Of a DNA stretch of 64,000 nucleotides, positions 1 through 64,000 are shown piece after piece. This DNA comes from Actinomycetes bacterium (lineage in GTDB: Bacteria; Actinomycetota; Acidimicrobiia; Acidimicrobiales; RAAP-2), in contig JAJZUS010000001.1 in the NCBI GenBank assembly GCA_021848365.1, positions 835,517 to 899,516 on the forward strand, read 5' to 3'. Positions within the stretch are counted from its first letter, which is position 1; each line of letters starts with the position of its first letter. A program made the translations under genes and the position numbers. Under the pieces are notes generated by a model. It saw only the letters and a list, made by a program, of their open reading frames with translations. It was not told where the DNA came from and searched no databases.

Positions 1-1055
1 AGCCCGAGGGTGATGCGCAGCGCGCGGGCCCGGCGACCGAAGAGGCCGACGAGCGCGAAGGCGACGATGCCCGTGGTGAGATACCCCCCGACGGCACCCC
101 ACGACGGGATCGCTGCCGGATTGGAGAAGATCGTCCCGTAGATGTAGGGGTCGATCAGCATGGGCAGGGCCTGGGGGCTGAGGTGGGCCGTTGCGAAGCC
201 CCCCGCCGTGTGGTTGCCGATGTGCGCCAGCTTCAAGAAGTCGGCGAAGGCGACCAGGAGGGGCGCCGAGAGCAGGAGGCCCACGACGCCCCCGAGGGCG
301 ACGCCCCCGGTGGCCGCCCAGCGCCGCGCCGCCGGCACGGACCAGAGCCTCACGATCGCCCAGACGAGGACGAGGACGCCATTGAAGTACGCGACTTCGG
401 GGAAGCCCGCGTAGAGCGACAGGGCCAGGCCGATGGCCAGCACGTACCAGCCGCCTCGCGCCCGACCCTGCACGCCGTCGTAGATCATCTCGACGCCGAG
501 CGCCATCATCGGGGCGAACGCCACGGGATTCAGGGTGGCGTTGCCGAGCCACGCGTACGTGCCGTTCAGGGCGAAGACGATCGCGATCGAGGTGGCGACG
601 ACGCCGCCCATGCCGAGTCGCCGCCCCAGGAAGTAGGTGGACAGGCCGGCGATGATCTCGAGCGAGACGTGGAACAGGTACAGACCGTTGGGCAGGGCGA
701 AGAGGACGGTGAGCGGGAAGAGGGCCGCGCCCTGCATCTCGCCGGCGAGGGGCTGTCCGAGTCCCTCGAAGTAGTTCCACCACGGGAGGTGGCCGTGCAC
801 CAGGTCCAGGGCCGCCACGTGGCCCAGCGGCTGGGTGAGGAATCCGAGATTCGGATCGATGGCCGGCCGCCCGCAGGTGATCCGACACAGCGAGTGCGCG
901 ATGTTGGCGGTCCAGGCGATCGGGTTGTTGTCCGCGAGCCCGAACGTGTACATACCGTTGCCCAGGAGGACGGCGGCCACGATGACGACGAGGGGCCAGA
1001 CCCAGTGTGGGAGTCGCCCGTTGAGCGCGGCGAACCGCTGGCGCAGCGTGGACAC
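1..1055 (-). CDS. Polytopic membrane protein, C-terminus outside window (YfhO/GT-C-like)
   Basis: Reverse-strand reading from a GTG at 1055 stays open to the window edge, giving 351 residues of a larger protein. After a short basic N-terminus comes a first hydrophobic helix (WPLVVIVAAVLLGNG). A long luminal-type stretch with Asp, His and paired Trp (HGHLPWWNY) precedes a series of hydrophobic helices. A first external loop rich in Asp/Glu and a multi-helix body are typical of GT-C glycosyltransferases and YfhO-like envelope proteins, but I see no decisive motif. A TAGCCT hexamer lies 7 bases before the GTG, so the message may be leaderless. It follows a GT2 gene on the same strand, which suggests a role in cell-surface polysaccharide or glycolipid assembly. 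The C-terminus is outside the window. Confidence 0.6.
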   Translation of the reverse strand, partial: MSTLRQRFAALNGRLPHWVWPLVVIVAAVLLGNGMYTFGLADNNPIAWTANIAHSLCRITCGRPAIDPNLGFLTQPLGHVAALDLVHGHLPWWNYFEGLGQPLAGEMQGAALFPLTVLFALPNGLYLFHVSLEIIAGLSTYFLGRRLGMGGVVATSIAIVFALNGTYAWLGNATLNPVAFAPMMALGVEMIYDGVQGRARGGWYVLAIGLALSLYAGFPEVAYFNGVLVLVWAIVRLWSVPAARRWAATGGVALGGVVGLLLSAPLLVAFADFLKLAHIGNHTAGGFATAHLSPQALPMLIDPYIYGTIFSNPAAIPSWGAVGGYLTTGIVAFALVGLFGRRARALRITLG

Positions 1056-1100
1056 GGGGACCAGGCTATCCCGCGAGGCCGGCCGCGCCGGGCCGTGCGC

Positions 1101-2816
1101 TCACCGGAACCGGTAGTACATCTGCTCGCCGAGCAGGACTAACGACTCGGGGAAGTACGGGTCGCGGAAGTTCCCGAAGATGTCCCACCGGCGGATGAAC
1201 CGGTTCCGGTCATCGAGCGGATCGAGGGAGCCGCGCGACGAGCTCACGTGGTGGTACAGCTGGACGTCGGGCAGGTAGACGACGTAGCGTCCCTCGACCT
1301 GGCTGCGCAGGCAGATGTCCACGTCGTTCATCGTCACCTTGAGTTCCTCGTCCATGCCGCCGAGGTGGGACCACCAGTCGCGGCGCACCATCTGGATCGC
1401 TCCGGTGACCGCCACCACGTCGCGGACCGCGCGAGCGAAGTGGTCGTCGTTGGGGTAGTTGGAGTCGGTGCGCAGGTGCTGGGGGTACGGCACGGCGACG
1501 ATGCTCTCGTGCTCGCGCTGCCCGTCCTCGTCGAGCAGGCACGCACCGACGAAGCCCACGTCGGGCAGCGCCGCCACCGCGACCAGGCGCTCGATCCAGT
1601 CGGGGGTCACGACGATGGTGTCGTTGTTGAGGGTGATGACGAAGTCCGCCGTCGAGTGGGCGACTCCCCGGTTGACGATCCACGCGTAGTTGAAGGGCCC
1701 CGGACACGGCACGACCCGGTACGGGCCCTCGCGGAAGTAGGCGAGGGTCTCGGGGTCCTTCGAGTCGTTGTCGAGGATGATGATGTCGTAGTTCGAGTAG
1801 GTCGTGCGGGCCGTGATGGAGTCGATGCAGCGACGCATGAGATCCACCCGGTCGCGCGTCGGGATCACGATGTCGACGCGGGGCGCCGGGTCGGGGACCG
1901 GGGGGCGCCAGTGCGCGAGCCCCGGGAGCCCACCCGTGGTCACGACACCACCCCAGCCACGGCGCTCGAGGGCGTCGCGCACCACCCGGACGGTGTCACC
2001 GTCGATGTGGCTCGCCTCGAAGCCCGCGCGAGAGCGGCCCGCGTGAAGGATCGTCGGCACGTGCGCGAACGTCACGCCCGCCTCCGACGCGCGCAGATAG
2101 AAGTCGTGCTCGAAGGCCCACCCGGCGTCGGGACGAAGCCCCCCGAGATCCTCCCAGGTCGTGCGGCGGACGAGGGCGGGCCGACCGACGACGTTGTAAC
2201 TGAGCAGGGTGTGGGGGGCGATGTAGGGGGGCTTGAGGATGGGCCGGTGGGGATGGGGGCCGAACTCGTCGGCGTAGACGATGTCGACGCCCTCCGCCGC
2301 GCGAGCGAGCAGCGCGCGGCCGGCGAACTCGACGTCGCCCTCGAGCGTGTCGACGTCGGCGAGGAGGACCCAGTCCGTCGTCGCGGAACGCACGGCTCGA
2401 TTGGCGCCGTCGACGACCTGGCGGGACTCGGTCGTCGACTCGTCGATCCGCACGACGGTGATCGAGGAAGAGACGGCGTCCCGGGGAGCGAGGTCCGGTC
2501 GCTCGAGGAGGTTCTCCCGCAGGTTCACGGGGAAGTAGACCTCGTCGGGCACGTCGAGGTGCAGGACGGTCCGTCGGGCGGGTGGGGTCGTGCCCCGCAA
2601 CCGTCGCACCAGGCGCAGGACGGGCCGACCGACGAGGCGGACGAGGCGGTAGCGCAGGCCGTCCTCGGGGCCGAATAGCCGTCCGAGGACCTGTTGGAGG
2701 CGGTTGCCCGAGACCATCCTGATCCGACCGCGGAACTCGGCCCACCGTCGGCGGATCTCGCGGTCGGTGATGGCCGGGACGGCCGGGTCGACGTCGTACT
2801 GGGAGATCGGAATCAC
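1101..2816 (-). CDS. Tandem-domain family 2 glycosyltransferase (O-antigen/rhamnosyltransferase type)
   Basis: A 571-residue cytoplasmic or membrane-associated glycosyltransferase, probably building cell-wall or surface polysaccharide. Two GT-A folds are visible. The N-terminal one has LLADVDTLEGD, VYADEF and GWAFEHDFYLR. The C-terminal one begins VDIVIPTRDRVDLMRRC and continues with IIILDNDS, ITLNNDT, a GAIQMVRR-type acceptor-site stretch and the MNDVDICLR segment that usually holds the catalytic acid. I chose the GTG at 2816 because GAAGG lies about 9 bases upstream and because the longer reading (to 2999) is Arg/Pro/Ser-rich like a shadow frame. It is followed after 45 bases by the membrane protein at 1-1055, probably one operon. 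The sugar donor cannot be read from the sequence. Confidence 0.85.
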   Translation of the reverse strand: MIPISQYDVDPAVPAITDREIRRRWAEFRGRIRMVSGNRLQQVLGRLFGPEDGLRYRLVRLVGRPVLRLVRRLRGTTPPARRTVLHLDVPDEVYFPVNLRENLLERPDLAPRDAVSSSITVVRIDESTTESRQVVDGANRAVRSATTDWVLLADVDTLEGDVEFAGRALLARAAEGVDIVYADEFGPHPHRPILKPPYIAPHTLLSYNVVGRPALVRRTTWEDLGGLRPDAGWAFEHDFYLRASEAGVTFAHVPTILHAGRSRAGFEASHIDGDTVRVVRDALERRGWGGVVTTGGLPGLAHWRPPVPDPAPRVDIVIPTRDRVDLMRRCIDSITARTTYSNYDIIILDNDSKDPETLAYFREGPYRVVPCPGPFNYAWIVNRGVAHSTADFVITLNNDTIVVTPDWIERLVAVAALPDVGFVGACLLDEDGQREHESIVAVPYPQHLRTDSNYPNDDHFARAVRDVVAVTGAIQMVRRDWWSHLGGMDEELKVTMNDVDICLRSQVEGRYVVYLPDVQLYHHVSSSRGSLDPLDDRNRFIRRWDIFGNFRDPYFPESLVLLGEQMYYRFR

Positions 2817-3118
2817 GTGCGGGGGCCTTCGGGCGCGGGGATGACCCGCCCACGCTACCCGAGACGACTCCGTCGACGAGGGCGGCCCACGGCACCGGTC
2901 GGACTCGGACGATCCCGCGGGGGCCGACGCCGAGGTCCTGGTGGAATGGGCTTTCCTCACGCCGCGCGTCCGAGCGGCCGGGGGGGGCGAGGGTCTCACG
3001 ACCGGCCGTCGCTCGGGCGAGGGAGGTGGTGCTCGACCATCCCGCCTCGACCCCGTGGTCCCGCTCCGGCGGGACCGTCGACACCGTGGTCGATCTCTCG
3101 CCCCCTGATCACGCGAGA
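2817..3118. other. Intergenic region, no gene seen
   Basis: Divergent spacer between the glycosyltransferase and the phosphate symporter. Open frames here have Arg/Pro-rich shadow composition and no recognisable domain. The only structured element I see is the PHO-box-like repeat at its right end (3119-3162). Confidence 0.6.
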
Positions 3119-3162
3119 GTTCACGGCGGGTTCACGAAGTGTTTACCTGGCGGTCACCCAAC
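3119..3162 (+). promoter_or_regulatory. PHO box: four 11-bp direct-repeat units
   Basis: Four consecutive 11-base units read GTTCACGGCGG, GTTCACGAAGT, GTTTACCTGGC and GGTCACCCAAC. Actinobacterial PhoP boxes are built from 11-nt direct-repeat units with a GTTCACC core, so period and core both match. The array ends 38 bases before the GTG of a phosphate:H+ symporter-family gene, the kind of gene PhoP would control. Binding by PhoP is inference. Confidence 0.75.
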
Positions 3163-3200
3163 GTCGGGAGACTCTCCACGGAACTCTGACGGGAGGGCGC

Positions 3201-4607
3201 GTGGGCGAGACCTCTGAGCGTGATCCGGGTGGTGGGGACGGGGCCCCGCGCACCCTCGCCGAGGTCTTGGACAATGCGCCGACGAGCCGGTTTCACCGAC
3301 GGGCGGTCGTCGTCTCTGGCATGGGCTTCTTCACTGACGCCTACGACCTCTTCGTGATCGGAACCGTCGCGACGATCGTGACGACGCAGTGGCATCTCTC
3401 GACCGCCCAGGCGAGCTGGGTGAGTGGATCGGCGATCCTCGGTGCCTTCATCGGGGCCGTGGTCTTCGGGCGCATCGCCGACGTCAGCGGACGCAAGACG
3501 ATCTACGCCATCGTGGCGGGTGTGATGATCGTCGGGGCGATCGCCTCGGCGGCGGCGCCGAACGTCACCTGGCTCGTGATCTCGCGCATCGTCCTCGGGC
3601 TGGGGGTCGGCGGCGACTACCCGGTCTCCGCCGTCCTCATGAGCGAGTACTCGAATCGTCACGATCGAGGGCGGCTCGTCGGACTGGTCTTCGCGATGCA
3701 GGCGGTCGGGCTGGTCGTCGGGCCTCTCGTGGCACTCCTGCTTCTCGGATCCGGCATCGGTCCCTCGATCATCTGGCGCGTCCTGCTCGGGCTCGGGGCG
3801 GTGCCGGCCGCCGCCGTCATCTACTTGCGCGCTCGGATGCCCGAGTCGCCCCGCTTTCGCGAGCGAGTGCGCGGGGAGGGCGCCCGGGCGGCCGCGGAGC
3901 TCCACGCCTTCGCCGACGGAGCCGTCGACGCTCGCGACGTGGTGACCGCCTCGGTGAACCACGACGAGCTCCTGAGGCCGTCACACCTCTGGTCGACGGC
4001 GCGACTGCGACGTCTGGTGATCGGTACGACCGCGAGCTGGTTCCTCTTCGACTACGCCTACTACGGCAATACCCTGTCCCTGCCCTCGATCCTGAAGGGA
4101 GTCGATCCGGCGGCGACCCTGAGCGCGAAGCTCTGGTGGTCCCTCGCCCTCTTCGCCCTCTTCGCCCTGCCGGGCTACGCGGTCGCCGTCACCCACATGG
4201 ATCGCGTGGGGCATCGCCGGCTCCAGTGGGTGGGATTCGTCGTGATGGCTGCGGCGTTCGGGCTCCTCGCCGCGGTGCCCGTCCTGACGACCGCCATCGT
4301 CCCGTTCGTGGCACTCTTCGGCGTGAGCTACTTCTTCTCGGAGTTCGGCCCCAACACCACGACCTTCGTGCTGCCCTCGGAGATCTTCCCGGCCGAGCTG
4401 CGCGCGACGGGTCACGGCGTGGCGGCCGGGATCGGCAAGCTCGGCGCCTTCGTGGGGGTCTTCCTGGTGCCACACCTCTCGAGTGTCATGGGGCTGCGCG
4501 GAATGCTGGCGATCGCGGCGGTGGCGGCGCTCGTGGGGGCCGCCGCGACGGCCCTCCTCCCTGAACCGGCGCGACGGTCGCTCGACGACGTCGGGGGAGC
4601 CTCGTAG
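3201..4607 (+). CDS. MFS transporter, phosphate:H+ symporter (PHS) family
   Basis: A 468-residue inner-membrane transporter with about 12 hydrophobic helices. The opening GMGFFTDAYDLFVIG and the GVGGDYPVSAVLMSEY stretch are hallmarks of the PHS branch of the major facilitator superfamily (proton-coupled inorganic phosphate symport), and GRIADVSGRK is the usual MFS loop 2-3 motif. The GTG at 3201 is preferred: it has GGGAGGG just upstream and leaves a normal cytoplasmic N-terminus, whereas the open frame further upstream runs through the PHO box. Phosphate-starvation induction is suggested by the four-unit PHO box at 3119-3162. Related branches carry aromatic acids or sugars, but the N-terminal signature favours phosphate. 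Confidence 0.85.
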   Translation: MGETSERDPGGGDGAPRTLAEVLDNAPTSRFHRRAVVVSGMGFFTDAYDLFVIGTVATIVTTQWHLSTAQASWVSGSAILGAFIGAVVFGRIADVSGRKTIYAIVAGVMIVGAIASAAAPNVTWLVISRIVLGLGVGGDYPVSAVLMSEYSNRHDRGRLVGLVFAMQAVGLVVGPLVALLLLGSGIGPSIIWRVLLGLGAVPAAAVIYLRARMPESPRFRERVRGEGARAAAELHAFADGAVDARDVVTASVNHDELLRPSHLWSTARLRRLVIGTTASWFLFDYAYYGNTLSLPSILKGVDPAATLSAKLWWSLALFALFALPGYAVAVTHMDRVGHRRLQWVGFVVMAAAFGLLAAVPVLTTAIVPFVALFGVSYFFSEFGPNTTTFVLPSEIFPAELRATGHGVAAGIGKLGAFVGVFLVPHLSSVMGLRGMLAIAAVAALVGAAATALLPEPARRSLDDVGGAS

Positions 4608-4616
4608 GATCGTCGA

Positions 4617-5384
4617 GTGGATCTGGAGCTGCGCGATCGCGTCGTGGTGATCACGGGCGGCACCGATGGTCTCGGTCTCGCCCTCGCCCTCACCCTGCAA
4701 CGAGAGGGTGCGCGGGTCGCGGTCTGTGGACGCGACGACGGTCGGTTGGCGGCGGCCCGGTCCCGACTCGGTCCCGGGGCCCTCGGCGTCGTCGCGGACG
4801 TGACCCGCCATGATGATCTCGACGCCTTCGTCGCGGCCGTCCGGGAGCGCTTTGGTCGCGTCGACGGGCTGGTCAACAACGCCGGCCGTCACGCGGCGAG
4901 TCCCGTCGCCACATCGTCGGCGCAGGCCTGGCGCGACGATTACGAGCTGAAGGTGGTCGCGGCGGTCGAGCTCACGCGCCGCCTGATCGACGACCTGGCG
5001 GTGACGAACGGTGCCGTCCTCAACGTGCTGGCCATCAAGGCCCGCACTCCCGACGCGGGTTCGACGCCGACCGCCGCGTCGCGCGCGGCGGGACTCGCTC
5101 TCACGAAGGCCTTGGCGAACGAGCTCGGACCGCGGGGCGTGCGGGCGAACGCCATTCTCATCGGACTCATCGAGTCGGGACAGTGGGAACGACGGGCCGC
5201 CGCCCAGGGCGTCCCGGTCGCCGACCTCTACGCGGGACTCGCCGCCGCCCAGAGCATCCCTCTCGGGCGGGTGGGGCGAGCCAGCGAGTTCGCGGACGTC
5301 GCCGCCTTTCTGCTGTCACCTCGCGCGAGCTACCTCACGGGGGTGGGCGTCGCGCTCGACGGGGGACTGTCGCCCTCCATCTAG
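4617..5384 (+). CDS. SDR-family protein with replaced catalytic residues
   Basis: A 255-residue Rossmann protein of the short-chain dehydrogenase/reductase superfamily. The cofactor motif TGGTDGLG and the NNAG motif are intact, and the C-terminus (LTGVGVALDGG) is typical. The active site is not. Where classical members have Tyr-x3-Lys, the aligned segment is TAASRAAG (Tyr to Thr, Lys to Arg). The beta-5 segment LNVLAIKA lacks the catalytic Ser. I recall a clade with similar TSVSRAAG segments, so this may be a divergent enzyme type rather than decay. It starts 10 bases after the symporter stop. A TAGGAT hexamer overlapping that stop and 6 bases before the GTG suggests its own leaderless promoter. 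Substrate unknown. Confidence 0.8.
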   Translation: MDLELRDRVVVITGGTDGLGLALALTLQREGARVAVCGRDDGRLAAARSRLGPGALGVVADVTRHDDLDAFVAAVRERFGRVDGLVNNAGRHAASPVATSSAQAWRDDYELKVVAAVELTRRLIDDLAVTNGAVLNVLAIKARTPDAGSTPTAASRAAGLALTKALANELGPRGVRANAILIGLIESGQWERRAAAQGVPVADLYAGLAAAQSIPLGRVGRASEFADVAAFLLSPRASYLTGVGVALDGGLSPSI

Positions 5385-5388
5385 GCGA

Positions 5389-6417
5389 TCAGCGAGACGC
5401 GACGTCGCGCCAGAGGTCGACGTCGGGCGTGTCGACGGCGTGGCGGTCGATCGTCGCCAGCTCGTCCTCGTCGAAGTCGAGTCGCTCCAGGGCGTCGAGG
5501 TTGGCGTCCAGTTGAGCCACGCTGCTCGCCCCGATCAGGGCCGACGTGACGCGACGGTCGCGCAGGACCCAGGCGATCGCCATCTGGGCGAGCGTCTGAC
5601 CTCGCTCGAGGGCGATCGCCGACAGGGCCCGTACGCGGACCAGGGTGGCGGGGTCGAGCAGGGAGGGCGGGAGGGATCCCGCGAGGGAGGCGCGTGAATC
5701 GGCCGGGATGCCGTCCAGGTAGCGGTCGGTGAGGATCCCCTGCGCCAGGGGGGCGAAGGCGATGCAGCCCACCCCCGACTCGTCGAGGACGTCGAGCAAC
5801 TCACCCTCGACCCATCGGCTGAGCAGCGAGTAGTTGGGCTGGTGGATCAGGAGGGGCGTGCCCAGCTCTCGCAGGATCGCCACGGCCTCGCGCGTTCGCT
5901 GCGCGGAGTAGGAGGACACGCCGACGTAGAGGGCCTTGCCCTGGCGCACGGCGTGATCGAGCGCGCCCATCGTCTCCTCGAGGGGGGTCGAGTCGTCGAA
6001 GTGGTGGTGGTAGAAGATGTCGACGTAGTCGAGCCCGAGACGATGGAGGCTCTGATCGAGGCTGGCGAGCAGGTACTTACGGCTGCCGAGGTCGCCGTAG
6101 GGACCCGGCCACATGTCCCAGCCGGCCTTGGTCGAGATGACCAGTTCGTCGCGCAGGCCAACGAAGTCGGTCGCGAGGATTCGCCCGAAGTTCTCCTCGG
6201 CCGAGCCGTAGGGCGGCCCGTAGTTGTTGGCGAGATCGAAGTGGGTCACGCCGCGATCGAAGGCGCGACGGAGCATGTCGCGCTGGGTGGTGACGGGCGT
6301 GGCCTCGCCGAAGTTGTGCCAGAGGCCCAGCGAGACGACCGGCAGGGCCAGTCCACTGCGGCCGCTGCGCCGGTACTCCATATCCTGGTAACGCCCGGGG
6401 TTGGGAGAGTAGGTCAC
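5389..6417 (-). CDS. yghZ: Aldo/keto reductase, YghZ (L-glyceraldehyde 3-phosphate reductase) type
   Basis: A 342-residue NADPH-dependent (beta/alpha)8 reductase. It matches the E. coli YghZ/Gpr type over its length, including SLGLWHNFG, THFDLANNYGPP, GSAEENFGR, ISTKAG-DMWPGPYG, SRKYLLASLDQSL and LIHQP-YSLL. The AKR tetrad is visible: Asp in DLANNYG, Tyr in NYGPPYG, Lys in STKAG and His in YHHHF. The family reduces L-glyceraldehyde 3-phosphate and other aldehydes such as methylglyoxal. The GTG at 6417 has TAGGGT 6 bases upstream, consistent with a leaderless start, and it matches the usual family N-terminus. It is convergent with the SDR gene, the stops being 4 bases apart. Confidence 0.9.
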   Translation of the reverse strand: MTYSPNPGRYQDMEYRRSGRSGLALPVVSLGLWHNFGEATPVTTQRDMLRRAFDRGVTHFDLANNYGPPYGSAEENFGRILATDFVGLRDELVISTKAGWDMWPGPYGDLGSRKYLLASLDQSLHRLGLDYVDIFYHHHFDDSTPLEETMGALDHAVRQGKALYVGVSSYSAQRTREAVAILRELGTPLLIHQPNYSLLSRWVEGELLDVLDESGVGCIAFAPLAQGILTDRYLDGIPADSRASLAGSLPPSLLDPATLVRVRALSAIALERGQTLAQMAIAWVLRDRRVTSALIGASSVAQLDANLDALERLDFDEDELATIDRHAVDTPDVDLWRDVASR

Positions 6418-6487
6418 CCCTCGACCCTACCGATCGTGGCGGTCCTGGTCGCTAAGGTCGGGGCCAGACGACGAGACCGGGAGGGAC

Positions 6488-7228
6488 ATGACCTACGACC
6501 TGCGCGCCTTTACGACCGAGATCGAGGGCCACGATGGTGACCGGATCGAGGCCTACGCGGCCGTCCCGGAGTCGGCCGAGCCGACGCCGGGCGTGGTAGT
6601 GATCCACCACATGCCGGGCTTCGACGAGCAGACGAAGGAGATCGTGCGCAAGTTCGCGGCGAACGGCTACGCGGCGATGATGCCCAACCTCTACAGCCGC
6701 GAAGCGCCGGGCGCGAGTCCGGACGACGCGGCCGCGGCGGCGCGGGCGAGCGGCGGCGTCCCCGACGCCCGGCTCGTGGGCGACGTCGCGGGGGCGCAGA
6801 CCTGGCTGCGCGCCCGGGCCGAGTCGAACGGCAAGACCGGAGTGATCGGGTACTGCTCGGGCGGGCGTCAGACCGTCCTCGCCGCGTGTTCGCTCGACAT
6901 GGACGCCGCGGTCGACTGCTACGGCGCCTTCGTCGTCGTCGATCCGCCGGCCGAGCACGTTCTCAAGGTCACCTCGCTCACGGGTCTGTTGCCCCGGCTG
7001 TCGTGTCCCATGCTGGGCCTCTTCGGAGCAGAGGATCAGTACCCCTCGCCGGAGCAGACCGCGACCCTCGTGGAGATCCTCGCGGAGCACGGGAAGGACT
7101 TCACCCATCACACCTTCGACGGGGCGGGACACGCCTTCTTCGCGGTGGAGCGGCCCTCCTACCGGCCGGACGCCGCAGTCGAGGGGTGGTCGATGATTTG
7201 GGACTTCTTCGGTCGTCACCTGAGTTAG
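6488..7228 (+). CDS. Dienelactone hydrolase family protein
   Basis: A 246-residue cytoplasmic alpha/beta hydrolase. The catalytic triad of the dienelactone hydrolase family is readable: Cys nucleophile in GYCSGG, Asp in GAEDQYPS and His in GAGHAFF. VVVIHHMPGFDEQ and AMMPNLYSRE are also characteristic. Family members hydrolyse cyclic lactones or esters; no aromatic-degradation genes accompany it, so the substrate is open. ATG at 6488 follows a GGGAGGG ribosome-binding site. The small DUF6295 gene follows after 8 bases and is probably co-transcribed. Confidence 0.88.
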   Translation: MTYDLRAFTTEIEGHDGDRIEAYAAVPESAEPTPGVVVIHHMPGFDEQTKEIVRKFAANGYAAMMPNLYSREAPGASPDDAAAAARASGGVPDARLVGDVAGAQTWLRARAESNGKTGVIGYCSGGRQTVLAACSLDMDAAVDCYGAFVVVDPPAEHVLKVTSLTGLLPRLSCPMLGLFGAEDQYPSPEQTATLVEILAEHGKDFTHHTFDGAGHAFFAVERPSYRPDAAVEGWSMIWDFFGRHLS

Positions 7229-7236
7229 GAGAATCC

Positions 7237-7503
7237 GTGTGCACGTACAACACTGAGACGCTCGACGTCTATGGCAGCGCGAAGGGAGCGACCGGCTGGT
7301 TCCGCGCGACGCAGGCGACCGTCTACTTCGACCACCCGGTACACCACGCCGCGGGCCACGCCCTGATGGTCGACCTGCTGAATCCCAGCCGTGGTGCGAG
7401 TGCGCGGGTGGGGTTGGAGCTCGACGCGGAGTCGGCCCGAGATCTGGCGAACGCCATCCTGAGAACCCTGGACAGCGTGCCCGAGGGACTGCTCGACCAC
7501 TGA
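7237..7503 (+). CDS. DUF6295 family small protein
   Basis: An 88-residue protein starting at GTG 7237 with AGGAG (7227-7231) correctly spaced. It begins CTYNTETLDVYGSAKGATGWF and has a HP-HHAAGHALMVDLLNP stretch and a final ARDLANAILRTLD helix. I recognise this as the DUF6295 type, whose function is unknown. No signal peptide or membrane helix is visible. It lies 8 bases after the dienelactone hydrolase gene and probably shares its transcript. Confidence 0.75.
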   Translation: MCTYNTETLDVYGSAKGATGWFRATQATVYFDHPVHHAAGHALMVDLLNPSRGASARVGLELDAESARDLANAILRTLDSVPEGLLDH

Positions 7504-7513
7504 GCCGAGTCGG

Positions 7514-8515
7514 TCAGTTCGACGCCTCGGTCAGTCCGGTGCGCCGCTCGCACCACGTCCAGAGCTCGTCACCGAGCGAGGCGTTCCCCGATCGCGTTCC
7601 GGGCAGGTAGTACTCCGATCGCCGTCGTCGGTCGAGCCAGATGCCGGAGCGAGTCCCCTCGGTGCCCGCCCCACCCGCCGCGAGCCAGACGGCGGTGTCG
7701 GCGCCCTCGTCGGGCCGGCGCAGGAGGGGTCCCAACCGAGAGAACCGGGGCAGAGCCTCGGCGAGGCCGGGCGTGTCGGTCCATCCCGGGTGCATCACGT
7801 AGCTGCGGATCCCCGACGACGACCAGCGACGGGACCACTCGTGAGCGAGCACGACCTGGGCGCGCTTTGCGCGGGCGTAGGCCGTGGTACCCCGGTACTG
7901 CTCGGGTCCCATCTCGAGGGACTCGAGGTGGAGGGCTTGGGTGTACATCCCTCCGGACGACACGGTCACGATGGTGGCGAGGTCCGACTCGGCGAGTCGC
8001 CCCGCGAGGTGCCAGGTCAGGCGGAAGGGAGCGAGGAGGTGGGTCGCCACCGTCATCTCGGTGCCGTCGACGTCGGTCGCGAAGTGGGGGAGGAGGGCGC
8101 CGGCCGAGTGGACGATGCCGTCGAGCCGCTCGAGGTCGTCCGCCAGCTCGCGCGCCGCCTCGTCGACCTCCGCGCCGCGCCCGAGGTCGACTCGCCAGGT
8201 ACGGGCCCGCACGCCTCGCTCCCGGGCGCCGCGGGCGACGGATTCGAGGCGGTCCGGGTCACGTCCCCCGAGGACGAGGTCGGCGCCCCGTCGGGCGAGT
8301 CCGTCCGCGATGGCGCGCCCCACTCCCGACGAGGCCCCGGTGACGAGCAGCGTCCGGCCCCGCACGGACGGCGGATCGCTCCACTCCTGGGTCGCGCGAC
8401 GCAGGAGGAAGCCGGCGCGACTGAAGCTGCCCACGATCGTCATCTCGAGTGCGGCGTCGAGGGATCTCGCAATGGACGGGGGCATGTCGGCGGCGACCGA
8501 CCGGAGCGGTCTCAC
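7514..8515 (-). CDS. SDR oxidoreductase, DHRS12-like
   Basis: A 333-residue short-chain dehydrogenase with an N-terminal extension of about 50 residues before the cofactor motif TGASSGVG. Catalytic residues are present: Ser in TVSSGGMYT and Tyr/Lys in TAYARAK. The HSAGALLP, VMHPGWTDTPGL and SGIWLDRR segments match the DHRS12-like branch, in which the C-terminus extends past the usual fold. The GTG at 8515 has TAAGAT 6 bases upstream, a leaderless arrangement, and this hexamer overlaps the TTAGTGCTAA operator shared with the B12-regulator promoter. The divergent partner operon encodes FAD oxidoreductase, DUF1365 and CFA-type methyltransferase. Genes of this set often occur together in light-induced clusters, and a lipid-related substrate is plausible. 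Confidence 0.85.
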   Translation of the reverse strand: MRPLRSVAADMPPSIARSLDAALEMTIVGSFSRAGFLLRRATQEWSDPPSVRGRTLLVTGASSGVGRAIADGLARRGADLVLGGRDPDRLESVARGARERGVRARTWRVDLGRGAEVDEAARELADDLERLDGIVHSAGALLPHFATDVDGTEMTVATHLLAPFRLTWHLAGRLAESDLATIVTVSSGGMYTQALHLESLEMGPEQYRGTTAYARAKRAQVVLAHEWSRRWSSSGIRSYVMHPGWTDTPGLAEALPRFSRLGPLLRRPDEGADTAVWLAAGGAGTEGTRSGIWLDRRRRSEYYLPGTRSGNASLGDELWTWCERRTGLTEASN

Positions 8516-8518
8516 GGC

Positions 8519-8537
8519 GCAATCTTAGTGCTAAATT
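8519..8537. promoter_or_regulatory. Candidate light/B12 operator 1 overlapping divergent promoters
   Basis: The near-palindrome TTAGTGCTAA (8525-8534) lies between the divergent SDR and FAD genes. On the minus strand its end forms TAAGAT (8527-8522), 6 bases from the SDR GTG. On the plus strand its end forms TAAATT (8532-8537), a plausible -10 for the FAD operon. The same decamer recurs at 14610-14619 beside the B12-binding regulator. Over 16 aligned bases (8519-8534 against 14604-14619) 13 are identical. Confidence 0.6.
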
Positions 8538-8588
8538 AGAGCGACGGGTCGAGGTCCCTCGAGCTCCGCAGTCGCACGAGGAGATCGA

Positions 8589-9842
8589 ATGCGCATCGCC
8601 ATCGTCGGATCCGGGATCTCGGGTCTCACCAGCGCACACCTCCTGGCTCCGCACCACGACGTGACGGTCTTCGAGAGCGACCACCGGCCGGGCGGGCACG
8701 CGCACACGGTCGACGTCGAACTGTCCGACGGTCGAGTCGCCGTGGACACCGGATTCATCGTCTACAACGAGAGGAACTATCCGGGGTTCACGGGCCTGCT
8801 GGCGGACCTCGGGGTGTCGACCCAGCCGAGCAGTATGAGCTTCAGCGTGAGCGATCCGCGTCGGGGGCTCGAGTGGCGCCCGGGTTCCGTGCGCTCCCTC
8901 CTCGCCCCGCAGGTGGGCGTCTCACGGCGTGAGGTCCTCGCAACCCTCTCGGACATCGCGGCCTTCAATCGTCGGGCTCGTTCCCTGCTCACCGAGCCCG
9001 GTGAGCCGTCACGGACGTTGCGCGACCTCATCGACGACGTGCGGGGCGGGGAGCGAGTCGCGCAGTGGTACCTGCGTCCGATGGTGTCCGCGATCTGGTC
9101 GGCACCCCTCGAGGACGCCCTCGACATCCCGGCGCAGACCTTCGTGCGCTTCTTCGAGAATCACGGCCTCCTCGCGGCAACGGGTCGTCCGGCCTGGCGA
9201 ACCATCGTGGGCGGGTCTCGCTCTTACGTGAACGCCATCAGCGATCGACTCGGTGACCGCCTGCGACTCGGCCAGGGGGCCGCCAAGGTCACGCGTCGGC
9301 GCGACGGGGTCGAGGTCGTCAGCGAGTCGCGCGGGCCCGAGTTCTTCGATCACGTGATCTTCGCGACTCACAGCGACGTGAGCCTCTCCCTCCTGAGCGA
9401 TCCGACAGAGGCCGAGCGGGCGGTCCTGGGGGATCTCCGGTATCAGACGAACTCGGTGGTCTTGCACACGGACCGATCTCTCTTGCCGGTGGCCCGCCAC
9501 GCCTGGGCGAGCTGGAACTACCGCGTCGGTGCGGGACCACGCGGCGCGACCGTCACCTACCACATGAATCGCCTGCAGTCGCTCGCGACCCGTGACGAGG
9601 TCTGCATCACGTTGAACCAGGACGAGGCGATCGATCCGGCCACTGTTCTCGGACGCTACGAGTACGCCCACCCGATGCTCGACGCGGCCGCGATCGCCGC
9701 GCAGGGACGCTACGAGGAGATCAGCGGTCGGTCGGGGACGTGGTACTGCGGCGCATACTGGGGGTATGGATTCCACGAGGACGGCGTACAGAGCGCGATG
9801 CGGGTCTGTCGGGCACTCGGGGCGTCGCTGGTGAGCGCGTGA
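8589..9842 (+). CDS. FAD-dependent amine-oxidase-like oxidoreductase (COG2907 type)
   Basis: A 417-residue flavoprotein. The N-terminus RIAIVGSGISGLTSAHLL is an FAD-binding Rossmann motif, followed by FESDHRPGGHAHT and VDTGFIVYNERNYP. Both are typical of the predicted NAD/FAD-binding proteins found beside DUF1365 and CFA synthase genes. It starts at ATG 8589 after a GAGGAG site and overlaps the DUF1365 gene by 4 bases. In Rhodobacter-type clusters, proteins of this neighbourhood take part in converting methylated fatty acyl chains of phospholipids toward furan fatty acids. I recall that from the literature without certainty about which gene does what, so an acyl-chain desaturase or dehydrogenase role is inference. 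Control by operator 1 is likely. Confidence 0.85.
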   Translation: MRIAIVGSGISGLTSAHLLAPHHDVTVFESDHRPGGHAHTVDVELSDGRVAVDTGFIVYNERNYPGFTGLLADLGVSTQPSSMSFSVSDPRRGLEWRPGSVRSLLAPQVGVSRREVLATLSDIAAFNRRARSLLTEPGEPSRTLRDLIDDVRGGERVAQWYLRPMVSAIWSAPLEDALDIPAQTFVRFFENHGLLAATGRPAWRTIVGGSRSYVNAISDRLGDRLRLGQGAAKVTRRRDGVEVVSESRGPEFFDHVIFATHSDVSLSLLSDPTEAERAVLGDLRYQTNSVVLHTDRSLLPVARHAWASWNYRVGAGPRGATVTYHMNRLQSLATRDEVCITLNQDEAIDPATVLGRYEYAHPMLDAAAIAAQGRYEEISGRSGTWYCGAYWGYGFHEDGVQSAMRVCRALGASLVSA

Positions 9843-10579
9843 GGAGCGCCATCTACGAGGGCCGGGTCCGGCACCGTCGGCGGTTCCCCGTCGAGCACGC
9901 CTTCGAGTACCGGATCGCCATGCCCCTCCTCGACCTCGCGGAGATCGAGGAGGTGACGGCTCAACACCCGCTCTGGGGGCACGAACGTCGTCGTCCGGTC
10001 AACTTTCGCCGTCGGGACTATCTGGGACCCGTCGGCGTCCCCCTCGACACGGCCGTGCGAGATCTCGTGCAGCGCGAGACCGGTCAGCGGCCGATTGGAC
10101 CGATCACCGTGCTGACGCACCCGCGAACGTGGGGCTGGCAGTTCAACCCGATCTCCCTCTACTTCTGCTTTGACGCCGCGGGCGAGCGCGTGGAGGCCCT
10201 CGTCGCCGACGTCACGAGCACGCCGTGGCACGAACACCGGGCGTACGTGGTGGGGCCGGCCGGCACGCACCGGGTCGCGAAGGACATGCACGTCTCGCCG
10301 TTCGTCTCGATGGACGTCGTCTACGAGATCACCTACCGAGACCCCGGATCGCACCTCGTCGTCACCATTGACGTCATCGAACACGGAGAGACGGTGCTCG
10401 AGACGTCCCTGACGATGACGCGGCACGCGATCGACCGTCGCCAGCTGGGACGCGTCCTCTGGTCGTACCCGGCCATGACCTGGCGCGTCTCGCTCGGCAT
10501 CTACCGCCAGGCGCTCGAGCTCTGGCGCCGACGCGTACCCTTCGTGGCGCATCCCGAGCGCAAGGCCGAGCGTGTCTGA
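9839..10579 (+). CDS. DUF1365 domain protein
   Basis: A 246-residue protein beginning RSAIYEGRVRHRRRFPVEHAF, the standard opening of DUF1365. Further signatures are VNFRRRDYLG, TVLTHPRTWGWQFNPIS-YFC and TPWHEHRAYV. Function is not established; the family is nearly always adjacent to a COG2907 flavoprotein and a CFA-type methyltransferase, as here. The GTG at 9839 overlaps the preceding stop (GTGA), and its own stop overlaps the next gene by 8 bases, so the three are translationally coupled. It is probably a partner in modifying membrane acyl chains. Confidence 0.85.
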   Translation: MRSAIYEGRVRHRRRFPVEHAFEYRIAMPLLDLAEIEEVTAQHPLWGHERRRPVNFRRRDYLGPVGVPLDTAVRDLVQRETGQRPIGPITVLTHPRTWGWQFNPISLYFCFDAAGERVEALVADVTSTPWHEHRAYVVGPAGTHRVAKDMHVSPFVSMDVVYEITYRDPGSHLVVTIDVIEHGETVLETSLTMTRHAIDRRQLGRVLWSYPAMTWRVSLGIYRQALELWRRRVPFVAHPERKAERV

Positions 10580-11813
10580 CCCCACCGTCACCACCGTCCG
10601 ACCCACCGGGTCCCTCGCCGAGCGAGTGGACGACTCGCGGATCGTCGCCCGCGGTGCCCGCATCGTGCTGCGCGGACTGCTCGCGCGAAGTCGTGGGGGA
10701 CGGCTGACGATCATCGAGGGTGGGGATCGACGAGAGCTCGGTCGGGGAGAGCTCGCGACGGACCTTCGCGTCCACGACTCGCGGGCCTATACGGCCCTCC
10801 TGCGCCACGGCTCCGTGGGCCTCGGCATCGGATACCTGGAGGGGTGGTGGGACGCGGAGGACCTCGTCACCCTGGTCCGTATCCTCGTGCGGGCTCGCGG
10901 ACGCCTGGGTCGAGCCCAGGACGCGGTCGGGCGGGTGGCGAGTACGGTGCTCGACCCCGTGCGTCGCCGGCGGCGCCAGCGGGGTCGCCAGGCTGACCGG
11001 CGCATGGTGCGGGCCCACTACGACGTGGGCAACGACCTGTTCGCGGTGATGCTCGATCCCACCATGTCGTATTCGTGCGGCTACTTCGAGAGCCCCGCAT
11101 CGACCTTGGAGGAGGCGTCGATCGCGAAGATCGAGCGGCTCGCGGAGATGCTCGACCTGGGTCCGGAGGATCACCTGCTGGAGATCGGGACCGGTTGGGG
11201 TGGGCTCGCGACGCACGTCGCCGAGCGCTACGGGTGTCGCGTGACGACGACGACGATCTCGGCCGAGCAGTTCGCCGCCGCGACGCGGCGCGTTCGTGAC
11301 CTGGGGCTCGCCGAGCGGGTGACAGTCCTCCACGACGACTACCGCGACCTGACGGGAACCTACGACAAGCTCGTCTCGGTCGAGATGATCGAGGCCGTCG
11401 ACTGGCGTGAGGTGCCGCACTTCTTCCGCGAGTGCGCTCGACTGGTGCGGCCCGGGGGTCGCATGGCGCTGCAGGCCATCGTGATCGAGGACGACAGCTA
11501 CGAGCGGGCGAAGATGACCACGGACTTCATCAAGGAGTTCATCTTCCCCGGCGGGAGCCTGCCCTCGGTGCAGTCGCTCCTCACGGCGAGCGCTCGTGCC
11601 GGCTGGCACCTGTCGCGAGTCGAGGACATCGGCCTGCACTACGCGGAGACGCTGCACCGGTGGAGGGATCGCGTCGACGCTCGACGCGAGGACGTGACCG
11701 CCCTCGGCTACGACGAGCGCTTCCAGCGACTCTGGACGCTCTATCTGACGTACTGCGAAGGGGCGTTCCTCGAGCGCCACGTCAGCGACGTCCAGGTGCT
11801 CCTGGAGCGATAG
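10572..11813 (+). CDS. Cyclopropane-fatty-acyl-phospholipid synthase family methyltransferase
   Basis: A 413-residue SAM-dependent methyltransferase acting on unsaturated acyl chains of membrane phospholipids. The SAM site LLEIGTGWGGLATHVA, the substrate region AHYDVGNDLF-MLDPTMSYSCGYF and TTTTISAEQ are all family signatures, and an N-terminal domain of about 130 residues precedes the catalytic fold as usual. Family members make cyclopropane, mid-chain methyl or (UfaM type) methylated furan-precursor acyl chains. The flanking flavoprotein and DUF1365 genes point toward the last group or a light/oxidative-stress modification, by inference. GTG 10572 overlaps the DUF1365 stop. It is the last gene of the operon. 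Confidence 0.88.
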   Translation: MSDPTVTTVRPTGSLAERVDDSRIVARGARIVLRGLLARSRGGRLTIIEGGDRRELGRGELATDLRVHDSRAYTALLRHGSVGLGIGYLEGWWDAEDLVTLVRILVRARGRLGRAQDAVGRVASTVLDPVRRRRRQRGRQADRRMVRAHYDVGNDLFAVMLDPTMSYSCGYFESPASTLEEASIAKIERLAEMLDLGPEDHLLEIGTGWGGLATHVAERYGCRVTTTTISAEQFAAATRRVRDLGLAERVTVLHDDYRDLTGTYDKLVSVEMIEAVDWREVPHFFRECARLVRPGGRMALQAIVIEDDSYERAKMTTDFIKEFIFPGGSLPSVQSLLTASARAGWHLSRVEDIGLHYAETLHRWRDRVDARREDVTALGYDERFQRLWTLYLTYCEGAFLERHVSDVQVLLER

Positions 11814-11867
11814 GGGTCGCGACGCAGCCGGGCTCGACGGTGGTTGCTACGAAATCCGTACTCGATA

Positions 11868-11873
11868 TATATT
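11868..11873 (+). promoter_or_regulatory. Leaderless promoter -10 (TATATT)
   Basis: TATATT lies in an unusually A/T-rich patch and ends 6 bases before the ATG at 11880. Transcription starting about 7 bases downstream would begin at the start codon itself; no Shine-Dalgarno sequence is visible. Confidence 0.5.
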
Positions 11874-11879
11874 CCGTCG

Positions 11880-13385
11880 ATGCGTCGGGTGAGTCGGGGC
11901 GGCATCGTCGTCGTGTTGGTGGGGGTCCTCGCGTCCCAGGGTGTACCCCGGGTCGGCGCGCAGGAGCATCGGGGGAGCGTCCCCTCGCGGCGCGCGGCGA
12001 GTGCCTCGGTGGTACCCACGTACCACAACTTGGGAGCGATCAGCTCGTCCAGTACCTCCGACGGCTCGTACTACCTCTCGGGCTGGGACAACGCGGCGTC
12101 GGCGTCGGGGGCCGGCTTCTCCTGGTACTCGCTGGCCTGGCCCGTACTGCCGCAACCGATCAAGGGATTCCAGATGGGTCTGGCCGGAACGTGGATCACT
12201 CCGAGCGACCCGGGCACGCCGGTCGCGACCATTCAGCACCTGTGTGACACGAGCCCGGTGCAGGGCATCAAGAACACGGTTCAGGATCCGGCCAGTGGGA
12301 CGTTCGGCCTCCAACTGTTCCAGACGATCGAGGGCGGTCTCGGCTGGTGGGCCAACGAAGAGTTCACGTCCGCGACGCCGAAGTACATCGTCAACATCAC
12401 GAGTAACTGCTACGAGAACGCCGTGAGCACGCCGGGTTGGGGCACGTTTGGGACGAGCCCGCTCGCTCGAAACCAGACCGCCTTCGCCCAATTGAGCAAT
12501 CGGATCCTCATGCCGCCCGACGGCATGACGCTGAATCCGACGAGCACGCCCGGCTACATCGGCACCAACTGGTCGGCCCTCACGTTCCCCGCGACGGGGC
12601 CGACGAGTGGCGTCGCCACGGGGCCCAACGACTGGACCGTGTTCCTCAACGCGGCGAACTTCCAGGGCCCGCTCGGTTACGTGGTGCCCCAGTTCTGGTC
12701 GCAGGCCTCGAGCGCCAACGCCTACCAACGCGGGCTGACGTTGGACGTACGCCCCGGCATCGCGTACTCGCTGGCGTCGGAGTGGAACTCGATCCCCTAC
12801 TTCGAGAGCACCGACTCGTCGGGGGCCGTCTACTCCAAGATCCCCCCGCTGCAGTTCCCGGTCGACGCGAATGGACGGACGGTGATCGGTGAGGACTTCT
12901 CCGCGTACGGGCCCGGGGCGCTCGCCACGCCCCTCGAGAACGCCCTGTCGACGGGGTCACCGCTGCCCGCGACGATCAACGCCAGTAGCGTCGTCCCGCT
13001 CACGATGAGCACGTCCAGTGTCCCCGTCTACCAGGACGGGGCCTCGGTGCCCGAACTGAGCAACGCCCTCACGGTGAGCACGACCTCGTCGGGGACGGGG
13101 CTCGCACTGACGTGGGGCGCGAGCGCGGCCTCCTCGACTCGGAGCCTGCCCCAGATCTTCGAGCGCAGTGGCGGCACCCTGTCGAGCACCTTGTCCAGCC
13201 CTGCTCCCGCGGCCCTCAGCGCGGCCAGCTTCCCTCGAGTGACTCCCAGCACCTTCGTGTACCAGGCGCCGAGTTGGTGGAGCGCCAGTCCGGCGGCCTC
13301 CCCGACCTTCACGGCGCGTCTAAGCGACGGCAGCGTCGCGACCTACCGGTGGTACGAGTTCGTCGACCAACCCGCGTTGCAGTAG
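11880..13385 (+). CDS. Secreted protein of unknown family, apparently cut short by an in-frame TAG
   Basis: A 501-residue exported protein that I do not recognise. The start MRRVSRGG followed by IVVVLVGVLASQGV and an Ala-containing cleavage region (RVGAQ) is a clear signal peptide. The mature part is rich in Ser, Thr, Gly, Trp and Tyr, as in extracellular beta-structured proteins of acidophiles, and has two Cys-containing stretches (HLCDTSP, TSNCYEN). The ATG at 11880 is chosen because TATATT lies 6 bases upstream; a frame extension to 11844 would put the promoter inside the gene. At 13383-13385 a TAG ends the frame, but the same frame continues with coding-like composition, so the protein may be a truncated allele. 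Confidence 0.7.
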   Translation: MRRVSRGGIVVVLVGVLASQGVPRVGAQEHRGSVPSRRAASASVVPTYHNLGAISSSSTSDGSYYLSGWDNAASASGAGFSWYSLAWPVLPQPIKGFQMGLAGTWITPSDPGTPVATIQHLCDTSPVQGIKNTVQDPASGTFGLQLFQTIEGGLGWWANEEFTSATPKYIVNITSNCYENAVSTPGWGTFGTSPLARNQTAFAQLSNRILMPPDGMTLNPTSTPGYIGTNWSALTFPATGPTSGVATGPNDWTVFLNAANFQGPLGYVVPQFWSQASSANAYQRGLTLDVRPGIAYSLASEWNSIPYFESTDSSGAVYSKIPPLQFPVDANGRTVIGEDFSAYGPGALATPLENALSTGSPLPATINASSVVPLTMSTSSVPVYQDGASVPELSNALTVSTTSSGTGLALTWGASAASSTRSLPQIFERSGGTLSSTLSSPAPAALSAASFPRVTPSTFVYQAPSWWSASPAASPTFTARLSDGSVATYRWYEFVDQPALQ

Positions 13386-13694
13386 TACGACTGGACGAGT
13401 GCGCAGAAGATCGCGATGCAGGCACTCGTCGTGGCGATGCAGAAGCAGTGGAACGCGACGGCCATGATGAGTCCGCCGAGCTCGGGCGCGCTCGCGTCGT
13501 TTGACTCCGGGCTCCTCGTGACCCCGCCCCCGGGCCTCCAGTACGGCTACGTGCCCATCGTCACGAGCCAGCGCCTGGCACCCGCTACACGGCCGCCGCG
13601 GCCAGTGCGCACTCTCATCTGCGTGAGGGATCACCACACGCGCCGGGTCCGCTCGCGCGCCCCGCACTGCCCGCCGGGGTGGCGAGCCACCTAA
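13386..13694 (+). pseudogene. In-frame continuation of the secreted-protein gene after TAG
   Basis: Directly after the TAG at 13383-13385 the same frame reads YDWTSAQKIAMQALVVAMQK and then QWNATAMM. Third positions are G/C-rich and the composition is protein-like for about 60 codons, to roughly 13570. Beyond that the reading becomes Arg/Pro-rich and may have shifted frame. I interpret this as the severed C-terminus of the upstream gene (nonsense mutation or base-calling error). Internal ATG codons have no convincing ribosome-binding site. It ends 11 bases before the convergent stop of the regulator gene. Confidence 0.5.
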
Positions 13695-13705
13695 CCCGTG
13701 ACGCG

Positions 13706-14557
13706 TCAGGTCGAGCGGCGTCGCGACGCATGATCCTGGCGCAGTCGCTCGACGAGGGCGACGACGTCACGGGCGTCGCGCCCCGCCCACTCGTCGGAGC
13801 CCAGCGACCGCGCCACGCGGGCCGAGGTCACCGCCGAGCCACCGACGACGACCGGGACCCCCGTCGCGCGCACCGCGTCCGTCGCGTCGCGCACGGCACC
13901 GTCGAGCCCGGGCGTCGTCACCGAGATGAGGACCGCGACCGGGTGCTCCTGCTGAGCGGTCTCGGCGAACGACGTGGCGGGGGTATTCGCCCCGAGTTCG
14001 ACGACGGCGTACCCGGCGCCGCGCAACTGGTCGGCGACCAGGGCGGCGGGGATGTCGTGCCACTCGCCAGCCACTGCTCCGACCACGATGGTGCCCCGCT
14101 TGCGACCGGGACGGGAGAACTGGGGGCCGAGACGAGCAACGAGACGCCGTGCCGTGGCACTGGCACGGTGCTCGTCAGCGACGCTCACGCGGCCCACCCG
14201 CCATCCCTCGCCCACCCGTCGTAGGGCGGGGGCGAGGAGGTCGAGGTGGATGTCCGTCGGGGAGGACCCGCCGGCGAGCGCGTCCTCGATGATGCGCCAG
14301 GCACCGGTCTCGTCCCCGGCGATCAGGCGATCGACGAGTCGGGGGGCGCGCCCCTGGGGGGCCGAGCGGACGGGGGTCTGGCGGGGGGATCGAAACGACT
14401 CGAGGTCGTCGAGGCGGACCCGCCATTCGTGGCCGTCCAGCTCGGCGGCGAGGCGTCCCGTGCGAACGTACCGGTAGGCGGTCATGTAGTGGACGCCGAG
14501 CTCGGCGGCCGCCTCCACGAGGCTGACGGTCCTCGACTGGTCGGGGGCGACGCTCAT
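13706..14557 (-). CDS. B12-binding MerR/excisionase-type regulator (CarH/LitR-like photoreceptor)
   Basis: A 283-residue transcription factor. Residues ~10-55 form an excisionase/MerR-type helix-turn-helix (VEAAAELGVHYMTAYRYVR-GRL). A helical B12-cap follows, with the light-sensor motif WRVGRVSVADEH (conserved Trp and Glu-His of CarH). A cobalamin-binding Rossmann fold then has GEWHDIP at the lower-ligand position (usual form DxHxxG), ELGANTP and VVVGGSA. Known CarH/LitR proteins bind adenosylcobalamin in the dark, repress DNA as tetramers and release it on light-driven Co-C cleavage. I chose ATG 14557, with GAAAGGG upstream; the longer frame to 14602 crosses its own promoter. TAAACT (14612-14607) overlaps the operator, implying autoregulation. 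Confidence 0.88.
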   Translation of the reverse strand: MSVAPDQSRTVSLVEAAAELGVHYMTAYRYVRTGRLAAELDGHEWRVRLDDLESFRSPRQTPVRSAPQGRAPRLVDRLIAGDETGAWRIIEDALAGGSSPTDIHLDLLAPALRRVGEGWRVGRVSVADEHRASATARRLVARLGPQFSRPGRKRGTIVVGAVAGEWHDIPAALVADQLRGAGYAVVELGANTPATSFAETAQQEHPVAVLISVTTPGLDGAVRDATDAVRATGVPVVVGGSAVTSARVARSLGSDEWAGRDARDVVALVERLRQDHASRRRST

Positions 14558-14603
14558 GGGCCCTTTCGTGCTGGTTGGCCCGCTCGGAGGCGAGCGACGC
14601 ACC

Positions 14604-14619
14604 GCTAGTTTAGTGCTAA
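14604..14619. promoter_or_regulatory. Candidate light/B12 operator 2 between regulator and SRPBCC gene
   Basis: TTAGTGCTAA (14610-14619) is identical to the decamer at 8525-8534. On the minus strand it continues into TAAACT, the likely -10 of the regulator gene. On the plus strand it directly abuts the AAGGAGG ribosome-binding site (14621-14627) of the SRPBCC gene. A repressor bound here would block both genes. Confidence 0.6.
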
Positions 14620-14632
14620 TAAGGAGGCCATC

Positions 14633-15076
14633 GTGCCGAGAGCCGTCGTGGAGATTCAGGCAACGTGTACGCCCCTGGAGGCGCTCGACTACCTCGCCGA
14701 TTTCTCTCGGGCCCCCGAGTGGGACCCGAGCGTCGTGACGGCTCGCCGCCTCGACGACGGTCCGGTTCAGCGGGGGAGTCGATTCGAGCTGACGGTGAGG
14801 GCCGCGGGTCGCACGACCCCACTCGTCTACGAGCTGGTGGCGAGGGAGTCGGACTCGATCGTTCTCCTCTCGCGCTCGAACCGCCTGGAGTCGCGTGACA
14901 CCATCACCGTGGCGCCGACGTCGGTGGGTGCGCGGGTGCGCTACGAGGCCGAACTGCGAGGGCTCGGCTGGTCCCGCGTGGCGAATCCCCTCCTCGCGAT
15001 CGTCTTTCGGAGGCTCGCGGGCCGCGCGGCGGAGGGCCTGCGTCGGCAGTTGAACGCGATCTCGGGCGCGAACTGA
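14633..15076 (+). CDS. SRPBCC-fold (polyketide cyclase-like) protein
   Basis: A 147-residue START/Bet v 1-like ligand-binding protein. It opens with the family pattern VEIQATCTPLEALDYLADFSRAPEWDP, then RGSRFELTV and a C-terminal helix beginning RRLAGRAAEGLRRQL. Such proteins bind hydrophobic ligands, and many are annotated as polyketide cyclase/dehydrase or lipid-transport proteins; no catalytic residue can be named. The GTG at 14633 has a strong AAGGAGG 5 bases upstream. It is divergent from the CarH/LitR-like regulator and shares its operator, so light-induced expression is likely; SRPBCC genes are plausible members of such regulons. Confidence 0.8.
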   Translation: MPRAVVEIQATCTPLEALDYLADFSRAPEWDPSVVTARRLDDGPVQRGSRFELTVRAAGRTTPLVYELVARESDSIVLLSRSNRLESRDTITVAPTSVGARVRYEAELRGLGWSRVANPLLAIVFRRLAGRAAEGLRRQLNAISGAN

Positions 15077-15110
15077 GCCGGACGAGCCGCCGCCACCCGG
15101 CGGGCCGGGG

Positions 15111-16316
15111 TCAGTTCGCGACGTTGGGGAGACGGACCGGGAGGGCCGACCAGTGGGCTCCGGCGTCGTGCGAGGTCAGGAGACCGCGGGTGGTCCCATC
15201 GAGGGCGATCGCGTAGCCCACGCGAGATCCGGGGAAGTCGGCCTGGACGACCGGGCGGGCGAGCACCGCCCGCCACGTCCGCCCACCGTCGGCACTGCGT
15301 AGCAGCGCGGGGGTCGCGTTGGCCCCGATACCACCACCGGCGACGATGACGCCGGGGGCGGGTGCGGCCGGGACCCCGGGTATCGGGACGAGCGCCGAGA
15401 ATGGGCGCGAGGGGATCGGAGCAACGGCCGTGAAGGTCCGCCCACCGTCGCTCGACTGGTAGAGCCACTGGGACCCGAGCGACGCCCCGGTCGGGGCACG
15501 GGGGGAGAGGGGCGAGGCGAAGCCGCCCATCACGCACGTCGCGAGCATCCTCGTCGCCGTGAGGGCGACGGGGACGGAGTACGAATCGCCCACCGCGTGG
15601 CAGGCTCCGGTCCAGGATCGCCACGGTCCGGTACCCGAAACGCTCGCACCCGCGGACACGCCACGGTCGTTGCCCACCACGAGCCACGTGCGGCCGGGCG
15701 CGTCGACGAAGTCGGCCAGCCCCTCGCCGCCTCCCGCCGGCAGGTCGAGGCGGGGCAGGGGCGCGGGCGACCATCGTGAACTGCCGACCGGAGCGGTGCG
15801 CACCAGCGCGACGCCGGTCGACGTCCAGCCGACGACGTACGCGGTGGTGCCCCGGACGCTCATGGCGGCGACCGCGGTGAGTCCGAGCGTGCGCAGGGAG
15901 ACCGCGACCCAGTGCCGTCCGCCGTCGAACGTCGACCACAGGGGGATGGCTGTCGTGACGTCGCCCCCCGACGTCGTCGTGGCGCCGTAGAGCCACGCCG
16001 TGCCCGCCGAGGCGACGGTGAGCGAGAGTCCCGGCACCGCCCTCGCGACGGGATCGGTGCGTTGCGGGGACGCGAGTGGGGTAGGAAGGGTGACGGCCGA
16101 CCAGTTCCGACCGCCATCGGTGGTACGTGCGAGGCCGAGGCAGTAGGAACGCGCGGCGCACGGTCGTGCGCCGAGGACCCAGCCCACCCGCGCCGATACG
16201 AAGGACACGGTGATCGGGGCGAGGGTGCTCGTGGTTCCGGCCCCCGCGGGTCCCGCACTGGTGAGGCTCCCGAGCGCGATGGCCGCTCCGGCTACCCGTC
16301 TCGACCAGGGTGTCAC
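15111..16316 (-). CDS. Secreted Asp-box (BNR/YCF48-like) beta-propeller protein
   Basis: A 401-residue exported protein. From the GTG at 16316 it reads TPWSRRVAGAAIALGSLTSAG and then PAGAG, a signal peptide. The mature part has repeated Asp-box motifs: RTTDGGRNW, STFDGGRHW, QSSDGGRTF, RSADGGRTW and SHDAGAHW, the pattern of sialidase-like/YCF48 beta-propellers. No sialidase Arg triad is recognisable, so it is more likely a structural or sensing propeller than an enzyme. GGGAGAG precedes the chosen GTG; the longer frame to 16376 would lack a clean signal peptide. Another propeller-like secreted protein is encoded at 48729-50003. Confidence 0.75.
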   Translation of the reverse strand: MTPWSRRVAGAAIALGSLTSAGPAGAGTTSTLAPITVSFVSARVGWVLGARPCAARSYCLGLARTTDGGRNWSAVTLPTPLASPQRTDPVARAVPGLSLTVASAGTAWLYGATTTSGGDVTTAIPLWSTFDGGRHWVAVSLRTLGLTAVAAMSVRGTTAYVVGWTSTGVALVRTAPVGSSRWSPAPLPRLDLPAGGGEGLADFVDAPGRTWLVVGNDRGVSAGASVSGTGPWRSWTGACHAVGDSYSVPVALTATRMLATCVMGGFASPLSPRAPTGASLGSQWLYQSSDGGRTFTAVAPIPSRPFSALVPIPGVPAAPAPGVIVAGGGIGANATPALLRSADGGRTWRAVLARPVVQADFPGSRVGYAIALDGTTRGLLTSHDAGAHWSALPVRLPNVAN

Positions 16317-16399
16317 GGCCGAACTCTCCCACACGCCACCCTCGCTGTCCGGTCGGCGTAATGTGTAGTTGCGCACTCAACAATCGTGCGGAGGCGCCT

Positions 16400-17530
16400 A
16401 TGACACGAATCGTCGTTCTCGGGAGTGGCTTCGGGGCTCTCGCCACGGTGCGGGCACTGCGTCGGCGATTGCCCGACGCCGAGATCACGGTGATCGCCCC
16501 GAGCGATCACCTGGTCCTCTACCCGGGGCTCGTCGGGGTGGCCGTCGGTGAGCAGCACGCGGGGACGACCCGAGTCAACCTGGGCGAGTTCTTCGACCGC
16601 CAACGGGTGAACTACGTACGAGCCTCCGTCCAGGGACTCGTGCGCTCGGGTCGAACGGTCCTGACCGACGTCGGAGAGATCGAGAATGACGTTCTCGTCA
16701 TCGCGACCGGTGCGGGCAAGATGACGAGCCCGGTAGGGATCGAGCACACCCTGTCAATCTGCTCCTCTCCCGAGACGGCCGAGGAGATCCACCGGCGCGT
16801 TCGTCGGCTCCGCCGCGGCACCATCGCCTGTGGCTTCGGCGGCAATCCCGCCGAGCCTGCGGGGGCCCGTGGGGGACCGGTGCTCGAGTTGCTGCTCAGC
16901 CTCGACGCGGACTTGCGTCGGCGGGGGGTCCGTGATGAGGTCGAGCTGGTCTTCTTCAGCCCCGCGTCGAACCCCGGCGAGCGACTGGGCAGCGCCGCCG
17001 TGCGGCGGGTGATGGGCGTGATGACCCGTCGCGGGATCAGGGCCCACTTCGGTCATCGGCTTCAGGGCTTTGACGAGGGCCGCGTGATCACCGACGGGGG
17101 TGACGTCGTCGCCGATCTCGTCGTCTACGTGCCGGGCCTCACCGGCCCGTCATGGGCCCACTCGTCGGACCTGCCTCTCTCCCCCGGCGGCTTCATCCGG
17201 GCCGATCGTGGTTGTCGCGTCCTCGGGCATCCCGGGGTCTACGTGGTGGGCGACGCGGGCGCCTACGAGGGGGTCGAGGACTGGATGCCCAAGCAGGGAC
17301 ACGCCGCTGAACTGCAGGGGGTGACGGCGGCGGCGAACATCGCCAGTGAGTTGGCGGGTCGGGCGCGACGGCGCGCGTTCCGCCAGGAGCTCGTCTGCGT
17401 CCTCGACGGGATGGACTCGGCGGTCATGGTGTACCGGTCACGTCACGCGTCTCTCGCGATCCCGGGCCGCTGCTGGCGACGGGTGAAGCGGGCCCTCGAG
17501 GCCCGGGAGCGGCGTCGGTACGGGCGCTAG
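16400..17530 (+). CDS. FAD/NAD(P)-dependent pyridine nucleotide-disulfide-type oxidoreductase (SQR/NDH-2-like)
   Basis: A 376-residue flavoprotein with the two-dinucleotide fold of sulfide:quinone reductases and type II NADH dehydrogenases. The N-terminal FAD motif is IVVLGSGFGALATVRAL. HLVLYPGLVGVAVG is the SQR/NDH-2 segment that follows, IENDVLVIATGAG closes the first domain and GVYVVGDAGAYEG is the second FAD contact. Cysteines occur (SICSS, IACGF, DRGCR), but I cannot align them confidently to the SQR catalytic trio. It could therefore be an SQR-like enzyme or another membrane-associated quinone reductase. ATG 16400 has GGAG at 16390-16393; the frame to 16310 is an over-extension into the divergent promoter. 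Confidence 0.75.
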   Translation: MTRIVVLGSGFGALATVRALRRRLPDAEITVIAPSDHLVLYPGLVGVAVGEQHAGTTRVNLGEFFDRQRVNYVRASVQGLVRSGRTVLTDVGEIENDVLVIATGAGKMTSPVGIEHTLSICSSPETAEEIHRRVRRLRRGTIACGFGGNPAEPAGARGGPVLELLLSLDADLRRRGVRDEVELVFFSPASNPGERLGSAAVRRVMGVMTRRGIRAHFGHRLQGFDEGRVITDGGDVVADLVVYVPGLTGPSWAHSSDLPLSPGGFIRADRGCRVLGHPGVYVVGDAGAYEGVEDWMPKQGHAAELQGVTAAANIASELAGRARRRAFRQELVCVLDGMDSAVMVYRSRHASLAIPGRCWRRVKRALEARERRRYGR

Positions 17531-17552
17531 GGCTCGGTCCTTGGCGAGTTGG

Positions 17553-18038
17553 TCAGTGGTTCATCCCGCCCGGGACGACCGGACCCTCGCAGGACCAGGG
17601 GAAGTCGATCCAGCTGTCGGTGACCCTCCAGGAGTAGTCGGGCTTGATGACACTGCGGGACTTCTCGTAGAGGACGGCGGAGCGAACCGAGTTGACCTCG
17701 CCCGCGACGAAGTCGCGCACCAGCTTGAGCGTCTCGCCCGAGTCGGCGACGTCGTCGGCGATGAGCACGTTGAGGCCCGAGAAGTCGACGCGGTTGGGGA
17801 CGGGGGGCAGGACCACCGGTACGGCGAGTCGCTCGTCGACGCCCGTATAGAACTCCACGCTCATCATGAATGCGTTCTTCACGTTCAGCGCGTAGCCGAG
17901 ACCGGCACCGAGAAAGAATCCGCCTCGCGCGATCGAGAGGACGACGTCGGGTCGGTAGTCGTCGTCGGCGATCCTCTGCGCCAGCTCGCGCGTGGCTCGT
18001 CCGAATCCGTCGTAGGTCAAAACTTCGCGCTCATTCAT
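17553..18038 (-). CDS. Purine phosphoribosyltransferase (hypoxanthine/xanthine type)
   Basis: A 161-residue type I phosphoribosyltransferase. The PRPP loop NVLIADDVADSGETLKL is unmistakable, and VLSIARGGFFLGAGLGY is the pyrophosphate-binding loop. WIDFPWSCEGP near the C-terminus resembles small Gpt/Hpt-like enzymes (COG2236) that salvage hypoxanthine, xanthine or guanine. ATG 18038 is chosen: a TACACT hexamer lies 8 bases upstream and there is no Shine-Dalgarno site. Another in-frame ATG about 23 bases further upstream would place that hexamer inside the gene. It stands alone next to the accessory region. The exact base specificity cannot be read. Confidence 0.85.
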   Translation of the reverse strand: MNEREVLTYDGFGRATRELAQRIADDDYRPDVVLSIARGGFFLGAGLGYALNVKNAFMMSVEFYTGVDERLAVPVVLPPVPNRVDFSGLNVLIADDVADSGETLKLVRDFVAGEVNSVRSAVLYEKSRSVIKPDYSWRVTDSWIDFPWSCEGPVVPGGMNH

Positions 18039-18246
18039 CAGCGTCGAGTGTAGGAAATCCATCGGCGGGTCGGTTGCCGTGATTCGATGCCGCGACTGTG
18101 GAGGACGCGGCACCGGTCGGGTGATCCAGTTGTCGGGGAGTGGGCCGAATAAATGTGGATAGGAGGCGGACGCGTACGTTGGAGGCCAAGCCGGCCGGTC
18201 GAGAGGAGTCCCGTCCAAGTCGTAGGCACTTTCTAGAGTCATCCGA

Positions 18247-18561
18247 ATGGAGGCTCTTCAAGTGTGGGACGTGACGGTGGTCTGCCGGGTCGAAGGGGTC
18301 ACCGATGTGGACGACTTCCCTCACTTTCTGTTATCGGCTCTGCACGAGGTTGGCGCGCCGCCCGTGATCCAGATGAATGCGCCTACCGTGGCGCACTCGA
18401 CGTCCGTCGTCTTGCGAATCAATGCTGCGTCATGGAGCGACGCGGAGGGCGACGCCCGCTCATTCGTCCTCTCCGCAGTTAGGAGTGTGGCTCGACGACT
18501 GTTGGGTGACGTCGCGTTCGGTTGGTCGATTCGCGCGGATGCGATTGCCGCGAAGGTGTGA
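18247..18561 (+). CDS. Hypothetical protein
   Basis: A 104-residue soluble protein with no domain I recognise. It reads as alternating beta strands and helices (WDVTVVCRVEGV, SFVLSAVRSVARRLLG). Third positions are less G/C-rich than in flanking genes. A TAGAGT hexamer ends 7 bases before the ATG, the same leaderless arrangement seen at many certain genes in this window, which supports it being real. It lies at the left edge of the accessory patch, upstream of the hicBA remnants. Confidence 0.5.
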   Translation: MEALQVWDVTVVCRVEGVTDVDDFPHFLLSALHEVGAPPVIQMNAPTVAHSTSVVLRINAASWSDAEGDARSFVLSAVRSVARRLLGDVAFGWSIRADAIAAKV

Positions 18562-18670
18562 GTCGAGGACTTCCGCAAGGCACTGGACGGAGAGGGTGGG
18601 GAACGAGCGCCGGATGCTGGCCGTTCACGCTCCGTCCTATCCGGCACGTCGCTCACGTACTCGAACCGAA

Positions 18671-18892
18671 TTAGAACAGGTCGATGAACACGCCGGGCGT
18701 GAGATCGGCTTGACGGAGGATCCCCGCGAGCGTTCCGCGCGCCGATTCCCTGTGATTAGGAACAATGACGACTCGTCCTTCGCGTTCACGGGGCTTCACG
18801 TGACTGCCTTGCTGGCCCACGGTGCTGAAACCCAGCCTCACGAGCGCTCGAATGGCGTCCTACTCCGACACGGTCGGGAGGGTGGGACTCAC
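18671..18892 (-). pseudogene. hicA: HicA toxin (YcfA family) with nonsense TAG
   Basis: A reading from the GTG at 18892, overlapping the hicB stop as GTGA, gives PTLPTVSE, then a TAG at 18862-18860, then an intact HicA body. That body has DAIRALVRLGFSTVGQQGSH, VIVPNHRESARGTLAGILRQ, ending FIDLF and TAA at 18671. The catalytic His in QQGSHVK is kept. HicA is an mRNA interferase of the double-stranded RNA-binding fold. The stop removes the first alpha-helix start, so the toxin is probably dead unless translation restarts at the in-frame GTG soon after. Size (73 sense codons plus the TAG) fits the family. Confidence 0.7.
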
Positions 18893-19089
18893 GCCGAGAG
18901 GAGAACGGTGGTGATGATCGGGGGCTCGAGCGAATCCGGGAGGACCTCGCCCTCGAAGTCGAGGCCCAAAGCGTCGCGGAGCTTCTCGACGGCACCGTCC
19001 ACCGTCTCGCCCTGGCTCACTTCGTTGACGTCGAGACACCGGGCGACGTACCACGGAGCCTCGTGGGTCACGGCAACGGTGAACTTCAC
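18889..19089 (-). CDS. hicB: HicB-like antitoxin
   Basis: A 66-residue protein from the GTG at 19089. KFTVAVTHEAPWYVARCLDV, then SQGETVDGAVEKLRDALGL, is the HicB partial RNase H-like fold that neutralises HicA. It lacks the C-terminal ribbon-helix-helix DNA-binding domain of longer HicB proteins, so autoregulation by it is doubtful. It precedes hicA with a 4-base overlap, the antitoxin-first order seen in part of this family. With hicA interrupted, hicB may be an orphan antitoxin. Confidence 0.75.
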   Translation of the reverse strand: MKFTVAVTHEAPWYVARCLDVNEVSQGETVDGAVEKLRDALGLDFEGEVLPDSLEPPIITTVLLSA

Positions 19090-19134
19090 GGCCCAATCGT
19101 GCCAATGGCCTGTTGCACCAGGCCCGGGTCTTGG

Positions 19135-19160
19135 GTGGACCTTGGGTCACACAATAAGAA
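19135..19160 (+). repeat. Left copy of 26-bp imperfect direct repeat
   Basis: This 26-base segment begins GTGGACC and ends with ACAATAAGA plus one base. It matches 20236-20261 at 22 of 26 positions in the same orientation. The two copies bracket the XRE-nucleotidyltransferase pair, as expected for cassette ends or a duplicated insertion target. Confidence 0.6.
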
Positions 19161-19318
19161 CCGGCGGCCAACGTGCCCAGCACTGCTACCTGTGAGCACT
19201 CGGGCCACGACGTTCAGCGCCGCTGACGTCATCGTCCACTCAAGGAACCCGAGGGGCGACCGTTGGGCTTCAAATGGGAGTCCTGCACCTCCATGCTATC
19301 ACTAGAACAGATATGTAC

Positions 19319-19324
19319 TATACT
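19319..19324 (+). promoter_or_regulatory. Leaderless promoter -10 (TATACT)
   Basis: A consensus-like TATACT ends 6 bases before the GTG at 19331, with a TG three bases before it (TGTACTATACT). No ribosome-binding site is present, which argues for the 19331 start over the longer frames from 19274 or 19313. Confidence 0.55.
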
Positions 19325-19330
19325 GAGTCC

Positions 19331-19654
19331 GTGGTGAGTGGAGACCTGATCAAAGAGGCTCGTTTGCGGGCTGGTCTGACCCAATGCGAATTAGGCGCAC
19401 GACTCGGCAAATCTCAGTCAGCGATTGCCCGCTGGGAGCGCGACGATGTATCGCCTAGTCTCGAGACTGTACGCAAGGTGGTGCGCGCGTGTGGTTTTGA
19501 CCTCACGTTCTTCATGTCCAATTTCGACGACTCGAACGTGACGATTATCGACCAGAACCTTCGAATGACACCGGCTCAGCGTTTCGCCGATCTCATGGCG
19601 CGAATAGAGTTCCACGATCGCCGTGCGCAGCGCAATTCGAGCCGCCGTGGTTGA
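19331..19654 (+). CDS. XRE-family helix-turn-helix protein, probable antitoxin
   Basis: A 107-residue DNA-binding protein with an XRE/Cro domain at residues ~5-60: DLIKEARLRAGLTQCELGAR, then KSQSAIARWERDDVSPSLET. The rest is a short helical tail ending in a basic segment. The start is set by TATACT six bases upstream. Its stop lies inside the start of the nucleotidyltransferase gene, the coupling expected of toxin-antitoxin pairs of the AbiE/MNT kind, in which the HTH partner autoregulates and neutralises. Base use is visibly more A/T-rich than in core genes, suggesting horizontal origin. Confidence 0.75.
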   Translation: MVSGDLIKEARLRAGLTQCELGARLGKSQSAIARWERDDVSPSLETVRKVVRACGFDLTFFMSNFDDSNVTIIDQNLRMTPAQRFADLMARIEFHDRRAQRNSSRRG

Positions 19655-20180
19655 ATTGGTCCCCTATCGCCCGGACGAAATGCTCGAAGTACTCGAACGA
19701 CACAACGTTCTCTACATCGTCATCGGCGGACTCGCTGCCGAGTTGCGCGGATCTCCCTACGTCACTCGAGATGTGGATGTTACGCCCGCGCGCACCCGAG
19801 AGAACTTCACCAGACTTGCAGCTGCCCTGAGAGAGCTCGAGGCCAAACTTCGCGTTCCAGACATGGTTGAGCCGCTAGCGATACCCCTCGATGAGCGAAC
19901 TTTTGGGCAAGGAACCACGTGGACCTTCGTGACGAAGCACGGTTATCTGGACATCGCACTCCTTCCTGACGGCACTCGAGGGTACGACGACTTAAAACGG
20001 TCAGCCACCCACGAGCAGATAACCGACAGTGTGACAATTATGGTTGCAGCGCTGGCCGACGTTATTCGTTCCAAAGAAGCAGCTGGTCGCGAAAAAGATC
20101 GTGCCGTTCTCCCAATACTCCGCCAGGTCCTCGAACGCTCGCGCCTGAAGGACCGAGACGATTACGGCATGGAGCTCTGA
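19623..20180 (+). CDS. Nucleotidyltransferase (AbiEii/DUF6036-like), probable toxin
   Basis: A 185-residue protein with the minimal nucleotidyltransferase core. The GG of IVIGGLAAELRG is followed by the metal-binding DxD in RDVDVTP, and a third acidic strand is seen in YLDIALL. The family includes type IV AbiEii toxins and MNT-type antitoxins that transfer nucleotides to tRNA or protein. A preceding overlapping XRE gene supports a toxin-antitoxin or phage-defence role (inference). The GTG at 19623 overlaps the XRE gene by 32 bases; GTG 19647 would overlap by 8, and neither has a clear ribosome-binding site. A helical C-terminus (ADVIRSKEAAGREKDR) is typical. Confidence 0.7.
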   Translation: MRSAIRAAVVELVPYRPDEMLEVLERHNVLYIVIGGLAAELRGSPYVTRDVDVTPARTRENFTRLAAALRELEAKLRVPDMVEPLAIPLDERTFGQGTTWTFVTKHGYLDIALLPDGTRGYDDLKRSATHEQITDSVTIMVAALADVIRSKEAAGREKDRAVLPILRQVLERSRLKDRDDYGMEL

Positions 20181-20235
20181 TTGGCAGCGCGTTTCAAATA
20201 CACAAAGGGTGAGTGGCAAACATCGTGGTCATCAA

Positions 20236-20261
20236 GTGGACCATGAGTCATACAATAAGAT
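20236..20261 (+). repeat. Right copy of 26-bp imperfect direct repeat
   Basis: Same orientation as 19135-19160, 22 of 26 bases identical (differences at repeat positions 8, 11, 16 and 26). It lies 55 bases after the nucleotidyltransferase stop. Confidence 0.6.
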
Positions 20262-20328
20262 GATTCGGCCTGGGTTTCCCGGAGGCTCTGACCTGTCCCA
20301 GGTTACTTTTCCACCTTGGCTCTTGAAT

Positions 20329-20455
20329 TCAGGCGGTCTGGTTCGTCAGCGACAGCTCGCACTCGACCGGTGAGACGTAGTCGAGCGACGAGTGGCGCCG
20401 CTGGCGATTGTAGAAGACCTCGATACAGTCGAAGACGGCGTTGGTGAACTCGAGT
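20329..20455 (-). mobile_element. IS3-family transposase (OrfB) C-terminal remnant
   Basis: The reverse strand encodes FTNAVFDCIEVFYNRQRRHS and SLDYVSPVECE, the conserved C-terminus of IS3-family integrase-type transposases (rve/DDE). It ends at a natural TGA at 20331-20329. The frame is lost upstream with a stop just past 20455, so only about 40 codons survive. A TGACCTGTCCCAGGTTA stretch at 20289-20305 may be the matching IS terminal repeat; the partner end was not found. Confidence 0.75.
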
Positions 20456-20489
20456 CAAGTCTTCCAGCGCTGGGGTAGACCCAATTCCA

Positions 20490-20850
20490 AGCCGTCACCA
20501 ATGAACTCGCCAAGGTCGACGCCAGTGTTGACCGCTACGGGTCTTCGAGTCGGGTCCGAGGCGCTCTGCGGTGAACGAGTGAAGGAATTCGCCACTCGTG
20601 CCACTGTGTTTCGGGGCCGTCGCGAAGAGTTGAACGCAGAGATGGAGCACGCCGACATCTCGTGTGTGCCGCCCGAGGAACTCGCGACACTGCGAGACCG
20701 AGTGAACGAGGCCATCGTCGAGGGCTCACCAGCCGTGGTTCAATCGCTCTTGCAAGCCCTCATCCACGAAATTCGTGTTGATGTAGCCGCCACGCCATCC
20801 AGCCCGTCTTTCGCGAGCCTTTGGCGGGCGATGCGGTTCGCGCACCGTCC
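20490..20850 (+). pseudogene. Serine site-specific recombinase C-terminal remnant, frame-broken
   Basis: Three frames together spell the C-terminal part of a large serine recombinase. Frame one (about 20497-20538) gives TNELAKVDASVDRY, frame two gives VFESG, and frame three gives EALCGERVKEFATRATVFRG followed by a coiled-coil and LLQALIHEIRVD. The expected DRYF-AFE-G-ERV order is kept, so two small indels broke the gene. It abuts the 3' end of a tRNA-Ala gene, the classical position of an island integrase next to its attachment site. Confidence 0.6.
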
Positions 20851-20857
20851 CGGTCGG

Positions 20858-20930
<73 letters not shown>

Positions 20931-20993
20931 GAGGGTCCATAGATACTAGCAGGGTCGACCTAGATGCTCACCGGAGGTCGCGGGACGCTCCGA

Positions 20994-22211
20994 TCAGTAG
21001 CGGGTGCGACGTCCCGCAACGATGCCCCGGCGTAGGTCATCGGCCGCCATGAGGGCGAGAGCGAGCTCGGCGACGTCACCATCGTCGGGACAGCACGAAC
21101 TCAATCGGTAGAGCAGTTCGGGATTCCTCGAACGGGTGACCGCGTTGCGGATGGCGACGTCGATCTGGTGGCGCGCCGAGGTGATCTCGGGGCTCTCGGA
21201 GCTCGGCAACAGTGATCCTCGGTAGAGGTCGATGGCGGCCCGGAGATCACCGCTCGCGAGGGAGCGCAACACGCGAACGTGATCGGCGTCGACTCGCCCC
21301 GTGAGCCGGTACGGCCGCGACGCGATGGCGCCACCGATGAGGTGGCGCAGGTGCGACAGCTCGGACTTCACCGTCGTGGCGCTGACGGGTTGGTCACCGT
21401 AGACGAGAGCCGTCAGCTCGTCCAGCGACAGGCCCTCGTCGTGCATGGCGAGGATCGCGAGGAGCTCCACTTGCCGAGGGCTCACGCGTACCGTCGTCCC
21501 TCCAGCCTTCACCGTCGACGAACCGAGCAGGCGCAGCACGAGCTCCCCACGGGCGTCGGGCGGCGCGCTGGCGATCGGAGCGACCGGATCACGAGCCAGT
21601 TCGTACTCGACGTTGCGCGCGAGCGCTCGGACCATGGTCAGCAGCGAGGGATTGAACTTGCTCCACAGGGAGGAGATGTCGATGACCCCGAGTGAGTGGC
21701 CGTCCTGCGGATCGATGATCGGGGCCGAGTAGCAGACCCAGTCGTGGACCATCGGGGCGTAGTGCTCGGCGGAGAAGACGGTCGACGGACGGCCGAGTTC
21801 GTGGGCCAGCGCGAGCGCGTTGGTCCCGACGGACTCCTCGCTCCAGCATCCCCCGAGGCAGAAGTTGACGGTGTCGGCGTGCCGGCGCATGCGTCGGCCC
21901 CCGGCGAGCCACGTGATGGTCACGGTCTCGTCGGTCAGTGCCGCGACGAGGTCGCCGTCGGCCGAGAGGTCGCGAAGGTCGTCCAGTATGACGCGACTCG
22001 CTCGGCCCAGTCGAGAGTCGACGAACGTCGCCGCCGCGGTCGCGGGCTCGACCATGGGCGCGAGCGCGAGGTCTACCGGAACCGAGTGGGCCGATCGCTG
22101 CCAGGACGCGAATACCTCTGGTGGCGCCGCGCTCGTGGAGCTCCCGGATTCCACCGCGTAATGCCACAGCGCCTCGGCGTCGTCGCGACGCTCCTTCAGC
22201 TGGCGATTCAC
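20994..22211 (-). CDS. GAF-domain regulator with SARP/OmpR-type winged-helix C-terminus
   Basis: A 405-residue transcriptional regulator, divergent from an aldehyde dehydrogenase. The N-terminal half resembles the GAF sensor of AcoR-type activators ([12 protein letters not shown], then [59 protein letters not shown]). Instead of an AAA+ sigma-54 domain, the C-terminus has a winged helix ([49 protein letters not shown]) followed by a BTAD-like helical region. It presumably senses an aldehyde or alcohol and activates the dehydrogenase, by inference from context. GTG 22211 has GGAGGGGG five bases upstream; the frame to 22844 is over-extended into the divergent gene. Confidence 0.8.
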
Positions 22212-22329
22212 GTCCCCCTCCAGAACTTCGGCGACGAAGCCCGTCTCGCGGAACCCTACCCCGGTCGCGGTGGCGTTGCTAGGTCGTCGACGCCAACCTT
22301 TTTCCAACCGACGCGCTCCTACCATGCGC

Positions 22330-22350
22330 CCGTTGCGAGACGCGCAACGG
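22330..22350. promoter_or_regulatory. Perfect 8-bp inverted repeat before the aldehyde dehydrogenase gene
   Basis: CCGTTGCG-AGACG-CGCAACGG, arms 22330-22337 and 22343-22350. It lies 38 bases before the ATG and just after a TACCAT hexamer at about 22319. A candidate operator for the divergent GAF regulator, or a leader hairpin. Confidence 0.5.
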
Positions 22351-22388
22351 AGTTTCGGCGCACGCGCCAGCAAGGAAAGAGGGGGATC

Positions 22389-23906
<1,518 letters not shown>

Positions 23907-23908
23907 CC

Positions 23909-24298
23909 ATGAGCGAACTTCGTCGCGTCGACATCACCGACGAGGCGGCGGCACTCGTCGCCCGACTGGTGGAGCAGCACGGACCATTGCTGTTCCACCA
24001 GTCGGGCGGTTGCTGTGACGGTTCGAGCCCCATGTGTTACCCGAGGGGGGAATTTCGCATCGGCCAGCGCGACGTCTACCTCGGCGAGGTCGCCGGCACA
24101 CCCTTCTACATGGGTGCCGACCAATTCGAATACTGGTCCCACACCCACCTGCTCGTCGACGTCGTGGCGGGTCGAGGTGGGGGCTTCTCGCTCGAGGCTC
24201 CCGAGGGGGTGCGTTTCCTCATCCGCTCGACGGTCTTCACCGACGAGGAGATGGCCGCGCTCGGGTCCGTCGAGGTCGGCGACCACCACAGCGCCTAG
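23909..24298 (+). CDS. DUF779 protein (aldehyde dehydrogenase-associated)
   Basis: A 129-residue protein opening with VDITDEAAALVARLVEQHGP. It has the Cys-rich HQSGGCCDGSSPMCY typical of DUF779, followed by YLGEVAGTPFYM and a conserved TH-LLVDVVAGRGGGFSLE segment. The family is almost always encoded directly after acetaldehyde-type dehydrogenases, as here (2-base gap). The clustered cysteines suggest metal binding or redox support of the enzyme, but its role is not established. Confidence 0.88.
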   Translation: MSELRRVDITDEAAALVARLVEQHGPLLFHQSGGCCDGSSPMCYPRGEFRIGQRDVYLGEVAGTPFYMGADQFEYWSHTHLLVDVVAGRGGGFSLEAPEGVRFLIRSTVFTDEEMAALGSVEVGDHHSA

Positions 24299-24329
24299 TT
24301 GTAGTTCCCAGGTCCCTCGTGGCCGTCGG

Positions 24330-25043
24330 CTACGAGGGAGTCGCCGATCCGAGAATGGCGTCGGCGCAGGCTCGGGGCACCGAGAACTGCGGGGAGTGGG
24401 CACTCGCCAGGTCGACGACCTCGTCACATCGTGCGGCGAGCAGGGTCTGCACCGCGGGGTCGATGGCGTGGTCGTCGCGGCACCGGACGTAGCGCCGAAG
24501 GACGGCGGGATTGGCCGCCGTGCGCGGTGAGCGGAAGCTCGCCAGCGACTGTGGACGTAGTCGAGCCGTGACCCAACCCGTCGCATCGGCGTCGCAGTCG
24601 CCCATGAGCGCCTCGCCGGCTCGAGCGGGATCGAGCCGAATGAGCCCGTCGTCGACCGACATCGCCTCGTCGAGCAAGGTCCGCACCTTCACCACGCGAG
24701 CGGCGTCGCTCGGACTCTCGCCGGTCTCCGGAACGAGGGCGGCGAGGAAGACGAGGGCCGCCAATCGGGGGATGCGTGCGGCGGCCTCCGCGATGACCGC
24801 CCCCCCGTAGCTATGGCCGACCAGGATGACCCGACCGGTGGGTTCGGCGGCCGACACGGCCCCGAGTACGGCCGCGGCGTCATCCTCGAGGGTGATCTCG
24901 GGATCGCCTGATGTGCTCGGCAGGTCGGGGGCAATCCACCGCACACCGCGGGCGTCGAGCTCGGGGGCGAGGTCGCGCCAGGTCCACGCGCCGCAGAAGG
25001 CTCCGTGGACGAGGACGACCGTGGAGTCGGGGGGCGTCGTCAC
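24330..25043 (-). CDS. Alpha/beta hydrolase (esterase/salicylate esterase-like)
   Basis: A 237-residue soluble hydrolase. VVLVHGAFCGAWTWRDLAPE is the oxyanion-hole region of the methylesterase/EstC-like group, GHSYGG holds the nucleophile Ser, and CDADA and the C-terminal AHSPQFS provide candidate Asp and His. Members hydrolyse small esters; no substrate can be assigned. GTG 25043 has TAGCCT 6 bases upstream, a leaderless pattern. It is divergent from leuS, the two -10 hexamers being only 14 bases apart. Confidence 0.85.
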   Translation of the reverse strand: MTTPPDSTVVLVHGAFCGAWTWRDLAPELDARGVRWIAPDLPSTSGDPEITLEDDAAAVLGAVSAAEPTGRVILVGHSYGGAVIAEAAARIPRLAALVFLAALVPETGESPSDAARVVKVRTLLDEAMSVDDGLIRLDPARAGEALMGDCDADATGWVTARLRPQSLASFRSPRTAANPAVLRRYVRCRDDHAIDPAVQTLLAARCDEVVDLASAHSPQFSVPRACADAILGSATPS

Positions 25044-25069
25044 ACCTCGAGGCTAGGTCCTGCCGTTCG

Positions 25070-25075
25070 TAGAAT
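25070..25075 (+). promoter_or_regulatory. leuS leaderless promoter -10 (TAGAAT)
   Basis: TAGAAT ends 6 bases before the leuS ATG (25082). The mirror-image TAGCCT (25055-25050, minus strand) serves the divergent hydrolase. There is no room for a T-box leader. Confidence 0.5.
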
Positions 25076-25081
25076 GTCGGG

Positions 25082-27550
25082 ATGGCCCGGCCCTTTGACG
25101 TCTCCCAACTCGAGTTGAAGTGGCAGGATCGCTGGCGCTCGGACGGAACCTACGAGGTCGACAACGACGACGTCCGAGAGCGTTACTACGCGCTGTGCAT
25201 GTATCCGTACCCGTCGGGCGCCGCGCACCAGGGCCACATGCGCAACTACACCTTCGGCGACCTCATCGTGCGCTACCAGACGATGCGGGGTAAGGCCGTG
25301 CTCTCGCCGTTCGGCTTCGACTCATTCGGCCTGCCCGCCGAGAACGCGGCGATCAAGGCCGGGAGCCACCCGCGCGTCTTCACCGAGGCCCGTATGGCGG
25401 AGTTGCGCCGCTCGGTGGAGCGCCTCGGGGCCGTCTACGACTGGCGGCGGCTCGTCTTCAGCCACGACCCGACCTACATCCGGTTCTCGCAGCAGATCTT
25501 CCTCGCCTTCTACCGGGCCGGCCTCGCATACCGGGCGGAGGCGCCGGTCAACTGGTGCCCCGGGTGCGGCACGGTGCTCGCCAACGAGCAGGTGCTGGCC
25601 GATGGCACCTGCGAGCGCTCGGGCGACCTGGTGGAGCGGCGCAACCTCGAACAGTGGTTCTTCCGGATCACCCGGTACGCCGACGAGCTGCTCCACGACC
25701 TGGACGGGCTCGAGTGGCCCGAGCGGGTGAAGACGATGCAGCGCAACTGGATCGGTCGTTCCGAGGGGGTCGAGTTCGACCTACCTCTCGCCGCGGACCC
25801 GTCGCGCGCGCTGCGCGTCTTCACCACGCGACCCGACACGGGATTCGGCATCACGTACGCGGTCGTCGCCCCGGAGCATCCCCTCCTCGCGGAGCTGACG
25901 ACGGACGATCAGCGCGACGCGGTCGACGAACTCGTCGGTCGGGCAACCGCCGCCTCGGAGGTGGAGCGCACCGCCAGCGCGGCCGGTCCCACGCTGGCCA
26001 AGCGGGGCGCCTTCACGGGGAGCTACGTGGTGAACCCCTTCTCGGGCCAACCCGTGCCCGTCTACGTGGCCGACTACGTCCTCGGCACCTACGGCACCGG
26101 GGCCATCATGGCCGTGCCCGGGGAGGACGAGCGCGACTTCGCCTTCGCCGAGGCCTACGGACTACCCGTGGTGGCGACGGTCGCCCGACCTGAGGGCTTC
26201 ACGGGCGGGGCGTACGCCGGCGACGGACCGCACATCAACTCGGGCTTCCTCGATGGACTCGACGTCGCCGCGGCCAAGGTCGCGGCGCGCGACTACCTCA
26301 TCGAGCACGCTCGGGGCGTCGCCACCGTGAACTACCGCTTGCGGGACTGGCTGGTCTCGCGACAGCGCTTCTGGGGCTGCCCGATCCCGATGGTCTACTG
26401 CGACGCGTGCGGCGTCGTTCCGGTGCCGGAGTCGGAACTCCCGATCCTCGCCCCGGACGACGTGGTGATGGACCGAACCGGTCAGTCGCCCCTCGCCACT
26501 CACGCGGCGTTCCGAGACACGACGTGCCCGCAGTGCGGTGGACCGGCGCGCCGCGAGGCCGACACGATGGATACCTTCACCGACTCCTCGTGGTACTTCC
26601 TGCGCTTCACCGACCCCTTCTCGACGGATCGCCCCTTCGACCCGCAGGCGGCCGCCCAGTGGATGCCGGTCGACCAGTACATCGGGGGGATCGAACACGC
26701 GATCCTGCACCTGCTCTACGCGCGCTTCTACCTGAAGGCATTGGTCGACATTGGCGTGGCCCCGGGTCTGCCGCGCGAACCCTTCTCCCGACTCTTCACA
26801 CAGGGGATGATCCGGCTCGGTGGCTCGAAGATGTCGAAGTCGAAGGGCAACCTCATCGCCCCGGAGAAGTACTTCGACACCGTCGGGGCCGATGGTCTGC
26901 GCCTCTTCCACCTCTTTGTCGGCCCGCCGGCGGACGACGTGGACTGGACCGAGCAGACCGAGGAGCTCATCGAGGGCTGCGCCCGCTTCCTCGACCGCGT
27001 CTATCGTCTGGCGGTACGCGACGACCTCGTTCGGCGCGATGACGAGCGGCCCGGGGATCTCGCGGTGCGCCGCGCGCTGCACCGGACCATTGACAAGGTG
27101 ACCGGGGACATCGAGCGGTGGAGCTACAACACCGCGGTGGCCGCTCTGATGGAGTTCCTCAACACGCTCTCGCGCTGGGCCCACGACGACGACGGCACCC
27201 ACGCGGCGACGTTCGACGAAGCCCTCGACGGGCTCCTGCTCCTGCTGGCGCCCATGGCTCCGCACCTCACCGCGGAGTTGTGGGAGCGTCGTCACCCCGG
27301 CGCCGCCACGGTGCACGAGCAGCGCTGGCCCGTGGCCGATGCGACCCTCCTCGTCGAGGACACGGTCACCATGGTGATCCAGGTGAACGGGAAGGTCCGG
27401 GCGCGCGTCGAGGTGCCGCGCGACGTGTCCGAGGAGGCCGCCCGGGAGGTGGCCCTCGCCCAGCCCGAGGTGCGCGAGCGCCTGGGCGGCGGCGAGCCCC
27501 GACGGGTGGTCGCGGTGCCCCCGCGACTGGTCAACGTCATCGTCGGATGA
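25082..27550 (+). CDS. leuS: Leucyl-tRNA synthetase
   Basis: An 822-residue class I synthetase charging tRNA-Leu. Visible are the HIGH-type motif in [14 protein letters not shown], the zinc-like CPGCG and CPQCG pairs, the editing (CP1) domain with TTRPDT and [12 protein letters not shown], the LeuRS-specific [17 protein letters not shown], and the KMSKS loop [11 protein letters not shown]. The C-terminal anticodon and extension domains end with [14 protein letters not shown]. Size is normal for bacterial LeuRS. It overlaps the downstream metallopeptidase gene by 4 bases (ATGA). Confidence 0.97.
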
Positions 27551-28122
27551 GCCGCGCCACGCCCCGGACGCCGGCGGTGGAGGTGGAGCCCCCTCGGTTC
27601 GACCGCCCCGAGGTCGAGATCCGGGCGTCGACGAGGAGGACCAAGACGGGGTCGGCGCACTGGTCCGGGAGCCGAATCGTCGTGCAGGTCCCGGCTCGCC
27701 TGCGCGGTCGGGAGCGGCGGGCCTTCGTCGACGAGCTCGTGGCTCGGCTGCTCGCCCAGAGGCCGCAGCACGCGGCGGGCGACGGTGCCCTCGAAGATCG
27801 GTGCCGAGAGCTCGCCGCGCGGTACACGGACGGTGTGGCACCGGCGTCGGTGCGCTGGACGGGCTCGCAGACGACCCGCTGGGCGTCGTGTTCGCCCGAC
27901 ACGCGGGAGATCCGCGTCTCGACGCGCCTGCGGCAGTGCCCGGCGTGGGTCATCGACGCCGTGCTGGTCCACGAGCTGGCCCACCTGATCGAGGCCGACC
28001 ACTCACCAGCCTTCCACGAGATCGCCAACCGCTTCCCTCGGCAACGAGACGCCGAGGTCTACCTCGAGGGATACGCGCTCGGCCTCGGACTCGCGAGCGA
28101 GGCGGACGCCGGACTCGACTAG
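27547..28122 (+). CDS. M48-like (YgjP/WLM) zinc metallopeptidase
   Basis: A 191-residue protein with the zinc site [17 protein letters not shown] in the C-terminal half, preceded by [19 protein letters not shown], the signature of the YgjP (DUF45) metallopeptidase group. Members are presumed peptidases of unknown substrate. ATG 27547 overlaps the leuS stop; the open frame upstream of it is inside leuS. The TAG stop shares a CTAG tetramer with the stop of the convergent PAC2 gene. Confidence 0.85.
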
Positions 28123-28994
28123 GAATCCTCGCCGCGAAGGAATCGCTCCAGTTCGGCCGCCAGCTCCTCGGCGCTCGGCAGCTCCTCGGCGATCGGTTCC
28201 TCGTCGGGGTCGACCACCGATTCCAGCTGCTCGACCATGAGTCGGTGCTCGGGGTTGTTCTCGATCAGGGCGTCGATGCGGCTGCGAGCGTCCTCCGCGG
28301 ACTCGCGCAGCGACCCGGCGTCCAGAGTCAGGCCCGCGACGCGGGCGAGGCCGTCGATCAGGGCCGCGGCGGCGAGGGGATAGGACATCGAGGCCACGTA
28401 GTGGGGCACGCGCGCCCAGATCGTCACGACGTCCACGTCCACGTCGGCGAAGCCGAGCTCGAGGGCACCCATGACGCCGGCCGGAACCTCGATCTCGCCA
28501 GGCATCGTTCCCACCGTGGGCAGGAGATGAGCACTCGACTGGGGCGCGGTCCCGATGACGCGGATCGGACGCGTGTGGGGCGTGGGCGCGGGGAAGGCCC
28601 CGAGCCCCACGACGAGGCGGACGTCGAACCGGGCCGCCGCGTCGGTCACGGTCTCTACGAAGTCGCTCCAGTGCAGATCGGGTTCGGGGCCGACCAGGAA
28701 GAGGAGGTCGGCGCCGTCGCCATCGTGACCCACTCGCAACTGGATCTCGGGCCACGTGAGTTCGGTCGTCACCCCGTCGATGATGTGGGCCATCGGGCGG
28801 CGCGCTCGCTGGTCGATGAAGTACTCGGTGTCGAAGGTGGCGAGGAGCTCGGTCTCGCACTCGCCGAGCAGGGTCGACATCGCCGTCCCCGCGCCGACGC
28901 CGGCGTCGATCCATCCCTCCAGGGCGACGACCAGGACGGGTTCGGAGAGCGGGGGCTCCGCGAGGTAGATGATGCGCTCGTAGTCGTGGTCCAT
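28119..28994 (-). CDS. PAC2 family protein
   Basis: A 291-residue soluble protein of the PAC2 fold (named after the proteasome assembly chaperone). VLVVALEGWIDAGVGAGTAM, FIDQRARRP and PHYVASMSYPLAAAALIDGL are characteristic of the actinobacterial members. An acidic C-terminus (DEEPIAEELPSAEELAAELE) follows. Function in bacteria is not settled; a link to the proteasome is possible but no proteasome gene is in this window. ATG 28994 overlaps the stop of the upstream phosphotransferase gene (ATGA), so the two are one operon. Confidence 0.85.
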   Translation of the reverse strand: MDHDYERIIYLAEPPLSEPVLVVALEGWIDAGVGAGTAMSTLLGECETELLATFDTEYFIDQRARRPMAHIIDGVTTELTWPEIQLRVGHDGDGADLLFLVGPEPDLHWSDFVETVTDAAARFDVRLVVGLGAFPAPTPHTRPIRVIGTAPQSSAHLLPTVGTMPGEIEVPAGVMGALELGFADVDVDVVTIWARVPHYVASMSYPLAAAALIDGLARVAGLTLDAGSLRESAEDARSRIDALIENNPEHRLMVEQLESVVDPDEEPIAEELPSAEELAAELERFLRGEDS

Positions 28995-30028
28995 CACTGC
29001 TCCAGGGTTGCCGCCGCGAGACTCGCCAGTCGGGCGATGAAGGCGGGGAATTCGTCGACGCTGCCCCGATCCCCCGCGGTCGCACCGGCGCGGTAGCGCG
29101 CGTAGATGCCCTGGAGGATGCAGGCCAACTTCCAATAGCCGAAGGCTTGATAGTAGGCGATGTTGCTCAGGTCGAGATCGCTACGCGCGGCGTAGGCGGC
29201 GAGGACGTCGGCCCGCGACGAGAAGCCGGGCGCCGTCGAGGGTGCTGACCCGAGAAGGGAGGCCATCGGATCGGTTGGTTCGGCCCAGTAGACGAGGAGC
29301 ATCCCGAGATCGCCGAGCGGGTCGCCGAGCGTGCAGATCTCCCAGTCAAGGATGGCGCGCACGCGCCCGTCGCCATCGAGGACCACGTTGTCGAGCCGGT
29401 AGTCGCCGTGCACCACCGTGGTGCGTTGCTGGGTGGGGATGTCGCGCGCGAGGGCGTCGGCGACGTCGAGGACGCCGCTGTGGTCGGGGCCCTCGTCGAT
29501 GTACGTCTGCTCGTACTGGGATCGCCACCGCCGGACCTGGCGCTCGATGTAGCCGTCGTGACGCGCGAGGCCGCTCAGGCCCGACCGCTCGAGGTCGACT
29601 CGGTGGAGGTGGGCGAGCGTCTCCGCGAGGTGGTCGCCGATGCGGGCCCGGACGTCGAGGGGGAAGGTTGCCTCCGCCTGGGCACGGTCGCGCAGGATCG
29701 CCCCCTCGACGAAGTCCATCACGTAGAACGGGTGATCCGCGACCGCGGCGTCGGTGCAGAGGGCGAGCGGCGTGGGCACGGGCACGCCCTGGGGCGCGAG
29801 GGCCGTCAGGATGGTGTGCTCGCGCACCATGTCGTGGGCCGTGGGCAGGACGTGATGCACCGGTGGTCGGCGTAGGGCGACCGTTCGACCGGCGGCGTCG
29901 ACGATGCGGTACGTCAGGTTCGACCGTCCCCCCGCGATCAGCGTCGCGTCGATCGGGGGGCGCAGGCCCACGTGGTCGGCGAGCCAGCGCGTCAGGACCT
30001 CGTCGTCGATTCCGGCCACGTGCGTCAT
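28994..30028 (-). CDS. APH-family phosphotransferase (ACAD10/11 N-terminal-like)
   Basis: A 344-residue kinase-like protein. GGRSNLTYRIVDAAG is the nucleotide-binding loop, VVHGDYRLDNVVLDGDG holds the catalytic Asp, and AILDWEICTLGDPLGDLG is the metal-binding DFG equivalent. This spelling is typical of the phosphotransferases fused to or found beside acyl-CoA dehydrogenases in actinobacteria, where they act on hydroxyacyl-CoA. The acyl-CoA link is inference. ATG 30028 has TAGCCT 8 bases upstream. It is divergent from the thioredoxin-like gene and co-transcribed with PAC2. Confidence 0.85.
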   Translation of the reverse strand: MTHVAGIDDEVLTRWLADHVGLRPPIDATLIAGGRSNLTYRIVDAAGRTVALRRPPVHHVLPTAHDMVREHTILTALAPQGVPVPTPLALCTDAAVADHPFYVMDFVEGAILRDRAQAEATFPLDVRARIGDHLAETLAHLHRVDLERSGLSGLARHDGYIERQVRRWRSQYEQTYIDEGPDHSGVLDVADALARDIPTQQRTTVVHGDYRLDNVVLDGDGRVRAILDWEICTLGDPLGDLGMLLVYWAEPTDPMASLLGSAPSTAPGFSSRADVLAAYAARSDLDLSNIAYYQAFGYWKLACILQGIYARYRAGATAGDRGSVDEFPAFIARLASLAAATLEQ

Positions 30029-30092
30029 CGAGGCTGAGGCTAACAGTGCCTCGCGGGGCCGTCGGTCGGTGACCCGCCGGTACGCTGAGGAC

Positions 30093-30797
30093 ATGACCGA
30101 CGTCACCGACGCCACGTTCGCCACTGCCGTACTGGACCGGTCCAAGTCGGTCCCCGTCGTCGTCGATCTCTGGGCGACCTGGTGCGGACCGTGTCGCGTC
30201 CTCACCCCGATCCTGGAGAAGGTCGTCGGCGAGATGAACGGCACTGTCGAGCTCACCAAGGTCGACGTGGACGCCAATCCGCGGGTGGCGCAGGCCTTCG
30301 GGGTCCAGTCGATCCCGTCGGTCTTCGGCTTTCGTGACGGCCGCGTCGTCGATCAGTTCGTCGGGGCCCTCCCGGAGCACGCGGTTCGCGAGTGGGTTCA
30401 CAAGCTGGCCCCGGGAGCGTCGCCGGTAGATCAGTTGCTGGCCGAGGGAGACGAGGCCTCTCTGCGCCAGGCACGTGAGCTCGATCCCGACAACCCCGAC
30501 GTCCTGGCCGCCCTCGGGGACCTGCTGCGCCGTGAGGGCCGTCTGGACGAGGCGGAGAGCCTCCTCAGTCCCTACGGTCACGTCATCGCGGCGAAGACGA
30601 TCCTCGCCCGCGTCCGTCTCGAGCGAGCGGGGGTGAGCCTGGACGGCGATCTCGACCTAACGCTCGAGCACCTGCTGACGCAGGCCGCGAGCGACCCCGG
30701 AGCGCGCGACAACCTCCTCGCCCTCCTCGACGCACTGGGACCGGAGGACCCGCGCTACCTCGCGTTCCGGCGTCGTCTGGCGAGCGTCCTCTACTAG
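30093..30797 (+). CDS. Thioredoxin-TPR protein (CnoX/YbbN-like)
   Basis: A 234-residue protein. Residues 1-105 are a thioredoxin domain with an intact active site (DLWATWCGPCRVLTP) and cis-Pro (SIPSVFGF). Residues ~115-234 are TPR-like helices beginning LLAEGDEASLRQARELDPDN. The layout equals E. coli CnoX/YbbN, a holdase/redox chaperone, but here the CxxC is complete, so it may be redox-active. TACGCT lies 6 bases before the ATG. It overlaps the FolP2-like gene by one base (TAGTG). Confidence 0.88.
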   Translation: MTDVTDATFATAVLDRSKSVPVVVDLWATWCGPCRVLTPILEKVVGEMNGTVELTKVDVDANPRVAQAFGVQSIPSVFGFRDGRVVDQFVGALPEHAVREWVHKLAPGASPVDQLLAEGDEASLRQARELDPDNPDVLAALGDLLRREGRLDEAESLLSPYGHVIAAKTILARVRLERAGVSLDGDLDLTLEHLLTQAASDPGARDNLLALLDALGPEDPRYLAFRRRLASVLY

Positions 30798-31654
30798 TGG
30801 CTCCGGTTCCGCCCCCGGGCACCTGGCTAGCCCTGGGCGGGCGACGGGTTGACGTGACGCACCGGGCCCTCGTGATGGGGATCCTCAATCGCACCCGGGA
30901 CTCCTTCTTCGCCCCGGCGGCGACCTTCGAGCTCGACGACCTGTTCGCGCGCGCGGAGCGACTCGTCGTCGACGGGGCCGACCTGCTCGACGTGGGTGGC
31001 GTCAAGGCCGGTCCGGGCGACGAGGTAAGCGAGGCGGAGGAGCTAGATCGCGTCGTCCCCGTGATCACGGCGCTGCACGAGCGATTCGACGTCCCCCTCA
31101 GCATCGACACCTGGCGGGCCTCCGTGGCGGCCGCCTGCTACGCGCGCGGGGCCGTGATCGGCAACGACATCAGTGGATTTGCTGATCCCGACTACCTCAC
31201 GGTCTCGGCGGCCGCCGGGGCGACGGTCGTGGCGACCCACATCCGGCTGCGACCGCGCGTCGCCGACCCCGATCCGCACTACGACGACGTGACCGTGAGC
31301 GTGCGAGAGTTCCTCCTCGAACGCCGCGCCCGGGCTGTGGCCGCGGGTATCGACACCGAGCGCATCATCGTTGACGCGGGCCTCGACCTGGGCAAGACGT
31401 CCGCTCACTCGCTGCGACTGCTGAGGGAGTCGGACCAACTGGCCGTCCTCGGGGCGCCCCTGCTGCTGTCAGCGTCGAACAAGACGTTCCTCGGCGTCAT
31501 GTTCGATCGTCCGGTCACCGATCGGCGTGAGCCGTCGCTCGCTGCGGCCGCCCTCGGCGTCGTACGAGGCTGTCGCGTGCTACGCGTCCACGACGTCGCC
31601 GGAACGGTACGGGTGCGCGACGTGCTCGCCCGCCTGAGTGAGACCGCCGCGTGA
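30797..31654 (+). CDS. folP2: Dihydropteroate synthase homologue, FolP2 type
   Basis: A 285-residue TIM-barrel protein of the DHPS family. MGILNRTRDSFF, DLLDVGGVKAGPGDEV, PLSIDTWRA and SNKTFLG correspond to the pterin and pABA loops, but the DVGGVKAGPG form is that of mycobacterial FolP2 rather than the DIGGESTRPG of true FolP1. The first loop also has Arg for the usual Pro. FolP2 proteins are reported not to replace folP, so folate synthesis should not be assumed. GTG 30797 overlaps the thioredoxin stop, and the stop overlaps holA (GTGA). Confidence 0.82.
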   Translation: MAPVPPPGTWLALGGRRVDVTHRALVMGILNRTRDSFFAPAATFELDDLFARAERLVVDGADLLDVGGVKAGPGDEVSEAEELDRVVPVITALHERFDVPLSIDTWRASVAAACYARGAVIGNDISGFADPDYLTVSAAAGATVVATHIRLRPRVADPDPHYDDVTVSVREFLLERRARAVAAGIDTERIIVDAGLDLGKTSAHSLRLLRESDQLAVLGAPLLLSASNKTFLGVMFDRPVTDRREPSLAAAALGVVRGCRVLRVHDVAGTVRVRDVLARLSETAA

Positions 31655-32649
31655 CGACGCACTGCGTGGTGGGAGACGACGCGACCATGGTCGCCGACGC
31701 GACGCGTCGGGTCATCGCCGAGCAGCTCGGGGAGCTCGACGCCTCACTGGCCGTGGAGGACTTCACCGTGCGGGACGCGGCGGCCTCCGATCCGATCGTC
31801 CCCCGGGTCCTCGACGCCCTCTCGACGCCGCCGTTGCTCGTCGCGCGACGGGTGGTCGTCGTGCGAGATGCTCAGCACCTCACCGCGGACGAGACGTCCG
31901 GCCTGCTCGCGTGGATCGGGACGCCGACGACGGACACGACCCTCGTGCTCGCCCTCGTCGGGCCGCGGACGCACCGGCTGGTGAAGGCGGCCGACGAGGT
32001 CCACGACGTCCGAGTCGGGAGTCGTCAGGCGGACCGCATCGCGTACCTCGACACCGTCGTGGCGCAGTACGGGCTGAAGATCGATCGCTCGACGCTGCCG
32101 CGCATCGCGGACGTCCTCGGTGACGACGTGGCACGAGCCGACTCGCTCGCCCGGACGCTCGCGTCCGTCTTCGGAGGGGCCCCGATCCGATACGACGACC
32201 TCGCCCCCTACCTCGGGGACGCCGGCGACGTCCCCGAGTGGGATCTGACCGACGCCATCGACGGAGGGGACCCCGCGCGGGCGATCGCAATCGCGCGCCG
32301 AATGCTCGGGTCGCGGTCACGCAGCGGTCTGCAGATCGTGGCGATCCTCCAGCGCTACGTCACCCGCCTCGCGAAGGTGGCAGGAGGCGGGGTGAGCAGT
32401 GAGGACGAGGCCGCGTCGCTGCTGGGCGTCTCCCGCTATCCGGCGGCCAAGCTCTGGCGCGCTGCTCAGCGCCTCGGCGCCGCGCGAGTGAGCGAGGCCG
32501 TGTCCCTCGTGGCGCGGGCCGATCTCGACCTCAAGGGGGGCGTGACCTACGGATCACGCGACGGCGCGGACGTCGACCCGACGGAGGTGACGGTGGTGGA
32601 GGTGCTGGTCGCGCGTCTCGCGCGTCTCAGCGCCGTTCGTCGTCGCTAG
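31651..32649 (+). CDS. holA: DNA polymerase III delta subunit
   Basis: A 332-residue clamp-loader subunit. It has the expected layout for HolA: an N-terminal AAA+-like region without a functional Walker A ([16 protein letters not shown], then [10 protein letters not shown]), a helical lid, and a C-terminal collar with [20 protein letters not shown] and [20 protein letters not shown]. Delta opens the beta clamp. In actinobacteria holA is commonly next to convergent rpsT, as here. Its TAG shares a CTAG tetramer with the rpsT stop. Confidence 0.9.
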
Positions 32650-32903
32650 TTAGCGGAGCCGTTGAGCCGGCGCATCAGACCGCTCTTGCGGTTGGCGGCC
32701 TGATTCTTGTGAATGATGCCCTTGGCGGCAGCCATGTCGATGCGCTTGATGGCGGTGCGCAGGGCCTCGTCGGCGTTCTCGGTCCCGGCCGAGGCGACCG
32801 CGGACTTTACGCGGGTGCGCAACTCCGACTTGACGGCCTTGTTGCGCTCGCGGTCGCGCTCGTTCTGCTTGTTACGCTTGATCTGGCTCTTGATGTTGGC
32901 CAC
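32646..32903 (-). CDS. rpsT: Ribosomal protein S20
   Basis: An 85-residue basic protein of the 30S subunit. [20 protein letters not shown] is the standard S20 start, and the C-terminus has [20 protein letters not shown] as in the family. GTG 32903 with GAGGA seven bases upstream is preferred over the extended frame to 33011, which crosses into the lepA promoter. Divergent from lepA and convergent with holA. Confidence 0.96.
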
Positions 32904-33012
32904 GGTGTCCTCGTTCGCGAATTGGGCCGCGGGGTCCGCGGGGCTCAACAAGGTTAGCAGAGAGGCGGCGCTCGACCGCGCCCGCCGGGCCGAGCAGTAG
33001 CCTGTCTGCACC

Positions 33013-34821
<1,809 letters not shown>

Positions 34822-34836
34822 CGCGCCGCGCCCGCC

Positions 34837-34861
34837 TGGCACTCGGTAGAATCGAGTGCCA
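34837..34861 (+). promoter_or_regulatory. CIRCE operator with -10 in its spacer
   Basis: TGGCACTC, nine bases, GAGTGCCA: a perfect 8-bp inverted repeat close to the CIRCE consensus (TTAGCACTC-N9-GAGTGCTAA) bound by HrcA. The spacer contains TAGAAT (34847-34852), so HrcA would sit on the -10 of the hrcA-dnaJ operon. It lies 12 bases before the hrcA ATG. Confidence 0.9.
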
Positions 34862-34873
34862 ACAAGGAGGGGA

Positions 34874-35917
34874 ATGGCCCGTCGCGTCAAACCCGAGAAG
34901 TCGTCCGCCGGACTCGACGCCCGCAAGGCGGCCATCCTCGAGGCCGTGGTCCGGGAGCACATCGACACCGCCCAACCGGTCGGGTCCTCCGCCGTGGCCA
35001 CCCACGGCGAACTCGCCGTGTCCTCCGCGACCGTGCGGTCCGAGATGGTGGCCCTCGAGCGTGACGGGTACCTCTCCCAGCCCCATACGTCGGCCGGTCG
35101 CGTCCCGACCGACAAGGGCTATCGCTACTTCGTCGATCACCTGCAGGGCGGTGCGGTGGGCCCGGTCACCCAGCAGCAGATCGGTGACTTCTTCCGCACC
35201 GTCCGCGGCGAGGTCGAGGACGTGCTCTCCCAGACCTCGACGCTGCTCTCACGCCTGACGAGCTACACGTCCGTCGTCGTGGGGGCCGCGCAGTCCTTCG
35301 CGTCGGTCCTCTCGGCCCAACTCGTCAACCTCGACGCCCGTCACCAACTGTTGGTGACGGTCTTCGCCGATGGATCAGTCACCAAGCACGGCGTCTACTT
35401 GGACCACGACGTGACCCCGTCCGCCGTGGCCGAGGCCTCCCGTCAGATCAACGCACTTCTCATCGGCACGACCGTCGAGTCGCGGGTGCAGGTGCCGTCG
35501 GGATCGGAGGACGTCGCCACCCTGGTCCGCGAGTCCGTGAGCGTCCTGCACGACCAGCGCCCGACTCGCGAGGGCGAGCAGGTCTACATCGGAGGTTCGT
35601 CACGGGTCGCGGAGGCCTTCGACGGCGTCGAGACGGTTCGTCAGGTGCTGACCATCCTCGAGCAGGAGCTCCTCGTCGTCTCGCTGATCCAGGACATGAT
35701 CGATCAGGGCGTGTCGGTGGCGATCGGCTCCGAGCACGGCTTCGAGCCGCTCGCCTCGTGTGCGGTCGTCGTCGCGCCGCTCACCGTGGACGGCCATCCC
35801 TCGGGCGCCGTGGGTCTGCTCGGACCGACGCGCATGAAGTATGGCGAAGCCATGGCCGCGGCCCGCGCCGTTTCCCAGGAGCTGACCCGCTATCTGGAAG
35901 GCGATCCGCGTGTCTAG
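34874..35917 (+). CDS. hrcA: Heat-inducible transcription repressor HrcA
   Basis: A 347-residue repressor. The N-terminal winged helix reads [20 protein letters not shown], then QPVGSSAV and [38 protein letters not shown], an exact family signature. The central dimerisation and insert domains follow. HrcA represses chaperone genes through CIRCE and is reactivated by GroE. ATG 34874 has AAGGAGG (34864-34870); the CIRCE element at 34837-34861 implies autorepression of hrcA-dnaJ. The stop overlaps dnaJ by 8 bases. Confidence 0.97.
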   Translation: [347 protein letters not shown]

Positions 35918-37013
35918 TCCCGACCTGTACGAGGTGCTCGGCGTCGAGCGTGACGTGAGTCCGGAGGAGTTGAAGCGCGTCTACCGTCGACTGGCTCGCC
36001 AGTACCACCCCGACGCGAACGACGGGGACCCGCAGGCCGAGGCTCGCTTCAAGGAGATCTCGCAGGCCTACGAGATCCTGTCGGATCCCGAGCGTCGGGC
36101 GAACTACGACCGATTCGGCTCGGACGCCGGACCCGGGGCGGGGCCCTTCGGCGCTGGCTCGGTTCAGGACATCTTCGACATGTTCTTCGGCGGCATGGGG
36201 GGAATGGGCGGCATGGGGGGGCGTCGTGGCCCCCAACCGGGGCCCGACGCCGAGGTGAGCGTCGAGATCGAGCTCGCCGAGGCGGCCTTCGGCGTCACGC
36301 GCGAGATCACCGTCACGCTGCCCCAACACTGCACGACCTGCGCCGGATCGGGGAGCGCCCCGGGCACGACGCCGGTGACCTGCTCCGAGTGCGGGGGGTC
36401 GGGCGAAGTGCGCCGCGTGCGCAATTCCATCCTCGGCCAGATGGTGACCTCGACCCCGTGCCACCGGTGTGGGGGCTACGGCACCCGGATCGAGTCGCCG
36501 TGTCCGTCGTGTCGCGGTGACGGTCGCGAGACGGTGACCAGCACGCTCACCATCCAGATCCCGGCGGGCGTCGAGGACGGCTCGACGATGCGCCTGGCCG
36601 ACCGCGGCCCGGCCGGACCCCGGGGCGGCCCCAACGGGCGGCTCTTCGTCCACCTTCGCGTGCGGCCCGACGAGCGGTTCGAGCGAGAGGGCGACGACCT
36701 GCACCACGTCGCTCACGTCGCCTTCACGCAGGCCGCGCTGGGCACCACGGTCGAGGTGCCGACCCTCGAAGAGCCGGTGACGGTCGAGGTCGCGCCGGGC
36801 AGCGCGAACGGGACCGTGCACCGGTTCCGCCACGCGGGCGTCACCCACCTCCACGGACGCGGCCGGGGCGACCTCTACGTGCACCTGGTCGTCGACGTCC
36901 CGACCGAGCTGGACGAGACGTCGACGCGCCTGCTGCGCGAACTCGCGGCCCACCGCGGGGAGTCCGTCGCGGAGCCGTCCGGGGGTCTCTTCCGTCGTCG
37001 GTCGAAGCGGTGA
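35910..37013 (+). CDS. dnaJ: Chaperone DnaJ
   Basis: A 367-residue Hsp40 co-chaperone for DnaK. The J domain carries HPD in QYHPDANDG, then a Gly/Met/Phe-rich linker (FFGGMGGMGGMGG). Four CxxCxGxG zinc modules follow (CTTCAGSG, CSECGGSG, CHRCGGYG, CPSCRGDG) and then the two C-terminal substrate domains. GTG 35910 overlaps the hrcA stop. This is the HrcA-linked DnaJ2-type copy, usually heat-inducible. It overlaps rsmE by 4 bases. Confidence 0.97.
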   Translation: MSSPDLYEVLGVERDVSPEELKRVYRRLARQYHPDANDGDPQAEARFKEISQAYEILSDPERRANYDRFGSDAGPGAGPFGAGSVQDIFDMFFGGMGGMGGMGGRRGPQPGPDAEVSVEIELAEAAFGVTREITVTLPQHCTTCAGSGSAPGTTPVTCSECGGSGEVRRVRNSILGQMVTSTPCHRCGGYGTRIESPCPSCRGDGRETVTSTLTIQIPAGVEDGSTMRLADRGPAGPRGGPNGRLFVHLRVRPDERFEREGDDLHHVAHVAFTQAALGTTVEVPTLEEPVTVEVAPGSANGTVHRFRHAGVTHLHGRGRGDLYVHLVVDVPTELDETSTRLLRELAAHRGESVAEPSGGLFRRRSKR

Positions 37014-37732
37014 TCGACTTCGAGCGCCGAGTGGCGGCGTTGGCGCAGTTTCGGGTGCTCGACCCGTCGCGTCCGACGCTCGACCCCGAGGACGACCGTC
37101 ACCTGCGGGCCGTCCTGCGTGCGCGGGCCGGTGAGGAGGTCGTGGTGAGCGACGGACGGGGACGGTGGCGCCTCTGCGTCGTGACCCCCGACGGCGTCGA
37201 TCCGGTCACCGACGTCCGAGTCGATCCCGACCTCGTCCCCAGCGCTCTCTATCTCGCCCCCCTGAAGGGCGACCGCACCGAGTGGGCCCTCGTCAAGGCC
37301 GTCGAGCTCGGGGTGACCGATGTCACGCCCCTCCTCACGGCTCGCGCGGCGGTCCGCTGGCGGGCGGAGGCGAGGACTCGCGTGCTAGCCCGGTGGCGCC
37401 GTCTCGCCTCCGAGGCCGCGGGACAGTGTCGTCGCACCCACGACCTGGTGATCCACGAACCCGTGGGGGTGATGGAGGTGCCCGCGGAGGTCGCGGTCGC
37501 CGACGTCGGCGGTTCGTCCGACTGGCGCGGCGTGCGCGCCGTGGCGATCGGGCCGGAGGGGGGCTGGGCCCACGATGAGTGGCTCCCGGCCCGTCGGCGG
37601 GTCTCCCTGGGGCCGTTGGTGCTGCGCGGCGAGACGGCGGCCGTCGCGGCGGCGACCTTGCTCGGTGCGCTCGGCTCGACGTGGGGTTGGCGCGCCGGCC
37701 ACTCCGGCATCGATAATGATGAGTGGCGATGA
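37010..37732 (+). CDS. rsmE: 16S rRNA m3U1498 methyltransferase
   Basis: A 240-residue SPOUT methyltransferase. The N-terminal PUA-like part has HLRAVLRARAGEEVVVSDGR. The SPOUT knot is seen in LAPLKGDRTEWALVKAVELG, AIGPEGGW-HDEW and SLGPLVLRGETAAVAA, the SAM-binding signature of RsmE. It methylates U1498 of 16S rRNA. GTG 37010 overlaps the dnaJ stop; position directly after dnaJ is conserved in many bacteria. Confidence 0.95.
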   Translation: MIDFERRVAALAQFRVLDPSRPTLDPEDDRHLRAVLRARAGEEVVVSDGRGRWRLCVVTPDGVDPVTDVRVDPDLVPSALYLAPLKGDRTEWALVKAVELGVTDVTPLLTARAAVRWRAEARTRVLARWRRLASEAAGQCRRTHDLVIHEPVGVMEVPAEVAVADVGGSSDWRGVRAVAIGPEGGWAHDEWLPARRRVSLGPLVLRGETAAVAAATLLGALGSTWGWRAGHSGIDNDEWR

Positions 37733-38073
37733 GTGACTGCCTGTTCTGCCGGATCGTGGCGGGAGAGATCCCGTCCACGACGGTCGCCGAGAGTGAGACG
37801 GCCCTGGCCTTCTACGACATCGCGCCGCAGGCGCCCGTGCACGTGCTGGTGATCCCGAAGCAACACCTCACCAGCGCCGACGAGGTGGCCATCCATCACG
37901 GAGGGGTCGTCGACGACCTGGTGATGATGGCCCAGCGGGTCGCCGAGATCGAGGGAGTCCGCGAGAGCGGCTACCGACTCGTCATGAACGTCGGGCGCGA
38001 CGCGCAGATGACGGTGGCCCACTTGCACGTCCACGTGCTCGGCGGGCGGCGTCTGGAGTGGCCCCCGGGATGA
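37729..38073 (+). CDS. HIT-family nucleotide hydrolase
   Basis: A 114-residue histidine-triad protein of the HinT branch. DCLFCRIVAGEIPSTTV, LAFYDIAPQAPVHVLVIPK and the triad HLHVHVLGG are diagnostic; CLFC is the usual zinc or structural pair. HinT enzymes hydrolyse AMP-lysine-type phosphoramidates and acyl-adenylates. ATG 37729 overlaps the rsmE stop (ATGA), and the stop overlaps phoH in the same way. Confidence 0.93.
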   Translation: MSDCLFCRIVAGEIPSTTVAESETALAFYDIAPQAPVHVLVIPKQHLTSADEVAIHHGGVVDDLVMMAQRVAEIEGVRESGYRLVMNVGRDAQMTVAHLHVHVLGGRRLEWPPG

Positions 38074-39032
38074 CCGACGGAGCGCCGAGTGGGTCGGTGA
38101 CCACGACGACCCTGGTCTCGCACCCCGACGTGATGGTGTCGCTGCTCGGGCCCCGCGACGAGAACCTGCGGGCGATCGAGCGGGCCTTCCCCGACTCGCG
38201 CATCATGGTGCGGGGCAACGAGATTTCGGTCGAGGGACCCGACGCGGCGAAGATCCTGCGGCTCATCGACGAGCTGGTCCTCGTCGTCGAGGCCGGGCAG
38301 ACGCTCGACGCAACGAAGATCACGCGGACCATCGACATGGTCGACGCCGACCTTCGTCCGAGTGAGGTGCTCGCGCACGAGGTCGTTCGCAGCGCGAAGG
38401 GCAAGCCGGTCCGTCCGTCGACGGCGGGCCAGAAGCGCTACGCCGACGCGATCGAGCGATCGATCGTGACCTTCGGCATCGGGCCGGCCGGGACGGGCAA
38501 GACCTATCTGGCCGTGGCGGCCGCGGTTCACGCGCTGCACCAGCGTCGGGTGCACCGGATCGTCCTGACGCGCCCCGCGGTCGAGGCGGGGGAGCGGCTC
38601 GGGTTCCTGCCCGGTGACCTCATGGCCAAGATCGACCCGTACCTGCGGCCGCTCTACGACGCCCTCTACGAGATGCTGGGGCCCGACGGCGCCCAGCGAC
38701 TCATTACTAACGGAACGATCGAGGTCGCCCCGCTCGCCTTCATGCGGGGGCGGACCCTCAACGACTCCTTCATCATCCTCGACGAGGCCCAGAACACCAC
38801 GCCCGAGCAGATGAAGATGTTCCTCACGCGAATCGGATTCAACTCGAGGGCCGTCGTCACGGGCGACGTGACCCAGATCGACCTCAACGGCAAGACGAGC
38901 GGCATGGCGAACATCGAATCGATCCTCAGCCACGTGGAGGGTGTCAGCTTCGTCCACTTGAGCGCCCGGGACGTCGTGCGGGCGAAGATCGTCGCCGACA
39001 TCGTGGCCGCCTACGATCGGCGCTCCTCGTGA
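38070..39032 (+). CDS. phoH: PhoH-like ATPase
   Basis: A 320-residue P-loop protein: Walker [35 protein letters not shown], Walker [21 protein letters not shown], and sensor [11 protein letters not shown]-like N-terminal domain of about 100 residues precedes it. PhoH beside ybeY is the conserved ybeZ-ybeY arrangement, linked to rRNA processing and RNA helicase activity. The name PhoH reflects phosphate regulation in E. coli, which is not implied here. Confidence 0.94.
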
Positions 39033-39532
39033 TCGACGTCTACGCCGCTGACGAGCAGCACGACCGGCCGGTCGAGCTCGAGCGCTGGGCGGACCTTGCT
39101 CGCGCGGCTCTCACGGACGAGGGCGTGCGGGGTCTGGCTGAGGTCTCCTTGATCTTCACCGACGAGGTGTCGATGGCCGGTCTGAACGCCCAGTTCATGG
39201 GTCGGGAGGGTCCGACCGACGTGCTGAGCTTCCCGATCGACGACGAACCGGAGCCGACGGGTCGAGTGCCCGACGCCGGTGGGACTGGTCCCGGGGAGCC
39301 GCCCCTACCCGAGATCCCGACGCTGGTCGGCGACATCGTCATCTGTCCCACCGTCGCCGCGCGCAACGCCGTCGAACACGGGGTGACCGAGGAGGCGGAG
39401 ATCGCCCTGCTCGTCGTTCACGGTGTGCTGCACCTCCTCGGCTGGGACCACGAGGTCGACGAGGAAGCCGAGGCGATGGAGGCGCGCGAGCGCGAACTGC
39501 TGGCCCGGCACTTCCGGCCGACGGCGCCGTGA
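39029..39532 (+). CDS. ybeY: Endoribonuclease YbeY
   Basis: A 167-residue metalloprotein for 16S rRNA 3' maturation and ribosome quality control. The zinc motif [20 protein letters not shown] is exact, and [12 protein letters not shown] is the other conserved segment, here followed by a Gly/Pro-rich insertion of about 20 residues (residues ~75-95) before GDIVICP. GTG 39029 overlaps the phoH stop. Confidence 0.95.
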
Positions 39533-40806
39533 TCGCCGCCGCCTGGTCGGGTGGCGACACGGGTCTCGTCGTCGCGGTCCTGTTCCTGCTCGCCCTATCG
39601 GGCTTCTTCGCGCTCGCCGAGACAGCTCTGGTTCGCACGACCAAGAGTCGAGCCCGGTCGCTGCGCGAGGAGCGTCACCGTGGGGCGCGGGCGCTCGTGC
39701 ATCTCACCGAGTCCCCGGAGCGATTCTTGAACCCGCTCCTCCTGCTCGTCCTCGTCTGTCAGCTGACCTCCGCCACCCTCGTCGGGGTCCTCGCGGGACA
39801 TCTCTTCGGGGCGGCTGGCGTCGTCGTCGCCACCGCGGTCGAGGTGATCGTCATCTTCGTCCTCTTCGAAGCGGTGCCGAAGAACTTCGCGGTCCAGCAC
39901 CCCGATCGCGCGGCCTTACTCACCGCCCCCGTCATCGACCGTCTCCTCGGGCTCTGGCCGGTACGCGTGGTGGCCGGGGCACTCCTCGCCATCGCCCAGG
40001 GCGTGATGCGCCTCCTCGGCGAGGGGGCCGAGACGGTCCGGGTGACCGAGTCGGAGGTTCTGGCGATGGCCGACGTGGCGCACGAGGACGCGGCGATCGC
40101 CTCCGAGGAGCGGGCCTTCATCCACTCGGTCATCGAGTTCGGTGACACGATCGTCCGCGAGGTCATGGTTCCGCGGCCCGACATGGTCGACGTCCCGGCG
40201 ACGGCGAGCGTGCGCGACGCCCTCGGCGTCGCCGTCGCGTCGGGACGGTCGCGGTTGCCCGTGCTCGGCGAGGCGGGCGTCGACGACGTCGTCGGCATCG
40301 TCCACCTGCGCCGGCTCGCCGCGCTGGTGGCCGACGGGCGCGGCGACGAGTCGGTCGCCGATCACCTCGACGAGGCCCACTTCGTTCCCGAGACGAAGAA
40401 GGTCGCGGCGCTGCTGCTCGAGATCCGTCGAGCCCAAGCGCACCTCTTCATCGTGGTGGACGAGTACGGCGGGACAGTCGGCCTCGTGACGCTGGAGGAC
40501 GTGCTCGAGGAGCTCGTCGGCGAGATCGCCGACGAGTCGGACCCGGCGCAGCCAGAGCCGGCCCGCCCCGTGGGGGCCGGGCTCACCCTCAGCGGTCGCC
40601 TCAACATCGACGACGCGAACCTCGACTACGGCCTGGAGCTGCCGAAGGACGGCTGGGACACGGTCGGCGGGCTCGTCCTCGACCTCGCCGGCGGTGTCCC
40701 GGACGTGGGCCAGAGCTTCCTCACCGATCTCTACCGACTCACCGTCGTGCGCCTCGACGGGCGCCGCGTCGAGGAGGTCCTCGTCGAGCCTCGGGAGGCG
40801 TCGTGA
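39529..40806 (+). CDS. CNNM/CorC-type membrane protein with CBS domains
   Basis: A 425-residue protein. A DUF21 membrane domain (several helices; [19 protein letters not shown]) is followed by two CBS domains ([20 protein letters not shown] and [20 protein letters not shown]) and a CorC/HlyC C-terminal domain ([15 protein letters not shown]). This layout belongs to CNNM/CorB-type magnesium transporters or sensors, often called hemolysin-like. Position between ybeY and era is conserved in actinobacteria and firmicutes. Confidence 0.92.
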
Positions 40807-41702
40807 CGCGAGCCGGATTCGCGGCGGTCATCGGCCGTCCCAACGTCGGGAAGTCGACCCTGGTGAACCAGATGGTCGGCGAGAAGGTGACGATCACGTC
40901 GTCGACGCCCCACACCACCCGCCGGGCGGTACGGGGTATCCACACCGACGACGAGGTCCAGGTCGTCTTCGTCGACACCCCGGGCCTGCACCGGCCGCGT
41001 ACGTCGCTCGGTCACCGCCTGAACGAGGCGGCCCGGGGCGCGGCGGGCGACGTCGAGGTCGTGATGGCCCTCGTCGACGCGGGGGCTCCGCTCGGGGCCG
41101 GTGATCGTACGGCGCTCACGACCATGCTGGAGGCGGCGGATCGGGGTGCGCGGGCCCTCGTCGTGGTGAACAAGGCCGACCGCGTGGCGCGCGGTCCGGT
41201 CGCGGACCAGCTGCTAGCCGTGGTGCGGGTGGTCGAGGACCTGGCTCGCGCTCGGGGACGACACGAGTCGGCCGAGGCCGTCGAGTACTTCGCCGTCTCG
41301 GCGCGCACGGGTGCGGGGGTCGATCGGCTCCTCGCGGTGGTGCGCGACGCCATGCCCGAGTCGCCCTTCCTGTTCCCACCCGACGAGGTCTCCGACGCGA
41401 CCGGACCGGAGTGGGTCGCCGAGCTGGTGCGTGAACAGCTCGTGCGACGCACGCGCGAGGAGCTGCCGCACTCGATCCATTGCCGCGTGACGACCTACGA
41501 GTGGCCCCACATCACGGTGGAGATCGTCGTCGAGCGAGAGAGCCAGAAGGGCATGGTCATCGGTCGAGGTGGAGCGCTGCTGAAGGACGTGGGTACCGCA
41601 GCTCGTCGCGACCTCCCCGAGGGGACCTTCCTCGAACTACGCGTCGTCGTCGAACCGGACTGGCAGCGGCGCGCGGACACGCTCGACCGCTTCGGCTACT
41701 GA
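40803..41702 (+). CDS. era: GTPase Era
   Basis: A 299-residue ribosome-assembly GTPase. G1 is GRPNVGKSTLVNQMVG, G2 TTRRAVRGI, G3 DTPGLHRP and G4 NKAD. The C-terminal KH domain (ERESQKGMVIGRGGALLKDV) binds the 16S rRNA 3' end. It is the last gene of the hrcA-era operon, with every junction from rsmE on overlapping by 4 bases. Its last 66 bases are overlapped by the convergent TauE-type gene. Confidence 0.96.
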   Translation: MTRAGFAAVIGRPNVGKSTLVNQMVGEKVTITSSTPHTTRRAVRGIHTDDEVQVVFVDTPGLHRPRTSLGHRLNEAARGAAGDVEVVMALVDAGAPLGAGDRTALTTMLEAADRGARALVVVNKADRVARGPVADQLLAVVRVVEDLARARGRHESAEAVEYFAVSARTGAGVDRLLAVVRDAMPESPFLFPPDEVSDATGPEWVAELVREQLVRRTREELPHSIHCRVTTYEWPHITVEIVVERESQKGMVIGRGGALLKDVGTAARRDLPEGTFLELRVVVEPDWQRRADTLDRFGY

Positions 41703-42521
41703 GCGTCGTCCGATCAGGGCGAGGCCCCCGGCCACGACGGCGGCGGCCGAGAGGGGGGCACCCAGGTAGCGGGCCCCGGTCACGACGATGATCACGGCGA
41801 CGGCCCGTCGTAGGAGTCGTCCCCACCGCTCGGTCGACCGCGTGGCCAGGCGGGCCCCCAGTAGGGCCCCCGGTAGCCCACCCGCGGCGAGGGCGACCGC
41901 GACGGGCCAGTCGACGTGGTCACCGGTGACGGCCGCGACGGCGGCCAGCAGACCCACGGGCACCGCGACGACGAGATCGGTTCCGACGAGGGCCGCTGCT
42001 CCGAGGCCCGGGTAGAGCAGGAGCAGGGCGGCGCCAGTCATCGACCCCGCCCCGATGGAGGTCGCCCCGACGAGCAGACCGCCGACGAGGCCGGCGGCCA
42101 CCGTGAGCGTGGTGCGCAGCGGGTCGGGTAGCGCCCGTCGTCCCGGTGCGTGACGTGGTCGCATGAGCGCCGCGGACCCGCCGAGCAGGAGGGCGCCGCC
42201 GACCACGTGCGTCAGCATCGTGGGCGAGGTCGCGCCGAGGAGGTGGAGGACGATGGTGCCGAGGACCACCCCGGGCACCGCGCCGAGGGCGAGGCGGCGA
42301 ACGAGAGCTCGCTCCACGACCCGGGCGCGCCAGTGCACGGCGGCGGCCGCGGGCCGCAGGACGATCGCCGCCACCAGGTCTGTCGCGACCGCGGTGGCCG
42401 GTCCGAGTCCCCCGAGGGTGATGAGAGCAGGGGTCAGCAGCGCCCCACCCCCGACCCCGGTGAGCCCGACGAGCAGTCCGACGGTGGCCCCGAGGAGGGC
42501 GATGGACAGCGCGTGGATCAC
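41637..42521 (-). CDS. TauE/SafE sulfite-exporter-family membrane protein
   Basis: A 294-residue protein with about eight hydrophobic helices. LLVGLTGVGGGALLTPALIT and the repeat GLLVGATSIGAGSMTGAAL are the paired TauE/SafE half motifs, consistent with anion (sulfite, sulfonate or organic acid) export. I prefer GTG 42521, since TAAACT (42533-42528) ends 6 bases upstream, over GTG 42527. The C-terminus overlaps era by 66 bases on the opposite strand, which is unusual; the last 20 residues are polar and not essential to the fold. Confidence 0.85.
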   Translation of the reverse strand: MIHALSIALLGATVGLLVGLTGVGGGALLTPALITLGGLGPATAVATDLVAAIVLRPAAAAVHWRARVVERALVRRLALGAVPGVVLGTIVLHLLGATSPTMLTHVVGGALLLGGSAALMRPRHAPGRRALPDPLRTTLTVAAGLVGGLLVGATSIGAGSMTGAALLLLYPGLGAAALVGTDLVVAVPVGLLAAVAAVTGDHVDWPVAVALAAGGLPGALLGARLATRSTERWGRLLRRAVAVIIVVTGARYLGAPLSAAAVVAGGLALIGRRSVAEAVERVRAPLPVRFDDDA

Positions 42522-42527
42522 CGCCAC

Positions 42528-42548
42528 AGTTTACTAGTTACTCACTAG
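42528..42548 (-). promoter_or_regulatory. Promoter and small palindrome before the TauE-type gene
   Basis: Minus-strand -10 TAAACT (42533-42528) is immediately preceded by CTAGT-TACTC-ACTAG (42534-42548), a 5-bp inverted repeat in the -10/-35 spacer. A possible local operator; no regulator is adjacent. Confidence 0.35.
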
Positions 42549-42557
42549 GAAAAGTAG

Positions 42558-44504
42558 TTAGTTGGACCGATCGATCTCGCGTAGGAACCGCACGACCTCA
42601 TCGCGGTCGCGGGTGCGACGCATCGGCGGCAGGTGGCGGCGCAGCGCCCCCCCGTAGTTCGCCGTCGCGAGACGCGTGTCGAACACGGCGACGACTCCGC
42701 GGTCGTCGGCGCTGCGGATGAGGCGACCAACGCCCTGGGCCAGCAGCATCGAGGCTCGGGGCAGGTCGACGTCGCGGAACGGGGAGGACGAACGGGCTCG
42801 GCGGGCCTCCTCGAGTGGGTCGTTCGGCACGCGAAAGGGGAGCCGGTCGATGGTCACGAGGCTGAGTGAGTGCCCGGGCACGTCCACTCCCTGCCAGAAG
42901 CTCGCGACCGCGAAGAGGCTGGCCTCGGCGCGCGTGCGAAAGGCCTCGATGAGCCGGTGGCGACTGAGCGTCCCCTGGACGAGGACGGGGGTCGAGAGGC
43001 GCGCGCCGACCGCGTCGGCGACGCGTCCCATCACGGCTCGGTTGGTGAAGAGGGCGAGGGTCCGACCCCCCGCCGCCGTGATCAACGTCACGAGCTCGTC
43101 GATGATGGCCGCCTCGGCCCGGTCGTCGGTCCGCTCGGGGAAGTCGGCCGGGACGTAGAGGAGGGCGTGCTGGGGGTAGTCGAAGGGACTGGGCAGTCGC
43201 CGGATCTCGGCGCCCACGATCCCGAGGGCGACGGGGAGGCGATCGGGGATCGTCGCACTCGTGAGGATCGGGGTCACGTCGCCCCAGAGAACGTCGGCGA
43301 GTCGCGGCCCGACGTCGACGAGCGCGAGCGTGATCTCCACGTCACGCTCGCGCGACGTGAGGTAGACGACCTCGTCGGGCCCGCGAGCCTGGAGTCGAGC
43401 GAGGTCGGACTGCAGCTGCTGAGCCGGCCCGAGGGCGCGTCGGCGACGCACGGGGTCGAGGTCGCCGCGAGCCCGCACCTGGTCGACGATCGTCGCGGTG
43501 ACCGACGCGGCCTCTTCGAGGAGTCGGTCGACGTCGGCGTCGAGTCCGCTCCAGCGTCCGCCCGCCACCTGTCGGGCGAGCGCGTCGCCGAGGCGCTCGG
43601 CGAGGGTGGTGAGGCGCAGGGCGGTCTCCGCCTCGGCGACGCCGCGCGCGCCGGAGGCGACACCCCGCACGCGTGCGGACGTCATCGACGTCCCCATCAG
43701 GGCCGCCACCGTGTCCTCGAACTCGTGCGCCTCGTCGACGACGAGGACGTCGTGCTCGGGCAGGATCGTGCCGCCCGTCGCGAGGTGGGCAACGTACAGG
43801 TGGGCGTTCACGATCACGATGTCGCTGTCACTCGCGGCGTCGCGGGCGAGCTCGGTGAAGCAGTTGGCCCCCTGGGGGCACTCCGCGCGTCCGAGGCACT
43901 CCGCCGGGCTGACCGTGACCGCGCGACGTACGCGGGGGTCCACGTCGAAGCCGGCGTCGTCGAGGTCGCCGGTGTCGGTGTCGCGCGACCAGTCGAGGAC
44001 CCGACGCAGCTGGCTCGCGACGCCCCGCGGGACCGGACCCTCGTCGTCGAGTGACAGCTGTCCGGCGCCCTGACCCTCGATGCGCTGGCGGCAGAGGTAG
44101 TTGGCGCGACCCTTCAGGATCGCGACACGGAGTCCGGGCACGGCCGCGGCGACGGCCGGGGCGTCCTGTGCGATCAACTGGTCCTGGAGGTTCTTCGTCG
44201 CCGTCGCGACGATCACGCGACGTCCCGCGAGCGCCGCGGGCACGAGGTAGGCGAGGGACTTGCCGACGCCGGTACCGGCTTCGACCACGAGGGGGCTCCG
44301 TCGCGCGATCGCTACGGCCACGGCCGACGCCATCTCGCGCTGGGACTCGCGCCGCTCTCCACCCCCCGGGAGAGCGGCGGTGATGGCGTCGAGCACGCGC
44401 AGGGCCGCCTCAGCCGCCGGCTCGATCCGGCTCCCGATGACCGGCCCGCCCTCGTCGTCGGGTAGCGGCGGCCGCTCCTCTTCGTCGGGGTCGTAGCCGG
44501 GCAC
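42558..44504 (-). CDS. dinG: DinG-type Fe-S ATP-dependent DNA helicase
   Basis: A 648-residue superfamily 2 helicase. Q/Walker A VVEAGTGVGKSLAYLVPAAL, DEAH box VVDEAHEFEDTV, motif V QGVDVPGHSLSLVTIDRLPF and motif VI QGVGRLIRSADDRG are all present. The iron-sulfur cysteines (NYLCRQ, ECLGRAECPQGANCF) give the XPD/DinG four-Cys set. DinG-like helicases unwind R-loops and D-loops. GTG 44504 has TACCAT 6 bases upstream; the longer frame to 44747 runs into divergent uppS. Actinobacteria also have shorter DinG paralogues, so exact orthology is open. Confidence 0.9.
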   Translation of the reverse strand: MPGYDPDEEERPPLPDDEGGPVIGSRIEPAAEAALRVLDAITAALPGGGERRESQREMASAVAVAIARRSPLVVEAGTGVGKSLAYLVPAALAGRRVIVATATKNLQDQLIAQDAPAVAAAVPGLRVAILKGRANYLCRQRIEGQGAGQLSLDDEGPVPRGVASQLRRVLDWSRDTDTGDLDDAGFDVDPRVRRAVTVSPAECLGRAECPQGANCFTELARDAASDSDIVIVNAHLYVAHLATGGTILPEHDVLVVDEAHEFEDTVAALMGTSMTSARVRGVASGARGVAEAETALRLTTLAERLGDALARQVAGGRWSGLDADVDRLLEEAASVTATIVDQVRARGDLDPVRRRRALGPAQQLQSDLARLQARGPDEVVYLTSRERDVEITLALVDVGPRLADVLWGDVTPILTSATIPDRLPVALGIVGAEIRRLPSPFDYPQHALLYVPADFPERTDDRAEAAIIDELVTLITAAGGRTLALFTNRAVMGRVADAVGARLSTPVLVQGTLSRHRLIEAFRTRAEASLFAVASFWQGVDVPGHSLSLVTIDRLPFRVPNDPLEEARRARSSSPFRDVDLPRASMLLAQGVGRLIRSADDRGVVAVFDTRLATANYGGALRRHLPPMRRTRDRDEVVRFLREIDRSN

Positions 44505-44510
44505 GGATCG

Positions 44511-44540
44511 ATGGTAGGGGGCGACGGGCACCGCTAGGTT
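44511..44540. promoter_or_regulatory. Back-to-back leaderless promoters of dinG and uppS
   Basis: Minus-strand TACCAT (44516-44511) lies 6 bases before the dinG GTG and plus-strand TAGGTT (44535-44540) lies 7 bases before the uppS GTG. Only 43 bases separate the two start codons, so each -35 region must overlap the other promoter. Confidence 0.5.
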
Positions 44541-44547
44541 GGGACCC

Positions 44548-45297
44548 GTGCCCGACCCGCGATCCGTCCCGGTTCCCGCGGATATCGATCGGTCGGAGGT
44601 GCCTCGCCACGTGGCCATCGTCATGGATGGCAACGGTCGCTGGGCGACGCGCCGTGGACTGCCCCGCACCGAGGGCCACGGGGCGGGGGAGGCCTCACTG
44701 CTCGACGTCACGTACGGCGCCCTCTCGCTGGGCGTCGAGGCCCTCACGGTGTACGCCTTCTCGACCGAGAACTGGCGTCGACCGGTCGACGAGGTTCGCT
44801 ACCTCATGAACTTCAACAAGGGCCTGCTCGACCGGCGGACGGAGGAGCTGCACGCCGAGGGTGTGCGTATCGTCTTCTCCGGTCGGCGCGACTGGCGGGT
44901 CCCCCGTCAGGTGATCGCCCGGATGGACCGCGCCATCGAGATGACCCAGCACAATCGCCGCATGACGTTGAATATCGCCTTCAACTACGGCGGGCGGGCC
45001 GAGATCGTCGACGCGGTGGCCCGCCTGGTCGCCGACGGGGTCGGGACGAAGGGGGTGAGCGAGCGAGCCATTCGGGCCCGCCTCTACCATCCCGAGCTGC
45101 CCGACCCGGATCTCGTCATTCGAACGTCTGGGGAGCATCGCCTGTCGAACTTCCTGCTCTGGGAGTTGGCCTACGCCGAGATGGTCTTCTCCGAGGTGCT
45201 GTGGCCCGACTTTCGCCGAGAGGACCTGTTCGACGCCATTCGCGACTACCAGGGGCGTCACCGCCGGTTCGGTGGTGTGTCGGAGGGCGGCGCGTGA
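44548..45297 (+). CDS. uppS: Undecaprenyl (cis-prenyl) diphosphate synthase
   Basis: A 249-residue cis-prenyltransferase. HVAIVMDGNGRWATRRGLPR holds the catalytic Asp, EALTVYAFSTENWRRP and LNIAFNYGGRAEIVDA follow, and LVIRTSGEHRLSNFLLWELA binds the diphosphate. It makes the polyprenyl carrier for peptidoglycan and polysaccharide; chain length cannot be read. GTG 44548 is chosen by TAGGTT 7 bases upstream; a TTG at 44539 is possible. Followed by a small membrane protein gene with a GTGA overlap. Confidence 0.95.
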   Translation: MPDPRSVPVPADIDRSEVPRHVAIVMDGNGRWATRRGLPRTEGHGAGEASLLDVTYGALSLGVEALTVYAFSTENWRRPVDEVRYLMNFNKGLLDRRTEELHAEGVRIVFSGRRDWRVPRQVIARMDRAIEMTQHNRRMTLNIAFNYGGRAEIVDAVARLVADGVGTKGVSERAIRARLYHPELPDPDLVIRTSGEHRLSNFLLWELAYAEMVFSEVLWPDFRREDLFDAIRDYQGRHRRFGGVSEGGA

Positions 45298-45515
45298 GGA
45301 TCGGACCCGCGGTCGCCGTACTCGGGGCCCTGGCCTACGCCTTCCTCTGGGTGCTGGCGGCCAACGGGGTGTCGAGCCTGGTCGCACCCCTCACCGTCCC
45401 TCTCGTGCTCATCGTCCTCGTTGCCGGAGGGCTCGCCCTTCAGCGCTTCATGGGGATCCCGCCCCACCGCGCCCGCTACCGGGACTCGCGACGCGATCCC
45501 GACGAGGAGTCGTGA
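45294..45515 (+). CDS. Small two-helix membrane protein
   Basis: A 73-residue protein: hydrophobic helix one AVAVLGALAYAFLWVLAANG, helix two APLTVPLVLIVLVAGGLAL, then a basic/acidic tail (RARYRDSRRDPDEES). No family recognised. Overlapping stops and starts on both sides (GTGA with uppS and with recO) show it is translated as part of the uppS-recO operon. Confidence 0.7.
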   Translation: MRIGPAVAVLGALAYAFLWVLAANGVSSLVAPLTVPLVLIVLVAGGLALQRFMGIPPHRARYRDSRRDPDEES

Positions 45516-46249
45516 ACGAACTCGTCACCGAGGCGCTCGTGCTGCGCACCTTCCGGGTGGGAGAAGCCGATCGTTCCGTGGTGCTCTGGACGCCGGAGCA
45601 CGGACGCGTCCGGGCCATCGCTCGCGGCGCGCGCCGGACGACCTCCCGCCTGGGCGGCGTGCTCGAGGTCACGGCCGACGTGACGGTCGATCTGGTGCGG
45701 GGACGGGGTGACCGCTACGTCGTGCGCCACGTGACGCACCGCTCGCGGCGAGCCGTCCTGCGGGGCGACTTCGAGCGGCTCGGTGCCGGACTGCTCGTCG
45801 TCGAGGCCCTCGACGCCCTGCCCTTCGAGGGGCCGGCCGACCCGGCGATTTTCGCGCTGGGCCGGCGCGTGCTCGACACGCTCGACGACCCGCAGTACCG
45901 GCCCGACTTGGTACCGGCCGCCTTCTACTGGCGCCTGCTGAGCCTCGACGGCAGCGAGCCGGTCCTCGACCAGTGCGCCGAGTGCGGTCGCGCGGGTCCC
46001 CTGGTCGCCTTCGACGCGGCGAGTGGCGGCGGGCTCTGCGCCGCCTGCCGTCACGGCGCGTCGATCTCGCCCGAGGCCCTCGCGCTCCTGCGACGGATCG
46101 CGGGTGGCGATCTCGCGACCGTCCTGCGCGAGGTCGGCACCCCGGCGACCGCCGAGGTCGCGGCCCTCGTCCACGGTGCCATGGAGGCCCATCTCGGACG
46201 CCGACTACGCGGTGCCCTCATCGTCCCTCCCGAGGTCGCCGACCGGTAG
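45512..46249 (+). CDS. recO: DNA repair protein RecO
   Basis: A 245-residue recombination mediator. The N-terminal OB fold reads TEALVLRTFRVGEADRSVVL and ARGARRTTSRLGGVLEV. The C-terminal domain has a complete zinc motif (CAECGRAGPL, then GGLCAACRHG). RecO loads RecA on SSB-coated DNA with RecR. GTG 45512 overlaps the previous stop. Photolyase follows after 12 bases, grouping repair genes. Confidence 0.93.
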   Translation: MNELVTEALVLRTFRVGEADRSVVLWTPEHGRVRAIARGARRTTSRLGGVLEVTADVTVDLVRGRGDRYVVRHVTHRSRRAVLRGDFERLGAGLLVVEALDALPFEGPADPAIFALGRRVLDTLDDPQYRPDLVPAAFYWRLLSLDGSEPVLDQCAECGRAGPLVAFDAASGGGLCAACRHGASISPEALALLRRIAGGDLATVLREVGTPATAEVAALVHGAMEAHLGRRLRGALIVPPEVADR

Positions 46250-46261
46250 CGTGGCTCGGCC

Positions 46262-47650
46262 GTGAGCTCTCTCGCCCCCGCCATCGTCTGGTTCCGTCGG
46301 GACCTGCGCCTCCGGGATCACCCGGCCCTCGCCGCGGCGGCACGGGCCGGTGGCGGGCGCGTCGTTGCCCTGTTCGTGGTCGACGAGCGACTCCTCGCCC
46401 CGGCGGGACCGACCCGAGCCGCCTACCTCGCCGCCACCGTGCGCGAGCTCGACCGGACGATGGGTGGGCGACTGGTGGTGCGCGTCGGGGATCCCGCGGC
46501 CGTGGTCCCGGCCCTCGCGCGCGAGGTGGGTGCCCCGGCGGTCTGGGTGAGCGAGGACTTCGGTCCGCAGGGCCGTCGACGGGACGAGCGCGTGGCCGCG
46601 GCCCTCGCGGCCGAGGGGCGCGAGTTGCGGTCGGTCGACTCGCCGTACGTCGTCGCTCCGGGGGTCGTACGGGGGCCGCAGGGGAATCCGTACCGGGTCT
46701 TCACGCCCTTCTTCCGAGCGTGGGACGAGATCGCACTCGACATCCCGGTCGACGTTCCCGACGTGGAGTGGATCGGCGCGGACGGGACGTCGGCCGACGA
46801 GATCGTCGCCCGGTCCTCGCGACGCCGTCCCGAGATCTTCGGGGACCTTCCCGACGGGCCCGCCCCTCTCGCGCCCGCGGGAGAGGCGGCCGCGCGAGCG
46901 GCCCTCGCGGTGGCTGTCGAGCGCGCGCGCGACTACGAGGATCGGCGCGACGCCCTGGCCGAGGAGGGGACGAGCCGGCTCAGCGCCCATCTGCGATTCG
47001 GGACCCTCCACCCCCGAACGGTCCTGGCGGCCCTCGGCCCGGGACCGGGGCCGCGGGCCCTGCGACGCCAGCTCGCGTGGCGGGAGTTCTACGCCGACGT
47101 CCTCTTCCACCACCCCGCGTCGGCCTGGCGGAACCTCCAGCCCACCCTCGACGGCCTCGAGGTCGATCGTGACGGGGCGGCCCGAGAGCGGTTCCGGTGC
47201 TGGGCGCGGGGGGAGACCGGCGTCCCCCTCGTCGACGCGGCGATGCGTCAGTTACTCGAGGAGGGCTGGATGCACAACCGGGCGCGCATGGTGAGCGCGT
47301 CCTTCCTCGTGAAGCACCTCCACCTCGACTGGCGCTGGGGCGCCCGCTGGTTCGCCTGGCGTCTCGTCGACTTCGACCTCGCCTCGAACCAGCACGGCTG
47401 GCAGTGGACCGCCGGGACCGGCACCGACGCGGCCCCTTTTCACCGGGTCTTCAGCCCGGTGCGACAGGCGGAGCGATTCGACCCTGAGGGAGCCTTCATC
47501 CGACGTTACGTGGGCGAGCTCGCGACCGTCGAGGCGCCCGAGTGCTGGTCCCCGGGTGCCGCGGGGTATCGTCACCCTGTCGTCGACCTCGACGTCGAGC
47601 GCCGCGAGGCGCTCGCGCGATTCGCGGCGGCCCGCGGGAGGCGACCGTGA
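46262..47650 (+). CDS. phr: Class I CPD photolyase
   Basis: A 462-residue light-driven repair flavoprotein. The N-terminal antenna domain starts IVWFRRDLRLRDHPALAAAA. The FAD domain has TSRLSAHLRFGTLHPRTV, RQLAWREFYADVL, MRQLLEEGWMHNRARMVSAS, DFDLASNQHGWQWTAGTGTD and AAPFHRVFSP, the CPD photolyase signature. It repairs cyclobutane pyrimidine dimers. A TAGCGT hexamer lies 9 bases before GTG 46262. No TTAGTGCTAA operator is seen here, so no link to the light regulon at 7.5-15 kb can be claimed. Overlaps hemW by 4 bases. Confidence 0.95.
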   Translation: MSSLAPAIVWFRRDLRLRDHPALAAAARAGGGRVVALFVVDERLLAPAGPTRAAYLAATVRELDRTMGGRLVVRVGDPAAVVPALAREVGAPAVWVSEDFGPQGRRRDERVAAALAAEGRELRSVDSPYVVAPGVVRGPQGNPYRVFTPFFRAWDEIALDIPVDVPDVEWIGADGTSADEIVARSSRRRPEIFGDLPDGPAPLAPAGEAAARAALAVAVERARDYEDRRDALAEEGTSRLSAHLRFGTLHPRTVLAALGPGPGPRALRRQLAWREFYADVLFHHPASAWRNLQPTLDGLEVDRDGAARERFRCWARGETGVPLVDAAMRQLLEEGWMHNRARMVSASFLVKHLHLDWRWGARWFAWRLVDFDLASNQHGWQWTAGTGTDAAPFHRVFSPVRQAERFDPEGAFIRRYVGELATVEAPECWSPGAAGYRHPVVDLDVERREALARFAAARGRRP

Positions 47651-48732
47651 GCGAGTTCGGCGTCTACGTTCACGTTCCCTTCTGCGCGCGGCGCTGTGAC
47701 TACTGCGCCTTCGCGACCTACGCCGATCGCGACCACCTCATGGGCGACTACGTGGCCGCGGTACGCCACGAGATCGCCCGGGCCCGGGCCGAGGAGGGGC
47801 TCCCTCGGGCGACCTCGGTCTTCTTCGGGGGCGGCACGCCGTCGCGCCTCGCGGCCGACGACCTGCTCGCCATCCTCGGCGACCTCGAGCGGACCGACGA
47901 CTGCGAGGTCACCGTGGAGTGCAATCCCGAGGATGCCACCCCGGAGCGCCTGCGCGCGTACCACGACGGGGGCGTCACTCGAATGTCCTTCGGGATCCAG
48001 TCGACCCGGGCGGCCGTCCTCGCGGACCTCGGCCGGCGCCACGGCACCCACGCCCACCGCGAGGTCGCGGAGCGAGTGACCGAGGCGGGGTTCACCACCT
48101 GGAACATGGACCTCATCGTCGGGTCCCGGGCCGAGAGCCGCGACGACGTGCGCGCCACCCTCGACGACATCCTCACGCTCGGGCACCCCCCGCCCCACCT
48201 CAGCGTCTACGCCCTCACGCCCGAGCCCGCGACCCCACTCGGGCGCGATCCCGAGCGCCACCCGGACGAGGACGAGACCGCCGACGCCTACGACCTCGTG
48301 GGCGACGCACTCGACGCGGCCGGATACCAGTGGGAGGAGATCTCCAACTGGGCCCGGCCCGGACACGAGTGTCGACACAACCACCTCTACTGGGACCAGG
48401 GCGACTACCGCGGCTTCGGGTCGGCCGCCCACTCGCATCGCCAGGGGCGACGGTGGTGGAACGTGCGCACCCCCGACCGCTACATCTCCCTCACCGCCGC
48501 CGGTCGTTCCCCGATGGGGGGTGAGGAGCGGCTCGACGACGTCGCGCGACGCTTCGAGCGCGAGTCACTCGCCCTGCGTACCACGCGGGGCGTTCCGAGG
48601 GAGGCCTTCGACTCCCTCGACGAGATCGCCCACCTGATCGAGGTCGACGAGGGGCGGGTCCGTTTGGCACCAGCGGGCCGACTGCTCGCCAACCAGGTGA
48701 TCGTCCGCCTGCGCAGCGCCGAACGGGACTAG
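47647..48732 (+). CDS. hemW: HemW-type radical SAM protein (coproporphyrinogen oxidase-like)
   Basis: A 361-residue radical SAM protein. The cluster motif is CARRCDYCAFATY, preceded by YVHVPF; SVFFGGGTPSRL and the HNHLYW motif in the C-terminal part are typical of HemW. The N-terminal extension characteristic of true HemN is absent, so heme chaperone (HemW) is more likely than coproporphyrinogen dehydrogenase. GTG 47647 overlaps the photolyase stop; its TAG shares CTAG with the convergent secreted-protein gene. Confidence 0.9.
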   Translation: MSEFGVYVHVPFCARRCDYCAFATYADRDHLMGDYVAAVRHEIARARAEEGLPRATSVFFGGGTPSRLAADDLLAILGDLERTDDCEVTVECNPEDATPERLRAYHDGGVTRMSFGIQSTRAAVLADLGRRHGTHAHREVAERVTEAGFTTWNMDLIVGSRAESRDDVRATLDDILTLGHPPPHLSVYALTPEPATPLGRDPERHPDEDETADAYDLVGDALDAAGYQWEEISNWARPGHECRHNHLYWDQGDYRGFGSAAHSHRQGRRWWNVRTPDRYISLTAAGRSPMGGEERLDDVARRFERESLALRTTRGVPREAFDSLDEIAHLIEVDEGRVRLAPAGRLLANQVIVRLRSAERD

Positions 48733-50003
48733 TTGGCGAGCAGCACGCCGCGCACGGTCTGGCGGGTGTAGCCAGCGACGCCGACGGCGACGCAGGTGCC
48801 GGACGGTGCGCACGTCACGTCCCCGAGGCTGCTGAGTGACGGAAAGCGGGCGGTCACGCTCCACGAGGCGCCCGCAGAGGTCGTCTGGTACACGACCGGA
48901 GTCGCCCCGCGGCCCCCGCCGCCGGTCACCACGCAGTCGCGCGTCGAGACACAGCTGATCGACGCCAGCAGGATCGAGCCCGCGGGCGCGGGGCGAGTCG
49001 TCCAGACCGCGCCCGCGTCGGTGGTGAGGAGGACGACGCCGTGGCCCCGGGTCGAATCAGCCGACTGGCCGACCACGAGGCACGTCGTCTCGCCCGGACA
49101 GGCGACGGAGTTCAGCGTGAAGCTGTCGGCCGGGACCGTCTCGGTGGCCCAGGCTCCGGTGGTCGCCGTCGGTGGCGACGTGGTCGCGCCACTCGTGCCG
49201 AGGTCGCCGCCCAACATCGAGCCCGCGGAGGAGCACGTGCGTCCCCCGGGGGTCGTCGGGACACAGTGCGTGTAGCCCAGTCCGGCCACCTGGCAGGCGT
49301 CCGTCGGCGTACAGGCGACCTGGGCAGCGCTGCGGAACGCTCCCGTCACGGGAACCGGGGCCCAAGTCGCACCGCCGTCAGCCGTGGTGAGGACGAGGGG
49401 GCCGTAGGTGAATCCCTCCGGTCCCGACGATCCGGCCACGCACGTCGGCGGGGTGCACCCGTTGCTCGGGGGTGGGGCGGTCGACGTCGCCTCCCCGACC
49501 GCCACGCAGTCGAGGGCGCTCGCGCACGCCACGGCCATCAGGCGGTTCCCGAACGCGGCGGTCTCGAGTGGTGCCGGGAGGGGTGCGGCGGACCAGGACG
49601 CGCCGGCGTCGCGGGACACCTCGATCGCGAGGCGCGAGCGAACCTCGGGGTCCCCCCGCACTCCGACCGCCAGGCACTCGGTCGTCGTCGGACAAGCGAG
49701 CGCCGCGATCGAGGTGGGTGGCGAGGGGAGGCGTGACGGGCGCCACGCGTGCCCACCGTCGGTCGAGACGACGATGCGGGTGGTGCCACTCGTGAGGTCG
49801 TCGGCCGCCAGGCAGAGTCGACTCGTGGGGCAGAGGGCCGCCGCGTAGACCTGGCCCACCGGGGACGGGGCGCCGATCTCGCGCCACCCGGGGGCGGCGC
49901 TCGTCGACGGCGCACGCCCCAGGAGGGCGCCGGTCATCACGACCAAAGCCGCGAGGGCCCCGCGCGATCCCCACGCGACCCGTCTCGTGCCCCGAACGAC
50001 CAT
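48729..50003 (-). CDS. Secreted beta-propeller-like protein with seven C-x5-C repeats
   Basis: A 424-residue exported protein. The signal peptide is RRVAWGSRGALAALVVMTGA, ending near TSAAPGW. The mature part repeats a unit of about 45-70 residues. Each unit has a Cys pair (CPTSRLC, CPTTTEC, CASALDC, CTPTDAC, CPGETTC, CVSTRDC, CAPSGTC), usually followed by a hydrophobic strand and an Asp-box-like turn (STDGGHAW, SRDAGASW, TADGGATW, TTDAGAVW). Seven repeats suit a seven-bladed propeller with one disulfide per blade (inference). ATG 50003 has GGAGGAGGGG upstream. Function unknown. Confidence 0.75.
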   Translation of the reverse strand: MVVRGTRRVAWGSRGALAALVVMTGALLGRAPSTSAAPGWREIGAPSPVGQVYAAALCPTSRLCLAADDLTSGTTRIVVSTDGGHAWRPSRLPSPPTSIAALACPTTTECLAVGVRGDPEVRSRLAIEVSRDAGASWSAAPLPAPLETAAFGNRLMAVACASALDCVAVGEATSTAPPPSNGCTPPTCVAGSSGPEGFTYGPLVLTTADGGATWAPVPVTGAFRSAAQVACTPTDACQVAGLGYTHCVPTTPGGRTCSSAGSMLGGDLGTSGATTSPPTATTGAWATETVPADSFTLNSVACPGETTCLVVGQSADSTRGHGVVLLTTDAGAVWTTRPAPAGSILLASISCVSTRDCVVTGGGGRGATPVVYQTTSAGASWSVTARFPSLSSLGDVTCAPSGTCVAVGVAGYTRQTVRGVLLAN

Positions 50004-50091
50004 GGCCCCTCCTCCGCGGTCCTTCACCGGGGACGCTACCCCCGCGGTTCGCCCGGTGCTCGACGCCCCGGGGCGTCGGCGTGGGCTCCGG

Positions 50092-50097
50092 TAGCCT
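50092..50097 (+). promoter_or_regulatory. glyS leaderless promoter -10 (TAGCCT)
   Basis: TAGCCT ends 6 bases before the glyS ATG (50104), the same hexamer and spacing as at the 25043 hydrolase. No ribosome-binding site is present. Confidence 0.5.
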
Positions 50098-50103
50098 GGA
50101 CGG

Positions 50104-51417
50104 ATGGCGACGCCCGAATCCGACGAGCTCCTCGACAAGGTCACGAATCTCGCGAAGAGGCGGGGATTCATCTTCCCCTCCGCCGAGATCTACGGCGGAT
50201 TCCGCTCCACCTACGACTACGGCCCCCTCGGGGTCAACATGCTGCGCAACGTCAAGCAGGCCTGGTGGACCGCAATGGTCCAGATGCGCGACGACGTCGT
50301 GGGACTCGACGCCGCTATCCTGGGTCCGCCCGCCGTCTGGGCGGCCTCCGGGCACTTGGAGACCTTCACCGACCCCCTCGTCGACTGCAAGAAGTGCCGT
50401 GAGCGCTGGCGCGAGGACAAGATCGACGGGGTATGCCCGAACTGTGGCTCCACCGAGTTCACCGAGGCTCGCGCCTTCAACCTCATGTTCAAGACCCAGG
50501 CCGGACCGGTCGAGGGGGAGGGGGCGACGGCCTACCTGCGTCCCGAGACGGCGCAGGGCATGTTCACCAACTTCGCGAACGTCCTCTCGACCACTCGTCG
50601 CAAGCCGCCCTTCGGCATCGCCCAGATCGGCAAGTCGTTCCGCAACGAGATCACGCCGCAGAACTTCGTCTTCCGCACCCGCGAGTTCGAGCAGATGGAG
50701 ATGGAGTTCTTCGTCCCCCCCGCGGAGGCTGACGCCTGGTACCGATACTGGATCGACACGCGCTACGCGTGGTACCGGGGCCTTGGAATTCCCGAGGACC
50801 GGCTGCGTCTGCACGAGCACGCGAAGGAGGACCTCTCGCACTACTCGCGCGGCACGACCGACGTGGAGTTCCTCTACCCGTGGGGTTGGGACGAACTCGA
50901 GGGCATCGCCAACCGCGGCGACTACGACCTCACCCAGCACTCGAACGCCTCGGGGGTGCGCCTCGAGTACTTCGACCAGTCGACCAACGAGCACTACATC
51001 CCCTACGTGATCGAGCCCGCTGCCGGCGCGACGCGCGCCATGATGGCCTTCCTCCTCGCCGCCTACGACGAGGACGTGATCGAGGGTGATACGCGCGTCG
51101 TGCTACGCCTCGACCCGCGACTGGCGCCGTACCAGGTCGCGGTGCTGCCGCTCTCGAAGAAGCCCGAGCTCGACGTGCTCTCCCGCGAGGTCCTGGCGCT
51201 GCTGCGCCCCTCGTACATGTGCGACTACGACGTGACCCAGTCGATCGGACGCCGCTACCGGCGTCAGGACGAGGTCGGCACGCCGCTGTGCGTCACGGTC
51301 GACTTCGACTCGCTCGAGGACCGGGCCGTGACGATTCGCGACCGCGACACGACGGCCCAGGAGCGCGTGCCGCTCGACGGTCTGCTCGACGCGGTGCGAG
51401 CGCGGCTCACGCGCTGA
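50104..51417 (+). CDS. glyS: Glycyl-tRNA synthetase (dimeric type)
   Basis: A 437-residue class II synthetase of the alpha2 type. Motif 1 region KRRGFIFPSAEIYGGFRSTY, a zinc site (CKKCRERW, CPNCGS), motif 2 GKSFRNEITPQNFVFRTREF, motif 3 PYVIEPAAGATRAMMAFLL and a C-terminal anticodon domain (VAVLPLSKKPEL) are visible. It charges tRNA-Gly. Its 3' end overlaps the convergent MFS gene by 11 bases. Confidence 0.96.
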   Translation: MATPESDELLDKVTNLAKRRGFIFPSAEIYGGFRSTYDYGPLGVNMLRNVKQAWWTAMVQMRDDVVGLDAAILGPPAVWAASGHLETFTDPLVDCKKCRERWREDKIDGVCPNCGSTEFTEARAFNLMFKTQAGPVEGEGATAYLRPETAQGMFTNFANVLSTTRRKPPFGIAQIGKSFRNEITPQNFVFRTREFEQMEMEFFVPPAEADAWYRYWIDTRYAWYRGLGIPEDRLRLHEHAKEDLSHYSRGTTDVEFLYPWGWDELEGIANRGDYDLTQHSNASGVRLEYFDQSTNEHYIPYVIEPAAGATRAMMAFLLAAYDEDVIEGDTRVVLRLDPRLAPYQVAVLPLSKKPELDVLSREVLALLRPSYMCDYDVTQSIGRRYRRQDEVGTPLCVTVDFDSLEDRAVTIRDRDTTAQERVPLDGLLDAVRARLTR

Positions 51418-52609
51418 CGGCGGATCGCGCGGTCGCCGGGCGCCACGCGACGACCCCGAGGAGCACGACCCCGAGTCCCGCGCCGAGCCACGCGTCCCCC
51501 GTCCAGCCCGCCCGTACGTAGAGGGCGCCGGAAGCGAGCGAGCCGAGCGCGGCGCCGGCGAAGCACGAGACCATGTACGCCGAGTTGATGCGGCTACGGG
51601 CCTCGGGGCGCAGGGCGTAGATGATCGACTGATTCGTGATGTGCAGTCCTTGCATCCCGGCGTCGAGGACCACGATGCCGACGGCGAGCAGCCAGAGGGA
51701 GTGGGATCCGACGCCCACCACGACGAACGCCGCGATCACCAGGAGGACGGCGAGGGACGACGCGAGGGCGGTGTGTTGGCGGTCCGCGACGTGTCCGGCG
51801 ACGTTCGCCGCCGAGACCCCGGCCACCCCGAAGAGGCCGAAGGCGCCGATCACGGCGTTGGAGTAGTGGAACGGCGCCGCCGCCAGGTGGAAGGACAGCG
51901 TCGTCCACAGGACGTTGAAGGCCGCGAAGTCGAGCGCTCCGATGAGCGAGCGTCGACGCAGGACGGGGAGGTCACGCAGGAGGCGCAGGGGATCGACCAG
52001 CAGTCGCCCGTAGTGGTGGTGGGCACGGGCCGGATCGGCGGGGACGGTGCGGGCGAGCACGATGGCCGTGAGCCCGACGAGGACGGCGCCGAGCCAGTAC
52101 ACGCTGCGCCACCCGGCCGCCTGAGCGACGAGGCCGGAGATGGTGCGTGAGAGAAGGATCCCCACGAGCAGGCCCGTCATCACGCGGGCGATGGCTCGTC
52201 CGCGCTGGGTCGGGGGTGCGAGGTCGGCCACCAGGGGCACGGTCGTCTGGGCGCCGACCGAGGTGAGCCCGACGAGGACCATGACCGGGGCGAAGAGTGC
52301 GTAGCCGTGCACGACGGCCGCGAGGGCCATGGCGACGGCCGCGAGGGAGAAGATCGCCACGAGCAACCGACGTCGATCGACCAGGTCGCCGAGGGGCAGG
52401 ACGAAGGCGAGGCCGAGCGCGAAGCCGACCTGGGAGAGCGTCATCAATGACGTGGCCGCCCCGGTCGAGATGCCGAACCCCCCGCGGACCTCGTGCAGGA
52501 GGGGCTGGATGTAGTAGAGGTCGGCGATGATGACGCCCGTCGCGACGGCGAGCAGGGTCAGCAGGGACCGGGGGAGGCGCTCCGTGGAGGCCGACGCGGG
52601 TTCGTTCAC
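51407..52609 (-). CDS. MFS transporter (drug/solute efflux type)
   Basis: A 400-residue membrane protein with about 12 helices. IIADLYYIQPLLHEV and the loop motif GDLVDRRRLLVAIF place it in the MFS efflux (DHA1-like) group; substrate unknown. It is the last gene of a minus-strand operon (ABC ATPase, ABC permease, thioesterase, MFS) joined by 4-base overlaps (GTG 52609 overlaps the thioesterase stop), so co-expression with an ABC exporter is likely. Confidence 0.85.
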   Translation of the reverse strand: MNEPASASTERLPRSLLTLLAVATGVIIADLYYIQPLLHEVRGGFGISTGAATSLMTLSQVGFALGLAFVLPLGDLVDRRRLLVAIFSLAAVAMALAAVVHGYALFAPVMVLVGLTSVGAQTTVPLVADLAPPTQRGRAIARVMTGLLVGILLSRTISGLVAQAAGWRSVYWLGAVLVGLTAIVLARTVPADPARAHHHYGRLLVDPLRLLRDLPVLRRRSLIGALDFAAFNVLWTTLSFHLAAAPFHYSNAVIGAFGLFGVAGVSAANVAGHVADRQHTALASSLAVLLVIAAFVVVGVGSHSLWLLAVGIVVLDAGMQGLHITNQSIIYALRPEARSRINSAYMVSCFAGAALGSLASGALYVRAGWTGDAWLGAGLGVVLLGVVAWRPATARSAVSA

Positions 52610-53025
52610 GCGGGGCGGTCCCCCGGCGGGATCGAGTAGGTGACCTGCGCTTTCGCCGCGAGGTCGTGCGAGCCCTCGGAGAAGATGTCGATGTCGACCA
52701 CGGCCAGACGCCGTCCGAGCTTGAGCAGGCGGGTGCGGGCGCAGACGTCGGCGATCGCGGGCTTGCGCAGGAAGTCGATGTGCAGGCTGGTGGTCACCGC
52801 GAGCAGGACGGGGCCGATGTGGTACAGGATCGCGAGCCAGGCGGCCGTGTCCGCCAGCATCATGAGGGTCGGCCCCGAGACGGTGCCGCCCGGTCGCCCG
52901 TGGCGGTCCGTGACGGGCAGGCAGAGGACGATCGAGTCGTCGTTGGCGGAGCGGACCTCGGGCACGTCGTTACCGGGAAAGGCCTCGACCAGAATCCGCT
53001 GCATCTCGTCGATCGTCAGTGCCAT
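52606..53025 (-). CDS. PaaI-like hotdog-fold thioesterase
   Basis: A 139-residue protein: GRPGGTVSGPTLMMLADTAA is the hotdog catalytic helix region and SLHIDFLRKPAIADVCARTR the following strand, as in the PaaI/YigI acyl-CoA thioesterases. The catalytic acid is probably Asp in LADTA. ATG 53025 overlaps the permease stop (ATGA). Placement in a transporter operon is unexplained and gives no substrate clue. Confidence 0.8.
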   Translation of the reverse strand: MALTIDEMQRILVEAFPGNDVPEVRSANDDSIVLCLPVTDRHGRPGGTVSGPTLMMLADTAAWLAILYHIGPVLLAVTTSLHIDFLRKPAIADVCARTRLLKLGRRLAVVDIDIFSEGSHDLAAKAQVTYSIPPGDRPA

Positions 53026-53801
53026 CAGCCGGCTCTCCGGAATCGGGCGGTGGCGAGCGGGGCGAGGACGGCGAGGATCCCGAGGCCCCACGCGAGGGTC
53101 AGCCACGCGCTCGAGCCGTGGGGCTGACCCAGCATGAGGCCCCTCACCGCGTCGGCCGCCTGGGCGACCGGCTGGTTCCGAGCGAAGCCCTGGAGCCACC
53201 CCGGCATGCCGGTGACCGGGACGAAGATCGATGAGGCGAACGTCAGCGGGAACACGACCGGGAAGGTCATGGCCTGGGCGGTCTCCGAGTTCGGGGCCGC
53301 CAGCCCCACGTACGCGAATCCCCACGAGAGGCAGAAGGCGAAGAAGAGCATGAGGAGACTCGCCTCGAGGTAGGGGACGACACCACCCCCGGGACGGAAT
53401 CCGACCGCGAAGCCGACCGCCGTGATCACGACGAGGACCAGCACGTTGCGGGCGACGTCGGCCACGGTGCGACCGGCGAGGACGGCCATCCGGGCCATGG
53501 GCAGAGCGCGGAAGCGCTCGATCAGACCCCGCTGCAGGTCCTCGGCGAGCCCGATCGCGGTGCCGATGGATCCGAAGATCGTGGTCTGGACGAGGATGCC
53601 CGGGATCAGGAAGTTCACGTAGGCCGTGGACCCGGTGCGGATGGCGCCGCCGAAGACGTAGCGAAAGAGCAGGACGAACATCACCGGCTGGACGATCGCG
53701 AAGACGACCGAGATCGGGACGCGCACCAGCGCGAGGATGTTGCGGCGGGTGATCGTCGCGACGTCGGTGATCGCCCAGCGGAGCGACGGACGCGAACTCA
53801 T
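53025..53801 (-). CDS. ABC-2 type exporter permease (DrrB-like)
   Basis: A 258-residue membrane protein with six predicted helices. NILALVRVPISVVFAIVQPV and MLFRYVFGG-like VLLFRYVFGGAIRTG begin it, and FASSIFVPVTGMPGWLQGFA with NQPVAQAADAVRGL is the ABC-2 signature. It is the membrane partner of the ATPase at 53798-54790 (4-base overlap). DrrAB-type pairs export hydrophobic compounds or glycolipids; the cargo is unknown. Confidence 0.9.
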   Translation of the reverse strand: MSSRPSLRWAITDVATITRRNILALVRVPISVVFAIVQPVMFVLLFRYVFGGAIRTGSTAYVNFLIPGILVQTTIFGSIGTAIGLAEDLQRGLIERFRALPMARMAVLAGRTVADVARNVLVLVVITAVGFAVGFRPGGGVVPYLEASLLMLFFAFCLSWGFAYVGLAAPNSETAQAMTFPVVFPLTFASSIFVPVTGMPGWLQGFARNQPVAQAADAVRGLMLGQPHGSSAWLTLAWGLGILAVLAPLATARFRRAG

Positions 53802-54790
53802 CGGCGCCGACCTCGGCGGCGGGGTGAGGCGACGTCGGACGTCTCGTCCTCCGCTCGGTGACCGGTCAGGGTGAGGAACACGTCGTCCAGGCTCGGCTCG
53901 CGCAGGGCCAGGCCGGCCAGGGTGATGCCGGCCGTATCGAGTCGGCGCAGGGCGTCGGCCGCGCTCGCGGGGCCCTGGCGCACGGTGAACTCGACGAGAG
54001 TCCCCTCGACGTTGGGGGGCGTAGCGGCGAGGTCGCTCACCAGCCCGAGGCCCCGTTCGGCGTCGGGAGCACTCGCGAAGTTGAGGGAGAGCACGGTGGC
54101 GCCGAGTTGGGACTTCAACTCGCTCGAGGTGCCCTGGGCGATGACGCGACCGTGGTCGAGGACCACGAGCTGGCGCGCCAACCGGTCGGCCTCCTCGAGG
54201 TACTGCGTCGTGAGCAGAACGGTGGTCCCGCCCTCCACGAGGCCCTCGATGATGTTCCAGAGACCGAGCCGGCTCTGGGGGTCGAGGCCGGTCGTGGGCT
54301 CGTCGAGGAAGAGCAGAGGGGGGTCGGCGACCAGGGCGGCCGCCAGATCGAGGCGTCGCCGCATGCCTCCGCTGTAGGTCTTCGCGATCCGGTTGGCCGC
54401 GTCGGCGAGGTCGAACCGATCGAGCAGCTCGCGGGCCTTCGCCAGGGCGTCGCGCGTCGAGAGGTGGTTCAGCCGTCCGATCATGCGGAGGTTCTCGACG
54501 CCCGTCAGGTTCTCGTCGACCGTGGCGAACTGTCCCGCCAGGCCGATCGACCGGCGGACCTTGTCCGCGTCGTGGACGACGTCGAACCCGTTGACGCGGG
54601 CGGTGCCCGCGGTCGGCGCGATGATGGTCGACAGGATGCGGATCATCGTGGTCTTGCCCGAACCATTGGGCCCGAGGAGTCCGAAGACCTGACCGCGAGG
54701 GACCCGTAAGGAGACCCCGTCGAGGGCGCGGACGCTGCCGTCGCGGAACGTGCGCACGACGTCCTCGGTCTCGACGGCGTACTCCGGCAC
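53798..54790 (-). CDS. ABC exporter ATPase (DrrA-like)
   Basis: A 330-residue ATPase: Walker A GLLGPNGSGKTTMIRILSTI, signature TYSGGMRRRLDLAAAL, Walker B PPLLFLDEPTTGLDPQSR, and the DrrA-type C-terminal domain ending LREPSLDDVFLTLTGHRAED. It energises the ABC-2 permease downstream. GTG 54790 has TAGACT 6 bases upstream (leaderless pattern), back-to-back with the dnaG promoter. Confidence 0.93.
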   Translation of the reverse strand: MPEYAVETEDVVRTFRDGSVRALDGVSLRVPRGQVFGLLGPNGSGKTTMIRILSTIIAPTAGTARVNGFDVVHDADKVRRSIGLAGQFATVDENLTGVENLRMIGRLNHLSTRDALAKARELLDRFDLADAANRIAKTYSGGMRRRLDLAAALVADPPLLFLDEPTTGLDPQSRLGLWNIIEGLVEGGTTVLLTTQYLEEADRLARQLVVLDHGRVIAQGTSSELKSQLGATVLSLNFASAPDAERGLGLVSDLAATPPNVEGTLVEFTVRQGPASAADALRRLDTAGITLAGLALREPSLDDVFLTLTGHRAEDETSDVASPRRRGRRR

Positions 54791-54841
54791 GGCGCGAGTC
54801 TAGGGTCGGGCGGTCCCCGCCGGGTCGGTGCGGTAACCCGG

Positions 54842-54847
54842 TACCTT
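54842..54847 (+). promoter_or_regulatory. dnaG leaderless promoter -10 (TACCTT)
   Basis: TACCTT ends 6 bases before the dnaG GTG (54854). With TAGACT of the divergent ABC ATPase gene, both start codons lie within 64 bases. Confidence 0.45.
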
Positions 54848-54853
54848 ACGAAC

Positions 54854-56653
54854 GTGGCGATTTCCGAGGCCGACATCGCGGCGGTCCGCGCCGCCACCGA
54901 CATCGTGGCCCTCATCTCCGAGCACGTCGCCCTGCGCAAAGTGGGACGCCGGTGGACCGGCCTCTGCCCGTTCCACGCCGAGCGAACGCCGTCCTTCTCG
55001 GTCAACGCCGAAGAGGGTCGCTACTACTGCTTCGGCTGCCGAGCGGCCGGCGACGCCATCACGTTCGTGCGCGAGACCCAGCACGTGGACTTCGTGGACG
55101 CGGTTCGGCTCCTGGCCGACCGGGCGCACGTCGAGATCCACGAGGATCCCGACGCCACGCGAACGCGGCGTGAGCGCCAGGCCCTGTACGACGCGATGGA
55201 GCGAGCCGTCACCTGGTACCACGATCGGCTCCTCCACGACCCGGACGCCCGTCCGGCGCGCGAGTACCTGCGCAGCCGAGGGATCGGCGGCGACGTCGCC
55301 CGCCGGTTTCGCCTGGGCTGGGCCCCCGACGACTGGGACGCCCTCACTCGCGCCCTGGATCTGTCGCCGGCCATCCTCGAGGGCACCGGCCTCGGCTTCG
55401 TGAATCGCCGGGGCCGGCGACAGGACGCGCTGCGGGCTCGCGTGATCTTCCCGATCTTCGACACCTCTGGTCGGGCGATCGCGGTCGGAGGGCGCATCCT
55501 GCCCGGCGCCCCCGTTCGCGAGGGGGCTAGCCCGGAGCCCAAGTACAAGAACAGCCCCGAGACCTCCATCTACTCCAAACGGCGCGTCCTGTACGGACTC
55601 AACTGGGCGAAGGACGACGTGATCCGCTCGAGCGAGATCGTCGTCTGCGAGGGCTACACCGACGTCATCGCCGTCTTCGGGGCCGGAGTCGAGAGGGCCG
55701 TCGCCACTTGCGGGACCGCGCTCGGTGAAGAACACTTCCGCACCATGCGCAACTTCGCCCAGCGCATCGTCCTCGCCTACGACGCGGACAGTGCGGGCCA
55801 GAGCGCGGCGGCGTCGGTATACCAGTGGGAGCGCCAGCACGAGGTCGACGTCGCGGTGGCGAAGCTGCCGCGGGGGCTCGACCCGGCCGAGCTCGCTCAG
55901 CGCGACCCCGAGGCACTGCGCCGCGCCGTCGCGGAGGCGGTGCCGTTCCTCGAGTTCCGACTCGACCGGGCTCTCGAATCGGTGCCCACGGCGACCCCCG
56001 AGGGCCGAGCCCGCGCGGCCGGGGCAGCCGTGGCGGTGCTCGCGGAGCACCCCAGTGAACTGGTGCGTGACCAGTACGTCGTGCGGGTGGCCGATCGGTT
56101 CCGACTCGACGTCGCCGTCGTGCGGGCCGATCTCGCGGCGCGACTGCGTGGCGAGGCGCCCGCCGACCGCTCGCCGCGTCGGGTGGCGAGCGGAGTGCCG
56201 AGGGGTCCTCGCCCCGGGCTCGAGGCGCTGCGCGTCTGCGTCCACTCGCCCGAGCGGCGGACCCGATTCGTCGCCGCGTACTTCACCGACGCCCACCAGC
56301 GGGCGGCCTTCGAGGCTCTCGGTCGCGCGGCCACGCTTCACGACGCGCTCGACCTGCTCCAGCGCGAGGGCGAGGATGCCGCGGCCGCCATCCTCAACGC
56401 CCTCGTCGTCGACGAACCCCTGGCCGACGACGCGGCGGCCCTCCGCTCACTCGTGGCCCAACTCCTGCGTTCGGTCATTCCGGGCGCCCTGCGGGATCTC
56501 GAGCACGACCTGAGCTCCGGCGTGCTCGACCCAATGGTGGCTCACGCGACCGTGCGTGACGTGAAGGAGCGACTCGCGCTGCTCGACGGGCCCGGTGGTG
56601 ATGACGCGGAGGCCGAGTTACGCGAGTGGCTGGTCGGTCGAGTCGGTTCGTGA
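54854..56653 (+). CDS. dnaG: DNA primase
   Basis: A 599-residue primase. The CHC2 zinc finger (GLCPFHAERTPSF, then YYCFGCRAAGDAI) is followed by the catalytic core with EGYTDVIAVFGAGVERAVAT and AYDADSAGQSAA (TOPRIM) and a C-terminal helicase-binding region. It makes RNA primers at replication forks. GTG 54854 with TACCTT 6 bases upstream. The stop overlaps the sigma-factor-like gene by 4 bases. Confidence 0.96.
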   Translation: MAISEADIAAVRAATDIVALISEHVALRKVGRRWTGLCPFHAERTPSFSVNAEEGRYYCFGCRAAGDAITFVRETQHVDFVDAVRLLADRAHVEIHEDPDATRTRRERQALYDAMERAVTWYHDRLLHDPDARPAREYLRSRGIGGDVARRFRLGWAPDDWDALTRALDLSPAILEGTGLGFVNRRGRRQDALRARVIFPIFDTSGRAIAVGGRILPGAPVREGASPEPKYKNSPETSIYSKRRVLYGLNWAKDDVIRSSEIVVCEGYTDVIAVFGAGVERAVATCGTALGEEHFRTMRNFAQRIVLAYDADSAGQSAAASVYQWERQHEVDVAVAKLPRGLDPAELAQRDPEALRRAVAEAVPFLEFRLDRALESVPTATPEGRARAAGAAVAVLAEHPSELVRDQYVVRVADRFRLDVAVVRADLAARLRGEAPADRSPRRVASGVPRGPRPGLEALRVCVHSPERRTRFVAAYFTDAHQRAAFEALGRAATLHDALDLLQREGEDAAAAILNALVVDEPLADDAAALRSLVAQLLRSVIPGALRDLEHDLSSGVLDPMVAHATVRDVKERLALLDGPGGDDAEAELREWLVGRVGS

Positions 56654-57486
56654 GTCGGTCTCGCTCCGTGGCCGGGCTCGAGATCCTCGAGCCCCTCTCA
56701 CGCGAGGAGGAACGACGTCTCCACGCCGACATCGTGGCGGGACGACGGGCCCGCGTGGCCCTGGTCGCGGGGGTCGCGGCACCCGACGAACGTCGTCGCC
56801 TCAGCCGTGAGCGCCACGCGGGGGATGCGGCGGAGTCGCACCTGCTGCGTGCGACCCTCGGCCTCGTGCGACGACGAGTGCAGGAACGGGGATTCCGCTT
56901 CGGTGACGAGGAGTTGGAGGCGGCGGGACTCGAGGGACTGGTGAACGCGCTGGCCCGGTTCGATCCCGCCCGGGGCGTTCGCTTCGCGACGTACGCCAAC
57001 TACTGGATCGCGAAGATGGTGAACGAGGCCATTCAGCAGCAGGCGGGCGTGAGCGACGCGGAAATGAGGGCGGTGCTCGCCCTCGGTCGCCTCGAGCGAC
57101 ACACGCCCGCACTCCCCTTGACCGAGGAGCGGGTCGCCGAGACCCTCTCGGTCACGCGGGCGCGGGCGCGCGAGATGCTGCAGCTCTACCGTGACGTCCA
57201 GGCGCGCCGCTACCGAGCGGCGAGCCTTCCCGAGACGCTGGAGAGACCGGTCGCCGCCGAGGAGCCCGACGCGCCCGCCTGGGTGATCGATGCTCTGCGC
57301 CGGGCGTGTGGCGCCGACTTCGACCTCTTCTGGCAGGTCACCTTCAAGACGGCCTCGCTCGAGTCGCTCGCCGCCGATCGGGGAATCACGCGACAGGGCA
57401 TGTCCAAGCGGGTGGCACGGCTCCGTCGGGCCGTGCGAGAGAGTCCTGACGCGGCCCGCCTCGAGGCGTGGTTCGATGGGCGCTGA
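56650..57486 (+). CDS. Divergent sigma-70-like factor
   Basis: A 278-residue protein in the dnaG-rpoD position. Region 2 is recognisable: LLRATLGLVRRRVQERGF, then GLEGLVNALARFDPARGVRF and ATYANYWIAKMVNEAIQQQ, but the core-binding DLIQEG segment is replaced by EELEAAG. The region 2.4 helix WIRQAI is WIAKMV. Region 3 (TEERVAETLSVTRARAREML) and region 4 (TASLESLAADRGITRQGMSK, RVARLRRAV) are weak but in order. It is short for a primary sigma, so it is probably an alternative factor or a decayed paralogue. The GTG at 56650 overlaps the dnaG stop, implying coupled expression. Confidence 0.75.
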   Translation: MSRSRSVAGLEILEPLSREEERRLHADIVAGRRARVALVAGVAAPDERRRLSRERHAGDAAESHLLRATLGLVRRRVQERGFRFGDEELEAAGLEGLVNALARFDPARGVRFATYANYWIAKMVNEAIQQQAGVSDAEMRAVLALGRLERHTPALPLTEERVAETLSVTRARAREMLQLYRDVQARRYRAASLPETLERPVAAEEPDAPAWVIDALRRACGADFDLFWQVTFKTASLESLAADRGITRQGMSKRVARLRRAVRESPDAARLEAWFDGR

Positions 57487-57508
57487 GCTCGACGGGTGCT
57501 AACGTGGC

Positions 57509-57524
57509 GGTGCCTTCAGGCACC
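57509..57524 (+). terminator. Hairpin between sigma-like gene and tRNA-Asn
   Basis: GGTGCC-TTCA-GGCACC, a perfect 6-bp stem with a 4-base loop, ends one base before the tRNA. It follows TAACGT (57500-57505), a possible -10 for the tRNA. It could terminate the dnaG transcript or sit in the tRNA precursor leader. Confidence 0.4.
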
Positions 57525-57525
57525 T

Positions 57526-57598
57526 TCCCAGATAGCTCAATTGGCAGAGCAAGCGGCTGTTAACCGCTAGGTTGCAGGTTCGAGTCCTGCTCTGGGAG
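57526..57598 (+). tRNA. tRNA-Asn (GTT anticodon)
   Basis: A 73-base cloverleaf: acceptor TCCCAGA/TCTGGGA, D arm GCTC...GAGC, anticodon stem AGCGG/CCGCT with loop CTGTTAA (anticodon GTT), T arm GCAGGTTCGAGTCCTGC, discriminator G as expected for Asn. CCA is not encoded. Confidence 0.95.
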
Positions 57599-57633
57599 CT
57601 CCAGCGGTGTCGTGCGTGCCGTGAGCCGGGCGA

Positions 57634-57706
<73 letters not shown>

Positions 57707-57835
57707 CGAGTTGCCGTGGCTGATCGCGACATCCGACGACTCGGTCGGTTACGCCACGTCGATGCTCGACACCGTTGCGCGTGACGCGTCCCGAGTTCGA
57801 CTGGCCGAGCCCGTCCGGGGGCGAGAGGCTGGGGC

Positions 57836-59302
57836 ATGGTCGCCCGCCGACCGCTCGTCGTCGCCCTCCTCGCCGGTGCGACCGGACTCCTGGGCCCCGC
57901 CTCGGTGGCCGACTCCGCCCGGGCGGCCGCCGCGGAGGTTCCCTCGGGCGTCACGGCGGCCGCGTGTCCCCCGCGGGCGCCCGGGGTCCTCACACGGGCC
58001 CCGTCCATTCCGGGGGTGACCCGGACCGTCGCCCTCACCTTCGATGACGGGCCCGGGCGGAGCACCCCCGCCATCATCGGCGTGCTGCGAGCGTTTCACG
58101 TGCGCGCGACCTTCTTCAACATCGGCTGGAGCGCCACGGCCTATCCCCAGCTCGTCAGGGAGGAGGCGGCCGACGGTTATCTGCTAGGAGACCACACGAA
58201 CGCGCATCCCAACCTGACGTCGCTCTCCGCCGCCGACCAGCGACGAGAGATCAGTCAGGTCATCACGCAGCAGCGGCACCTCACGGGGACCGTACCCTGC
58301 GTCGTGCGTGCGCCCTACGGGCTGGTGTTCGACACGACGCTCGCCGTCGCACGCGAGCTCGGCCTCACGGTGTGGGGGTGGAGTGCCGGGGGAACGGACT
58401 GGCAGGCGCTGGGCTCGGCGTCGCCGAGCTGGGTGAGCACCATCGCGTCCTCGGTGATCGACGCCGCCCGAGGCCAGGATCACCCCGTCGTCCTTCTCCA
58501 CGATCCGAGGGCGGCCGTGCCCGCCACGGTGGCAGCCCTCCCCATCATCATCCGCTGGTTCCAGAGCCGGGGCTACGCGTTCGTAGACCTGCTCGGGCGC
58601 ACCGGTCCTCCGGGCCAGTGCGGTGACGGCGTGACGCCGACGCCCTCCACCTACGCCACCCTCGACCAGGGCACCACTCTCGCGAGCGGTGAGGCCCGCT
58701 CGTCGCCCAACGGTCAGTTCCGACTCGAGATGGGCACGGAGGGGCGGCTCACCTACGCGGAGGTCGGGGGACCGACGCTCTGGTCGACGCCGACCAGCGG
58801 GAATCCCGGGGCGGTGGCCACGGTGGGCGCCGGGGCCCTGACCGTCACTGCCACTGACGGCCGGGTCGTCTGGTCGACCGAGACGACCGGGACGAGCAGT
58901 GCCCTACGGATCGGGTCGAACGGGTCGCTGACGCTCGTGAGCGGGTCGTCGGTACGGTGGCGCAGCGGGACGTCGCTCGTCGCGATGCGACCGGGGAGTC
59001 GCCTCGATCCCGGCTGGTACGTGTCGTCGCCCAACGGCCGATGTCGTCTCGAGATGACGACGGCGGGCGGCGCACGTCTCGTGAGTGCGGACGGCCAGAC
59101 GCTCTGGCGTCCCGGTGCGGCGACGCCGGGCACCCGGGTGACGCTCGAGGCGTCGGGCGACCTCGTGGCCCGCAGCGCGACGGGTCTCCTCGCCTGGTCC
59201 ACCGGCACCGCCGGTCTCCGGGGTGCGGTTCTCGCGGTCACGAACTCGGGCGCTCTACGTCTGAGCGACGCCAGCGGTACCGTCGCCTGGGCCACCCCGT
59301 GA
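57836..59302 (+). CDS. Secreted polysaccharide deacetylase with bulb-lectin-like repeats
   Basis: A 488-residue exported protein. The signal peptide ARRPLVVALLAGATGLLGPA ends near ARAAAAE. Residues ~60-250 are a CE4 NodB domain: VALTFDDGPGRSTP, DHTNAHPNLTSL with the metal His pair, RAPYG and VVLLHDPR. Residues ~270-488 hold two B-lectin-like segments (ARSSPNGQFRLEMGTEGRLT and YVSSPNGRCRLEMTTAGGAR, with repeated LWSTP/VVWSTET strands). The enzyme would de-N-acetylate peptidoglycan or another wall glycan while the repeats hold a sugar (inference). ATG 57836 follows GAGAGG. Confidence 0.88.
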   Translation: MVARRPLVVALLAGATGLLGPASVADSARAAAAEVPSGVTAAACPPRAPGVLTRAPSIPGVTRTVALTFDDGPGRSTPAIIGVLRAFHVRATFFNIGWSATAYPQLVREEAADGYLLGDHTNAHPNLTSLSAADQRREISQVITQQRHLTGTVPCVVRAPYGLVFDTTLAVARELGLTVWGWSAGGTDWQALGSASPSWVSTIASSVIDAARGQDHPVVLLHDPRAAVPATVAALPIIIRWFQSRGYAFVDLLGRTGPPGQCGDGVTPTPSTYATLDQGTTLASGEARSSPNGQFRLEMGTEGRLTYAEVGGPTLWSTPTSGNPGAVATVGAGALTVTATDGRVVWSTETTGTSSALRIGSNGSLTLVSGSSVRWRSGTSLVAMRPGSRLDPGWYVSSPNGRCRLEMTTAGGARLVSADGQTLWRPGAATPGTRVTLEASGDLVARSATGLLAWSTGTAGLRGAVLAVTNSGALRLSDASGTVAWATP

Positions 59303-59308
59303 TCGGAG

Positions 59309-59335
59309 CGACCCCCCGAAGGGGCCCTCGAGGGC
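59309..59335 (+). terminator. Small G/C-rich hairpins after the deacetylase gene
   Basis: CCCC-GAA-GGGG (59314-59324) overlaps the 12-bp palindrome GCCCTCGAGGGC (59324-59335) just after the stop. No T-run follows, so a terminator role is tentative. Confidence 0.3.
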
Positions 59336-59384
59336 GCGGTCGGCGACCCGCCACGTGACAGACTCGCCGCGTGGAGGTGTGAAG

Positions 59385-60149
59385 ATGGGACGAGTTGAGG
59401 GCAAGTCGTGCGTCGTCACGGGGGCGGGCTCGGGTATCGGGCGCGCGAGTGCCATTCGTCTGGCCGAGGAGGGCGGACTCGTCGTCGTCGCGGACATCGA
59501 CGGTGACCACGCGCGGGAGACGGTCGACCAGATCACGCGGACCGGTGGCGTGGCGACGGCGGTCACCGTCGACGTGGCGGATCCCCGCCAGGTCGACGCG
59601 ATGATCGAGACGGCGGTTCGGGAGTACGGGTCGATCAACGTCCTCGTCAACAACGCGGGAGTGAACATCCCGGGCGTCGTCCACGAACTCACGGACGAGG
59701 TCATCGCTCGCACGCTCGACGTCAACGTGAAGGGGCAGATCTACGGGTGCCGATCGGCGATCCCCCACATGCTGCACCAGGGTGGCGGGTCGATCATCAA
59801 CGTCGCGAGCGTCAACGGCCTCGTCTCCGAGCCGTACCTGGCGCTGTACTCGGCCTCGAAGGGCGCGTCGGTCATGTGGACGAAGGGCGTCGCGCTCGAC
59901 TACGCGAAGCAGGGAATCCGCTGCAACGTGATCTGCCCGGGCTGGGTGGACACCCCGATCAACTACGCCCACGCGGAGATGCTGGGCGGGCTCGACAAGG
60001 TGTACGCCAGCATCGACAGTTTCCAGCCGATCGGTCGGCCCGGCGAGCCCCGGGAGATCGCCCACACGGTCCTGTTCCTCGCCTCGGATGAGACCGTGTT
60101 CATGACCGGCAGTGTCGTGGTAGTTGACGGCGGCATGACTTCGCAGTAA
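59385..60149 (+). CDS. SDR-family oxidoreductase (classical)
   Basis: A 254-residue dehydrogenase. Cofactor motif TGAGSGIGRASAIRLA, Asp in VVADIDGDHA (NAD preference), NVLVNNAGVNIPG, catalytic Ser in INVASVNGLVS (shifted) and Tyr/Lys in LYSASKGASV, and CPGWVDTPIN after it. It ends VDGGMTSQ. ATG 59385 has GGAGG 8 bases upstream; the track-style longer start at 59355 adds a non-family N-terminus. The APC permease follows after 35 bases, so it may act in the same amino-acid or amine catabolic route (inference). Confidence 0.88.
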   Translation: MGRVEGKSCVVTGAGSGIGRASAIRLAEEGGLVVVADIDGDHARETVDQITRTGGVATAVTVDVADPRQVDAMIETAVREYGSINVLVNNAGVNIPGVVHELTDEVIARTLDVNVKGQIYGCRSAIPHMLHQGGGSIINVASVNGLVSEPYLALYSASKGASVMWTKGVALDYAKQGIRCNVICPGWVDTPINYAHAEMLGGLDKVYASIDSFQPIGRPGEPREIAHTVLFLASDETVFMTGSVVVVDGGMTSQ

Positions 60150-60184
60150 GCAGGAGCCCAATTATCACCCGGGGGGGTAGGGAT

Positions 60185-61789
60185 ATGGAAGACGGTCCAG
60201 CGCAGGTGAGCGGCCAGGTGCCGCTCAGCGACGAGGAGCAGTTGCACCGATTGGGCTACGCCCAGGAGCTGCACCGCGGGATGTCGGGGTTCTCGAACTT
60301 CGCGGTCTCGTTCACCATCATCTCGATCCTGTCGGGATGCCTCACCCTCTTCAGCTTCGGCATGAACACCGGTGGGCCATCCACGATGGTGTGGGGATGG
60401 CTGCTCGTCGGCGGCTTCGTCGTCCTCGTGGGCATGGGAATGGCCGAGGTCTGTTCGAGCTACCCGACGGCCGGGGGCCTCTACTACTGGGCGGCTCGCC
60501 TCGCCAAGCGCAACGCGCCCCTGTGGAGCTGGTTCACGGGCTGGTTCAACCTGCTCGGACAGGTGGCCGTCACCGCGGGCATCGACTTCGGGTGCGCCCT
60601 GTTCATCGAGGGCTTCCTCCAGTACCAGGGCGTCCTCTCGCCGAACGTCGGCTTCCGCACGGTCCAGCACGAGGTCGTCCTCATCACCGCGATCCTGTTG
60701 CTGGTGCACGGGCTGCTCAACACCTTCGGCGTCGGACTCGTCTCGAAGTTGGCCGACGTGTCGGTCTGGTGGCACATCGTCGGGGTGGGCGTCATCGTGC
60801 TGGTGCTGTTCATCGTCCCGACCCACCACGCGAGCGCCTCGTTCGTCTTCGCGCACTTCGTCAACAACACGGGCTTCGGCGTGCCGATCTACGTCTTCCT
60901 GATCGGACTGCTCAACGCCCAGTACACCCTGACCGGCTACGACGCCTCGGCCCACATGACCGAGGAGACTCGGGCGGCCAACATCGCCGGGCCGCGCGGC
61001 ATCGTCAACTCGATCGTCGTGTCGATCGTCGCGGGCTGGGTCCTCCTCGTCGGTCTCTCCTACGCGATCAACCCCGCCAAGTACGCGTCGGAGGCGGGTG
61101 CCCTGGTCGCCCCGGGCCAGATCTTCGTCGACTCCCTGGGCCGGGCCGGAGGTGAGATGCTGCTACTCATCGCGATCGTCGCCCAGTTCTTCTGCGGGAT
61201 GTCGAGCGTGACGGCGAACTCGCGCATGATCTACGCCTTCAGTCGTGACGGGGCCGTGCCGGGTCACCAGCTGTGGCACCGGATCAACCCGCGCACGCGC
61301 ACTCCGACGAACGCGATCTGGTTCGCCGCGATCGGGGCACTGATCCTCGTGCTGCCGTACTGGTGGAACACGACGGCCTACGCCGCCGTGACGTCCATCG
61401 CGGTCATCGGCCTCTACATCGCCTACATCACGCCAGTCTTCCTGCGGGTTCGGGCGGGCAAGGACTTCACGCCGGGCCCGTGGAACCTGGGCCGGTGGGG
61501 GGTCCTGGTCGGGACGGTGGCCACGATCTGGACCGTTTTCATCTGCATCATGCTGCTCCTGCCCCAGGTGAAGCCCATCACGGCGACGACCTTCAACTAC
61601 GCCCCGATCGCGGTACTCGTGGTCATCGGCTTCGCCCTCGGCTACTGGATGCTGAGTGCGCGTCGCTGGTTCAAGGGCCCGGTCGTCCAGGGCAGTGCCG
61701 AGGAGTTGGCGGCGATCGAGCGCGAGCTCAACCTCGAGGAGGCGGAGATGATCGCCCACCACGAGCACCTGAACCCGTTCGACGACTGA
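60185..61789 (+). CDS. APC-family amino acid/GABA permease
   Basis: A 534-residue membrane protein with about 12 helices. FSNFAVSFTIISILSGCLTL, SSYPTAGGLYYWAARLAKRN and LTGYDASAHMTEETRAAN are signatures of the GABA/BAT1 branch of the amino acid-polyamine-organocation family. The C-terminal tail is acidic with paired His (IAHHEHLNPFDD). It imports an amino acid or amine with protons; the exact solute is not readable. A perfect 19-bp hairpin right after the stop ends the transcript. Confidence 0.9.
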   Translation: MEDGPAQVSGQVPLSDEEQLHRLGYAQELHRGMSGFSNFAVSFTIISILSGCLTLFSFGMNTGGPSTMVWGWLLVGGFVVLVGMGMAEVCSSYPTAGGLYYWAARLAKRNAPLWSWFTGWFNLLGQVAVTAGIDFGCALFIEGFLQYQGVLSPNVGFRTVQHEVVLITAILLLVHGLLNTFGVGLVSKLADVSVWWHIVGVGVIVLVLFIVPTHHASASFVFAHFVNNTGFGVPIYVFLIGLLNAQYTLTGYDASAHMTEETRAANIAGPRGIVNSIVVSIVAGWVLLVGLSYAINPAKYASEAGALVAPGQIFVDSLGRAGGEMLLLIAIVAQFFCGMSSVTANSRMIYAFSRDGAVPGHQLWHRINPRTRTPTNAIWFAAIGALILVLPYWWNTTAYAAVTSIAVIGLYIAYITPVFLRVRAGKDFTPGPWNLGRWGVLVGTVATIWTVFICIMLLLPQVKPITATTFNYAPIAVLVVIGFALGYWMLSARRWFKGPVVQGSAEELAAIERELNLEEAEMIAHHEHLNPFDD

Positions 61790-61792
61790 ACG

Positions 61793-61835
61793 GGTGCGCC
61801 CGGTCCCGGGGGACGACCCCGGGACCGGGCGCACC
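61793..61835 (+). terminator. Strong hairpin terminator after the APC permease
   Basis: A perfect 19-bp inverted repeat (arms 61793-61811 and 61817-61835) with a 5-base loop GACGA, starting 4 bases after the permease stop. No T-run follows, as is common in high-GC actinobacteria. The next 200 bases to 62035 contain no gene I can see. Confidence 0.85.
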
Positions 61836-62035
61836 AACGGCCGACGTCGGCTCGGTCGGGGCGTCGCGGGGACCCGGCGACACCCGACGAGACGTCGCGC
61901 TCGCGCGAGGTGGGAGTTCGGCACGACGACGGGTGGTCGTCACCAGGGCGACGCCGAGGGGGAGGGTGTCGTTCGAGGGCCGGGTGTCGATCGCCGAGGT
62001 CGTCCGCGTCGTCCGCGCGGGTCGGTCCGCCGGGT

Positions 62036-64000
62036 CTAGGTGGTGTGCAGGGGCTTCACGGCACCTCGGAAGATGTACACCTGGCCGTTCTCGGCGCTGC
62101 CGACGAGGATCGTCGATGCTCCGCGCGAGGCGTAGATGACTCCGGCCTCACCGTGATCCCACGCGGGCGTCGTCGACGCGGGGGGGAGGACGGCCGACCA
62201 GATCTCCTCGCCGGTGAGGGCGTTGAAGAGGTGGACGGTGTCGGTGTGGTCGGCGTAGTCGGCCTCTTCGGTGAGGAGGTACTTCCCGTCCTGGGAGAAC
62301 GCCACGGCGTTGCCCGCGTCCGGCGTCGTCCAGAGCACGTGGCCGGCGCGGTTGAACACGATCGTCGTCTCGGAACTGCCGCTCGTGTTGACCGACGCGA
62401 ACTCGCTCTCGTTGGGCGAGATAGCCAGACCGAACGAGGTCTCCGACGTGGGGTAGCTCCACACCACCGCTCCGTCGGACGTGCGCACCAACTTGATGGA
62501 GTCCCCCTCCTTAGCGCTCACCATGACGTAGTGGGGTGACGCGGCGAAGGCGAGCGACCATCCCGCCACGTAGGTCGACCAGATCACCTGCCCCGTCGCG
62601 GCGTTGAGGGCGTACAGGTTGCTATCGCCGGACGAGGCGAAGATCCTCGTGCCGTCCGGACTCCACGCGAGCGAGCGAACCTGATCGCGCAGGAAGGCCG
62701 TCCAGCGGACGGCCTGAGTCGCCGAGTTGATGACCTCCAGCTGACCGCTGGGCGTGCCCACGGCGAGCCAGCGCCCGTCGGGGGAGTAGCTGACCGCGTG
62801 GGCCCCCGAGGGGTTCACCGACACGGACTGCCCGTCGATCGTCCCGGTGGCGAGGGCCGGGTCCCCGTAGACGGGGCGATTCCAGACGACGTGGCCCGCC
62901 TGGTTGAGCTCGACCACGTTGGGCGCGCCGGTGGGGTCGATGCTCGCGTGGGGCCCCGGGTACGGAGCCGCGACGTCGTGGCCGTTGGGGGACAGCGCGA
63001 CGCCGAGCACCAGTCCCTGGAGCGGGTAGCTCCAGAGTCGCCGGGCCGTCGTGAGGTCGATGAAGGTCAGGCTCGCGTGGGTCGCCACGTAGCCCGGCGG
63101 GAACGCCGTGTCCGCGTACGGCGCGATCGCGGCGTAGCGTCCGTTGGCCGAGACCGACATCCGCGCCGTGGGCGCACCCGTGGGAATCGTTGCGACGAGA
63201 CGGTACTGGCCCTTCGCCGACGGTCGGCGCAGTCGGACGCTCACGACCGAGGTCGACTGGGCGTGGGGTCGCAAGAGCGCCGTCTGAGTGGCGTACCCGG
63301 GGGCGGTGACCGTCACGAGGTAGGGCTGCCAATCGTTGAAGTACGGGCGCAGGTGGGCGACGATCGGCACCGAGAAGGTACCCGCGGGCGTGAGGGGTGC
63401 GTGGTAGATCCAGCCCGCCTCGTTGTTCTCGACCGCGACGTCGATCCGACCCGTGATCGGTTGGTGGGTCGAGGCGTCGAGAACGGAGCCCCGAATGGTG
63501 GCGTTGGGATTGGGTAGCAGCGCGTTGGGCGGGAGGAGCTGCGGTGGCTGGGCGACGACGGTGACCGTGTTGTCGAGGGTGACCGTCGACGAGCCGAGGC
63601 CGGCTCCGTTGGAGGGATCGATTTGGGAGAAGGAGAGGACGAGGGGGAGGGAGTGCGTCTCGCCCTGGCGCCACGTCTGGGATTCGGGAAGGCTCGCCGG
63701 GAACTCGATCGAGCAGGCGACCGTCTCCGACGCGCCCGGGGCGAGATAGATGTATCCCGGCTGAGGCATGCAGATGGGCGATCCATCCGAATAGCCCCCG
63801 ATCGAGGGCTGCTGCATCGTCCACTCGCCGAGGCTGGTCCCCGTGTTGGTGACCACGACGGCCCGGTGGATGGCCCGGTCGTACGGGTACTGCCACGAGC
63901 TGTACTGGTCGGCTCGAAACTGGAGCGTGGCTCCGCTCGCCCGGGGCGAGAGTGCCGTCGCCGTGGGCGAGAAGACCATCATCCCGAGGGCTATCACCAT
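62036..64000 (-). CDS. Secreted WD40/PQQ-like beta-propeller protein, 5' end probably outside window
   Basis: At least 654 residues. The visible N-terminus VIALGMMVFSPTATALSP looks like the hydrophobic core and cleavage site of a signal peptide, without the basic part, so the true start is probably beyond 64000. Residues ~15-150 are a beta-rich region with one Cys pair. Residues ~165-260 resemble a carboxypeptidase-regulatory fold (ATIRGSVLDASTHQPITGRI). From ~270 on, propeller repeats run (VSYSPDGRWLAVGT, LAWSPDGTRIFASS, LYALNAATGQVIWS, AFSQDGKYLLTEE). A scaffold or sensor role is possible. No enzyme motif seen. Confidence 0.75.
   Translation of the reverse strand: MVIALGMMVFSPTATALSPRASGATLQFRADQYSSWQYPYDRAIHRAVVVTNTGTSLGEWTMQQPSIGGYSDGSPICMPQPGYIYLAPGASETVACSIEFPASLPESQTWRQGETHSLPLVLSFSQIDPSNGAGLGSSTVTLDNTVTVVAQPPQLLPPNALLPNPNATIRGSVLDASTHQPITGRIDVAVENNEAGWIYHAPLTPAGTFSVPIVAHLRPYFNDWQPYLVTVTAPGYATQTALLRPHAQSTSVVSVRLRRPSAKGQYRLVATIPTGAPTARMSVSANGRYAAIAPYADTAFPPGYVATHASLTFIDLTTARRLWSYPLQGLVLGVALSPNGHDVAAPYPGPHASIDPTGAPNVVELNQAGHVVWNRPVYGDPALATGTIDGQSVSVNPSGAHAVSYSPDGRWLAVGTPSGQLEVINSATQAVRWTAFLRDQVRSLAWSPDGTRIFASSGDSNLYALNAATGQVIWSTYVAGWSLAFAASPHYVMVSAKEGDSIKLVRTSDGAVVWSYPTSETSFGLAISPNESEFASVNTSGSSETTIVFNRAGHVLWTTPDAGNAVAFSQDGKYLLTEEADYADHTDTVHLFNALTGEEIWSAVLPPASTTPAWDHGEAGVIYASRGASTILVGSAENGQVYIFRGAVKPLHTT

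Follow-up and report, generated by a model that had tools for sequence, protein, structure and literature searches.

A palindromic candidate operator links a B12-binding, CarH-like regulator to furan-fatty-acid-type lipid genes in Acidimicrobiia

A palindromic word that occurs twice in the window (the whole stretch of DNA analysed, 64,000 nucleotides) is very probably, to judge from sequence, the docking site of a B12-based light-sensing regulator. Both the regulator's own gene and its neighbours would be under this control, and the neighbours likely make light-protective membrane fats. The decamer TTAGTGCTAA is present exactly at both positions named by the original prediction (Table 1), and 13 of 16 bases are identical between 8519-8534 and 14604-14619 by manual count. 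The sites sit one per divergent gene pair, SDR/FAD for the first and regulator/SRPBCC for the second, and the -10-like hexamers reported on the minus strand (TAAGAT, 8527-8522; TAAACT, 14612-14607), the identity of the regulator as a B12-binding HTH protein and the six-gene content all hold.

Table 1. Positions of the candidate operators, the -10-like boxes and the genes around them (window coordinates).
Feature	Start	End	Strand	Remarks
SDR oxidoreductase	7514	8485	-	GTG start at 8515 also possible
Operator 1	8522	8537	.	Core TTAGTGCTAA at 8525-8534; between divergent SDR and FAD genes; same junction in relatives
-10-like TAAGAT, SDR gene	8522	8527	-	From sequence; overlaps operator 1
-10-like TAAATT, FAD-DUF1365-CFA operon	8532	8537	+	From sequence; overlaps operator 1
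FAD-dependent amine-oxidase-like protein	8589	9842	+	UfaD-like by operon context (UfaD as described in the available text of PMC7380195)
DUF1365 protein	9839	10579	+	UfaO-like; E 3e-72; 4-bp overlap with FAD gene
CMAS/cyclopropane-fatty-acid-synthase-type methyltransferase	10572	11813	+	UfaM-like; 8-bp overlap with DUF1365 gene
B12-binding HTH regulator	13706	14557	-	283 aa; HTH_17 + B12-binding_2 + B12-binding; alternative GTG start at 14602
Operator 2	14607	14622	.	Core TTAGTGCTAA at 14610-14619; between regulator and SRPBCC gene; conserved in relatives
-10-like TAAACT, regulator gene	14607	14612	-	From sequence; overlaps operator 2
Polyketide_cyc2/SRPBCC protein	14633	15076	+	147 aa; divergent from regulator

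The best explanation of the whole, which we hold to be probable, is that the sites are operators of the adjacent B12 regulator, with repression in the dark, release in the light and singlet-oxygen-quenching fatty acids as the outcome. The two decamers would be operator cores. The inverted repeat AnTTTAGYRCTAAAnT probably holds two DNA-binding domains, contributed by a regulator dimer in head-to-head arrangement or by a larger oligomer. As both arms double as -10-like boxes, the bound protein would keep RNA polymerase from starting in either direction. Loaded with adenosylcobalamin, the regulator would in darkness repress transcription of the regulator, SRPBCC and SDR genes and of the FAD-DUF1365-CFA operon. 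Cleavage of the Co-C bond by light would free it from the DNA, and the proteins then made would yield furan or methylated fatty acids, which act as singlet-oxygen quenchers. What the computation shows is that the site is conserved and co-occurs with the regulator, that the B12/light signature residues are present and that -10-like boxes overlap the site; direct binding, the light response, repression rather than activation, and the product chemistry are what we infer. In Streptomyces, LitR promotes transcription once activated, according to the available text of PMC12705666, and the sign of control here could thus be either.

Within this genome (1,956,679 bases), TTAGYRCTAA and TTAGNNCTAA each occur at two places, both of them the window sites, and the decamer is not frequent, in keeping with the original prediction. 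A reversed control pattern likewise occurs at two places, so that the count is unremarkable alone and it is the locations of the sites that carry weight. Allowing ANTTTAGYRCTAAANT up to three mismatches adds one genome place, its control being found at six. The enrichment within the window is weak evidence beyond chance, as seven matches have two or fewer mismatches where 2.94 would be expected, and 3 of 100 shuffles give at least as many; whether the word is a chance occurrence or a real operator is settled by comparative tests only, not by window or own-genome counts.

Judged by sequence, every element of the signature published for light-responsive adenosylcobalamin domains is present in the regulator. 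The B12-binding motif D/ExHx2G/P-x41-SxT/V-x22-27-GG is found as E165-x-H167-x2-P170, S212-V-T214 and G239-G240, with spacings of x41 and x24, and the adenosyl-sensing motif Wx9EH as W119, E129 and H130, invariant in the 20 sequences of A1; across a 38-sequence set, W is kept in 36, E in 37 and H in 36. The SignatureFinder elements GxxW (116-119), EH (129-130), GxxH (164-167) and GxxxP (189-193) are present, all four of which have been validated in light-responsive cobalamin-binding domains according to the available text of PMC11796333. All eight light-signature residues are invariant in the A1 sequences, and the genome encodes a cobalamin adenosyltransferase. The regulator could nonetheless bind the palindrome and sense cobalamin or redox status instead of light, which we consider unlikely. 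The light response is what we infer here, many B12-binding domains are not photoreceptors, and the sensor residues are degenerate in two relatives, L093 and L094, the second of which (genome G045) has lost Wx9EH and kept the site. The invariant light-signature elements argue against such a reading, however, as do the neighbour genes in other species, which include photolyase, ferrochelatase, an RPE65-type oxygenase and ufa-like operons.

The assignment of the operator to this particular regulator, a guess in the original prediction, is strongly supported by the comparative tests. Forty regions were fetched from relatives (38 picked for the regulator, two for a site), and 24 contain the exact word; where a FAD promoter lies beside the regulator cluster, the word is there in all 15 regions showing it, despite gene rearrangement. 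Among relatives the SRP or regulator gene switches operon and the sites move along, the SRPBCC gene adjoining an operator even where it has been relocated next to the SDR gene. The 80 named loci are those around regulator relatives, so the presence of the regulator in all 80 is by selection; 44 of them hold 58 exact copies, compared with 0-10 copies for eleven composition-matched palindromes, and the centre is YR in 57 of the 58. Conservation upstream of orthologues is thus seen in many relatives but is incomplete, 36 of these loci having no exact copy. When palindromes with 4-bp arms were scanned without bias, TTAG-N2-CTAA ranked first, lying at most 300 bp upstream of the regulator in 18 of the 80 loci against 1.3 expected. 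A trained matrix found a site anywhere in the fetched flanks of 41 of 64 held-out loci, for which permuted-matrix controls gave a mean of 4.4 and a maximum of 27. Regulator and site also co-occur at FAD loci (both in 20, regulator only in 8, site only in 1, neither in 22; Fisher p 6.6e-7, relatedness ignored), with four genomes that have only B12-domain matches lacking the HTH (G046, G078, G132 and G145) counted as regulator-less. Exact copies number 58 across 29 regulator-bearing genomes, 34 of them at these clusters as sorted by hand; a YR centre is seen in 32 of those 34 and in 11 of the 24 elsewhere.

Another transcription factor might bind the site, the B12 regulator being merely one of its targets, and some of the distribution fits this: eight of the 28 regulator-bearing FAD loci lack the site (G010, G038, G043, G044, G045, G079, G141 and G095), 24 of the 58 exact copies in 29 regulator-bearing genomes lie away from these clusters, and sites in other genomes also occur near WhiB, ECF sigma and TetR genes. 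We nevertheless judge it quite improbable. The word is absent from 22 of 23 FAD operons of regulator-less genomes, and the neighbouring WhiB, ECF, sigma and TetR genes vary among the annotated loci. The HTH motif reads HYMT in 33 of 38 relatives and HYQT in five, four of which have no site scoring at least 9 (the fifth, L095, scores 13.4).

The predicted decamer survives as the core of a larger element. At 16 FAD junctions, A stands at +10 in all 16 and T at +12 in 14, mirrored by A at -3 and T at -1 in 15 each, which gives a 16-bp palindrome that is complete in 13 and whose arms are divergent -10-like boxes. Regulator-oriented sites have A at +10 in 15 of 19 and T at +12 in 17 of 19, and no conserved left -10. 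Most members of this alignment of regulator- and FAD-oriented sites were chosen by the exact word, so the invariance of the core in it is partly by construction; operators 1 and 2 have the best and second-best matrix scores in the window (19.9 and 19.1) and belong to the training set. A strict sigma-70 scan found no promoter at either window site.

Such symmetry could also belong to a mere bidirectional core promoter, two divergent -10 boxes with no dedicated regulator. Most FAD junctions do show TAAAnT arms on either strand, and TTGACA lies 16 bp (manual count) before TAAATA in L086 and before TAAACT in L089. This reading is very improbable, however, as the G4, C7 and free YR centre of the word lie outside any -10, divergent SRP/SDR-FAD junctions in regulator-less genomes lack the word, and regulator-oriented sites lack the left box; the two genome copies are far too few for a general promoter element, which this rarity rules out. 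The idea of a CIRCE heat-shock half-site can be set aside, since the consensus TTAGCACTC-N9-GAGTGCTAA, bound by HrcA, has TTAGCACT of its arm in common with the site, but both window sites lack a C at position 9 and a second arm 9 bp away, the palindrome here is compact, its arms 2 bp apart, and no chaperone is found among the ORFs annotated beside sites.

As the likely reader of this palindrome, the regulator is best filed within CarH/LitR as a variant. Class I members (Thermus, Bacillus megaterium, Myxococcus) are AdoCbl photoreceptor repressors, with which it shares the B12-binding_2 + B12-binding sensor, Wx9EH, ExHx2P-x41-SxT-x24-GG, in the model a small N-terminal winged HTH, and probably an operator over promoter elements. 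It differs in its HTH_17 DNA-binding domain, where HYMTxYRYVRTGRL replaces the MerR RxWERRY helix, in an inverted repeat with a TTAGYRCTAA core rather than tandem direct repeats, and in its targets, predicted here to be ufa-like lipid genes instead of crt genes. HTH_17 is found in 20 of 20 sequences and MerR PF00376 weakly in eight (best E 0.0012), the regulator alignment shows no RxWERRY recognition helix, and the NCBIfam CarH equivalog NF052513 scores 76.6 bits, below its cut-off of 400. CarH operators are described as tandem 11-bp direct repeats, nnnnTnnACAn, in the available text of PMC9304148; TnnACA is absent from 141 bp around either window site on both strands, and CarH-type direct repeats were ruled out, none being found. 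Given the HTH_17 domain and the inverted repeat, the original CarH/LitR-like label fits the sensor, while the protein as a whole is not a standard CarH/LitR.

Among solved structures, the photocobilins SasPcob and AbDPcob, one of which comes from an Acidimicrobiaceae bacterium, stand nearest to the sensor half in both sequence and fold and are the best PDB matches of the regulator; according to the available text of PMC10979010, photocobilins join a B12 domain to a globin-like domain that binds biliverdin, either alone or together with an enzyme domain. A gene set similar to the one here, sometimes with photolyase, forms the Pseudomonas class II LitR regulon (PplR/PmlR; phrB, SDR, FAD oxidoreductase and ufaM), whose operator consensus T(G/A)TACA/TGTACA is unlike the palindrome. 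Light induces phrB and ufaM there, according to the available text of PMC9758184. Class II LitR is thought not to bind B12, and a short LOV protein switches PmlR2.

Known CarH/LitR systems, as the original prediction noted, induce photolyase, lipid and pigment genes in light. The predicted targets here read better as a furan-fatty-acid-like operon plus the SDR and SRPBCC genes than as pigment genes. No site accompanies the genome's own photolyase (open frame 46250-47650), which was ruled out as a target. FAD-DUF1365-CFA resembles ufaD-ufaO-ufaM of Rhodobacter sphaeroides, whose furan-fatty-acid pathway is under RpoE control, and may likewise yield furan fatty acids. Both sets combine a SAM methylase, an NAD/FAD desaturase and a DUF1365 protein, a likeness that rests on domain content and descriptions, and by domain content alone an FAD desaturase, DUF1365 and a SAM fatty-acyl methylase occur together here; unlike in R. 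sphaeroides, the genes lie together in a single operon next to a B12 HTH regulator. The available text of PMC7380195 reports that UfaO contains DUF1365, that the furan fatty acid protects from singlet oxygen and that chrR mutants overproduce it.

Literature searches found nothing joining Acidimicrobiia with CarH (most subscription papers lay outside the search), nor anything combining three of the five terms B12-binding domain, excisionase, photoreceptor, light-dependent regulator and inverted repeat; among the matches listed for spellings of the decamer, none concerned a light or B12 operator by title or start of abstract. CarH serves as a green-light switch; the operators described for it are direct repeats, which a MerR helix reads. 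If our reading is true, a large natural clade that combines this sensor with a different reading head and a compact 16-bp palindrome would provide an orthogonal B12 light switch, and light regulons of uncultured Acidimicrobiia would be predictable from sequence. Light control of furan-fatty-acid-type lipid genes would also be extended from Pseudomonas LitR to a B12-type sensor in Actinobacteria.

A wider reading is evenly poised between acceptance and doubt, namely that across Acidimicrobiia, and perhaps Dormibacteria, a CarH sensor with an HTH_17-type DNA-binding module and a symmetric bidirectional-promoter operator forms a cassette repeatedly re-targeted, to furan-fatty-acid synthesis, photolyase, WhiB-Fpg-ferrochelatase, ECF/group-2-type sigma factors and a carotenoid-oxygenase-like gene. 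As the operator would itself be the bidirectional promoter, one light-released dimer would open both divergent genes. Elsewhere, sites precede photolyase, WhiB-Fpg-ferrochelatase and sigma-factor genes; photolyase-like ORFs occur in seven of the 80 named loci, and in L173 a site (2686-2695) lies directly before one that begins at 2705. In a plasmid collection, 45 records match the regulator, just one over at least 80% of its length (37% identity). Among the ORFs listed around some regulator-less ufa-like operons, no regulator was identified. The promoters of such operons in the genus carry other recurring words, AGTACCGGTAA-like and CTACTACCTNTAG-like, and regulators may have been swapped there.

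The decamer that the original prediction took for the operator of the CarH/LitR-like, B12-binding regulator is present at both claimed positions in the window, and this assignment, although predicted from sequence, is well supported by the conservation of the site and its co-occurrence with the regulator. When the whole 1.96-Mb source genome (three contigs) was searched, TTAGYRCTAA was found at these two sites only, and TTAGNNCTAA is likewise confined to them; the reversed control pattern is just as rare, with two occurrences, so a low count by itself says little. The extended 16-mer with up to three mismatches has one extra genomic place, against six for its control. A strict sigma-70 scan called no promoter at either window site. 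The FAD, DUF1365 and CFA genes overlap by 4 bp (FAD/DUF1365) and 8 bp (DUF1365/CFA) and look like a single operon.

Coordinates of the candidate operators and other features in the window
Feature	Position	Strand	Context	Basis
Decamer TTAGTGCTAA	8525-8534		Intergenic, between divergent SDR and FAD genes	Sequence
Decamer TTAGTGCTAA	14610-14619		Intergenic, between divergent regulator and SRPBCC genes	Sequence
Secreted-looking ORF	11844-13385		Between CFA and regulator genes; ends at TAG	
Same frame, read past TAG	11844-13694			
DNA_photolyase-family match	46250-47650	+		

Related genomes carry the site upstream of relatives of the regulator and FAD genes. Among 30 loci taken from a regulator search in 148 related genomes, TTAGNNCTAA lies directly upstream of the regulator in ten (L003-L008, L010, L024, L026, L032); in six others (L012-L015, L017, L018) a variant with one mismatch, TTAGCAGTAAA, takes its place. 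The exact word occurs in 24 of 40 longer regions (38 selected for the regulator, two for a site), and at the FAD junction in all 15 that show the FAD gene with its upstream DNA. Gene order varies by species, the SRP (SRPBCC) gene shifting from beside the regulator to beside the SDR gene, with the regulator inside the SDR operon in four regions (L079, L086, L089, L090); the sites travel with the genes through these rearrangements.

A public-genome scan of the best 80 of 347 regulator relatives, judged by record title mostly from Actinobacteria and Acidimicrobiia MAGs (1.18 Mb of loci), found the word 58 times, in 44 loci, compared with 0-10 occurrences for each of eleven same-letter palindromes; the centre is pyrimidine-purine in 57 of the 58 copies, though the pattern left it free. 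In an unbiased search of palindromes with every 4-bp arm and spacers of 0-12, TTAG-N2-CTAA ranked top in the 300 bp preceding the regulator, where 18 loci have it and 1.3 would be expected from its density in these loci. With 34 sites from the window and from relatives outside this set as training data, a weight matrix recovered sites in 41 of the 64 loci held out of training, whereas permuted matrices gave a mean of 4.4 and a maximum of 27. Exact copies in 29 regulator-bearing genomes number 58; sorted by hand, 34 lie at the regulator/FAD clusters and 24 elsewhere, with a pyrimidine-purine centre in 32 of the 34 and 11 of the 24.

The FAD operon, marked by DUF1365, is present in 51 of 146 relatives, and 51 FAD junctions (of 52 DUF1365 places) were examined. 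With the regulator in the genome, 20 junctions have a site and eight do not; with it absent, one has a site and 22 do not (Fisher p 6.6e-7, relatedness not corrected). In the sole regulator-absent case with a site (G031, contig C35), the contig is cut off within CFA, the gene after which one would expect the regulator. Many regulator-less operons retain the SRP/SDR-FAD order and have no site, so this arrangement is not in itself enough to bring the site along.

Several observations count against the operator reading. The exact word is absent from eight of 28 regulator-bearing FAD loci and from 36 of the 80 public-genome loci, and 24 of the 58 exact copies in the 29 regulator-bearing genomes lie away from the regulator/FAD clusters. 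L094 retains the operator with a broken Wx9EH adenosyl-sensing motif, and of five relatives with the HYQT variant of the regulator HTH, four lack a scoring site and L095 has one at 13.4.

Flanks at 16 FAD junctions, the window included, enlarge the word to AnTTTAGYRCTAAAnT, giving TAAAnT on both strands: A(-3) is present in 15, T(-1) in 15, A(+10) in 16 and T(+12) in 14, with all four in 13, while invariance of the core is partly by construction because the sites were located by it. At regulator-oriented sites the extension persists towards the regulator (A 15/19, T 17/19) but not on the opposite side. By hand count, L086 and L089 have TTGACA 16 bp before TAAATA and TAAACT. This pattern fits an operator overlying -10 boxes. 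The best reading of the sequence is a symmetric operator that overlies both divergent -10 boxes and would be bound by a dark repressor, which light would release. Repression is suggested by the -10 overlap and the CarH precedent; the excerpted text of PMC12705666 states that Streptomyces LitR, when activated, promotes transcription, so the sign of control here could differ.

The regulator has HTH_17, B12-binding_2 and B12-binding Pfam domains (20/20 sequences) and carries, with the stated spacing, both the light-responsive cobalamin signature excerpted from PMC11796333 (GxxW, EH, GxxH, GxxxP) and the B12 motif as it appears in the available portion of PMC9304148; the eight light-signature residues are unchanged in 20/20 sequences. 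Its predicted model (mean pLDDT 82.3, pTM 0.63) comprises a small winged HTH, a four-helix bundle and a Rossmann domain. The best PDB matches by fold are photocobilins, then CarH; by sequence they are photocobilins, then the cobalamin-binding protein 8jbs and methionine synthases, then CarH. The genome encodes a cobalamin adenosyltransferase, making AdoCbl supply plausible. Unlike standard CarH, the regulator scores 76.6 bits against a 400-bit cut-off and lacks an RxWERRY helix, and the window sites lack TnnACA repeats. The system is of the CarH/LitR kind, with a known sensor and a known type of target gene, but it has a different DNA-binding module and operator grammar, and it occurs in many species within a single bacterial class. 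The literature searched held no description of such an operator; there, a subset of the papers with decamer spellings was judged by title and the start of the abstract.

By domain content only, the window operon resembles the Rhodobacter Ufa set, with three domain types in common; in the portion of PMC7380195 available, UfaM, UfaD and UfaO produce a methylated furan fatty acid and UfaO contains DUF1365. Light strongly induces phrB and ufaM in Pseudomonas mendocina; the two share a cluster with SDR and FAD oxidoreductase genes, and the authors link them to class II LitR proteins (PMC9758184, in extract). At least two of FAD, DUF1365 and CFA lie near the regulator in 28 of the 80 public-genome loci, and photolyase-like ORFs occur in seven. 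In L107, L108 and L110 such an ORF comes after a co-oriented SDR gene, with a site upstream, and L173 has a Pfam-confirmed photolyase ORF that starts at 2705, behind a site at 2686-2695. The source genome's only DNA_photolyase-family match has no TTAGYRCTAA operator nearby.

Other neighbours were hand-picked as examples, not a census. Sites precede WhiB-regulator-Fpg-ferrochelatase clusters (L151, L156, L158, L171, L178; annotated by Pfam for L151 and the Fpg of L158, otherwise by tblastn), genes for ECF sigma factors (L164 and L176, the former accompanied by an anti-sigma gene) and fasciclin genes (L085, L145). Weaker or one-mismatch matrix sites precede DUF4331 (L130, L152) and group-2-type sigma genes (L120, L125, L162), and at a sigma gene of this type L146 carries the exact word. 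Group-2-type sigma genes lie near regulator relatives in L120, L125, L146, L153, L162, L175 and also L117, with an RPE65-type carotenoid-oxygenase-like ORF in L125, L146, L153, L162 and L175; matrix sites occur in L120, L125, L146, L162 and L175 and in neither L153 nor L117. Exact operators are paired at spacings of 19 (L156, L171), 15 (L168, L177) and 33 bp (L164), and perhaps serve a tetramer.

The secreted-looking ORF that separates CFA from the regulator has no Pfam match; its frame stays open past the TAG, which would mean either that the gene is truncated or that the stop is suppressed. Upstream of FAD in regulator-less ufa-like operons is a AGTACCGGTAA-like word, with variants (L185, L188, L191, L192, L197, L199), and G031 has two operons, one with TTAG-CTAA and the other with this kind of word, which suggests regulator swapping. 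A third pattern, a CTACTACCTNTAG-like then a TAGGCTCG-like word, lies upstream of FAD in a more distant ufa-like operon (L189, L190, L193, L198, L204, L206, L208). The regulator is also present in two loci whose records are titled as Dormibacteria, another phylum, with matrix sites just upstream in L147 (Candidatus Aeolococcus; 11.9 at -67) and L159 (Candidatus Amunia; 11.8 at -49), the latter with a photolyase-like ORF after the regulator.
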